A stretch of 38,165 nt of DNA, taken from NCBI GenBank assembly GCA_028874795.1, contig JAPPHT010000086.1, positions 1-38,165 of the forward strand, given 5' to 3'. The DNA comes from Chloroflexota bacterium (GTDB lineage Bacteria; Chloroflexota; Dehalococcoidia; Lucifugimonadales; Australimonadaceae). Below, one piece after another: positions 1 to 38,165 of this stretch. The number at the start of each line of letters is the position of its first letter. The stretch's first letter is position 1. A model generated the notes under the pieces. That model was not told where the DNA came from. It was given only the letters and a program-made list of their open reading frames with translations, and made no database searches. A program made the translations under genes and the position numbers.

Positions 1-55
1 AGCAGGTGTTGCACTTCGAATGTGAATTCACCTTCCCGCCTGCGCGGGAATGACG
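1..55. repeat. Left copy of 55-bp inverted terminal repeat (probable IS end joined to a family A palindrome)
   Basis: Positions 1-55 reappear as the reverse complement of 38096-38150, with only two differences, both in the loop of the palindrome. The outer 32 bases (AGCAGGTGTTGCACTTCGAA and the next 12) resemble the end of an insertion sequence. From memory of such termini I would guess the IS30 group, but no transposase is in the window. Bases 33-55 are a family A palindrome, so the outer part appears to have landed inside it. Confidence 0.8.
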
Positions 56-82
56 GAAGAAGGCAGGAACGACGGAGGCCCG

Positions 83-871
83 CTACGGGGCGACCATGTC
101 GCCGGAGACCTTCTTCTTGTAGGAGTTCCAGACGCCGTCGCGCGGCGGGTTGCCGCCGATGCGGCGCATGAGTTCCTTGAAGTGAGGGTACTCGTGCTGC
201 GGGGGACGGTCCGACATCTCCCTGACGAGAGCGTCCGGGATGTAGGGGTGGTCGGAGCCCTTGGCGACGAGGCCCCAGTAGTTCATGCGCGCCTGCTCCT
301 CCAGCTGGAGCATGCTGACGACGGAGTCCTGAGGGTCCTTGCCGGTCATCGACGCGCCGTGGCCCTGCATCAGGACGAACTTGTTGTCGCCGAGGCATTC
401 CGCGAGTTCCAGGCCCTCCTCGTGGCTCCAGACGGTCTTGGTGTGGGGGTAGAGCGCGTGGGGCTGGGAGAGCACCATCTGCGCGCCTTCCTGCGCCATG
501 GGCTTGATCGGCTCGCCGAGGACGGTCATGAGGACGACGTTGCGCGGGTGGACGTGGACGACCGAGTTCACGTCAGGGCGCGCCTTCATGATGGAGGAGT
601 GGATCTTGACCTCCGAGCACTGGGTGGAGTAGGCGGGGCCGTCCACCTTGTAGCCGTCCAGGTCGCAGACGATCATGTCGTAGTACTGCATCTCCTCGAG
701 GGCATCGATGGCGTAGCCCCGGCCCTTGACGACGAACAGCTCCGGCTGGTTGGGGACGCGCATGCTGACGTGCCCGAGGGCCGCGGTCACGCCGGTGGCG
801 AGGCCCATGTGCGAGAGGATGCGGGTTGCCATCGCGACTTCGTACTTGATCTCGTCTATCTCTCGGGACAT
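83..871 (-). CDS. Class II aldolase/adducin-family protein
   Basis: This 262-residue protein has the class II aldolase fold of zinc-dependent sugar-phosphate aldolases and decarboxylases. The family signature is clear: an acidic residue E87 in the YSTQCSEVKIH segment, metal ligands H106 and H108 in VVHVHP, and H171 in MQGHGAS. It carries about 40 residues beyond the compact fuculose-aldolase type, mostly a C-terminal extension. The start at 871 is backed by a strong ribosome site, AAAGGAGG, a few bases upstream. It is the last gene of a minus-strand group with a Rieske oxygenase, an amidohydrolase and a GYD protein, so a role in breaking down an aromatic or cyclic acid, for example as a decarboxylase or aldolase after ring opening, is likely. 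The substrate cannot be read from the sequence. The family is certain; the reaction is not. Confidence 0.9.
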   Translation of the reverse strand: MSREIDEIKYEVAMATRILSHMGLATGVTAALGHVSMRVPNQPELFVVKGRGYAIDALEEMQYYDMIVCDLDGYKVDGPAYSTQCSEVKIHSSIMKARPDVNSVVHVHPRNVVLMTVLGEPIKPMAQEGAQMVLSQPHALYPHTKTVWSHEEGLELAECLGDNKFVLMQGHGASMTGKDPQDSVVSMLQLEEQARMNYWGLVAKGSDHPYIPDALVREMSDRPPQHEYPHFKELMRRIGGNPPRDGVWNSYKKKVSGDMVAP

Positions 872-1017
872 GGGGCCTCCTTTGGGTTGGCGGGTGCGCG
901 GGCGATGTTACCACCTATTGAGACTGGGGCAAACGCGCAGGGACGCTTCCCGGGCGTGCAGGACGACGGTCGACCTGAGTGACCGCACCGCTGCCCTCTA
1001 TGACCCCGGATGATCGA

Positions 1018-2292
1018 CTAGAACAAGCCCAGGTCGGAAGGCTGGGCGGCGGCTTCCTGCGGCACCCACGTGCGGAGCACTTCCTCAATCATGGGGATGA
1101 TCGGGCTCGTGCCGCCCTCGCCGGGGCGGTAACGCCCGTCCGGCATGATGCCGTGCTTGACGCTCTCCATCGGCAGGGCGATGTGGTTCGCCTTCGCGGG
1201 GTCGCGGAAGACGTTCATGGGCTCGCCGCCATCCTCGACGACCTTCATCTGCTGGCGGAGCATCTTGCGGAAGAGGATGAGGCCGACGTCGGACTCGCCG
1301 AGTTTCTCCTTGTCGCGCTTGGCGACGGGGCCCTGGCTGATCCAGCACATGTAGTCCTGGTTGAACGTGACGCCGGTGTAGAAGCGCCCGTCCGGCTCGT
1401 ACAGCGGCACGTAGCGGTAGGCGGCGACGTCCTGCTGCGGCACGGGGGTGCCGGGCTTCGCGCGGTAGACGTAGTAGGAGACGTGGTAGGTGTTCTCGTC
1501 GTCGATGGGCACGCGCCACTGCGTTGTCGTCCGGACCTGGTCGCCGACGAAGAGGATGTTGGGGAACATGATGGGATGGCCCTTGGCCCAGTCCTCGCCG
1601 TCCTCGGGGAAGCCAAGCTGGAGCCTGCGCTTGATGATGCCGTACTCGAAGGAGTCGAACGCGATCTTGATGGTCTTGGGCTGGCTTTCCGGCGCGACGG
1701 CGACGCCGTTGCGGACGTAGTTGCCGAAGTAGAAGTGCAACCACTCCGTGTGGACGGGGTCCACGGAGTTCTCCTGGCACTGGAGCCAGTTGCACGGCAG
1801 GTGGGAGATGGCGATGTCGCGCACCGCGTCGTCGTAGGTGAGCTGCTCCCAGCGGGGGAGCAGCGGCGCGGGCTGCGGGCCCATGTAGGCGAAGATGAGC
1901 CCGCCAAGCTCCTGTACGGGGTAACCGGCGACCTTCACCTTCTCCTTGAAGCGACCGTCCGGGTGGACGGTCTCCTCGAAGGGCTGCTCGATGCACTGGC
2001 CGGTCTCGTCCATCATCCAGCCGTGGTACATGCAGCGGAGCCCGTGCTCCTCAGGTATGCCGTAGGAGAGGTCGACGCGGCGGTGCGGGCAGAAGCGCTC
2101 GATGAGGCCGAGCGTGCCGGACCTGTCCTTGTAGAGGACCAGGTCCTCGCCGAGGATGCGCACCGCCTTCGTGGGGCGCTCCATCAACTCGCCGGCGGCG
2201 GCGACGGGATGCCAGTAGCGGCGCATCAGTTCGCCCATGGGTGTGCCGGGGCTGACCTGGGTGAGTTCCTCGTTGACGCTGCTGGGGATCAT
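1018..2292 (-). CDS. Rieske [2Fe-2S] non-haem iron oxygenase, large subunit (phthalate/vanillate-demethylase type)
   Basis: The 424-residue protein is a terminal oxygenase that would hydroxylate or demethylate an aromatic or cyclic substrate using electrons from a separate reductase. The Rieske cluster motif is intact: C68-P-H70, a 16-residue gap, then C87-M-Y-H90. The mononuclear iron site follows in NSVDPVHTEWLH, with N175, D178, H181 and H186. The N-terminus (ELTQVSPGTPMGELMRRYWH) is typical of the single-component-oxygenase, phthalate 4,5-dioxygenase-like group. No reductase or ferredoxin gene is in the window, so the electron supply must come from elsewhere. A GAGGTG ribosome site lies about 8 bases before the ATG. 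The gene sits 42 bases after the amidohydrolase and is probably co-transcribed with it. Substrate unknown. Confidence 0.93.
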   Translation of the reverse strand: MIPSSVNEELTQVSPGTPMGELMRRYWHPVAAAGELMERPTKAVRILGEDLVLYKDRSGTLGLIERFCPHRRVDLSYGIPEEHGLRCMYHGWMMDETGQCIEQPFEETVHPDGRFKEKVKVAGYPVQELGGLIFAYMGPQPAPLLPRWEQLTYDDAVRDIAISHLPCNWLQCQENSVDPVHTEWLHFYFGNYVRNGVAVAPESQPKTIKIAFDSFEYGIIKRRLQLGFPEDGEDWAKGHPIMFPNILFVGDQVRTTTQWRVPIDDENTYHVSYYVYRAKPGTPVPQQDVAAYRYVPLYEPDGRFYTGVTFNQDYMCWISQGPVAKRDKEKLGESDVGLILFRKMLRQQMKVVEDGGEPMNVFRDPAKANHIALPMESVKHGIMPDGRYRPGEGGTSPIIPMIEEVLRTWVPQEAAAQPSDLGLF

Positions 2293-2334
2293 GTTCTGCT
2301 ACACCTCGCTATTCGTCGTCGTCCGGCGTATCGC

Positions 2335-3438
2335 TTACGCCTCGCCGAGGCGGTAGAAGCGGCGGGCGTTCTTGTGGAGGATGGCCTCTTTGTCCTCGTC
2401 GGTGAGCTGGTCGTTGTCCAGGAGCTCCTGCAACTCGTGACGGCAGGTCTCGGTCGTGACCTCGTGGGGGAAGTCGGTAGAGAAGAAGAAGGGCTTGTTG
2501 CCGACCTGACTGACGGCGAATGCGATCGCGGGCTCCTCGCCCTCGCAGCCGATGAAGAGGCGGTCGTTGTCGATCTGACGCTGGATGTACTCGTGGACGC
2601 TGTCGCCGATGCCTGGGCCGAGCATGTCGTCGTCGCGGAGCTGGTACTCCATGTGGGTGCTGTGGGAGCGGTCGAAGCGCTCCAGGCACATCACGAACCA
2701 GCCGATGCCGCCTTCCAGGAAGCCGAAGCGGGCATTGGGGAACCGCTCGAACACGCCGTTGAACACCATTCCGGCGAGTGCGATGGCCTGTCCGGCGGGG
2801 TGGCCGAGCGCGTGGATGGGCGCGTAGACGTTCATGTGGTCCAGCCCGATGCCGCTGTGCGCGCCGCCGTGGACGGCGATGGCGCAATGGAGACGGTCGG
2901 CCTCCTCGTAGACAGGCCAGTAGATCTTGGAGCCGAGGTGGTCCGGCAGGCCGAACGAGGGGAGCATCGCGCCGACGAAGCCGAGGTCCTCGACGCAGCG
3001 GCGGAGCTCCTTCACGGCCTCTGCGGGTTCCTGCATGGGGATGAGGCCGACGCCGTGGAAGCGCGCGTCGCGCTTGACGTAGGTGTCGTAGAGCCAGTCG
3101 TTGTACGCCTGGGCGGTGGCGATGGCCCAGTCGCGGCTGACGATCTTGCCGTAGGAGAGGCCCGTCGTGGGGTAGAGGACGGTGGCGTCGATGCCGACCT
3201 CGGTGAGGAAGACCTCCCAGCCGTCCGGCCCGACGAACGCGCCCTTGCGGTCGCGGCGTCCGGGAGTCTCGACGAAGTGCCCGGCGTGAAGGTGGTCCAG
3301 GGGCGGGAAGAGCGAGGAGTTGAGCTTCCGGGCGGGATGGTCGCGGAACTTGGGCGGGAGGAACTCGGCCATGGCCGGGATGTCCTCCATGATGTGGCCG
3401 TCGCCGTCGACGATGATCTCCAGGTTGGTGGTGGTCAT
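2335..3438 (-). CDS. Amidohydrolase_2 family TIM-barrel hydrolase/decarboxylase
   Basis: This 367-residue protein belongs to the amidohydrolase-2 superfamily (PF04909), which contains the metal-dependent decarboxylases ACMSD and gamma-resorcylate decarboxylase. The N-terminal metal motif is the D-x-D-x-H-x-x-E variant (D11, D13, H15, E18) rather than the classical H-x-H. The C-terminal barrel strand ends in FSTDFPHEV, which supplies the conserved Asp and His. A GGAGGG ribosome site lies 6 bases before the ATG. Its place directly upstream of a Rieske oxygenase suggests hydrolysis or decarboxylation in the same aromatic or cyclic-acid pathway. A relative with the same D-x-D-x-H-x-x-E motif is at 35321-36457. 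The exact reaction is unknown. Confidence 0.9.
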   Translation of the reverse strand: MTTTNLEIIVDGDGHIMEDIPAMAEFLPPKFRDHPARKLNSSLFPPLDHLHAGHFVETPGRRDRKGAFVGPDGWEVFLTEVGIDATVLYPTTGLSYGKIVSRDWAIATAQAYNDWLYDTYVKRDARFHGVGLIPMQEPAEAVKELRRCVEDLGFVGAMLPSFGLPDHLGSKIYWPVYEEADRLHCAIAVHGGAHSGIGLDHMNVYAPIHALGHPAGQAIALAGMVFNGVFERFPNARFGFLEGGIGWFVMCLERFDRSHSTHMEYQLRDDDMLGPGIGDSVHEYIQRQIDNDRLFIGCEGEEPAIAFAVSQVGNKPFFFSTDFPHEVTTETCRHELQELLDNDQLTDEDKEAILHKNARRFYRLGEA

Positions 3439-3489
3439 CTGCTTCCCTCCGATGCCTCGTTCTTCGGAATGCTGTTCAGGTGTTCGCGG

Positions 3490-3495
3490 ATTCTA
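3490..3495 (-). promoter_or_regulatory. Possible -10 element (TAGAAT) upstream of the amidohydrolase
   Basis: TAGAAT reads on the minus strand about 50 bases before the amidohydrolase start. No convincing -35 hexamer is visible. The same hexamer recurs before several other genes here, which is the main support. Confidence 0.3.
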
Positions 3496-3535
3496 GCAGG
3501 TCGTATGCAGGGAGTGCCCCATGCCGCGGTCACGG

Positions 3536-3874
3536 TCAGGCGGGTTCACTCAGCGGCGCTTCCCGCCCGGCGAGGAGGGAGTCTATGTCCGGATCGTCGC
3601 GCTCGTGGAGCAGGGCGATGGGGACTGCCGGCAGGGTCGTGATGCTCACGCCGATGTGGACGCCGAGGCGGACAGAGTAGCGGGCCGCGGCCTCGTTGTC
3701 CGGGGCCTGGATGATGCTGACGAAGTCGTAGGGGCCGAGCACCGCGTAGAGGCCGAGGCCGTTCACCTCCGGCACGTGTACCTCGGCTGCGGCCTCGGCG
3801 ATGGAGTCCGGGTTCTCCAGGATGGCATGCTGTCCCTCAGGTGTGAGTTTCATCAGGAGGATGTAGTTCGCCAT
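3536..3874 (-). CDS. GYD-domain protein
   Basis: A 112-residue single-domain protein of the GYD family (PF08734), a ferredoxin-like alpha/beta dimer fold of unknown function. It begins MANYILLMKLTPEG and contains the diagnostic G-x-Y-D stretch, here GLYAVLGPYDFVSI, at about residues 62-75. Length is close to the family norm. A GGGAG ribosome site precedes the ATG. It is the first gene of the minus-strand unit running to the class II aldolase, and is divergent from the aminotransferase at 4040. GYD proteins are often found beside catabolic oxygenases, which fits here, but no activity can be assigned. Confidence 0.8.
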   Translation of the reverse strand: MANYILLMKLTPEGQHAILENPDSIAEAAAEVHVPEVNGLGLYAVLGPYDFVSIIQAPDNEAAARYSVRLGVHIGVSITTLPAVPIALLHERDDPDIDSLLAGREAPLSEPA

Positions 3875-3904
3875 GAGCGTTCTCCCTGCGGGCCGGTTGG
3901 CCCG

Positions 3905-3910
3905 ATTCTA
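3905..3910 (-). promoter_or_regulatory. Possible -10 element (TAGAAT) for the GYD-led unit
   Basis: TAGAAT on the minus strand, about 30 bases before the GYD gene start, followed by a normally spaced ribosome site. The -35 region is not recognisable. It is the only promoter-like element for this unit in the 165-base divergent gap. Confidence 0.35.
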
Positions 3911-4039
3911 TCAGCGGCGGCGCTCCGATGTGGGGAGGGGCGCTCCGGTTCGGAGCGCAGTTGGCGGCGTAGGGTGGCATACTGCACTACAGTCCGCGGA
4001 GAGCGCGGGCCGAACCGATACTGGAACGGAGGGACCGGG

Positions 4040-5170
4040 ATGGACTTCGCCTCGCTGCGTGACTCGATAGCCTGCATGGAGTCGATGACCTACATGAACG
4101 CGGGATGGGCCGGGCCGAGCCCGGCGCAGGTGGTGGAGCGCATGCGCGACGCCGGAGAGCGCGAGAGCGCGGGAGGACCCGCGGGGCCGGAGGGACGCGC
4201 GTTCGCGTCGTCGGTGGAGGAGGAGGCGCGCACGTCGGCGGCGGGCCTGTTCAACGTCGACCCCGCTGACGTGCTGATCACGCACGGCACGTCTGAGGGC
4301 GTTGCCATCACCCTGTTCGGGCTCGACTGGCAACCGGGCGACGTGCTGCTCACGACGGACCTGGAGCACCCCGGCATCAACTCGCCCGTAGCGGTGCTGG
4401 AGGAGCGGGGCGTGGAGATCAGGCGTGTGTCGGTAGCGCCGGACGCCTCGGCGGACGCGTGCGTGGAGGCGTTGCGGTCCGGGCTGGACTCCCGCGTGAA
4501 GGTGGCGGCGCTCAGCCACGTGATGTTCACCACCGGTCTCCGGGTGCCCGCGGACGAGATCGTGGCCGCGGCGCACGAGGTTGGCGCCCTGGTGCTGCTG
4601 GACGGGGCGCAGACGGCAGGGCACATCGCGATGGACTTCGCCGCGATGGGCATCGACTTCTACGCCTCGTCGGGGCAGAAGTGGCTGATGGGTCCGACGG
4701 GCAGCGGCGCATTCTACGTCCGCCCGGACCGCAGGGAACTGCTGAAGCCATTGGTGCGGCAGACCGGAACGGGCTTCCGGTCAGGGCTGGGGCAGTACTC
4801 ACTGGCGTCGCAGGGCGTCGCGGAGCGGGCCGGGTACGCGGAGGCGGTGCGCATCAACCGGGAGTTGGGACCGGAGCGCGTGGAGGAGCACACCTCGAGA
4901 CTGGCGGCGTCGCTGCGGTCGGAGCTCTCCGGCATCGCCGGGGTGCGGATCAACGGGCCGGTCGACGGTCCGACCGCGTGTGCCATCACCGTCATCAGCG
5001 TGGACGGGTGGGAGCCCCCGGCATTCGTCGATGCGCTGTGGGAGACGCACCGGATCGTGGCGCGCTACGTGGGGCAGCCTCCGGGCGTGCGCTTCTGCAC
5101 GGCTGCATTCAACAACGAGAGCGACGTGGAACGCGCAGTCGCGGCGATCGCGGAGCTGGCCGGGCGCTAG
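4040..5170 (+). CDS. Class V aminotransferase-fold PLP enzyme (isopenicillin-N epimerase/cysteine desulfurase-like)
   Basis: A 376-residue PLP enzyme of the class V fold. The reading frame stays open far upstream, but the start at 4040 is chosen because GGAGGG lies 6 bases before it and family homology begins at YMNAGWAGPSP. The cofactor Asp is D188 in LLDGAQTAGH and the Schiff-base lysine is K214 in YASSGQKWLMGPTG. The catalytic cysteine loop of a true SufS desulfurase is absent, so this is more likely an epimerase, lyase or EgtE-like C-S lyase than an Fe-S assembly enzyme. A separate, complete SufS is encoded at 26289. The gene stands alone on the plus strand between two minus-strand units and is followed by a palindromic repeat. 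Substrate unknown. Confidence 0.88.
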   Translation: MDFASLRDSIACMESMTYMNAGWAGPSPAQVVERMRDAGERESAGGPAGPEGRAFASSVEEEARTSAAGLFNVDPADVLITHGTSEGVAITLFGLDWQPGDVLLTTDLEHPGINSPVAVLEERGVEIRRVSVAPDASADACVEALRSGLDSRVKVAALSHVMFTTGLRVPADEIVAAAHEVGALVLLDGAQTAGHIAMDFAAMGIDFYASSGQKWLMGPTGSGAFYVRPDRRELLKPLVRQTGTGFRSGLGQYSLASQGVAERAGYAEAVRINRELGPERVEEHTSRLAASLRSELSGIAGVRINGPVDGPTACAITVISVDGWEPPAFVDALWETHRIVARYVGQPPGVRFCTAAFNNESDVERAVAAIAELAGR

Positions 5171-5183
5171 GGGGCGATTTGTC

Positions 5184-5301
5184 TGTCATTCCGAGCGAAG
5201 CATAGCGGAGCCGAAGAATCTCTCAGGAGACACTCTGTGAGGCATCAAGCCCATCCCCGAGAGATGTTTCGACTTCGCCTCCAGCTCCGCTCAACATGAC
5301 A
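5184..5301. repeat. Family B palindromic repeat, copy 1 (full length)
   Basis: About 118 bases with complementary ends: TGTCATTCCGAGCGAAG at the left, and CTCCGCTCAACATGACA closing the right. The inner arms both carry the ATCTCTC/GAGAGAT core. It fills the gap between the converging aminotransferase and lipoprotein genes, where its hairpin could also act as a two-way terminator. Related copies lie at 24268, 31195, 32659 and 33650. Confidence 0.85.
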
Positions 5302-5315
5302 TCCCTCCCTACCTA

Positions 5316-7160
5316 TCAGAAGTCTCCGCTGACCGCGGCGGGCAGGGGTACTTCCACGCTGTACTCGCCGTTCGAGGCTGCTACGTTGTACCGGGAACAG
5401 GCGCTGCTGTCGCGGGCGTCGAAGTTCCAGTGCATGTCGTAGGCAGAGATGTGGTGCGTCTCACTGTCGAGCGTGATGTCGACACGGAGGATGACGCCGC
5501 GCGCCCACGCCTGTGGAGGGACGTAACGCAGGGTTGCGTCGAGCGCGACGGTCCCTTCCGAGGCCTGCGTGACGTTGATGCTGCCAGGGTCTGCATGGGT
5601 GATGACGTTGAGGAGCATCTCCACGGGGTCGGTGAATGCGAGGCGCCATGGGGTCGCCTCATAGACCTGCTCGAGGGTGCTCTTCTTCCATCCACCGGCG
5701 ACCTGCCGCCAGCCTGTCCAGCCGGCAGCTTCGGAGTGGACGAGGACGATGACCTCGCGGTCCCCATCGAAGCGAACGACGCCCGGGTAGCCGAGTGCGA
5801 ACCTGCCCAGGGCGTAGCTGCCTCCGAACGATTGCTCACAGCCCCGGTCAGGCCAGCTTCCACGGACATCGAAGCGGGCCGAGCCTGCCTGCAGCAACGC
5901 GGCGTAGGCCCGCTCGACGATGCGCATGGCGGCTTCCCGCGACGTCGCATCGGCGGGAGGATCGAGCAGTTCGTCGGCGAAGACGATGAGCTGCCGGACC
6001 TGGGACATCGTCATGCCGGGGCGGACGAGCGGGTGCGCGTGGAGGCGTAGCAGGGCCTCGTCCGAGTCGCTCAGGGCAGGCAACCGCAGCGCGGCGTTGA
6101 CCGACATGACGCTGCCGGCCGCGGGCCGGTGGTGCATCGCGGCGAGTGCATGGAGCGCCTCGTGCAGGGTCACGTGCGCTATCTCGTTTTCAGTGAGAGG
6201 AGCGCCCGGTGGCCCCGCCGACCAGACGCTCATCGACGCTCGCGCGATCGCGCCTTCGTCGTAGGCGTCCGGCGCTGCGCACCCCGTCGCGTCCTGGCAG
6301 AAGGCATCGAGGCCCAGGCTCTCGGCCCTCGTGGATGGGACGCCGACGTATGCCTGCAGCGTGGCCTCCGCCTCCGTTCCCACCCATTCGAAATCGAGGC
6401 CGAGCAGCGGGCCGAGTCCGTCGAGGGTCTCCTCCAGCACCCGCACGTAGCGCGCGTCGCCTGACGGGTCTGCCCAGACCCGGACCGGTTCTTCCTGGTC
6501 CCACTTGAGCACGGTTGCCGAGGTCCATCCGCCGCAACCTGCGAGGAAGTCGTTCTCGTAGGTGGCCTCGCGGCGGGGCCTGTCGCTGAAGCACTCCCAT
6601 ATGTGCCGTTCGACGCCGAGGATGCGCTCAGGTACGACGACGGCATTCGAAGCCGTGCCGTCTTCCAGCACGGCCCGCAGTTCGGTTCCCATCGGCGTCC
6701 GGAGGCGCGTGACCGCCTCCTCCCGACCCACTCCGTCCGGCAGGACGAGCCCCTCCAGGGGACCGCCGCAGCCAGCCAGCGACTCGCTGTGGAGGGTGCA
6801 TTCCACCGTCACGATGGGAGAACGCTGCGCGGGGGTGTCGCTGTCGTTGCGCAGCTCGACGGACAGCTCGATCTCCGCCGTGCCGTCCTGCCGGTAGCCG
6901 AGCACGCTCAACAGGGCGTCCAGGACGAACGCGGAGGCAGGCTCATCGCGCGCTGGCACGAGCGTGGGCGCCGCCGCTGGCATGGGGGACGTCGTTGGGT
7001 CCGGGGCAGGCGTGGGCGTCGGCGCGGGGCTGCAGCTGGCCAGTAACAGCAAGGAGACGGCGCACGCGATGGTGCGGCTGCCGAGCGCACCAGGGGGGCG
7101 GGGTCCGCGATGTATCTGTCCTGCGCCCTCCGGCGAGACCCTCTTCGTCAGAGCAAGCAT
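5316..7160 (-). CDS. Matrixin-like (metzincin) zinc metalloprotease lipoprotein
   Basis: A 614-residue exported lipoprotein. A hydrophobic segment (about residues 30-42) ends in the lipobox L-A-S-C43, followed by a Pro/Thr-rich linker to about residue 60. Around residue 333 it has H-E-A-L-H-A-L-A-A-M-H, the metzincin zinc signature HExxHxxGxxH with Ala in place of Gly (H333, E334, H337, H343). A Met-turn candidate follows nine residues later (GSVMS, M352), then the matrixin-style LSDSDEALLRLHAHP. This supports a surface-anchored zinc endopeptidase. The roughly 250 residues after the protease core match nothing I recognise. The N-region before the signal is unusually long (about 29 residues), so the true start may be an internal non-ATG codon. 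It begins 7 bases after a trypsin-like lipoprotein gene and is probably translated with it. Target unknown. Confidence 0.8.
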   Translation of the reverse strand: MLALTKRVSPEGAGQIHRGPRPPGALGSRTIACAVSLLLLASCSPAPTPTPAPDPTTSPMPAAAPTLVPARDEPASAFVLDALLSVLGYRQDGTAEIELSVELRNDSDTPAQRSPIVTVECTLHSESLAGCGGPLEGLVLPDGVGREEAVTRLRTPMGTELRAVLEDGTASNAVVVPERILGVERHIWECFSDRPRREATYENDFLAGCGGWTSATVLKWDQEEPVRVWADPSGDARYVRVLEETLDGLGPLLGLDFEWVGTEAEATLQAYVGVPSTRAESLGLDAFCQDATGCAAPDAYDEGAIARASMSVWSAGPPGAPLTENEIAHVTLHEALHALAAMHHRPAAGSVMSVNAALRLPALSDSDEALLRLHAHPLVRPGMTMSQVRQLIVFADELLDPPADATSREAAMRIVERAYAALLQAGSARFDVRGSWPDRGCEQSFGGSYALGRFALGYPGVVRFDGDREVIVLVHSEAAGWTGWRQVAGGWKKSTLEQVYEATPWRLAFTDPVEMLLNVITHADPGSINVTQASEGTVALDATLRYVPPQAWARGVILRVDITLDSETHHISAYDMHWNFDARDSSACSRYNVAASNGEYSVEVPLPAAVSGDF

Positions 7161-7167
7161 GACGGCG

Positions 7168-8370
7168 TCAGCGATCAGGCTGGAACGAGTAGAGGACCGT
7201 ATCGATCTCCTGTTCTACGTCCAGGAAGCCATCGTACGGGGCCAGGCCCTGAAGCAGGAACCAGCTTGAACCGTTCCTGATCACAAGATTGCGTTCGTAG
7301 TAGGCGTAGCCTTCGTCGTCGACGGCTTCGTAGTCGAACTCCCATGCCTGCGAGCCACCTCTATGGCAGACCGGACGCTCGTCAGTCGTTGCGGTGTAGG
7401 TCCAGCCCTCCCAGCCGACAAGGTCCGCGAATAACTCGTAGATGCTTGCATACGGGTAGGCCAACTCCTCGACATAGACCTCCATCCATGGATACGGCGC
7501 ATCCCTGGCGACGACGTGGTATCCGGGATCCTCCGGAGCGAACGATCGGTCGTACTCAACGCCGCCAGGCAAGCGGGTGGACCAACCATTGGGATGAGAG
7601 AACGTCGTTCCTTGCAGGAGGGAAAGAGTGGGCTGGCATACGCGCTCACCACTGGCCAGCCGGTCTACCAACGCGTCGCTCAGCGGACTCGCGAATCCGA
7701 CGCCCGACGAATAGAAGTCCTTCGAGACCAGGACGCCTGCGAGCTCTCCGCTGGCAGTGATGAGAGGCGCGCCTGAGTCTCCCGGGTTGATGTCGGCCGT
7801 CAGCTGGATGCGGCTGCCGTTGATGCGGTAGGGCTCAACGAGCGCCGATACGATACCCGTGGAGACCTCCAGATAACCCGATGGGTATCCCAGTTTGCTC
7901 ACGGGCTCGCCGATCCTGATGCTGGCGCCGCTCGCGAGCCTGATCGGAGTCAGGCCGGACCGCGGGATCTTGAGTATGGCGACGTCCCGTCCCAGGTCCT
8001 CCCCCAGCAACCTCGCTTGCACCTCTGACCCATCGCTGAAGCCGACGACGATAGACGTTGCTCCTCCTACCACGTGGAACGCCGTCGCTATCAGTCCGTC
8101 CTCTCTCATCACGACGCCAGACCCCCAACCGACGTCAGTGGCGATGCTGACCACGCTCGGCGTGACCTGGGCGATGATGTCGGCCATACTGGGCGTGGGC
8201 GTCGGCTGCGGTGTAGGTGTTGGGGCCGGTGTAGGCGTAGGCGTAGCCGTCGGCGTTGGTGTCGGTTCAGGAGTCGGCGTCTGCGTAGGAGTAGGGGTGG
8301 GAGCAGGGCCCGCGCACGCAGCCAGGAGAAGCGCCAACAGGGCTGCCAGCAGGAGTGGCGAGTCGCGCAT
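7168..8370 (-). CDS. Trypsin-like (HtrA/Deg-type) serine protease lipoprotein
   Basis: A 400-residue exported lipoprotein. The start at 8370 is chosen because the signal peptide begins there (MRDSPLLLAALLALLLAAC, lipobox Cys19); the frame remains open further upstream without family homology. Residues 22-60 are a Pro/Thr dipeptide-rich linker. The protease domain then shows the chymotrypsin triad: H99 in IATAFHVVGG, D129 in LGRDVAILKI and S199 in INPGDSGAPL. This is the Deg/HtrA arrangement, but no PDZ domain follows. Instead about 170 residues of unrecognised C-terminal domain rich in Tyr and Trp close the protein. The next gene downstream, 7 bases away, is another lipoprotein protease, so the two likely act together at the cell surface. 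The gene follows the class III aminotransferase after 98 bases and may share its transcript. Confidence 0.87.
   Translation of the reverse strand: MRDSPLLLAALLALLLAACAGPAPTPTPTQTPTPEPTPTPTATPTPTPAPTPTPQPTPTPSMADIIAQVTPSVVSIATDVGWGSGVVMREDGLIATAFHVVGGATSIVVGFSDGSEVQARLLGEDLGRDVAILKIPRSGLTPIRLASGASIRIGEPVSKLGYPSGYLEVSTGIVSALVEPYRINGSRIQLTADINPGDSGAPLITASGELAGVLVSKDFYSSGVGFASPLSDALVDRLASGERVCQPTLSLLQGTTFSHPNGWSTRLPGGVEYDRSFAPEDPGYHVVARDAPYPWMEVYVEELAYPYASIYELFADLVGWEGWTYTATTDERPVCHRGGSQAWEFDYEAVDDEGYAYYERNLVIRNGSSWFLLQGLAPYDGFLDVEQEIDTVLYSFQPDR
8188..8312 (-). repeat. Low-complexity tract encoding a Pro-Thr linker
   Basis: The DNA is an imperfect hexamer repeat of Pro-Thr codons, encoding residues about 20-60 of the trypsin-like lipoprotein. 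Such linkers separate a membrane-anchored Cys from the folded domain. Copy number could change by in-frame slippage without breaking the gene. Confidence 0.7.
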
Positions 8371-8468
8371 GCGCGTGATGCCATTCGACGGGAGACCCGG
8401 ACGTGAAGGATCCGCCGCTGCTGCAGCCCCTGGAGTGCGCTTGTGAGAGGCGAAGGGACGCGGACGGT

Positions 8469-9839
8469 TCACGCGAGGCCCAGCTCCTTCTCCGTTGCCG
8501 TGAGCGAGCGCTCGAATATGTCCACCATGTCGTCGACCTCGTCCTCGGTGACGCAGAGCGGAGGCGCGAAGAAGACCTGGCGCGTGGCACGGGTGTAGAG
8601 CCCGCCGTCTATCAGACGCTCGTTGAGCGACTCGACCGCACCCGGCGTCTCGGACAGGAGCGTCCTGGCCTGCTTGTCGGAGACAAGTTCGACGGCGCAC
8701 ATGAGCCCGAGGCCCCGCACGTCGCCGACGGTGGGGTGCTCGCGCATCGCTTCGAGCCGGGCAAGGAGACGGTCGCCCATCCGCTCGGAGTTCCCGATGA
8801 GGTCCTCCCGCTCCATGATCCCGACGTTGGCGAGGCCCGCCGCCCCGCCCGCCGGGTGTCCGCCGTAGGTGATGCCGTGGCGGTAGGTCGTCTCAGGCCC
8901 TCCCTGGAACTCTTCGAAGACCGTGTCCCGCACGACGCAGGCGCCGACGGGGAAGTAGCCGCTGGTGATGCCCTTGGCCATCGTCATCATGTCCGGCACG
9001 ACGTTCCAGTGCTCGATGCCGAACCACCTGCCGGTACGTCCCCAGCCGGTGATGACCTCGTCCGCGATGAGGAGCACGCCGTGCCGGTCGCAGATGTCGC
9101 GCAGCATCGGCCAGTACTCGGGCGCTGGTATGGCGACGCCGGCGGAGAAGGAGACGGGCTCAGCGATGACGGCGGCGACGGTCTCCGGCCCTTCCTCCAG
9201 GATGATGTCCTCGACGGCCTGTGCGCACTGGATGCTGAACTCGGATGGAGAGAGCGATTCGTCCTCGCGGCGGTAGTAGGCAGGCTGCGGCGCGACGCGG
9301 AAGTTGTCCGGCAGGATCTCGTCGTAGGAGGGGCGGTCGAGGTAACCGGACGTGGAGACGCTGAGCGCTCCGCGCGTGGTGCCGTGGTAGGAGCCTTCGC
9401 GGCCGATGAACTTGCGCCTGCCGGGCTCGCCCCGGTTGTAGTGGTAGCGGTAGGCGACCTTCAGGGCGGTCTCGACGGCCTCGGACCCGCCGCTGGTGAA
9501 GTAGACGCGGTTGAGGTCGCCCGGCGTGTGCGAGGCGACCTTCGCGGCGAAGCGCGCGACCGGCTCCGAACCGTACTTGAACGTGTTGGCGTAGTGCAGC
9601 CTGCCCAGCTGCCCCGCGACGGCGTCCACGATCTCCTGCCGTCCGTGCCCGACGTTCACGAGCATCAGACCGGCCACGCCGTCGTAGCCCCACTTGCCGT
9701 CGGATGTCCTGATGCGGACGCCGTCAGCCTCGTCCATGAACGTGACGCCGTTCTCCGCGAGGTCGGCCCAGTCCTGGGTCGGCATCCAGAGGTGGTTGAG
9801 GGCGGCGTCCTGCAGTTCGTCGTGCGGGCTTGTGGTCAT
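8469..9839 (-). CDS. Class III (omega) aminotransferase
   Basis: A 456-residue PLP-dependent fold-type I transaminase, near the usual 430-460 for the family. The phosphate-binding loop TSGGSEAVETALK is at about 115-127, the ring-stacking region YHGTTRGALS at 151-160, the cofactor Asp is D260 in LLIADEVITGWGRTG, and the PLP lysine is K289 in MTMAKGITSGYFPVGA. This group moves amino groups between omega-amino acids, beta-amino acids or amines and pyruvate or 2-oxoglutarate. It starts 9 bases after the SDR stop codon, with an AGGAG ribosome site, so the two are co-translated. An alcohol or amine oxidised by the SDR could be the transaminase substrate or product. Specificity cannot be read directly. 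Confidence 0.93.
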   Translation of the reverse strand: MTTSPHDELQDAALNHLWMPTQDWADLAENGVTFMDEADGVRIRTSDGKWGYDGVAGLMLVNVGHGRQEIVDAVAGQLGRLHYANTFKYGSEPVARFAAKVASHTPGDLNRVYFTSGGSEAVETALKVAYRYHYNRGEPGRRKFIGREGSYHGTTRGALSVSTSGYLDRPSYDEILPDNFRVAPQPAYYRREDESLSPSEFSIQCAQAVEDIILEEGPETVAAVIAEPVSFSAGVAIPAPEYWPMLRDICDRHGVLLIADEVITGWGRTGRWFGIEHWNVVPDMMTMAKGITSGYFPVGACVVRDTVFEEFQGGPETTYRHGITYGGHPAGGAAGLANVGIMEREDLIGNSERMGDRLLARLEAMREHPTVGDVRGLGLMCAVELVSDKQARTLLSETPGAVESLNERLIDGGLYTRATRQVFFAPPLCVTEDEVDDMVDIFERSLTATEKELGLA

Positions 9840-9848
9840 TGCGTACTC

Positions 9849-10670
9849 CTATGGTCCCTGTTCCTCGGGAGGCCTTCCAAGCTGGGGCCAGGCGGCGGGC
9901 GCCGCCGCGACCTCCAGGCGCTGTTCGATGGGCAGGTTCTCGTCCCACTTCGAGGCGATGATGCGTCGTCCGTTGATGCCGTCAGCCTCGTCCGATGCGA
10001 GCCAGGCGATGGGCGCGCGCATGACGACCGGCTGGATGAGGGCGTCGCGGTCGCGCACGTCGACGTTCGAGATGAAGTTGGTGTTGGTTGCCCCGCCGGG
10101 GATGAGGACGTTCGCCGTGACGCCTGAACCTTCGAGCTGCTTGGCGATGATGGCGACGAACGACTCGTGCGCTGACTTGGACGGGCCATAGGGGAGGTTG
10201 CGGATCATCGTGTCGAGGCTCGTGGTCACGCCGACGATGCGTCCCCATCCCTGCTCGCGAAGGTGCCCGATGGCGGCGCGCGCCATGATGAACGGCCCGC
10301 TTGCGTTGACGCTGATCGTCTGGACCCACTCTTCCGGCGGCAGCTCCCAGAACCCGGCGAGGCGGCGGCTGGGTATGCCGGCGTTGTTGACGAGGACGTG
10401 CAGTCCGCCGAGGCCGGAGATCGTCTCGCTCACAGCGCGCTGCGCATCGTCCCAGCTGTGGACGCTGCCCACGATGGGGAGCGCGCTGCCGTCGCCGCCG
10501 ACCTCGCGGGCGTCGTTCACGTTGCGCTCCAGTTGCTCGGCGTTGATGTCCATGAGGGCAACGCGCGCTCCGGCTTCCGCTAGCGCGAGCGCCATCTCTC
10601 GCCCCATACCCATGGAGCTTCCCGCGCCGGTTATCAGCGCGACCTTGCCGTCCAGCGGCTTATCCGCCAT
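9849..10670 (-). CDS. Short-chain dehydrogenase/reductase (SDR)
   Basis: A 273-residue classical SDR. The Rossmann glycine motif is GAGSSMGMG (residues 16-24), and D41 at the end of the second strand favours NAD over NADP. NNAG lies at 95-98, the catalytic serine is S151 in GVTTSLDT, and the Y-x-x-x-K pair is Y161 and K165 in LPYGPSKSAHES. An AGGAGAAGG ribosome site precedes the ATG. It is separated by 106 bases from the CoA-transferase upstream and by 9 bases from the transaminase downstream. A role as a hydroxyacyl-CoA or alcohol dehydrogenase in the same degradation route is plausible but not shown. Confidence 0.92.
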   Translation of the reverse strand: MADKPLDGKVALITGAGSSMGMGREMALALAEAGARVALMDINAEQLERNVNDAREVGGDGSALPIVGSVHSWDDAQRAVSETISGLGGLHVLVNNAGIPSRRLAGFWELPPEEWVQTISVNASGPFIMARAAIGHLREQGWGRIVGVTTSLDTMIRNLPYGPSKSAHESFVAIIAKQLEGSGVTANVLIPGGATNTNFISNVDVRDRDALIQPVVMRAPIAWLASDEADGINGRRIIASKWDENLPIEQRLEVAAAPAAWPQLGRPPEEQGP

Positions 10671-10776
10671 GCACCTTCTCCTGCCTCACCGGGGATATCA
10701 GGCGTAAGCCTATCACGAGAGCAGGGCAGTGGGGGGCTGTGACTGCGGGACCACGACGAAGCCTGGATGCGGCGGC

Positions 10777-12000
10777 CTACTCGAACACGCCCTCGTCCAA
10801 CAGCATGCGGTACTCGTCCTCGGGCATGCCGAGCAGTTCGCGCATGGCGTACTCGGTGTGCTCGCCGAGGAGCGGAGCGCGGCGGTATTCCGGCGTCGTC
10901 TCAGAGAGCTGGAAGCAGTTGGCGTCCGAGGCGTAGCGTCCCATCTCCGGGTGGTCCATGAAGACGAAGTGGCCGCGGTGCGTGTGCTGCGGGTCGTCGA
11001 AGAGGTCGCGGCAGTCGCGGACGGCGCCAGCGGGGACGCCGGCGGTCTGGCAGGCCTGCATCACCTCGTCCGGCGAGCGGGTGATCGTCCACGCCTCGAT
11101 GGCGGCGTCGAGCTCGCCCTCGCGCTGCTTGCGTCCGTCGAGGGTCGCGAGGCCGGGGTCGTCCGCGAGGTCCGCGCGGCCTATCGCCAGTGCGAGGGCG
11201 CGCCACTCGGTGTCGGTGGGGCAGGCGACGGCGCACCATCGGTCGTTGCCTTCGCAGCGGTAGACGGCGTGTGGGGCCATTTCGGGGTCGTGATTGCCGT
11301 TGCGCGTCTGGATGCGTCCGTTAGCGAGGTAGTCCATCACCGGCGGGCCGGCGAAGTAGAGCGCGGCTTCCAGCTGCGAGAGGTCCAGGTACTGGCCGTG
11401 GCCGGTGCGCCGCTTGTGGTCCAGCGCGGCGCAGACGGCGGCGAACGCGATGTGAGGGATGAGGAAGTCCGTGTACGCGCCGTAGGGGCTGACAGGGACG
11501 CGGTCCGGCCAGCCGGTGAAGTTGGTGTGTCCGGAGAGCGCGGTGAGGACGGGGCCGAAGCCGGGCTGAGAGTCGTAAGGGCCGCCGCGCCCGAGCATCG
11601 ATGCGCTGAACATGACGAGGCCGGGGTTGTGCTCGCGCAGCGCGTCGTAGCCGAGCCCCCACCGCTCCATCGTGCCCGGTGTGAAGTTCTCGGTGACGAC
11701 GTCTGCCCACTCGGTCGCGAGCCGGAACGCAAGGTGACGGGCGCGCTCGTCGCCCATGTTGAGGCCGAGGCCGAGCTTGCCGCTGTTGTAGTTGGCCCAG
11801 TAGCCGCTCCGGTTCGTCCCCGGCTTGCCCTCCGCGAACGGCAGGCCGTGGCGGATCACGTCGGGGCGCAACGAAGACTCGACGCGCAGCACCTCCGCCC
11901 CGAAGTCGCTGAAGTAGCGCGTCGTCATGGGGCCGATGACGACCCAGCAGAAGTCGAGGACGCGCAGCCCCTCGAACGGTTGGGCGAACGGCCGGGTCAT
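10777..12000 (-). CDS. Family III CoA-transferase (CaiB/BaiF), catalytic Asp present
   Basis: A 407-residue CoA-transferase of the CaiB/formyl-CoA transferase family, which moves CoA between carboxylic acids through an aspartyl-CoA thioester. The start is GLRVLDFCWVVIGP, and the nucleophile is D178 in SPYGAYTDFLIPH, 22 residues before the RRTGHGQY motif, as expected. Its ATG overlaps the stop of the second CoA-transferase by 4 bases (ATGA), so the two are translationally coupled. The partner has lost the nucleophile, which suggests a heteromeric enzyme with this protein as the active subunit, as described for benzylsuccinate CoA-transferase BbsEF. The acid activated is unknown. Confidence 0.9.
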   Translation of the reverse strand: MTRPFAQPFEGLRVLDFCWVVIGPMTTRYFSDFGAEVLRVESSLRPDVIRHGLPFAEGKPGTNRSGYWANYNSGKLGLGLNMGDERARHLAFRLATEWADVVTENFTPGTMERWGLGYDALREHNPGLVMFSASMLGRGGPYDSQPGFGPVLTALSGHTNFTGWPDRVPVSPYGAYTDFLIPHIAFAAVCAALDHKRRTGHGQYLDLSQLEAALYFAGPPVMDYLANGRIQTRNGNHDPEMAPHAVYRCEGNDRWCAVACPTDTEWRALALAIGRADLADDPGLATLDGRKQREGELDAAIEAWTITRSPDEVMQACQTAGVPAGAVRDCRDLFDDPQHTHRGHFVFMDHPEMGRYASDANCFQLSETTPEYRRAPLLGEHTEYAMRELLGMPEDEYRMLLDEGVFE

Positions 12001-13223
12001 AGCGCCGCTCCCGACGCGCGCAGGTCCGCTACCTCGTCCGGCGAGAAGCCGACGCCGGTCAGTACTTCTTCCGTGTGCTCACCGAGCCTCGGCGCCCGGC
12101 GGAGCTGCAACGGGCGCTCGCTGGACTTCACCCAGGGACCGAGAGTCGTCATCGTGCCGCCGTCGGGCGCCTCGGTCTCGCGGAAGAAGCCGCGCGCTGC
12201 GAGCTGGGGGTAAGAGCAGACGTCGGCGGGGTCGTTCACCGGGAAGAGGAGGACGCGCCGCCTGATCGCCTCCTCGGAGAGGTAGCGTTTCGTACGGGAG
12301 CGGAAGAACGCCTCCAGCGTCTCGCTCATCGCGTCGAGCACGTCGTCGGGCAGTTGGCCGAAACCGTATGCCCCGAAGTCGGTGTTGGTGAGGAGCGGGT
12401 GGCCTTCGCCGTGCTCGTCCATCCACTCGCAGAGAGCGGTCATGCCGCGCCCTCCGGTCGCGCCGCCGGGCTGGATGTAGTTGACGTAGCCGTCGGCGCA
12501 CTCGAAGTTCACGCGGAGGTTGCGCCCGTCGCCGATGGGGCGGAAGGGGCCTGAACGTTTGAGGATGATCTCGTTCATCTCCCAGAACTGCGGCGCGTGG
12601 GAGAGCGTGCGGGTGAGTGCCTGCTGGCACGAGACGTCGACGCGCTGGCCGCGCCCGGTGTTGAGCCGGTGCGCGTGCGCCGTCATCGCGCCCGCAGCGC
12701 CCGCGGCTCCCCCCAGCGTCCAGAACTGCGGCACGCTTACCCGCAGCGGCGGACGGTCCGGGTCGCCGGTGAGGTAGGCGAAGCCGCTGAGAGCGGAGCC
12801 GGTGAGGTCGGTCGCCGCGAAGTCGCGGTAGGGGCCGTCCTGTCCGAAGGGGGTGATCGAGACATAGATGAGCGCCGGGTTCAGCGCATGGATGTCGTCG
12901 TAGCCCAGACCGAGCCCGTCGAGATAGCCGGGGCGGAACGATTCGACGAGGAAGTCTGCCGAGGCGATCAGCCTGCGAAGGGCCTCGCGAGCGGCGTCCG
13001 ACTCGACGTCGAGCGCGGCGCTCTTCTTGTTGGCGGCGTAGAGCTGCCAGAAGAGGCTGCCTTCGATCCCGGGGCGGTCGTGGTGGAAGGGGCCGATGCG
13101 TCGGGCTGGATCGCCGGTAGGAGGCTCGATCTTGATCACCTCGGCGCCGAGGTCGGCGAGGACGCGTCCGCAGAAGATGCCGCGGTCGTCCGCGAGGTCT
13201 ATGACACGGTACGGGGAGAGCAT
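11997..13223 (-). CDS. Family III CoA-transferase homologue lacking the catalytic Asp
   Basis: A 408-residue CaiB/BaiF protein. The open frame continues well upstream, but family homology starts at MLSPYRVIDLADDRGIFCGR and the ATG at 13223 lies 2 bases after the preceding stop. The substrate-domain landmarks are present (ADFLVESFRPGYLDGLGLGY, SITPFGQDGPY, NTGRGQRVDVS). At the position of the nucleophilic Asp, counted back 22 residues from the TGRGQ glycine, there is W168 in VPQFWTLGG. On its own it should therefore not form the aspartyl-CoA intermediate. With the neighbouring, Asp-containing CoA-transferase overlapping by 4 bases, it is best read as a structural or substrate-binding subunit. 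Alternatively it could be a separately diverged binding protein. Confidence 0.88.
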   Translation of the reverse strand: MLSPYRVIDLADDRGIFCGRVLADLGAEVIKIEPPTGDPARRIGPFHHDRPGIEGSLFWQLYAANKKSAALDVESDAAREALRRLIASADFLVESFRPGYLDGLGLGYDDIHALNPALIYVSITPFGQDGPYRDFAATDLTGSALSGFAYLTGDPDRPPLRVSVPQFWTLGGAAGAAGAMTAHAHRLNTGRGQRVDVSCQQALTRTLSHAPQFWEMNEIILKRSGPFRPIGDGRNLRVNFECADGYVNYIQPGGATGGRGMTALCEWMDEHGEGHPLLTNTDFGAYGFGQLPDDVLDAMSETLEAFFRSRTKRYLSEEAIRRRVLLFPVNDPADVCSYPQLAARGFFRETEAPDGGTMTTLGPWVKSSERPLQLRRAPRLGEHTEEVLTGVGFSPDEVADLRASGAAL

Positions 13224-13225
13224 CG

Positions 13226-14353
13226 TCAGGACAGGCCCGGCTGGAGGCCGAGCGCATCGGCGACCCTGCGGCGGTGGTAGCGGGGGCTGCCGAGGTGGTG
13301 GTAGAGAGTGCGGGACATGCGCGTGTGGAGTGTGAGGCCGTATTCGCGGACGATGCCGACGCCCGCGTGTACGTCGTGCGCGGCGTTGCAGGCGAGGTAG
13401 TACCCCTCGCTTGCGAGTGCGGCGGCCATATGCACGCCACTCTCGGCGGGACGCCCGGTATCGAGCTTCCAGAGCACCTCGTAGGTCGTCCATCGCGCGG
13501 CGTCCAGGTGGTTGACGATGTCGATGATGTGGTCCTGCACGCGCTGGAAGCGTCCGATGGGCTGCTGGAACTGTCGCCGCGTGCGGCTGTACTCCAGGCA
13601 CATCTGGAAGACGCTCTCCAGTCCGCCGACCTGGTACGCGGAGAGGACGGCGGTAGCCTGCAGCATCGCGCGCTCGAACGCGTCCCAGGCGTCCGGACCG
13701 CCGCCGAGCAGCGCCTCGTCGCCCACCGTGACGCCGTCCAGCCGCACCTCGCCAAGGCCGGTCGACAGCCCGCGCAGCGTCCTGCACGCGACGCCGGGCG
13801 CATCCGCGGAGACGATGAACAGACCGACGTTCTCGCCGGCGGTACGCGCCGCGACGAGCAGGTGCGTCGCGTGCACGGCGTCGGGCACGTGGAGCTTCAC
13901 GCCGCTGAGTGTGTAGCCGCCGGACGTTCGCTCTGCTACGAGTTGCACGTCGCCGCGCTCCCAGCCGTACTCGGGCTCGGTCACGGCGACGGCGAAGACT
14001 TCGTCGCCGGTCACGATCCTGGGCAGGTGCGCGGCCTGCTGTTCGTCGTTGCCGCACTCCCGGAGGGCGAGCGTCGCGAAGACGCCGGAGGAGAAGTGTG
14101 GGCCGGGCACCGGACCCCTGCCGAGCTCCTCGAACACAACCCCTGCGTCGGAGAACGAGCCGCCAGCGCCGCCGTGCTCCTCCGGCACGAGGCTGCCGAG
14201 GAGGCCGGTCGACGCGAGCGCGGGCCACCCGTGGGATCCGTCCACGTCCCCCGCGTCGATGGCGACGAGCGTCTCTTTCGTGAAGTCGCGGCGCAGCAGG
14301 TCCTGGATGGTGGACTGCAGCATGCGCTGCTGTTCGTTCAGGAGCAGGTCCAT
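13226..14353 (-). CDS. Acyl-CoA dehydrogenase-like protein, second subunit type
   Basis: A 375-residue flavoprotein-fold protein. The start at 14353 (MDLLLNEQQRMLQSTIQDLL) sits 2 bases after the first acyl-CoA dehydrogenase stop. The open frame extends upstream, but that part overlaps the neighbour and has no family similarity. Landmarks are the N-terminal helical domain, VTEPEYGWERGD in the middle sheet region, QQPIGRFQRVQDHIIDI, and the C-terminal HAGVGIVREYGLTLHTR. That end lacks the Y-E-G-T catalytic Glu motif and matches the partner subunit of heteromeric dehydrogenases such as those of actinobacterial sterol side-chain degradation. It probably pairs with the gene just upstream to form an alpha-beta enzyme introducing a 2,3 double bond into an acyl-CoA. 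Confidence 0.88.
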   Translation of the reverse strand: MDLLLNEQQRMLQSTIQDLLRRDFTKETLVAIDAGDVDGSHGWPALASTGLLGSLVPEEHGGAGGSFSDAGVVFEELGRGPVPGPHFSSGVFATLALRECGNDEQQAAHLPRIVTGDEVFAVAVTEPEYGWERGDVQLVAERTSGGYTLSGVKLHVPDAVHATHLLVAARTAGENVGLFIVSADAPGVACRTLRGLSTGLGEVRLDGVTVGDEALLGGGPDAWDAFERAMLQATAVLSAYQVGGLESVFQMCLEYSRTRRQFQQPIGRFQRVQDHIIDIVNHLDAARWTTYEVLWKLDTGRPAESGVHMAAALASEGYYLACNAAHDVHAGVGIVREYGLTLHTRMSRTLYHHLGSPRYHRRRVADALGLQPGLS

Positions 14354-14355
14354 GA

Positions 14356-15591
14356 TTAGCGCAGTCTCCCCGGCTCCTCCCGCACCTCGCGCCCGATGCC
14401 GAGCCGCCGCGCGATGATGACGCGCTGGATCTCGGCAGTGCCGCCGGGGTGCTGGTCGACGATGGCGCCGCGCTGGTGCACCTCCACGTGGCCGCCGGCG
14501 ACCGCCCACTCGTCGGGCGCCTCGACGAGCGCCTGCGGGCCCATGACGTCCAGCACGGCGCGCGCCTTGGAGAGCTGGCCGCGCTTCTGGTAGAGGTAGG
14601 CTTGGGCGCCCTCGTAGGTGAGCTGCCTTCCCTGGCCGCGCCAGGCGTAGTTGCGGAAGTGCAGCAGCCGCGTCACCTCGGCGTCGATGTAGAAGTCGAC
14701 GAGCCGGTCGCGCACGTCCTGGTCCTCCAGGAGCGGCCTGCCGCCGCGCTTCGCGCTTCGCGCGTAGTCGAACACGCGCTCGGTGAGCGGGTCGTCGCGG
14801 ACGGCGCTCCGGAGCAGACCGTGCTCGATCTCCAGGTGCGTTCCCGCGACCTTCCAGCCGTTGCCCTCGCCGCCGACGAGGTTGAACGCGGGCACGCGCA
14901 CGTTGTCGAAGTAGACCGTGTTCTTGATGCCACTCGCGGCGCCGCGCTCGCCGCCTACGAAGAGGAGGTCCATCTGCTCGACCGTAATGCCGGGCAGGTC
15001 CATCGGCATCATCAGCCAGCCGAGGTTCTCATGGCGCGGGGCGTCCGGGTCGGTCACGGCGATCATCCAGGAGTACTCGGCGCCGTGGCTGCTGCCGACG
15101 AATATCTTGGTGCCGTTGACGACGTACTCGTCGCCGTCGCGGATGGCGGTGGTGCGGACGCTCGCGAGGTCGGAGCCGGACTCGGGCTCGGTGAGCAGCT
15201 GCCAGGTGCGTATCTCGCCGCGCAGGATCATGGGGAGGAAGTGCGCCTTCTGCTCCTCAGTGCCCCAGACGAGGATGGCGACCCCGCCGAGCTTGCCGCC
15301 GGTGTCATAGTAGGGCGGAAGCGGCATGTTGTAGCGGTCGAGCTCCTCCTCCAGCGCCATGGCGAGCTCCATGGAGAGCCCCCCGCCGCCGTACTCGGCA
15401 GGCATCGTGGGGTAGAGCCAGCCCTTCACTCCCAGCCTGCGCCCGAACTCGCGCTGGAGCTCATACTCCTCCCGGGTGAGGTCCGCGGGGTCGGGGTGGT
15501 CGGGGATGTCGGGAACGTTCTGCTCGATCCAGGCGCGCACCTCCTTGCGGAACGCGTCCTGCTCGGGCGTCCATTCGAGCTCGAAGTCCAT
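14356..15591 (-). CDS. Acyl-CoA dehydrogenase, first subunit type
   Basis: A 411-residue acyl-CoA dehydrogenase. It begins MDFELEWTPEQDAFRKEVRAW. The FAD/substrate sheet shows LLTEPESGSDLASVRTTA, and the C-terminal helix has GAIVDQHPGGTAEIQRVIIA. The P-G-G-T form replaces the Y-E-G-T catalytic Glu of the medium-chain enzyme, so the base must lie elsewhere, as in the isovaleryl and heteromeric FadE types. It is the first gene of a compact run (2-base gap, 2-base gap, 4-base overlap) with a second dehydrogenase and two CoA-transferases. No ribosome site is visible before the ATG, but TAACAT lies 9 bases upstream, so the mRNA may be leaderless. A bulky or branched acyl-CoA substrate is likely. 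Confidence 0.92.
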   Translation of the reverse strand: MDFELEWTPEQDAFRKEVRAWIEQNVPDIPDHPDPADLTREEYELQREFGRRLGVKGWLYPTMPAEYGGGGLSMELAMALEEELDRYNMPLPPYYDTGGKLGGVAILVWGTEEQKAHFLPMILRGEIRTWQLLTEPESGSDLASVRTTAIRDGDEYVVNGTKIFVGSSHGAEYSWMIAVTDPDAPRHENLGWLMMPMDLPGITVEQMDLLFVGGERGAASGIKNTVYFDNVRVPAFNLVGGEGNGWKVAGTHLEIEHGLLRSAVRDDPLTERVFDYARSAKRGGRPLLEDQDVRDRLVDFYIDAEVTRLLHFRNYAWRGQGRQLTYEGAQAYLYQKRGQLSKARAVLDVMGPQALVEAPDEWAVAGGHVEVHQRGAIVDQHPGGTAEIQRVIIARRLGIGREVREEPGRLR

Positions 15592-15600
15592 GGCAGGCGG

Positions 15601-15606
15601 ATGTTA
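15601..15606 (-). promoter_or_regulatory. Possible -10 element (TAACAT) immediately before the acyl-CoA dehydrogenase ATG
   Basis: TAACAT on the minus strand ends 9 bases from the start codon, with no ribosome site between. Transcription starting 6-8 bases after a -10 box would give an mRNA beginning at or next to the ATG. No clear -35 is seen. Confidence 0.3.
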
Positions 15607-15634
15607 GCAGATGGCAGGTAGGAGAACGGGTGGG

Positions 15635-16012
15635 CTAGGCGGCGAGCGGTTCGATGGTTACAGGGCCGCCGTCGACCACGTCCATCGTAACGCGGCTGCC
15701 CGTGAGCAACCGCATCCCGATGAGCGGTTTGTCGCCCATCCCCAATATGGGAATCGTTTGCCGCTCCCCATGCCATACCACCGCAGTGCGGTAGATATCG
15801 TGTGTCTGCACGCTTCCATCAGCCAGGGTAATGCGTCCTTCACCCTCGCTGGTCAATCCGAACTGGCGAATCATCGGGTGCGGCAGCGCAAGGTATCCCG
15901 TGAACCCTGTGTCCAGCACAACAGTTACAGGCTGCTCGGTACGCGCCTTGTCCACGATGAGCATGCGGATCAGGGCTTCTCTCCCGCGCACCGTTCCACT
16001 ATTCATCGTCAT
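15635..16012 (-). CDS. Retropepsin-like (clan AA) aspartic protease
   Basis: A 125-residue single-domain protein with the aspartic protease motif VVLDTGFTGYLALP (Asp34-Thr-Gly), the form typical of bacterial clan AA proteases that must dimerise to build one active site. A second glycine-rich turn, IPILGMGDKPLIGMRLL, corresponds to the family's hydrophobic-G-x-x-hydrophobic motif. The start is uncertain between 16012 and 16006: an in-frame ATG pair, with GGAGG upstream of the first. Either start lies inside the end of the preceding 91-residue gene, so the two are coupled. The substrate is unknown. The DNA here is visibly less GC-rich than the flanking genes, consistent with acquisition as a module. 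Confidence 0.8.
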   Translation of the reverse strand: MTMNSGTVRGREALIRMLIVDKARTEQPVTVVLDTGFTGYLALPHPMIRQFGLTSEGEGRITLADGSVQTHDIYRTAVVWHGERQTIPILGMGDKPLIGMRLLTGSRVTMDVVDGGPVTIEPLAA

Positions 16013-16274
16013 CGGGGATGGCGCCTCCACCAGTGCTGTAGAGAGCTCTATAGCCAACGCGCTCAGCCCAGGTGCGCGCGCCGGGCCGTCGAGTCATGAG
16101 GGTCTCGAAAGCACGTGCGTCGTCATCGTCTATCTCGTAATCGCCGCTGTCCACATCAATGACGACGATCTTGCCCTTCATGGCGGGATAGACGAGCGGG
16201 CGTATCTTCTTTCGGTAGATGGCCTGCCCGCGAGCAGCCACGCTTCTGTGCGGAAGCGGCAGCCTGATGTTCAT
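15999..16274 (-). CDS. Small conserved-looking protein coupled to the aspartic protease
   Basis: A 91-residue hydrophilic protein with no assigned function. The start at 16274 is chosen because GGAGGA lies 5 bases upstream, although the frame is open to 16334. The central part reads GKIVVIDVDSGDYEID followed by a run of acidic residues, then RRPGARTWAERVGYRAL and an acidic tail IPDDDE. From memory, very similar short proteins with 'IDIETGDYEI' cores accompany clan AA proteases in cyanobacteria and Chloroflexota. That fits the overlap of 8-14 bases with the protease gene. It might be the protease's substrate, inhibitor or partner. No toxin or DNA-binding motif is evident. Confidence 0.7.
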   Translation of the reverse strand: MNIRLPLPHRSVAARGQAIYRKKIRPLVYPAMKGKIVVIDVDSGDYEIDDDDARAFETLMTRRPGARTWAERVGYRALYSTGGGAIPDDDE

Positions 16275-16409
16275 GCGCTCCTCCGACGGATGACCGTCAC
16301 CAGGAGTGTAGAGTGCCTTCGAACCCAGCGGCAACGGCCGCGTGTCACAAGCAGTACCGGATCCGGTGCAGTCCGGCAGGGCATCGGATTGCCCGCTCTG
16401 GAGTCCGCC

Positions 16410-19400
16410 CTACAGCGTGACCTTCTTGTAGAGCTGCGGCAGGCGGCGCGGGAGTTCCATGATGTCTGGCAGCACCTCGTAGTTGAGGTCGCCGGTCATG
16501 GTGCGCAGGTAGTCGTGGCCGTTGCGGTCCACGGTCAAGCAGAAGGGCGTGATGTCCAGGTTGCGCGCCTCCATCAGGGCCATGCGCGTGTCCTGCACCG
16601 CGTACTCCTTCTCGACTCCCTCGCGTGAGTAGCCGCGGTCCTGCGGGCGGCCGTCGCTGATGACGAACATGAACTTGGTCTTGGCGTCCACGTTGGCGAG
16701 CTTGGTGGTGGCGTGGCGGATGGCCGGGCCCATGCGCGTGGCGTGGAGCGGCGCAACCTTGTCCATGCGGCGCTTCACTCGGTCGGAGAAGAGCTCCTCG
16801 ACCTCCTTGATGACGTAGAACTCGACGTTCTCGCGTCCGAAGCCGGAGAAGCCGTAGACGCCGTAGCGGTCGCCGATGGTCTCCAGCGCGTTCATCAGCA
16901 GCACCATCGACTCCTTCTCGACGTCGATGATGCGCTTGTACGGACGGCGCGCGGTCTCGCCCCTGCGGGCGCGGAGCCACGCCGTGTACGCAACCGGGTC
17001 TCCGGGTGCGTTCCAGTCGGAATCGCGTGAACTCTCTTCCACAGCCTCCGCCGTGGACGCGCTCATGTCCAGCAGGAAGACAACGGCGACGTCGCGCTCG
17101 TCCTTGTTGCGCCGCCAGTAGATGCGCTCGTCCGGCGTCATGTTGTTGCGCAGATCGATGAGCGCCTCGATGCCGGCGTCAAGGTCCACGTCCTCGCCTT
17201 CGGGCAGGCGCTTCACCTTGCGGTACATCTCCGGGCGGACGGACTCGAACTGCCGCTTGATCTGCTCGATGAGTCCGGCGTAGGCGTGCATCGTCTCGTT
17301 GTAGAAGGCGGTCTCGCCGGAGACGGCGATGCGTTCCTGCACGATGCACCAACGCGGACGGTAGTCGTTGGCGCGGAAGTCCCATTCGTCGTAGGCATAG
17401 GAGCGCGGTTCGAGTGCTTCGAGCGGGCCGCCTTCCTCGTCCACGTGAGGGATCTGGTTGTAGCCGGAGCCTGCGGGGTTCTGCGGGGCGTCCGCGCCCA
17501 TCTCCTTCATCATGTTGGCGGCGACGGTCGTCACCTCGGCGTCGTCCGCAAAGTCGATCTCCGTGGAGTCGCGCAACGCCTGCTCGAGTTCTGCCTGCGA
17601 TATGCCCTGAGCGCTCTCGGAGCCGTCATCGTCGCCGGGCTCTGCCTGTCCTCGCATCTGGGCCAGAAGCTGCACCATCTCCGGCTTGAAATCGCCGCGG
17701 TAGTCGACGTCGTCAGGCGACTCGTACTCGTCGCCCGGCGTCTCCTCCTCTGATTCCTCGGCCTCAGCGCGCAGCCGCGCCACGATCTCTTCCAGCGTGG
17801 GATCTTCGAACTCGGCGTTCGTGAGGTCCAGGACCTCCCAATCGTCCAGCGGAATGAACTCGTTGGGGACCTGGGAGAGGGTGTAGTACATGCGAAGGGC
17901 AGCCTCGGCGGAGTCCTCGGACGTCGCCTCGTGGTTGCGCACGCTGCGAAGGAGACCGGCGAGCTGCATCGCCTGCTCTGTGTAGCGCGACGGGACGTGA
18001 ACATCGGTCGTCTGCCCGAGACTGAGACGGACGAGGGTCTCCATGAGCGCCTGCTGGGCCGGCAGCATCTCGACGGGGCCGCGCGCGGCGAGCGCGTCGC
18101 TCTGCACCCGCCGGTAGCTGGGCGCGAGCCCGCGGTACTGGGAGGTGATGCGGTGGTCGATCCGCGCGCTCTCCGTGGTGGAGAAGAGGTCGGCCGCCAT
18201 CGCGCGCACCGGGAAGAGGTCGAAGAACGACGCGACCTCCGTCGTGCCCGGCGTGGCGCCGAGACCCTCGGCGACGCCCTCGCGGTAATCGTTGAACCCC
18301 GCCGAAGGGGCGTGGAAGTCGAAGTCGAAGCTCTTGAACTCCAGGTGCCCGACCTGATGCGTGGTGACGACCTTGAGCCAGGCGAAGTTCTCACTCTTCG
18401 ACTCGTGCAGGTCAACGTTGGGGGGCAGGAAGACGCTCTTGCCGTCGGTCGTTGCGAACTCGACGGAGACCCAGCCGATGTTGCGGTGGGTGATGTCGTT
18501 CGCCTCCTGCAGTTCGACTTCCGAGCCTGCGAGGGCGTTCGCATACATGCGGAGCAGTCCGTGCACCTTCTCGAGTTCGATGCTGGACGAGAGCTGGTCC
18601 AACAGCGCCTCGGCACGCGCGGACTCGAGCCGGAAGTAGGCGATGCCGGCGTCGGGGTTGTCGTGCAGGAACTCGAGGCCGCGTCCGAACCACGTGTCCA
18701 GTTGCGCGGGGCTGATGCGGTCCAGCACGCTTGGAGCGGTGCGCAGGAAGGCGCTGACGGCCTCGGCGGAGGAGTCCGCGAGGTCTTCCGCGCGCTCCAG
18801 CACCATCGTCTGCAACTCCTGCGGGAGCTGTCCGAGCGAGTGCGCACTCTCCACCATGAACGCGGAGACGTTGCCCAGCCCCTGGCGGGCGAGCCGCTCG
18901 CTGAGGGCGAAGTAGCGCGGACGCAGGCGGCGGTCGACGCTGTTGCCGACCCGCGTCGCCGCCTCGAAGGAGCCGCGGACCTCGCGCCAACTCGTCTCGG
19001 CCAGCACCTTCGCGAGCGATATGAGCTCCTCACGCTCGCTGACCGCGGGCAGGACGCGCTGGCCGAGCACCAGCGCCTCTGCGGCGAGGTCGTAGGAGCG
19101 GCTTGCGAGTGTTTGCACGAGCGAAACGAAGAGCTGCAGCTCGTGGAAGTTCACCTGCTGCACGAGGTCGTCGCTCACGTCGAAGAACCGCGCCGCGAGA
19201 CTGGACGACTTCCATGTGCCCCGCGACAGGCCGCGCCCGAGCGAAGCCCATCCGCTGATGTGCCGGGGAGCGAGGGTAGGGAGGACGCGCGGGCTGGCGC
19301 GGAAGAACGAGGCGGCGATGACGGGCGCTTCCGCAGTGAGCTCCATGCCGCTCTCCGCCCACCGCTCGAACTGGGTGAACCCGATGGTCTGCACGACCTG

Positions 19401-19604
19401 GGGCGATGCCTTGAAGTACTCCGTGGCGGCCTCCCACGCGCGGGGGCCCTGGGCGGCGATGCGGACGCCCTGCTGCGCCCATCGCAGCGCGGGGACCGGG
19501 CCGAGCGCTTCGGTCACCTCGTCGCGGACCGCCTCGTAGGCGGCGATCACCGCGGAGGGGTGCTTCTTCAGCTCCTCGATGACGCTGTCGTGTTCAGTCG
19601 TCAC
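16410..19604 (-). CDS. VWA-domain protein of the CbbO/NorD type
   Basis: A 1064-residue protein with a large helical N-terminal region and a C-terminal von Willebrand A domain. The GTG at 19604 is chosen because it overlaps the Nudix stop in a GTGA junction and has AAGGAG 6 bases upstream. The metal-ion-dependent adhesion site is complete: D-M-S-A-S at about residue 845, a Thr in HATRMGPAIRH, and the Asp in FVISDGRPQD. A long acidic stretch (about residues 620-660) separates the two parts. CbbO and NorD proteins act with a CbbQ/NorQ AAA+ ring to remodel a bound target, such as inhibited RuBisCO or nitric oxide reductase. The cognate ATPase is encoded two genes upstream. The target is not encoded here. 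At over 1000 residues it is longer than typical CbbO/NorD proteins. Confidence 0.87.
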   Translation of the reverse strand: MTTEHDSVIEELKKHPSAVIAAYEAVRDEVTEALGPVPALRWAQQGVRIAAQGPRAWEAATEYFKASPQVVQTIGFTQFERWAESGMELTAEAPVIAASFFRASPRVLPTLAPRHISGWASLGRGLSRGTWKSSSLAARFFDVSDDLVQQVNFHELQLFVSLVQTLASRSYDLAAEALVLGQRVLPAVSEREELISLAKVLAETSWREVRGSFEAATRVGNSVDRRLRPRYFALSERLARQGLGNVSAFMVESAHSLGQLPQELQTMVLERAEDLADSSAEAVSAFLRTAPSVLDRISPAQLDTWFGRGLEFLHDNPDAGIAYFRLESARAEALLDQLSSSIELEKVHGLLRMYANALAGSEVELQEANDITHRNIGWVSVEFATTDGKSVFLPPNVDLHESKSENFAWLKVVTTHQVGHLEFKSFDFDFHAPSAGFNDYREGVAEGLGATPGTTEVASFFDLFPVRAMAADLFSTTESARIDHRITSQYRGLAPSYRRVQSDALAARGPVEMLPAQQALMETLVRLSLGQTTDVHVPSRYTEQAMQLAGLLRSVRNHEATSEDSAEAALRMYYTLSQVPNEFIPLDDWEVLDLTNAEFEDPTLEEIVARLRAEAEESEEETPGDEYESPDDVDYRGDFKPEMVQLLAQMRGQAEPGDDDGSESAQGISQAELEQALRDSTEIDFADDAEVTTVAANMMKEMGADAPQNPAGSGYNQIPHVDEEGGPLEALEPRSYAYDEWDFRANDYRPRWCIVQERIAVSGETAFYNETMHAYAGLIEQIKRQFESVRPEMYRKVKRLPEGEDVDLDAGIEALIDLRNNMTPDERIYWRRNKDERDVAVVFLLDMSASTAEAVEESSRDSDWNAPGDPVAYTAWLRARRGETARRPYKRIIDVEKESMVLLMNALETIGDRYGVYGFSGFGRENVEFYVIKEVEELFSDRVKRRMDKVAPLHATRMGPAIRHATTKLANVDAKTKFMFVISDGRPQDRGYSREGVEKEYAVQDTRMALMEARNLDITPFCLTVDRNGHDYLRTMTGDLNYEVLPDIMELPRRLPQLYKKVTL

Positions 19605-20248
19605 GCGGTCTCCTTGTCCCGCCCCTCGTTGCCGGGGCGCAGGCTTCGCAGCAGGTCCAGCAACTGGGCGAGTATCCACGCCGTCGCGCCGAACACGAGA
19701 TACGGACCGTGAGCGTACGCCTTGCGTTGCAGCAGGCTGCCGTCGGCCTGCAATCTCGCCTCGTGTCGTTCCGCAGCCTCATTCAGCAGGTGGTCGAGCG
19801 GTATCTCGACGATCTCCGCCACCTCGTTCTCGTCGACCTCGAACCGGTACGGATGCGGGATGGTCCCCACCATCGGCCAGACGAGGTAGTCCGTTCGAGT
19901 AAGGACAGGTTCCAGCGCGCCGAGCACATCCACGTCCCCGGGAGCGATGCCCATCTCTTCGTGCGCCTCGCGCAGAGCGCAGGCCAGCATGTCCGGGTCG
20001 GTCGGCTCGTACTTTCCGCCCGGGAAGGCGATCTCGCCCTGGTGCAGGCCAACGAACTGCGAGCGCACGTTGAGGATGACGTGCCATGCACCGTCGTGGT
20101 AGTGCAGCGGTATGAGGACGGCGGCAGGCCGCGCCGCTTCCGCTTTGGGCGGAGCGGACGGCTTGCGCGAGGCGAGCACCGCGCGCAGCGCCTCGATGCG
20201 GGAGGCTGCTTCCGCCGGTATCGGCGTTGTCTGCAAGGTGGCCGCCAT
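19601..20248 (-). CDS. Nudix hydrolase, CoA-pyrophosphatase type
   Basis: A 215-residue Nudix protein. The box reads FPGGKYEPTDPDML followed by ALREAHEEMGI, ending at about residue 101. As in CoA pyrophosphatases, the canonical Glu spacing is altered to a D-containing form while R-E-x-x-E-E-x-G is intact. Such enzymes cleave CoA or acyl-CoA to 3',5'-ADP and a phosphopantetheine. The ATG directly abuts the stop of the AAA+ gene, and its own stop overlaps the VWA gene's GTG by 4 bases, so it is locked between the two motor subunits. With coaE at the head of the same cluster, the unit has two CoA-related genes. Family confident, substrate inferred. Confidence 0.88.
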   Translation of the reverse strand: MAATLQTTPIPAEAASRIEALRAVLASRKPSAPPKAEAARPAAVLIPLHYHDGAWHVILNVRSQFVGLHQGEIAFPGGKYEPTDPDMLACALREAHEEMGIAPGDVDVLGALEPVLTRTDYLVWPMVGTIPHPYRFEVDENEVAEIVEIPLDHLLNEAAERHEARLQADGSLLQRKAYAHGPYLVFGATAWILAQLLDLLRSLRPGNEGRDKETA

Positions 20249-21118
20249 TTACGGGAAGATGGAGGTCACGATCTCCATCACACTCGCCTGTGTCTCGTGG
20301 TCGTCGGTGAGCCCCCAGACGATCGCGACCTCGCACGCCCGGCGGGGCGCGATGCCGTGCTCGATGAGCTTGCCCGCGTAGATGAGCAGGCGTGTACTGA
20401 CGCCCTCCTGGAGGCCTTGGCCGATGAGGTTGCGTACCTTCTCACCGAGCAGGGCGAGCTGCTGGGCCTTCGTGATGTCGACGCCGCTCTCGTGTTGGAT
20501 GATCGGCCCCTCCAGGTCCCGCGGAGGGAAGTCGAACTCGATGGCGATGAAGCGCTGGCGCGTCGAGTGCTTCAGGTCCTTCAGCGCGCTCTGGTAGCCC
20601 GGGTTGTAGGAGATGACCAGCAGGAAGTTGGGGTGCGACTCCAGCACTTCGCCGATCTTCTCGATGTGCAGCAGGCGGCGGTGGTCGGAGAGTGGGTGGA
20701 TCAGGACGGTGGTGTCCTTCCGCGCCTCGACGACTTCGTCGAGGTAGCAGATGCCGCCGTGCTTGACCGCTCGGGTGAGCGGACCGTCTATCCAGCGGGT
20801 CCCCTCCGGTTCGAGGAGGTAGCGTCCCACGAGGTCGCTCGCGGTGAGGTCCTCGTGGCAGGCGACCGTGACGAGGGGCGACATCTGGTCGGCCCTCCCG
20901 TCGCGCTTGCGCGCCTGGTTGAGGCGCCACGACATGTACTCGACGAAGCGCGTCTTGCCGGAACCGGTGGGGCCCTTGAGGAGCACCGGCACGCGCTGGT
21001 GGTAGGCCGCTTCGAATATGTCGATCTCGTCGGCGACTTCGAGGTAGAACGGCTCCTTCTCGATGAAGTACTCCTCGATGTTGTGCTGCTGATAGAGCTG
21101 GGTGGTCTGGTTCGCCAT
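20249..21118 (-). CDS. MoxR-type AAA+ ATPase of the CbbQ/NorQ/GvpN group
   Basis: A 289-residue AAA+ ATPase. The start at 21118 ([10 protein letters not shown]) is taken because AAGGTAG lies about 8 bases before it and the longer frame would overlap coaE. Walker A is GPTGSGKT (49-56), the Walker B stretch [12 protein letters not shown] includes D127-E128, and a sensor-1 Asn is in [12 protein letters not shown]. The C-terminal half has the CbbQ-like [19 protein letters not shown]. These ATPases form hexamers that, with a VWA partner, use ATP to activate or load cofactor into a client enzyme. The VWA partner is at 16410. The gene order ATPase - Nudix - VWA is unusual. Neither RuBisCO nor NorBC is in the window. 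Confidence 0.9.
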
Positions 21119-21126
21119 GTGTCGTA

Positions 21127-21726
21127 CTACCTTACGGACAGGATTCTCTCTTCCCACAGTTCATGAACGCGCGACCGGAGGTCTTCCGTCGTGCCGTCGT
21201 TCTCGATGATGGCGTCCGCCCTGCTGAGGGCTGCCTCGGCCCCGCCCTGCGCCTCCGCGCGCCGCCGAACGTCCTCCTGGCGGAGACCGCGGCTCTGCAG
21301 GCGTTCCAGCACCGCGGCGGGGGGCGCGGATACGACCCACACCTCGTCCGCGAGGTCGTCCCACTTCGCCTGGTAGAGGAGCGCGGCGTCTATGACGACG
21401 GCGTGCTCGCCGTTCTGCCGGTGCTGCTCTATCGCCTGCGCCACCTGCTGGCGGATCAACGGGTGGATAGCTGCGTTCAGCCAGGCGAGCGCCTGCGGGT
21501 TGGCGAAAACGAGTTCGCCGAGCCGGGCGCGGTCTATCTCCTGGTCGTCGTTCAGGATGCCGCTGCTGAAGATCTCTACGAGACGCCTCCAGCCGATGGA
21601 CCCCCTGGCGTAGGCGCGGTGCCCTTCGGCGTCGGCGTCTATCACCACTGCGCCGAGTTCCGCGAGGACTCTCGCGGCCTCGCTCTTGCCGGTGCCGATG
21701 CCGCCCGTCAGCCCGATGACCCTCAC
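21127..21726 (-). CDS. coaE: Dephospho-CoA kinase
   Basis: A 199-residue P-loop kinase catalysing the last step of CoA synthesis, ATP-dependent phosphorylation of the ribose 3'-hydroxyl of dephospho-CoA. It begins [20 protein letters not shown] with the P-loop at residues 7-15. The CoA-site motif is [16 protein letters not shown], and the lid region is [20 protein letters not shown]. Length matches the family. The start is a GTG at 21726, with AGGG and GGAGG upstream. It is the first gene of the minus-strand cluster with the AAA+ ATPase, 8 bases away, and diverges from mutS2. Confidence 0.95.
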
Positions 21727-21833
21727 GTTGCCCTGGGTCCTCCGTTTCCGCGCCGCACGCTCATGCGCGACGGCGCAATGGTTGAGTTTAGCACGCGCGC
21801 CAGCGGGCGTACACGTTAACCTCCCGCCCCCTG

Positions 21834-21839
21834 TAGAAT
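21834..21839 (+). promoter_or_regulatory. Possible -10 element (TAGAAT) for mutS2
   Basis: TAGAAT, preceded by TG, sits 10 bases before the mutS2 ATG in the 123-base divergent gap. A start of transcription 6-8 bases downstream would leave a leader of only a few bases. No -35 hexamer is recognisable at the usual distance. Confidence 0.35.
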
Positions 21840-21849
21840 CCGGGGAACG

Positions 21850-24255
21850 ATGACGAACCTGCCGGACGTGCGGCCCGCTTCAGCGACGGGGCCCGAACTG
21901 CGCGAGCGGACGCTGGAACTGCTGGAGTTCCCCCGCATCCGCGAGGCACTGGCGAGCCATACCCGCACGCCGATGTCCCGCGAACGCGCGCTGGCGTTGA
22001 CACCCGTCTACGACTCAGCGGCGGTCGCCGAACTGCAGCAGGAGACCGCCGAAGCCGGACTACTGCTCGACGAGTCGCTCTCGCTCTCGCTCTCCCACGA
22101 CCCGCGTCCGCTCATCCAGCGCGCCGCGATGGGCGGCATGCTCATGGGGGGCGAGCTCGTCGCCGTCGCCGACGGCCTCGATGCCGCCCGTACAGCGAAG
22201 GCGCTCGGCGGCACGGTCCGGTCGCGGACGCCGCTGCTGCGCAGCCTCACGCGCAACATCGCCGACCTGCGCCCGCTGGAGCGAGAACTGCGCGCGAAGC
22301 TGACGCCCGCCGGCGAGCTGAAGGATGACGCCAGCCCGCTGTTGCTACAGCTCCGCGGGGAGAGCCGCGATGCCTACCACCAGGCTGCAGGCGGGCTGCA
22401 GGCCTACGTGGACTCCGACCTCGGCGCTGAGGTGCTGCAGGACCGGCTCTACACCGTGCGCGGCGGCAGGCTCGTGCTGCCGGTGAAGGCCGACTTCAAG
22501 GGCAGGATGCCCGGCATCGTCCACGGCTCCTCCGACTCCGGCGCGACGCTGTTCATCGAGCCGTTCTCCAACGTGCAGCGCACCAACCGCTGGCGCGAGG
22601 CCGGCGACGCCGAGCAGGAGGAGGTGCGCCGTATCCTGCAGCGCCTCACCCTGAGCGTGGCGCGTCGGGCGGCGGAGGCGATGCATGCGCTGGAGATGGT
22701 CGCGCGCCTGGACGCGGCGCTCGCCAAGGCGCGCTACGCCCGTACCTACCGGGGTGTGGCCGTGGGAGAGGGCGGTTCTGTGCTGCTCGTCGAGGCCCGC
22801 CATCCCCTGCTCGAGACGGCGGTGCCGGTGTCGCTCGCGCTCGAGCAGCCGGTCTCGGTGCTCGTCGTGACCGGCCCGAACACGGGCGGCAAGACGGTCG
22901 CGCTCAAGACGCTCGGTCTGATGGCGCTCATGCGCCAGAGCGGCCTGCTGCTCCCGTGCGCGCCGCAGACCTCGCTGCCGCTCTTCGACGGCGTCTACGC
23001 CGACATCGGCGATCAGCAGAGCATCGAGCTCGCCGTGTCCACGTTCAGCTCCCACGTCACGGCCATCGCCGGGGTCCTGGCGCACGCGACGCCGCGCTCG
23101 CTCGTGCTCTTCGACGAGCTCGGCACGTCGACGGACCCGGAGGAGGGCGCGGCGCTGGGCTGCGCGGTCGCTGCGCACCTCGCGGAGCGGGGCGTGCCGT
23201 GCCTCGTCACGACCCACCACCGGCCGCTGGCGGCGCTTGCCGAGGAGAACGAGGCGATGGAGAACGCCAGCGTCGAACTCGACCCGCAGACCCTCCGCCC
23301 GACGTACAAGCTCACGATGGGCCTGCCCGGCAGGAGCTACGCGCTGGACATCGCGGCCCGCACCGGCCTGGACGCTCGCATCGTCGAGGCCGCGCAACAG
23401 CGGCTCGGCCCCATGCACCGGGAGACGGAGGGACTGCTCGCAGCGATACGCTGGGAGCGCGCGCTGACGCGGGAGAAGCTGGACGAGGCGGAAGCGGAGC
23501 GTGCGCGGGCCGCGCGGCTGTCGGCCCAACTCGCGGAGCAGGTGGAGGACCTGGAGTCTGCGCAGGAGTCCGCGGTGGAGGAGGTGCGGGCGGAACTCCG
23601 GCAGGAGGCGAAGCGCGTCCGCGCGAAGCTCCGCCAGGCTGAGTCTGCAGCGGAGTGGCAGACGTTCCGCGGCGAGCCGCCGCCCCCGCGCGTGCTGGAG
23701 TCGGCGGCGGCCGACGTGGCGGACGTGCAGCGCGCGCTCCGCTCCCGGGTCTGGGGGAAGCGTCCGGCGACCGCGTCCACAGAGCGCAGGGCCAGGCTCG
23801 TCGTCGGAGAGACAGTGGAAGTGGGAGCGCTCGGCATCAAGGGCGCGGTGCTGACCGAGCCCGACAGCGCCGGACGGGTCGAGGTGCTCGTGGGGTCGGC
23901 ACGGCTGCAGATGGACGTGTCGCGCCTGCGCCGCGCTGGCGAGCCCGTCGAAGAGGAACGCGGGCAGCGTCCCGCTCGTTCGAGCGTCGCCATCCCGCTC
24001 TCGACCCCCGCGCCCGGTATCGAGCTTGACGTGCGCGGCGAGCGCGCCAACGAGGCGGTCGAGCGGCTCGACGCCTACCTCGACAGCGCGGTCGCGTACG
24101 GCTTGACGCGCGTCCGCATCGTGCACGGCAAGGGGACGGGCGCGCTGCGCAACGCCGTCTGGCGGCGGCTCGCCGACAGCAGCGTGGTCGCCTCCTACAC
24201 ATTCGCGCCCCGGGAGCGGGGCGGCGACGGCGCGACCGAGGTCGAGCTGCGATAG
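21850..24255 (+). CDS. mutS2: Endonuclease/ribosome-rescue ATPase MutS2
   Basis: An 801-residue MutS2 protein, close to the family's usual 780-800. In order: an N-terminal clamp/lever region without the mismatch-binding domain of MutS; an ABC-type ATPase with Walker A TGPNTGGKT at about residue 340 and Walker B LVLFDELGTSTDP at about 417; a long charged coiled coil at about 530-610; and a C-terminal Smr domain with LDVRG at about 720 and the HGKGTGALR motif. MutS2 suppresses recombination and, in firmicutes, splits collided ribosomes. It is divergent from coaE. Its last codons (D-G-A-T-E-V-E-L-R-stop) are echoed 100 bases downstream around a family B repeat. Confidence 0.96.
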   Translation: MTNLPDVRPASATGPELRERTLELLEFPRIREALASHTRTPMSRERALALTPVYDSAAVAELQQETAEAGLLLDESLSLSLSHDPRPLIQRAAMGGMLMGGELVAVADGLDAARTAKALGGTVRSRTPLLRSLTRNIADLRPLERELRAKLTPAGELKDDASPLLLQLRGESRDAYHQAAGGLQAYVDSDLGAEVLQDRLYTVRGGRLVLPVKADFKGRMPGIVHGSSDSGATLFIEPFSNVQRTNRWREAGDAEQEEVRRILQRLTLSVARRAAEAMHALEMVARLDAALAKARYARTYRGVAVGEGGSVLLVEARHPLLETAVPVSLALEQPVSVLVVTGPNTGGKTVALKTLGLMALMRQSGLLLPCAPQTSLPLFDGVYADIGDQQSIELAVSTFSSHVTAIAGVLAHATPRSLVLFDELGTSTDPEEGAALGCAVAAHLAERGVPCLVTTHHRPLAALAEENEAMENASVELDPQTLRPTYKLTMGLPGRSYALDIAARTGLDARIVEAAQQRLGPMHRETEGLLAAIRWERALTREKLDEAEAERARAARLSAQLAEQVEDLESAQESAVEEVRAELRQEAKRVRAKLRQAESAAEWQTFRGEPPPPRVLESAAADVADVQRALRSRVWGKRPATASTERRARLVVGETVEVGALGIKGAVLTEPDSAGRVEVLVGSARLQMDVSRLRRAGEPVEEERGQRPARSSVAIPLSTPAPGIELDVRGERANEAVERLDAYLDSAVAYGLTRVRIVHGKGTGALRNAVWRRLADSSVVASYTFAPRERGGDGATEVELR

Positions 24256-24267
24256 GGCTGAGAGGGT

Positions 24268-24312
24268 TGTCATGTGAGCGGAGCGTAGCGGAGTCGAAGC
24301 ATCTCTCGGGGA
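24268..24312. repeat. Family B palindromic repeat, copy 2 (left half only)
   Basis: Starts TGTCATGTGAGCGGAG and runs to CATCTCTCGGGGAACG, then loses similarity. The returning arm is missing, so this is a truncated copy. It is flanked by mutS2's 3' end and a decayed second copy of that end. Confidence 0.7.
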
Positions 24313-24331
24313 ACGTCCGCATCAGTCCGCC

Positions 24332-24358
24332 GACGCGACGGAGTTCGAACTGCGATAG
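24332..24358 (+). pseudogene. Decayed duplicate of the mutS2 3' terminus
   Basis: These 27 bases would read D-A-T-E-F-E-L-R-stop, against the real mutS2 end D-G-A-T-E-V-E-L-R-stop at 24226-24255. The match continues into the shared TAGGG after the stop. The copy is not attached to a frame. It may be a remnant of the original gene end left when the repeat or a recombination event replaced it. Confidence 0.55.
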
Positions 24359-24388
24359 GGTGCGCGCGGCCTCGCCGTATACTCGCCA

Positions 24389-24394
24389 TATAAT
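24389..24394 (+). promoter_or_regulatory. Perfect -10 hexamer TATAAT before the small membrane gene
   Basis: TATAAT in otherwise GC-rich DNA, 24 bases before a GTG and 33 bases before an ATG start. The -35 region (around 24366) is GC-rich and does not match consensus. Confidence 0.4.
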
Positions 24395-24418
24395 GGTCTC
24401 GGCGGTACTCCTGCCGGG

Positions 24419-24652
24419 GTGAACGAGATGCAGACCGTGGGACTGGGTCTGTTGCTGCTGGGACTGGTCGGACTGCTCGGCGTGGGAGTCTACTACGCGC
24501 TGGCCGAGCTGTTCGCCGACGACGAGGTCCCGTTCGCGGTGAGACTGTCCGTCGCCGCCGTCATCATCGGGTTCGTAGTGCTGATGGCCTCGGTCATCCG
24601 CGACCGGATACGCGAGAGCAGGGCCGAGCGATTCGAGGAGGTTGATCGATGA
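24419..24652 (+). CDS. Small two-helix membrane protein
   Basis: A 77-residue protein (74 if the ATG at 24428 is the start) with two hydrophobic helices: VGLGLLLLGLVGLLGVGVYY and VAAVIIGFVVLMASVI. A short acidic loop joins them and a charged tail RDRIRESRAERFEEVDR follows. I do not recognise a family. Its TGA overlaps the ATG of the YbjQ-family gene by 4 bases, so the two are made together. It could anchor the YbjQ protein at the membrane. A TATAAT lies just upstream. Confidence 0.7.
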   Translation: MNEMQTVGLGLLLLGLVGLLGVGVYYALAELFADDEVPFAVRLSVAAVIIGFVVLMASVIRDRIRESRAERFEEVDR

Positions 24653-24972
24653 TCCTTGCCACGTCCGACTCAGTGCCGGGGAAGCGCATCACAGAGGTGA
24701 AGGGCCTCGTACAAGGAAACACGATCCGCGCGCGCAACATCGGACGCGACATCGTCGCCGGTCTGCGCAACATCGTGGGCGGGGAGGTGACCGAGTACAC
24801 GCGGCTCATGTCGGAGTCGCGTGAGCAGGCCATCGTGCGGATGGTGGAGCAGGCGGAGAGCATGGGCGCGAACGCCGTCGTCGGCATGCGGTTCGTCACG
24901 TCCATGGTCATGCAGGGGGCCTCGGAGTTGCTCGCCTACGGCACCGCGGTCGTCGTCGAGGACGAAGCCTGA
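24649..24972 (+). CDS. YbjQ/UPF0145 (heavy-metal-binding-like) protein
   Basis: A 107-residue protein of the YbjQ/UPF0145 family (PF01906). The pattern is complete: ITEVKGLVQGNTIRARNIGRD, LVGGEVTEYT-like IVGGEVTEYTRLM, REQAIVRMVEQAESMGANAVVGMRF, and a closing strand YGTAVVVED. The fold forms beta-barrel pentamers; the biochemical role is not established. Translation is coupled by a 4-base overlap to the small membrane protein upstream. It converges with the unknown gene at 24976 with only 3 bases between stops. Confidence 0.9.
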   Translation: MILATSDSVPGKRITEVKGLVQGNTIRARNIGRDIVAGLRNIVGGEVTEYTRLMSESREQAIVRMVEQAESMGANAVVGMRFVTSMVMQGASELLAYGTAVVVEDEA

Positions 24973-24975
24973 GGG

Positions 24976-25314
24976 CTAGACCTTCGCCAGTTCAGCCTGT
25001 ATCTGGGCGATTGCCTCGTCAGCCGCCATTGCTTTGCGGCGCGCCCTGTTGAAGAGTTCTTCCAGGGAGGCGTAGTAGCTGTCCCCGGGAATCATGGACG
25101 TGAAGGACTCGATCTCTTCCCCCAGTGAGTTCTGTATGGTCAGAGCATAGTTCGGCAGGATGCCCGAACCGATGCGGCGGACGGTAACGGAATGCACGGG
25201 GAACGTTACGTTGTAGGCACTGGTCAGAGGAGTCGAGGACCACTCGAGGCGTCCGTTACGTGTCTTGTCCACTAGAGTATCGATCAGCGCGCCGAGGTTC
25301 TTATCCGGGTCCAT
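24976..25314 (-). CDS. Unrecognised 112-residue protein (module partner 2)
   Basis: The start at 25314 is favoured over 25341 because GGAGG lies 6 bases before it. The protein has an N-terminal helix (LGALIDTLVDKTRNGRLEW), a beta-rich middle with alternating strands (YNVTFPVHSVTVRRI, NYALTIQNSLGEEIESF), and a C-terminal helix LEELFNRARRKAMAADEAI. I have a recollection of a widespread unnamed family with the same 'DKT..G.L.W ... LYE.ARRKA.G.D' plan, but no known function. Its start lies inside the end of the membrane gene upstream (14-base overlap). The region is visibly lower in GC than the neighbours, suggesting transfer as a pair. Confidence 0.7.
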   Translation of the reverse strand: MDPDKNLGALIDTLVDKTRNGRLEWSSTPLTSAYNVTFPVHSVTVRRIGSGILPNYALTIQNSLGEEIESFTSMIPGDSYYASLEELFNRARRKAMAADEAIAQIQAELAKV

Positions 25315-25801
25315 CCGGGCCTCCTCTAACCTGGTACTCATGTGCCAGGTCGATCCGGGCTTGGTCCAATCTTACTTGAATCTGGTTGAGCGTCCCGTTC
25401 AATCGCGGGGCGCTGGGGGGCTCTCCCCGGGCAGCGGCAGTGCCGACCTCGTTCTCCATCTGTAGGGCCCAGGACACAGCTTCTTCGAAGTCTCGTTGGA
25501 CTCTGTCCGAAGGGGAAGGATGGTTGCGGCGTGCTGATTGAAGCGCCTGGCGGAGCGGTGTGTAGTGGTCGAGCGCCCGTTGCCACTGCTGGCTCACGTG
25601 GAGCTCTTTCAGATGATCGATACGGCCGCTTGCCAGCGTCATGTCGGCGATGGCCGAGTTCTGTCCCAACTGGCCTCGGGCCCATTCTGCCGCCCGCTGT
25701 GCCCGCTGTGCGGCTGTCTTTGCCTGGGAGGCTTGTCTATGGGCGTAGTAGATGCTGTAGGCCGCCAGCATCACGCCGATTGCGCCGAACGCCATCTCCA
25801 T
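25301..25801 (-). CDS. Unrecognised membrane-anchored helical protein (module partner 1)
   Basis: 166 residues from the ATG at 25801 (178 if the upstream ATG at 25837 is used). One N-terminal hydrophobic helix (AFGAIGVMLAAYSIYYA) is followed by a positively charged coiled-coil-like segment rich in Ala, Gln and Arg, then a helical domain containing HVSQQWQRALDHYTPLRQAL. A C-terminal amphipathic helix, LNQIQVRLDQARIDLA, ends it. The layout predicts a protein anchored by its N-terminus with a cytosolic helical body. No enzyme motif is visible. The overlap with the following gene argues for a two-protein module inserted between suf and the ybjQ pair. Function unknown. Confidence 0.68.
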   Translation of the reverse strand: MEMAFGAIGVMLAAYSIYYAHRQASQAKTAAQRAQRAAEWARGQLGQNSAIADMTLASGRIDHLKELHVSQQWQRALDHYTPLRQALQSARRNHPSPSDRVQRDFEEAVSWALQMENEVGTAAARGEPPSAPRLNGTLNQIQVRLDQARIDLAHEYQVRGGPDGPG

Positions 25802-25852
25802 GCCAGGGTTGTAGCATACACGTATGATACCGCGCAACAGGGCGGAGTCCAG

Positions 25853-26314
25853 CTACGAGCTGTGAGACTTCCGATAGTCGGCGATGGCGTCCTGGAGCGT
25901 CGTCCAGCCGAGCAGCGCGCACTTGATGCGGATCGGGAACTCGCGCACGCCCTGCAGCGCTACGATGTCTCCCAGGGCGTCTTCCTCTTCCTCCGTAAGC
26001 TCGTTGCCCTGCATGACGCCCTTGAACGTCTGCACGAGCGCCTCCGCCTCCTCGATCGTCTGACCGCCGAGGTGCGTCGTCAGCATCGAGGCCGACGCCT
26101 GGCTGATCGAGCAACCCTCGCCCTCGAAGCCGGTCTCCCTGATGCGCCCGTGGTCGTCGAGGCTGATGGTCAGCACCACCTGGTCGCCGCAGAACGGGTT
26201 GAACCCCGTCGACTGCAGGTCCGGAGCCGGGAGCAGGCCCTGGTTCCGAGGGCGGCGGTAGTGGTCCAGGATGATGTCCTTGTAGAGGTCATCGAGCCTG
26301 TCGGGCATCTGCAT
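25853..26314 (-). CDS. sufU: SufU: sulfur-relay/Fe-S assembly protein
   Basis: A 153-residue SufU-type protein. The zinc-binding and sulfur-accepting residues are all present: C42 and D44 in NPFCGDQ, C68 in GEGCSISQAS, and C132 in IKCALLGW. It has the SufU insertion between the second and third Cys that distinguishes it from IscU. It accepts persulfide from SufS and passes it to SufBCD. Its start lies 26 bases inside the end of sufS (a second ATG 6 bases later is possible), consistent with coupled translation as the last gene of the suf operon. Confidence 0.94.
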   Translation of the reverse strand: MQMPDRLDDLYKDIILDHYRRPRNQGLLPAPDLQSTGFNPFCGDQVVLTISLDDHGRIRETGFEGEGCSISQASASMLTTHLGGQTIEEAEALVQTFKGVMQGNELTEEEEDALGDIVALQGVREFPIRIKCALLGWTTLQDAIADYRKSHSS

Positions 26315-27542
26315 CGCCGAAGTACTCCATCGTGTGCCTGAGCGCGGAGATGAGCACGTCCACCTCCTGCTCCGTATTGTAGAGGTAGAAGCTCGCCCGC
26401 GCGGTCGCGGGGACGTGCAGTTTGCTGCGCACGAGCGGCATCGCGCAGTGGTGGCCCGCGCGTATCGCGACGCCGAAGCTGTCCAGCACCTGGCTGATGT
26501 CGTGCGGGTGGATGCCGCTCATGTAGAACGAGACGACGCCGCCCCGCACCGACAGGTCGGTCGGGCCGTACGTCTCCACGTCCTCCAGCTCGCGGAACCG
26601 TTCGAGCGCGTAGCCGGTGAGCGCTATCTCGTGCTCGCGGACCTGCTCCATGCCGAGGCCGCTCAGGTAGTCGACCGCCGCGCCGAGCGCGATGGCGTCC
26701 GCGATGTTCGGCGTGCCGGCCTCGAACTTCATCGGCGGGCGGCTCCACGTTGCGCTCTCGTACGTGACCTCCAGCACCATCTCGCCGCCGCGCAGGAACG
26801 GCTCCACCTCGTCGATGACGTCTGGAGAGATGTAGAGCCCTCCGATGCCCGTGGGACCCGCCATCTTGTGGCCCGAGAACGCCATGAAGTCGCAGCCCAT
26901 CTCCTGCACGTCCACGGGCATGTGCGGGACGCTCTGTGCAGCGTCGACCAGCACACGGGCGCCCACGCGGTGCGCCGCCTCCGTTATCTCCTTCACCGGC
27001 GTGATGGTCCCGAGCACGTTGGACATGTGCGTCAGCGCCACGAGCCTCGTGTTGGGGGTCAGCAGTTCGTCCAGGTCGGAGAGGTCGAGCGTGTAGTCAG
27101 CGCCCACGGCCATCAGGCGCAGCTCCGCGTCGTTCACGCTCGCGACGTGCTGCCACGGCACCAGGTTGGAGTGGTGCTCCATCTCCGTGGTGACGATGCG
27201 CTCGCCCGCGCCGACGCGCTCAGCCGCCCATGTGTGCGCCACGAGGTTGATCGCCTCGGTCGTGTTGCGCACGAAGACGATGTTCTCCGGCGACGGTGCG
27301 TTGATGAACGCGGCTACCTTCTCGCGCGCCTCCTCGTAGGCCATGGTCGCTTCCATCGCCAGCGTGTGCGCGCCGCGGTGGACGTTCGCGTTGTACCGCT
27401 CGTAGTAGTCCACGAGCGCGGCGATGACGGACGCGGGCTTCTGCGACGTGGCCGCATTGTCCAGGTAGACCAACGGCACGTTGTTCACCATCCGGTCGAG
27501 GATGGGGAAGTCCTTCCGCACCTGCGCGATGTCGTACATCAT
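26289..27542 (-). CDS. sufS: SufS: group II cysteine desulfurase
   Basis: 417 residues from the ATG at 27542, which overlaps the sufD stop as ATGA; the open frame upstream is within sufD and lacks homology. PLP contacts are H123 in EMEHHSNLVPW, D200 in VLVDAAQS, and K226 in AFSGHKMAGPTG. The active-site Cys is C366 in RAGHHCAMPL, with the short loop typical of group II enzymes. It releases sulfur from cysteine and, in SufU-containing organisms, transfers it to SufU, encoded next. This is the true desulfurase of the window, unlike the PLP enzyme at 4040. Confidence 0.96.
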   Translation of the reverse strand: MMYDIAQVRKDFPILDRMVNNVPLVYLDNAATSQKPASVIAALVDYYERYNANVHRGAHTLAMEATMAYEEAREKVAAFINAPSPENIVFVRNTTEAINLVAHTWAAERVGAGERIVTTEMEHHSNLVPWQHVASVNDAELRLMAVGADYTLDLSDLDELLTPNTRLVALTHMSNVLGTITPVKEITEAAHRVGARVLVDAAQSVPHMPVDVQEMGCDFMAFSGHKMAGPTGIGGLYISPDVIDEVEPFLRGGEMVLEVTYESATWSRPPMKFEAGTPNIADAIALGAAVDYLSGLGMEQVREHEIALTGYALERFRELEDVETYGPTDLSVRGGVVSFYMSGIHPHDISQVLDSFGVAIRAGHHCAMPLVRSKLHVPATARASFYLYNTEQEVDVLISALRHTMEYFGDADARQAR

Positions 27543-28903
27543 CCGCTCCCGCCTAGGCATCCGGACACGGCTTCTTCGACGTGTTGCCGCACCGCGCCGT
27601 CCTCGATCGCGTCGAGCACCTCGCTCACGAAACCGTGCATGAGCAGGTTGCGCGCCACATCCTCGCCGATGCCGCGGCTCTTCAGGTAGAAGAGTGCGTC
27701 GGCGTCCAGCTGCCCGACCGCCGCGCCGTGCGTGCAGGTGACGTCGTCGGCGTAGATCTCCAGCTTCGGTTGCGTGTCCACCTCCGCGTCGGAGGAGAGC
27801 AGCAGGTTCTTGTTCACCTGGTGCGCGTCGGTGTGCTGCGAGTCCGGCCTCACGAGCACGCCGCCCGAAAAGACCCCGTGCGACGAGCCGTCCAGTATGC
27901 CCTTGTAGATTTCGTTGGACGACGCTCCCGGCGCGGCGTGGTCTACGAATGTCTGGTTGTCCACGTGACGCTCGCCCGCGCCGTGGTACAGCCCGCACAG
28001 GTTGACGCTTGCGCCGGACGCGCCGAGCAGCGTTGCGGTCTCGCGGCGCACCAGCCGTCCCCCGAGGTCGACGACCACGGATGCGATGCGGCTGTCGCGC
28101 GCCTGCTCCATCCGGGTCGTCGCGATGTGAAAGGCGTCGTTGCTCTCGCGCTGCAGCGTGCAGAGGCGGAGCGACGCGCCGGGGCCGGTGACGACCTCCG
28201 TCAGCGCGTTCGTGAGGTACGTGCCGCCGTCCAGGCTGTGGAAGCTCTGCAGCACCGTCGCGCTGCTGTCCGCGCCCGCGGCGATGAGCACGCGCGGGTG
28301 CGTGACGACGGTCCGCGCGCCCGTGGAGATGAACAGCAGGTAGATCGGCTCGGGGACGAACGTGCCCTCCGGTATCTGGACGAACGCCCCGTCCCGCAGG
28401 AACGCGGTGTTGAGTGCCGTAAAGCCGTTGCCCGACGCCGGCGCCAGCCGTCCCAGGTGCTCGCGCACCAGCGGCACGCGGTACTCGATGGCATCGGCGA
28501 GACGCCCCACGACCGGGCCGTCGCCGCGCCTTGCGAGCACGTCGCTGTGCAGCCCTGCCTCGCTCACCGGTTCGGTGGAGAGTCCCGGCTCGTAGTGGCC
28601 GTCCACGAACACGAGTTGGTGAACGCGCGGGCAGGGGAGTTCGTAGGCGTGCAGGTCGACGCCTGCGCTAGCGGCCTGTGCGTACTCCGCGAGCGCGAAC
28701 GAGGACTCGGCTATAGGGCGGACGTTGGTGTACTTCCACGGTTCATTGCCCTTTCGGGCGGTTGGGAAGCCGAGGCGCTCGAAATCGCTGAACGCGCTCC
28801 TGCGGACGTCGCGCAGCCACGCGGGGCCGGTCTCCGCGCCGTTCCGCTCGAAGCGATGGAACTGCTCGGACCAGGACTCGATTGCGGTCGCGTGCTGGGT
28901 CAT
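27539..28903 (-). CDS. sufD: SufD: Fe-S cluster scaffold subunit
   Basis: A 454-residue SufD with the beta-helix core of the SufB/SufD family. Landmarks are an N-terminal helical part with RKGNEPWKYTNVRPI, the internal GTYLTNALTEVVTGPGASL region, NQTFVDHAAPGASSNEIYKGIL, and the C-terminal QLDADALFYLKSRGIGEDVARNLLMHGF. SufD forms the SufBC2D complex that builds [4Fe-4S] clusters. The gap from sufC is 7 bases, and the end overlaps sufS by 4 bases. Length matches the family. Confidence 0.95.
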   Translation of the reverse strand: MTQHATAIESWSEQFHRFERNGAETGPAWLRDVRRSAFSDFERLGFPTARKGNEPWKYTNVRPIAESSFALAEYAQAASAGVDLHAYELPCPRVHQLVFVDGHYEPGLSTEPVSEAGLHSDVLARRGDGPVVGRLADAIEYRVPLVREHLGRLAPASGNGFTALNTAFLRDGAFVQIPEGTFVPEPIYLLFISTGARTVVTHPRVLIAAGADSSATVLQSFHSLDGGTYLTNALTEVVTGPGASLRLCTLQRESNDAFHIATTRMEQARDSRIASVVVDLGGRLVRRETATLLGASGASVNLCGLYHGAGERHVDNQTFVDHAAPGASSNEIYKGILDGSSHGVFSGGVLVRPDSQHTDAHQVNKNLLLSSDAEVDTQPKLEIYADDVTCTHGAAVGQLDADALFYLKSRGIGEDVARNLLMHGFVSEVLDAIEDGAVRQHVEEAVSGCLGGSG

Positions 28904-28910
28904 CGGAGCG

Positions 28911-29663
28911 TCAGGCGCCCGCCCCGGCCTCGACCCAGTCGTAGCCGCGCTCCTCGATCTCCTTCGCGAGGGCCCGTCCGCCGGAGCGGGCGATGCGGCC
29001 GTCGATGAGCACGTGGACGTAGTCCGGTTCGAGGTAGGAGAGGATGCGGTCGTAATGGGTTACGAGGATGGTGGACGTGCCGGGGGCGCTGAGGTCCGTG
29101 ATGCCGCGTGCGACCTCTCGCAGCGCGTCGACGTCCAGCCCGGAGTCAATCTCGTCCAGGATGCGCAGGCGCGGCTCCAGCACCGCCATCTGCAGCACCT
29201 CGTTCCGCTTCTTCTCGCCGCCGGAGAAACCTTCGTTGACCGCGCGTTTGGTCATCGCCGGTTCCATCTCGACGACCTTGGCCTTGCTGCGGATCAGCCG
29301 GTCGAACTTCAGCGGGTCCAACTGCTCCTCGCCCGCGCTCTTGCGCAGCTCGTTGTAGCCCGCGCGCAGGAAGTGGTCCATCCGCACGCCCGGGATCTCC
29401 ACCGGGTGCTGGAACGAGAGGAACAGGCCCCTGCGGGCGCGCTCCTCGGCGGGCAGCGCGAACAGGTCCTCGCCGTCGAACGTTACGCTGCCGGCGGTCA
29501 CCTCGTAGCCGGGACGCCCCGCCAGCACGTAAGCGAGCGTGCTCTTGCCGGAGCCGTTCGGCCCCATGATGGCGTGCGTCTCGTCCGCGCCGACGCTCAG
29601 GTCGACGCCCTTCAGTATCTCGACGCCGTTCACCTCGGCGTACAACCCGCGTACTTCGAGCAT
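28911..29663 (-). CDS. sufC: SufC: ABC-type ATPase of the Suf complex
   Basis: A 250-residue cytosolic ABC ATPase. Walker A is GPNGSGKS (34-41), the signature is FSGGEKKRNEVLQ, Walker B is LRILDEIDSGLD with the catalytic Glu, and the H-loop His is in ILVTHYDRIL. SufC drives conformational change of SufB-SufD during cluster assembly. Its ATG shares one base with the sufB stop (TGATG). Confidence 0.97.
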   Translation of the reverse strand: MLEVRGLYAEVNGVEILKGVDLSVGADETHAIMGPNGSGKSTLAYVLAGRPGYEVTAGSVTFDGEDLFALPAEERARRGLFLSFQHPVEIPGVRMDHFLRAGYNELRKSAGEEQLDPLKFDRLIRSKAKVVEMEPAMTKRAVNEGFSGGEKKRNEVLQMAVLEPRLRILDEIDSGLDVDALREVARGITDLSAPGTSTILVTHYDRILSYLEPDYVHVLIDGRIARSGGRALAKEIEERGYDWVEAGAGA

Positions 29664-31114
29664 CAGCCGACCGTCCCCTCCAGGTTGACTTCGAGCAGCC
29701 GATCCGCCTCCACTGCGAACTCCAGCGGCAGCCGCTTCACCACGTCACGAACGAAGCCGTTGACGATGACGGACTGCGCGTCCTCGCGCGCGAGCCCGCG
29801 CTGCTGGCAGTAGAAGAGCTGTTCCTCGCTCACCTTGGTCGTCGACGCCTCGTGCTCGACACTCGCTGACCTGTTCTGCACCTCGATGTACGGAACGGTG
29901 TGCGCGCCGCACTGGTCGCCGATGAGCAGCGAGTCGCACTGCGTGAAATTGACCGCGCCCTCCGCCTTCGGCAGCACCTTCACGAGGCCCCGGTACGTGT
30001 TGTTGCCGTGCCCCGCCGAGATGCCCTTGGAGATGATGCGGCTGGATGTGTTCCTGCCGATGTGCGTCATCTTCGTGCCGGTGTCTGCCTGCTGCCGTCC
30101 CTTGGCGAGCGCGACGGAGTAGAACTCGCCGGTCGAGTGGTCGCCCTGGAGCAGCACGCTCGGGTACTTCCACGTGATGGCGGAGCCCGTCTCCACCTGC
30201 GTCCAGGAGATGCGCGAGCGGTCGCCAGCGCACTTCCCGCGCTTCGTGACGAAGTTGTAGATGCCGCCCTTGCCGTTGTCGTCGCCCGGGTACCAGTTCT
30301 GGATGGTCGAGTACTTGATCTCGGCGTCGTCCAGCGCGACGAGCTCCACGACCGCCGCGTGCAGCTGGTTCTCGTCCCGCATCGGCGCTGAGCAGCCCTC
30401 CAGGTAGCTCACGTACGAACCCTTGTCCGCGATGATGAGCGTGCGCTCGAACTGGCCGGACCCCTCGGCGTTGATCCGGAAGTACGTGGAGAGCTCCAGC
30501 GGACAGCGGACGCCCGGCGGGATGTAGACGAACGAGCCGTCCGAGAACACCGCCGAGTTCAGCGCCGCGTAGAAGTTGTCCGAGTGGGGAACGACGGAGC
30601 CCAGGTACTTCTTCACGAGTTCCGGATGCTCCTTCACCGCCTCTGACACGGACGAGAAGATGACCCCGTACTTCGCCAGCGTCTCCTTCGCCGTGGTCAT
30701 GACGCTCACGCTGTCGAAGATGGCGTCCACCGCCACGCCCGCGAGCCGCTTCTGCTCCTCCAGCGGGATGCCCAGCCTCTCGTACGTCTTCAGGATCTCG
30801 GCGTCCACCTCGTCGAGGCTCTCGAGCTCCAGCTTCGGCTTGGGCGCGGCGTAGTAGCGTATCGACTGGAAGTCGATGGGGGGGTGGCTCACGTTCGCCC
30901 AGGCGGGGAGTTGCGCGTCGCCCAGCAGGCGCATGAAGTGCCGGTACGCCTTCAGCCGCCACTCCAGCAGCCACTCAGGCTCGCCCTTCCGCTCGGATAT
31001 CCACCGCACGATCTCCTCGCTGAGACCGGGCGGCGCGGACTCTTCCTCGACCTCGGTCGTCCAGCCGTACTTATAGGACTGCTCGGCGAGTTCTTGAACG
31101 GTGCGGTTCGTCAT
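29663..31114 (-). CDS. sufB: SufB: Fe-S cluster scaffold subunit
   Basis: A 483-residue SufB, full length. It begins [20 protein letters not shown]. Hallmarks are [62 protein letters not shown] (reported here only as landmarks), NFVTKRGKC, and [24 protein letters not shown]. The cysteine-bearing strand implicated in nascent cluster formation is present. It heads the order sufB-C-D-S-U, the arrangement of Gram-positives and relatives with sufB moved to the front. No ribosome site is obvious before the ATG. Instead a family A hairpin ends 13 bases upstream. Confidence 0.96.
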
Positions 31115-31127
31115 TGCTGCGAAATCC

Positions 31128-31180
31128 CGTCATTCCCGCGAAGGCGGGGATCCAGAGCGGTCGTGAGGCCGCGCGGTGGG
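31128..31180. repeat. Family A palindromic repeat, copy 2
   Basis: Reads CGTCATTCCCGCGAAGGCGG then GATCCAGAGC and on to GGCCGCGCGGTGG. The core CCCGC-CTTC-GCGGG forms a hairpin with a tetraloop. It lies in the sufB leader. The longer 3' tail (…CCAG…GGCCGCGCGGTGG) is shared with copy 3 at 33506. Confidence 0.85.
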
Positions 31181-31194
31181 GTGTAGGGGTGGGG

Positions 31195-31231
31195 TGTCAT
31201 GCTGAGCGGAGCCGAAGCATCTCTCGGGGGA
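31195..31231. repeat. Family B palindromic repeat, copy 3 (left half only)
   Basis: TGTCATGCTGAGCGGAGCC then GAAGCATCTCTCGGGGG, matching one arm of the full elements. The returning arm is absent. It directly follows a family A copy. Confidence 0.75.
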
Positions 31232-31239
31232 CGGTGGCG

Positions 31240-31266
31240 TATTGTCGACCTCAGCGGTCAACAATA
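31240..31266. promoter_or_regulatory. Inverted repeat TATTGTCGACC-5-GGTCAACAATA upstream of suf
   Basis: Two 11-base arms with a 5-base spacer and 10 of 11 paired positions, 126 bases upstream of sufB and 40 bases after the preceding gene's stop. No T-run follows on the minus strand, so it is a poor intrinsic terminator. It is AT-richer than its surroundings. It could be an operator for the suf operon, such as for an Fe-S-sensing repressor, but no such regulator is in the window. Confidence 0.45.
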
Positions 31267-31305
31267 GCCTATGGCCGTGACCCTCTTCTGTCAAGGACGG
31301 CACGC

Positions 31306-32244
31306 TCACGCGGCCCGGCTGAGATACGCCGCCAGCGCCTCACGCGACGTGTGCCGGAACGCGTAACCGGTCTCCGCAGCGAGCTTCTCCGTGCTCACCG
31401 TCCAGGGCCACCTGATGAAGTCCAGCCCAGCCGATGGCGAGTCGCTCTGCAGGCGAGCGCGCCAAGCGAGGTCCGTCAGCCCGTAGGCGAGCGGGGCAGG
31501 GAGCCGGACCAGCCGCTTCCCCGCAAGCGACACCGCCTCGCTCCAGCGCACGCTCCCGCTGCCCGCCACGTTGTACACGCCCGGGTGCGGCTCCGTCACG
31601 AACCGCAGGAGCACTTCGGCAAGGTCGTCCTCGTGGACGAACTGCATCTCCGGATCGTCGCCCCGAACGCCGATCAGCAGCGGCTTGTCCAGCGCGGCGG
31701 TGATGAAGTTCGACGCGTTCGGCCCCATCACGACGCACCCCCGCAGGATGGAGACGCACGTCTCCGGGTGCTGCTCCGCGAACGCTTGGAAGAGCGCCTC
31801 GCACGCCGCCTTGTCCTCCGCGTAAGCGAATCCAGGAGGTGGACGCAGTGGCGCTTCCTCCGTCAACGCGGGCGGATTGTCTGCGCGCGGACCGTAGACC
31901 GTCGCGCTCGACATCAGCACGACGCGGCCCACGCCCGCGCTCGCGCAGGCGCGCAGGCCGCTCTCCGCGCCCCCGACGTTGATCCGCCTCCCCTCCACGC
32001 GGTCTCGGAGCTGCCGGAGCACGAACGCCAGGTGAACAACCGCCTCAGCCCCGGCGAACGCATCGTCGAGCGGAGCGGTCATGTCCTGCAGGACGTGGGT
32101 GTAGCGCTCGTGCCGGATGGTCGAGTGGCGCACGTCCACGCCCGTGACACGCTCAACGTCCCGCTTTTCGAGCAGGCGCCGTATGAGGCGGGTGCCGATG
32201 TACCCCGACGCTCCGGTGACCGCGATAGAGCGCGGCGCGCTCAA
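31306..32244 (-). CDS. NAD-dependent epimerase/dehydratase (extended SDR)
   Basis: A 312-residue extended SDR. The cofactor loop is GASGYIG (11-17), D37 follows the second strand (TGVDVRH), and the catalytic set is S112/S113 in MSSATVYG with Y141 and K145 in FAYAEDKAACEAL. The start is a TTG at 32244 that overlaps the preceding stop (TTGA), with GGAG 5 bases upstream. It is therefore translationally coupled to the small gene before it. Members act on nucleotide sugars, but many are atypical reductases. No sugar-nucleotide gene is nearby, so the substrate is open. Confidence 0.9.
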   Translation of the reverse strand: MSAPRSIAVTGASGYIGTRLIRRLLEKRDVERVTGVDVRHSTIRHERYTHVLQDMTAPLDDAFAGAEAVVHLAFVLRQLRDRVEGRRINVGGAESGLRACASAGVGRVVLMSSATVYGPRADNPPALTEEAPLRPPPGFAYAEDKAACEALFQAFAEQHPETCVSILRGCVVMGPNASNFITAALDKPLLIGVRGDDPEMQFVHEDDLAEVLLRFVTEPHPGVYNVAGSGSVRWSEAVSLAGKRLVRLPAPLAYGLTDLAWRARLQSDSPSAGLDFIRWPWTVSTEKLAAETGYAFRHTSREALAAYLSRAA

Positions 32245-32624
32245 CCTGCTCCGCGCTCCGTCGCGGCTGCCTCGTCCGTGAAGTCGAAGCCGAGCTCGCC
32301 GAGCCCCGCGACCTCGAACCCGAGTCCGACCTTGTGCGGACCCGGCGCCACGGCTCCGCCCCGGTACGCGATGGTCGTCGTCTTGTTCATCGCCAGCGTG
32401 AAGGGCACGCTCTCAGACACCGCGTCGAACGTCGTCTCCTCGCCGTCGATCTCGAACGAGGACGCCGCCAGGTCCAGCGGCTCGCCGTCCAGCGTCAGCG
32501 GCAGCATGCGCTTGGCGTAGCCGGAGCCGAGCTTGTTCTCCAGCCGGAACATGAAGCCGTCCGCCGTCGCGGTGAGACTGCCCTTCACGTACAGCCTGCG
32601 GAGCAGGAACGGGGGGACCTTCAT
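32241..32624 (-). CDS. Unrecognised 127-residue protein coupled to the epimerase
   Basis: The start at 32624 is chosen for GGAGAG 4 bases upstream; the frame is open to 32654. The sequence begins MKVPPFLLRRLYVKGSL and alternates short strands (GFMFRLENKLGSGY, LTLDGEPLDLAASSFEID, FTLAMNKTTTIAYRGG), suggesting a small beta-sandwich. No signal peptide, membrane helix or catalytic motif is visible. The 4-base TTGA overlap with the epimerase suggests a shared task. I do not recognise the family with certainty. Confidence 0.68.
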   Translation of the reverse strand: MKVPPFLLRRLYVKGSLTATADGFMFRLENKLGSGYAKRMLPLTLDGEPLDLAASSFEIDGEETTFDAVSESVPFTLAMNKTTTIAYRGGAVAPGPHKVGLGFEVAGLGELGFDFTDEAAATERGAG

Positions 32625-32658
32625 GCGCTCTCCACTCTCTTGCCTATAGAGCACGGTG

Positions 32659-32775
32659 TGTCATGTTGAGCGGAGCCGGAGGGCGGAGTCGAAACATCTC
32701 TCGGGGGAGTGACTTTCGGCATTGCAACCCGCCCGAGAGATTCCTCGGCTGCGCTGCGCTCCGCTCGGAATGACG
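32659..32775. repeat. Family B palindromic repeat, copy 4 (full length)
   Basis: Left arm TGTCATGTTGAGCGGAGCC, with GAAACATCTCTCGGG. Right arm CCCGAGAGATTCCTCGGC, closing in CGCTCGGAATGACG. The arms are imperfect complements around a loop of about 35 bases. It occupies the gap between the class II aldolase and the 127-residue gene. Confidence 0.85.
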
Positions 32776-32787
32776 AAGGGTTGACCT

Positions 32788-33456
32788 TCATGTGCTTTCC
32801 ACCTTCCGGCTCATGCGGAAGAGCGCTGTTTCAGTAGCGATAGCTTCGTCCGGCAGCGGCTTTGGCGTGCCGAGCGTCTTCGCTGCCGCATAGATGTGGG
32901 CGACGTGCTCGGCCAGTTGGCAGACGTGCAGCGCCTCCGCGAGGCTCCTCCCGACGCCCACAAGGCCATGGTTCCGGATGAGCGCGGCGTTCCGCTCGCC
33001 GAGTGCGGCGACCACCGCGTCGCCGAGCTCCTCCGTGGCGGGGAACGCGTAATCGGAGACCTGGATGCTGTCTCCCAGGACGATAACCATCTCGTCGATG
33101 AGCGGCGGGAGCGGCTCGCCGGCCACCGCAAGCGCGCTCGCATAGACCGAGTGCGTGTGCATCACCGCCCGCACGTCGGGCCGGGCGCGGTAGACGGCGA
33201 CGTGCATCAGCATCTCGGTGGACGGCAGACCGTCTCCCTCGACGGCGTCTCCCTCGAAATCGGTGACGACCACCTCGTCGAGCCCCATCGTCTCGTAGTC
33301 CTTGCCCGCCGTCGTGATAGCGAGCAGCTCCTCGCCCCGCACGCGTGCGCTGACGTTGCCCGACGAGCCGACGACGAGGCCGCTGCGGTACATCGCCCGT
33401 GCCGCCTCGATCACCTCGAGTCGCAGCTGTTCGTACGTCGTGCCGTTCGTCGTCAT
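32788..33456 (-). CDS. Class II aldolase (fuculose/ribulose-phosphate aldolase-like)
   Basis: A 222-residue compact class II aldolase, typical of L-fuculose-1-phosphate aldolase or sugar-phosphate epimerase size. Phosphate-binding GNVSARVRG is at 33-41, the catalytic Glu is E81 in LPSTEMLMH, and zinc ligands are H100 and H102 in AVMHTHSVYAS and H163 in IRNHGLVGVG. An FGGY sugar kinase lies 308 bases upstream on the same strand. Kinase plus aldolase is the standard pair for a ketose route (phosphorylation, then cleavage to dihydroxyacetone phosphate and an aldehyde). No ribosome site is seen. TATGCT lies 9 bases before the ATG. Confidence 0.92.
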   Translation of the reverse strand: MTTNGTTYEQLRLEVIEAARAMYRSGLVVGSSGNVSARVRGEELLAITTAGKDYETMGLDEVVVTDFEGDAVEGDGLPSTEMLMHVAVYRARPDVRAVMHTHSVYASALAVAGEPLPPLIDEMVIVLGDSIQVSDYAFPATEELGDAVVAALGERNAALIRNHGLVGVGRSLAEALHVCQLAEHVAHIYAAAKTLGTPKPLPDEAIATETALFRMSRKVEST

Positions 33457-33465
33457 CTCGGATTA

Positions 33466-33471
33466 AGCATA
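33466..33471 (-). promoter_or_regulatory. Possible -10 element (TATGCT) directly before the aldolase ATG
   Basis: TATGCT reads on the minus strand 9 bases before the start codon, with no Shine-Dalgarno sequence between. The spacing would give a leaderless or near-leaderless mRNA. It would also give the aldolase its own promoter despite the kinase upstream. Confidence 0.3.
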
Positions 33472-33505
33472 GCAGCGCACGCCCCGCCTATGGGAGCGCC
33501 TCATC

Positions 33506-33556
33506 CGTCACTCCCGCGGAAGCGGGAGTCCAGGGCGACCGCCAGGCCGCGCGGTG
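33506..33556. repeat. Family A palindromic repeat, copy 3
   Basis: CGTCACTCCCGCGGAAGCGG then GAGTCCAGGGCGACC and GGCCGCGCGGTGG. Same layout as copy 2 including the shared tail, with a compensated CTCCCGC...GCGGGAG stem, which suggests the stem is conserved. Confidence 0.82.
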
Positions 33557-33565
33557 GAAGGGAAG

Positions 33566-33612
33566 GGTGGGGCGCCCACCTCTCCTGAGGGGAGAGGGCG
33601 CGCTGAAGCGCG
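33566..33612. repeat. Three consecutive short palindromes
   Basis: GGTGGGGCGCCCACC (33566-33580), CCTCTCCTGAGGGGAGAGG (33579-33597) and CGCGCTGAAGCGCG (33599-33612) follow each other with almost no spacing. In RNA they would form a row of hairpins. The middle one resembles a 'ctctcc..gaggggagagg' dispersed repeat seen in many high-GC genomes. Confidence 0.6.
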
Positions 33613-33649
33613 GGTGAGGGCCCTCGTGGTGGTGTGGACAGGGGGTGCT

Positions 33650-33755
33650 TGTCATGTTGAGCGGAGCCAGAGGCGGAGCCGAAATATCTCTCGGGAAAAC
33701 GTCGGTCTACTGTGAGGCGAGCCCGAGAGATTCCTCGGCTCCGCTCGGAATGACA
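33650..33755. repeat. Family B palindromic repeat, copy 5 (full length)
   Basis: TGTCATGTTGAGCGGAGCC on the left and CGGCTCCGCTCGGAATGACA on the right are near-exact complements at their ends. The inner arms carry ATCTCTCGGG and CCCGAGAGAT. It is the cleanest copy of the family here. Confidence 0.88.
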
Positions 33756-33764
33756 ATGAATCGC

Positions 33765-35285
33765 TTAAAGTTCCTCCGTCAGCGCGTCCAACCGCTCCCG
33801 GAGGCGCAGCCAGCGCTCGTACGACTCCCTGCACTCCCCCGAGCGCGGGCCGGGCTCGACGCTTACGCCGTTCGCGGCGAGGTCAGCACAGCGTCCCTTG
33901 AGTTCGCTCGCGGGCGTGGACGCCAGCGCCGCGGCGCCGGCCGCGGTCGCGTTGTGATGTATACGCACCGGCTCACCAAGCACGTCGGCCAGCAGTTGAG
34001 GGAAGACGGCACTCTCCGCCATGCCGCCGGAAAGCGCGAACGCTCCCGGCTCCGCCCCTGCGACACTCCGCGCCAGCGACAGGCTTTCGCGGATGGCGAA
34101 CGCGGCGTTCTCGAACGCGGCACGGGCGACGTCGGCGGCGTCCAGTCCCTCCTGTGTGACGGGAGCGGGCATGAGCACGCCGCCCATCGTGATGGCGGGG
34201 TTGGAGAGATCGATGGCGCGCGGGCCAAGGAGCGCGGTCACAGGGCGTCCACTGTCGAATGCCAACTGCGCCAGCGCGTCGAACCGCTCATGCGATGCGC
34301 GGGGTGCGAGCACCCGCCGCACGAAGTCGACCATCCGTCCGGTTTCTCCGGGCGTCGCCTCCACCGTCCACTTGCCGTTCACTCCGTGCAGCGACGTCCA
34401 CGTGCGCGCCGCGGAGTCGAACGCGGGCGATCGTGTCGTAACGTGCACCGGAGCGCTCCACCCCGCTGAACAGGCCGCGGCGCCGTCCGACGCCGCGCCG
34501 CAGCCGACAGTTGCGGCGTGCGAGTCCGGTCCCGCCAGGTGTACAGGAGTCGCGCGCGGCAGTCGGGTCGCCTCTGCCGCTTCTGCCGTCAGTTGCCCCA
34601 CGGGCGCGTCCGGCGGCAGCGTGTCTGCGAGCAGATTGAGCGGCAAGCCGAGTCGCTCCAGCAGCGCCCCCGCTGGTTTGCCGGACGTGACGTCAAGCAG
34701 GCCGGACTCAGCGAGTCCCAGCCTCGTTTCGGCGAGCGTCTCGGTGAGTTGGAGCGCGGCCCAGGCGTCGAGTCCGGCCGTCTTGGCGATGCGCCGCGCC
34801 TTGTGGGGCCTGTTCTCGCGCCACCAGGCGTACTTGGACGGGGCGAACAGCATGGCGGGCAGATGGCCTGTCGTGCGGTGGATGAGAGGGCCGTGCGCGT
34901 CGTCCATGACGCCGCCCTGGAAGACGGCGCGGGTATCGTTGTTCGCGCCTGCGCTCAGCGTCCTGAGGCGAGCGTCGAAGAAGCACGTTGCGAGTCGTTG
35001 CGCCGTCACGGCGACGGCGGCCACGTTGCCCGGTCCCGCAGCCTGTGCTCCCTGCGCCAGCGTCCGCAGCAGCCTCGTCCGGAGCAGATGCGGGTTGTAG
35101 GCGTGCGCCAGCGCCCCGGCGCGGTCGTTCCTGACCGGGTAGGGGGCCCGCGCTACCTCCAGAGGGGCGCCACCGTCGCCGAGCGGGACCGTCGCGCACC
35201 GCAGGCGGCTGCTGCCGAGGTCGAGCACGAGTATCACGCGCGCAATCACGCGCGGAAGCCTACCACCCGTCCGCCGCTGTCGCAT
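33765..35285 (-). CDS. FGGY-family carbohydrate kinase
   Basis: A 506-residue sugar kinase, the normal size for the family. The N-terminal phosphate loop is VLDLGSSRLRC (about residues 20-30). The inter-domain region has APSKYAWWRENRP and KTAGLDAWAALQLT. The catalytic Asp is in LAGPDSHAATVGCG, and the C-terminal ATP-site stretch is FALSGGMAESAVFPQLLADVLGEPV. The ATG at 35285 is used because GGGAGG lies 6 bases before it; a GTG at 35249 is an alternative. The likely role is phosphorylating a ketose or polyol for the class II aldolase downstream. The gene diverges from the amidohydrolase at 35321, with start codons only 35 bases apart. Confidence 0.9.
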   Translation of the reverse strand: MRQRRTGGRLPRVIARVILVLDLGSSRLRCATVPLGDGGAPLEVARAPYPVRNDRAGALAHAYNPHLLRTRLLRTLAQGAQAAGPGNVAAVAVTAQRLATCFFDARLRTLSAGANNDTRAVFQGGVMDDAHGPLIHRTTGHLPAMLFAPSKYAWWRENRPHKARRIAKTAGLDAWAALQLTETLAETRLGLAESGLLDVTSGKPAGALLERLGLPLNLLADTLPPDAPVGQLTAEAAEATRLPRATPVHLAGPDSHAATVGCGAASDGAAACSAGWSAPVHVTTRSPAFDSAARTWTSLHGVNGKWTVEATPGETGRMVDFVRRVLAPRASHERFDALAQLAFDSGRPVTALLGPRAIDLSNPAITMGGVLMPAPVTQEGLDAADVARAAFENAAFAIRESLSLARSVAGAEPGAFALSGGMAESAVFPQLLADVLGEPVRIHHNATAAGAAALASTPASELKGRCADLAANGVSVEPGPRSGECRESYERWLRLRERLDALTEEL

Positions 35286-35314
35286 TGACCGCCTCCCGCC
35301 GGTTCCGGTAGAAA
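35285..35314 (+). promoter_or_regulatory. Possible promoter of the second amidohydrolase
   Basis: TTGACC (35285-35290), an 18-base spacer and TAGAAA (35309-35314) precede the ATG at 35321 by 6 bases. The predicted transcript would start at the ATG. The -35 overlaps the start codon of the divergent kinase, so the two promoters would compete. Confidence 0.4.
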
Positions 35315-35320
35315 GACGCC

Positions 35321-36457
35321 ATGAAGAACGGGTTCAAGGTACTGGACAGCGACATCCACGTTATCGAACCGGCGAGCCTCTTCGAGGACTACCTCGAAGC
35401 GCCGTTCCGCTCGCGTATGCCCGTCATGCAACGCAGCGACGTCACCGGCGTCGACACGTGGGTGATCGACGGCAAGCCGTTCCCGTTGTGGAACGAGTGG
35501 CCGGAGTTTGCCAGGGCCAACGCGCTCCTGAAGACGAAGAAGGAGCGGACGCCGTTCCAGGTGAAAGCGTTCGAGCACGGGTTCGACGCCGCGACCACCC
35601 TGGAAGCGATGGACATTGAGGGCGTCGACGTCGCAGCGCTCTTCCGCACGAACGGCGGCACGTGGATCGTGGGGCTGGACGACCTCGAACCCGACTACGC
35701 CGCTGCCCTCTGCCGTGCGTACAACAACTGGATGCGCGACTACTGCGCGACCGACCCGGACCGGCTGAAGGGCATCGCGCTGCTGCCCCTGCAGGCGCTC
35801 GACCTCGCGATCGAAGAGGCGCGCCGCGCCGTGACCGAGCTGGGCTTCGTGGGCGTCACTGTTCACACGGAGCCGGTGAACGGGCGCCTGCTGTACGACG
35901 AGGAGGTAGAGCCGCTCTGGACAGAGGTCGAGCGGCTCGGCGCCGCGGTCTGCCTGCACGGCACGTCCACCGCGCCGGGACGCGAGGACATCAGCCGGAA
36001 ATTCCTGCGTCACCCGTCGCCGCGCACCATGACGCACGCGCTCAGCTTCCCCACGCAGATCATGGGCGCGATGGCCGGCCTCACGATGACGGGTGTCCTG
36101 GAGCGGCATCCCGCGCTGCGCGTCGCCTTCCTGGAGGCCAACTGCGGCTGGCTGCCCTGGCTGCTCTACCGCCTGGACGACCAGTACGCGAAATACATGG
36201 AGACCGACCTGTCGCTGCAGCCGAGCGATTACTTCCTGCGCCAGTGTGTCCTCTCCATGGAGGCGGACGAGGAGCTGGCGGCGGACGTGATGGAGCGCTA
36301 CGGCAACGACATCATGGTCATCTCCACCGACTACCCCCACCCCGACAGCGCCTTCCCCCACGCCATGGACGAGTTCTTCGAGCTCGACATCCCGGACGAG
36401 TCCCGCCGCAAGGTGCTCTGGGACAACTGCGCCCGCCTCTACGCGCTCGACGGCTGA
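35321..36457 (+). CDS. Amidohydrolase_2 family TIM-barrel hydrolase/decarboxylase
   Basis: A 378-residue protein of the same family as the gene at 2335. It shares the D-x-D-x-H-x-x-E motif (D9, D11, H13, E16 in VLDSDIHVIEP), the LKGIALLPLQ strand, a VCLHGTS strand with a conserved His, EANCGWLPWLLYRLDD, and the C-terminal ISTDYPHPDSAFPHAMDEF. The likely chemistry is metal-dependent C-C or C-N cleavage on a cyclic acid. No ribosome site is obvious, and the ATG may be leaderless. It is a stand-alone gene followed by a family A repeat. Substrate unknown. Confidence 0.9.
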   Translation: MKNGFKVLDSDIHVIEPASLFEDYLEAPFRSRMPVMQRSDVTGVDTWVIDGKPFPLWNEWPEFARANALLKTKKERTPFQVKAFEHGFDAATTLEAMDIEGVDVAALFRTNGGTWIVGLDDLEPDYAAALCRAYNNWMRDYCATDPDRLKGIALLPLQALDLAIEEARRAVTELGFVGVTVHTEPVNGRLLYDEEVEPLWTEVERLGAAVCLHGTSTAPGREDISRKFLRHPSPRTMTHALSFPTQIMGAMAGLTMTGVLERHPALRVAFLEANCGWLPWLLYRLDDQYAKYMETDLSLQPSDYFLRQCVLSMEADEELAADVMERYGNDIMVISTDYPHPDSAFPHAMDEFFELDIPDESRRKVLWDNCARLYALDG

Positions 36458-36462
36458 CAGAC

Positions 36463-36500
36463 CGTCATTCCTGCACCGGCGGGGAACCCAGAGTGACCGG
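36463..36500. repeat. Family A palindromic repeat, copy 4 (diverged)
   Basis: CGTCATTCCTGCACCGGCGG then GGAACCCAGAGTGACCGGG. One T replaces a stem C, so pairing is weakened, but the CCCAGAGTGACC tail clearly aligns with the other copies. It lies between the amidohydrolase and hicB. Confidence 0.7.
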
Positions 36501-36539
36501 GCAGGTCATGCGGCGGGTGAGGGTGAACCGCAGGCGGTG

Positions 36540-36545
36540 TAGAAT
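36540..36545 (+). promoter_or_regulatory. Possible -10 element (TAGAAT) for hicBA
   Basis: TAGAAT preceded by TG, 26 bases before the hicB start, with a GGAGGG ribosome site in between. No -35 match. The TGTAGAAT context is identical to that before mutS2. Confidence 0.4.
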
Positions 36546-36571
36546 ACGGAGCGTCGGATGAGGAGGGCAGG

Positions 36572-36817
36572 ATGATAGCGAGGATACCCTTGGTGCTGGA
36601 GCCTCAGCCCGAAGGTGGCTACACCGTCACCTCTCCGTTGTTGCCGGAGTTGATAACCGAAGGCGATACCGTGGCCGAGGCCTTGGCCAATGCCGAGGAC
36701 GCATTCGCAGCAGTGGCCGAGATCTACCAGGACCGGGGACGTCCGTTGCCGTCAGGCATCTACTTCGACGATGCCAAAGGCCCCTTATCCGTCGAGGCTA
36801 TCGTCTCAGTGCCGTGA
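36572..36817 (+). CDS. hicB: HicB-family antitoxin
   Basis: An 81-residue HicB-like protein with the partial RNase H fold of the antitoxin: IPLVLEPQPEGGYTVTSPLLPELITEGDT followed by the helix VAEALANAEDAFAAVAEIYQ (landmarks split for reading). No C-terminal helix-turn-helix or ribbon-helix-helix domain is visible, so autoregulation by DNA binding is doubtful. GGAGGG lies 4 bases before the ATG. Its TGA overlaps the hicA GTG by 4 bases. The antitoxin-first order is the reverse of the classic hicA-hicB operon but is common for short HicB proteins. Confidence 0.87.
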   Translation: MIARIPLVLEPQPEGGYTVTSPLLPELITEGDTVAEALANAEDAFAAVAEIYQDRGRPLPSGIYFDDAKGPLSVEAIVSVP

Positions 36818-37026
36818 GATACCGGGACGCGGCCCGCAAGCTTGCAGAGCTTGGTTGTTACGAGATACCCAGGCGTGGAAGGGGTTCTCACAGAGGATGG
36901 TTCAATCCCCGCACGCAGAGGGATGCCGTGCTGCCGGACTGGGGTGGACGCGATTTGAAGATCGGGACCTTGCGCTCGGCGATCAGGCAGTTGGGCGTGG
37001 ACTGGAACGAGTTTCAAGAACGATGA
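36814..37026 (+). CDS. hicA: HicA-family mRNA interferase toxin
   Basis: A 70-residue double-stranded RNA-binding-like protein. It has the HicA plan: a first helix (YRDAARKLAELGCYE), the catalytic His H26 in RGRGSHRGWF, a strand DAVLPDWGGRDLKIGT, and a final helix TLRSAIRQLGVDWNEF. It would cleave mRNA when free of HicB. It starts with GTG, overlapping the hicB stop. The sequence after the His (RGWFNP) differs from the common H-x-x-Y/F form but keeps an aromatic. The pair could be addictive or, in a slow-growing cell, domesticated. Confidence 0.87.
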   Translation: MRYRDAARKLAELGCYEIPRRGRGSHRGWFNPRTQRDAVLPDWGGRDLKIGTLRSAIRQLGVDWNEFQER

Positions 37027-37043
37027 ACTAACGTGAGTATGCC

Positions 37044-38030
37044 CTAACCCCTCATCCGTCCCCACACGTCCGGGTTGACGAGCCGCAACGGCTGCTCGCC
37101 CCGAGCGAAGCGCTCGAAGTCCTCGGCCACCATCGCGGAGTGCCGCTCTATCGTCTCCTGTGTCGCGCCGCCGATGTGCGGCGTCAACAGCACGTTCGGC
37201 AGGCCGATGAACGGCGAGTCCGGCGGGATGGGGTGCGCCTCGTGCACGTCGAGCGCGGCCCCGGCGAGCCTGCCCGTCTTGAGCGCCGCCGCCAGCGCCG
37301 CCCGGTCCGCCACTGACGAGTTGGTGACGTTCACGACGTACGCACCGGGCTTCATCGCCGCGATGCGGGCTTCGTCCAGCATCCCCATCGTCTCGGGCGT
37401 GTCCGGTACGTGCATCGACACGTAGTCCGACGCTGCGAGCAGCGCTTCGAGGCCGGTCATCTCCACTCCCTCCGCCTCACCAACGTACGGGTCGTAGGCG
37501 AGGATGCGCATCCCGAAACCGGCGGCGATGCGTGCCACGGCGCGCCCTATCGCGCCGAAGCCCACGATCCCCAGCGTGGCTCCGGCCAGCTCGCGCCCCC
37601 GGAAGCGGACGTACGGGTCGGTGGGGTCCTCCCATCGACCCTCACGCACGTACCGTTCTCCCGTGCTCGTGTGGCGAGCCAGGGCAAGCATCTGCGCGAC
37701 CGCGAACTCGGCGACCGCCTGCGCGTTCCGCGCGGGCGTGTGCACGATGGCGATGCCGAGCTCGGTCGCGGCGTCGACGTCCGCGTGGTGGAGGTCGCCG
37801 CGGCAGGTGGCCGCGATCCGCAGCCTGGTAGCGGCATGGAACAGCTCTTCGAAGAGGAAGTCGGCCTCGACCGCGAGCGCGTCGAAGCCTTCGTCCGTCA
37901 GCCGAGCGCCCAACTCCTCCGGGTCCCAGAGCGTGTGCGTCTCGGTCCACGGCTCGTGCGCCACGCGGCCGAGCGCGGCCAGGCGGGCGAGCCCGTCGTC
38001 TGAGAACGGCGCAAGCACCAGCGTGTTCAT
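37044..38030 (-). CDS. D-isomer-specific 2-hydroxyacid dehydrogenase homologue with altered triad
   Basis: 328 residues from the ATG at 38030, where family homology begins (MNTLVLAPFSDDGL); the open frame reaches 38129 through repeat-like DNA. The Rossmann loop is GFGAIGRAV (157-165), with D180 after the second strand (LAYDPYV), favouring NAD. The catalytic His is kept (H285 in LLTPHIGGAT). The catalytic Arg of the N-x-x-R-G motif is replaced by N237 (VNVTNSSVADRAAL), and the Glu of D-V-x-x-x-E-P by H266 (LDVHEAHPI). A normal 2-hydroxyacid oxidation is therefore doubtful. It may be a different oxidoreductase or a binding protein. Nearest relatives are phosphoglycerate dehydrogenase-like proteins. 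Confidence 0.85.
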   Translation of the reverse strand: MNTLVLAPFSDDGLARLAALGRVAHEPWTETHTLWDPEELGARLTDEGFDALAVEADFLFEELFHAATRLRIAATCRGDLHHADVDAATELGIAIVHTPARNAQAVAEFAVAQMLALARHTSTGERYVREGRWEDPTDPYVRFRGRELAGATLGIVGFGAIGRAVARIAAGFGMRILAYDPYVGEAEGVEMTGLEALLAASDYVSMHVPDTPETMGMLDEARIAAMKPGAYVVNVTNSSVADRAALAAALKTGRLAGAALDVHEAHPIPPDSPFIGLPNVLLTPHIGGATQETIERHSAMVAEDFERFARGEQPLRLVNPDVWGRMRG

Positions 38031-38095
38031 CGTGCGCCCGTCATCCAGATTCCCGTCGTTCTTGTGAAAACAGGCGTCATGGGGAGAGGCATCCT

Positions 38096-38150
38096 CGTCA
38101 TTCCCGCACCGGCGGGAAGGTGAATTCACATTCGAAGTGCAACACCTGCT
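38096..38150. repeat. Right copy of 55-bp inverted terminal repeat
   Basis: Reverse complement of 1-55 with two loop differences. CGTCATTCCCGCACCGGCGG is a family A palindrome, and from 38119 the 32-base mobile-element-like end follows (GGTGAATTCACATTCGAAGT and on to ACACCTGCT). The bases after 38150 do not continue the match because the left copy ends at the window edge. Confidence 0.8.
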
Positions 38151-38165
38151 CTCGTAGCACCTCGG

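Follow-up and report, generated by a model that had tools for sequence, protein, structure and literature searches.

Described relatives and layout of the locus

Among described enzymes, the closest to the pair considered here is BbsEF of anaerobic toluene breakdown, which consists of two homologous family III CoA-transferase subunits and whose active-site asymmetry is already known, being visible in the solved structure. Entries in the PDB are titled for BbsEF itself and for a D178-CoA adduct of BbsEF (9FOL); residue 178 is the aspartate of BbsF (chain B) by counting in the printed alignment, and it is from the entry title and this residue counting that we place the adduct on BbsF. Aromatoleum aromaticum EbN1 is reported to use a succinyl-CoA-dependent transferase to activate phthalate, with a UbiD-like decarboxylase acting next (PMC13040137). 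A plasmid search located a related gene pair on plasmid 2 of EbN1 (EBN1_RS22145/22140) beside UbiX, UbiD and TRAP transporter genes, and from the strain named in that study and the gene neighbours we infer that it encodes the succinyl-CoA:phthalate CoA-transferase. SAR202-type Chloroflexota have an unusually large number of family III CoA-transferases (PMC5395668), most of them without a specific name. What the present analysis adds is that the BbsE-like subunit (E) appears to represent an old and widespread lineage of inactive subunits, in which fusion to the BbsF-like partner (F) is common, and that the operon described below joins two enzymes, both of which include a homologous subunit that is apparently inactive.

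The window, by which we mean the whole stretch of 38,165 nucleotides analysed, carries six tightly packed minus-strand genes running from 15591 to 8469 in the order large acyl-CoA dehydrogenase, small acyl-CoA dehydrogenase, E, F, short-chain dehydrogenase/reductase (SDR) and aminotransferase. E (11997..13223, 408 residues) is the E-type subunit, has Trp168 at the nucleophile position and is predicted to be non-catalytic, while F (10777..12000, 407 residues) is the F-type subunit and is predicted to be catalytic through its nucleophile Asp178. Both match PF02515 (CoA_transf_3) over their full length (Pfam; 277 bits for E and 345 bits for F, cut-off 23.3); with NCBIfam, E, F and six fused relatives all scored below the cut-off of every model. 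E starts two bases past the stop of the upstream, small acyl-CoA dehydrogenase, and the E and F genes share an ATGA stop-start overlap at 11997..12000. The preliminary description had reported two overlapping family III CoA-transferases here, and the reading frames, the family assignment and the 4-base overlap were all found to be correct. Scans for promoters and terminators gave no signal above that of shuffled sequence.

The two genes downstream of F, which we regard as accessory, encode the SDR (9849..10670, minus strand, 273 residues), whose best solved relative is a (3R)-hydroxyacyl-CoA dehydrogenase and which has BbsD among its best matches, and a class III aminotransferase (8469..9839, minus strand, 456 residues) nearest to putrescine, polyamine and omega-amino transaminases. 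The SDR gene lies beside the E-F pair in most, not all, close relatives, and both genes are absent next to the pair in L056 and L059. Upstream of the operon on the same strand, 15635-16057 encodes a 140-residue protein that has no Pfam match but whose DTG motif hints at an aspartic protease of the retropepsin-like kind, and 16410-19679 encodes a 1089-residue protein with a weak VWA match.

The nucleophile position in E and F

In a MAFFT alignment, W168 of E and D178 of F share a column with D169 of E. coli Frc, the aspartates of SUGCT and BbsF, and the tyrosine of BbsE, so that the tryptophan of the window E stands where BbsE also has a non-acidic residue. The preliminary description had set a Trp168 in the first protein against a retained D178 in the second, and both residues do lie at the Frc D169 column. 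A check for an acidic residue at the nucleophile position of E found none aligned with W168, and E has no acidic residue within 11 positions of it. Since the segment from the RPP/RVP to the GRGQ/GHGQ motifs is free of gaps between the window E and F, the placement of W168 and D178 in this column is secure. Furthermore, since all nine other members read from the same family of genomes also have tryptophan at this column, Trp168 is not a sequencing slip or base error.

When three sequence sets were pooled, between which a few genomes may recur, aspartate was absent from the nucleophile column in 67 of 70 E-type sequences and present in all 67 F-type sequences and all 84 other family III sequences, a distribution that chance would not produce. 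In the first set none of 37 E-type sequences had aspartate, which was present in all 34 F-type sequences and 13 others; in the second it was missing from 26 of 29 E-type sequences and present in 28/28 F-type sequences and 69/69 others; and in the third four E-type sequences lacked it and five F-type sequences and two others had it. The residues found at this position in E-type sequences are Trp, Tyr, Pro, Ala, Met, Ser, Cys, His, Phe, Leu, Gly and Glu. Loss of the aspartate is not special to the window genome but an old trait of the E-type lineage as a whole, tryptophan being one of many replacements.

A quick tree put the three E-type sequences that keep the aspartate (from L113, L118 and L142) close to the base of the E side. 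We therefore infer that the duplication giving rise to E and F preceded the loss of the aspartate, which perhaps took place more than once. These aspartate-bearing E sequences belong to E-F pairs (L113:8986-11440, L118:25-2441 and L142:7526-10209), are possible relics predating the loss, and may offer a view of the origin of the inactive subunit.

In Mct, the catalytic Asp165 is part of the final helix in the Rossmann fold (PMC9813914). The corresponding aspartate that characterises family III is D178 in F, and is thus present in the pair, whereas E alone has W168. In the structure predicted for E alone (pLDDT 87.2, pTM 0.84), W168 lies near the start of a helix spanning residues 166-189, and the weakest part of the model is the loop immediately before it. 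The best fold match of the E model was BbsE (Z 40.9, 2.9 Å over 397 residues). A natural E-F fusion of 815 residues (L115) was predicted with a pLDDT of 92.9 and a pTM of 0.94, and its F half superposed on BbsF at 1.3 Å over 403 residues. A Gly-rich insertion, PGGATGGRG, is found at residues 252-260 of E in the window's family (12444-12470 in the window) and is absent from BbsE and from F. It was considered as the counterpart of the Frc gating loop, in a division of labour between the subunits, and was rejected because the Frc loop aligns elsewhere and BbsE does not have the insertion.

Descent and pairing of the two subunits

The preliminary description had likened the pair to heteromeric enzymes such as BbsEF in which only one subunit carries the aspartate, and this likeness is upheld by the fold match, by the title of the D178-CoA adduct entry, by subunit-specific best matches and by the trees. 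Of the solved structures, E matches BbsE best (1e-73, against 1e-31 for BbsF) and F matches BbsF best (1e-80, against 1e-26 for BbsE), with alpha-methylacyl-CoA racemases matching either protein far more weakly. In an IQ-TREE analysis of 84 sequences, 37 E-type sequences including BbsE split off with support of 100/99 and 34 F-type sequences including BbsF formed a clade with 100/99, leaving SUGCT, a formyl-CoA transferase and other paralogues outside both. On these sequence relationships, the resemblance to BbsEF is rightly called homology and not mere analogy: both systems appear to have two homologous family III subunits of the same fold with a D178 nucleophile in F only. They differ in that the window E, at about 37% identity, falls in a separate subclade, in a genome with no PFL-like gene, and in that BbsEF is partnered by a single BbsG, whereas the window pair is linked to a two-subunit acyl-CoA dehydrogenase. 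The EbN1 pair likewise shares the E-F order, the 4-base overlap and the distribution of residues (Y152 in E, D177 in F), and is 39% (E) and 40% (F) identical to the window pair, but adjoins UbiX/UbiD and forms a separate clade. In both the E and F trees the window pair lies outside the UbiD-linked clade of EbN1 and the BbsEF clade.

Another adjacent pair of family III genes within the same phylum is SmtA/SmtB of Chloroflexus, the succinyl-CoA:malate CoA-transferase of the 3-hydroxypropionate bicycle; we presume that the genes compared here are these, from their position next to Mct. Unlike the window pair, SmtA and SmtB both have the aspartate and neither belongs to the E or the F clade; an SmtAB-like reading of the window pair was rejected on these grounds.

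A strong E match was present in 19 of 301 genomes drawn across the phylum and in 11 of the 16 genomes of the window's family. The question of whether the two genes stay linked in relatives has a clear answer, as E and F are neighbouring or fused in 61 of 64 E-type stretches: a full-length F lies on the same stretch in 60, and L104, in which F is split into two hits, adds one. The three stretches with no visible F partner are L065, L074 and L081. A contig scan with a general search pattern covers the matches listed and is not a census of such pairs. Natural E-F fusions are common and occur in several lineages, with E first wherever the order was read, as in the operon. Two are found in the window's own genome (G000 contig 81, L086:2050-4476, and contig 39, L087:6901-9324), where Met and His occupy the nucleophile column of the respective E halves and the F half has the aspartate. 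The distance matrices of E and F were correlated at r = 0.84, a value matched in none of 2000 permutations (0.78 after removal of close relatives), and the same subclades were recovered in separate E and F trees. Taken with the conservation of E over several phyla, the pairing, fusions and mirrored trees argue for a shared complex of E and F.

We therefore consider it very likely, judging from sequence, that E and F together form one heteromeric family III CoA-transferase of the type of BbsEF and the succinyl-CoA:phthalate transferase. If instead they were separate enzymes or homodimers sharing an operon, with E either decaying or in a non-covalent role such as that of a racemase or isomerase, a complete E fold (pLDDT 87.2) would be understandable, as would the many different residues at the E site, which are expected of a position freed from catalysis. 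This is nevertheless improbable given the pairing, fusion, mirrored trees and breadth of E conservation just described, and the weakness of the racemase matches next to those of BbsE and BbsF. Equally improbable in our estimation is a CoA-transferase that additionally acts, for instance, as a lyase, in the way proposed for the DMSP enzyme DddD. DddD is a two-domain fusion, and E-F fusions with the aspartate only in the C-terminal half are widespread. SAR202 CoA-transferases have also been reported to hit best to DddD, there termed a transferase/lyase (PMC5395668), but the window proteins lie outside the long-branch fusion group L151/L154/L170, and linkage to acyl-CoA dehydrogenases suits oxidation of an acyl-CoA better than its cleavage.

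The homology to BbsEF and to the pair of the EbN1 phthalate cluster, at about 40% identity, might suggest that the window encodes a benzylsuccinate or phthalate CoA-transferase proper, acting in a toluene or phthalate pathway. Searching the window's genome, which is 97% complete, gave no match to a glycyl radical enzyme of the benzylsuccinate synthase type (PFL-like, PF02901), and a toluene route in which benzylsuccinate is made in the cell is therefore unlikely. The operon neighbours are dehydrogenases, the SDR and the aminotransferase, with no UbiD or UbiX among them, and the pair belongs to neither the BbsEF group nor the UbiD-linked group, which leaves this identity even less probable than the two above. 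For the heteromeric transferase that we favour, the practical consequence is that some of the CoA-transferases in these genomes would be halves of one enzyme and would need to be counted and expressed accordingly, since E alone would look inactive. The signature of an E without aspartate adjacent or fused to an F with aspartate provides a simple rule for finding such enzymes.

Proposed reaction, the dehydrogenase pair and other contexts

We propose that E and F would interlock in the manner of family III dimers. Asp178 of F would attack the donor acyl-CoA, probably succinyl-CoA, giving first an acyl-aspartyl anhydride and from it an aspartyl-CoA thioester, from which CoA would be handed to the acceptor acid. 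E would supply the other half of the interlocked dimer, with Trp168 filling its vestigial site, and the acyl-CoA product would next serve as substrate for the adjacent pair of acyl-CoA dehydrogenases. The homology of the transferase to BbsEF and to the phthalate enzyme points to succinyl-CoA as the probable donor; for the acceptor, our best guess by analogy is a bulky acid or one with two carboxyl groups.

The dehydrogenase genes encode a large-subunit type protein (PimC/Tcur3483/ChsE4-like; 14356..15591, minus strand, 411 residues) and a small-subunit type protein (PimD/Tcur3481/ChsE5-like; 13226..14359, minus strand, 377 residues as translated, its start codon being placed only to within the first three codons). 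In the PDB, each best matches a different subunit of Tcur3481/Tcur3483 and of 4X28. Glu256 of the large subunit aligns with the glutamate of the Tcur3483 NHER motif in all six members compared; we take it to be the catalytic base, at the position known from isovaleryl-CoA dehydrogenase-type enzymes. The small subunits have Ala or Ser at this column (Ala in the window), and the C-terminal site has no glutamate in either subunit. ChsE4-ChsE5 has been described as an alpha2beta2 heterotetramer (PMC6678751), and the window dehydrogenases probably also form a heterotetramer, in which one type of subunit would be catalytic (Glu256) and the other not. The tandem of large and small genes with the glutamate aligned in one of them is shared with ChsE4-ChsE5 (4X28), Tcur3481-Tcur3483 (6WY8/6WY9) and PimC/PimD; against the curated PimC/PimD cut-offs of 624/653 bits, however, the window pair scores only 154/155, and unlike those systems as compared it is joined with a CoA-transferase.

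The preliminary description had suggested a dedicated route for activation and oxidation of an acid, and the conserved linkage of the E-F pair to the dehydrogenase pair lends support to such a route. Of the 11 family genomes with E, 9 also have the large dehydrogenase, which occurs in no family genome without E and lies directly upstream of E-F in all eight readable cases (the window and L053-L059), the contigs of G304 being too short to read its position. The dehydrogenases were not found in G308 and G312, family genomes with E-F that are both only about 75% complete. A fuller reading, plausible to us if a little short of probable, is that the window encodes a two-step module in which both enzymes combine an active with an inactive homologous subunit, acting on an undescribed acid, perhaps bulky or with two carboxyl groups, in Chloroflexota without toluene or phthalate routes. 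Elsewhere in the window's genome (G000 contig 61, L088:7733-12781) there are two tandem family III CoA-transferases, both with aspartate and neither of E or F type, followed in the same operon by paralogues of the window large and small dehydrogenases (42% and 48% identity). The dehydrogenase pair thus goes with two different kinds of transferase pair.

E-F pairs recur beside the genes of different pathways, so that neighbouring genes can hint at substrates. They are found beside UbiD decarboxylases in L062, L063 and L102, and beside enoyl-CoA hydratase, thiolase or SDR genes in L104, L116, L185 and L186. A fused E-F in a Dehalococcoidia bin (L108:307-12275) lies among genes for a RACo-type corrinoid activator, URO-D-type methyltransferases and a pterin-binding methyltransferase, a setting in which CoA activation may be linked to demethylation. 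With neighbours as varied as these, the E-F scaffold appears to serve several pathways. On plasmids of Rhodococcus opacus (L186:4932-10057) and Variovorax (L185:3948-9739), F-type or E-F genes lie by Zn-ribbon, thiolase, SDR or MaoC genes, neighbourhoods that resemble a bbs-like beta-oxidation set in aerobic bacteria.
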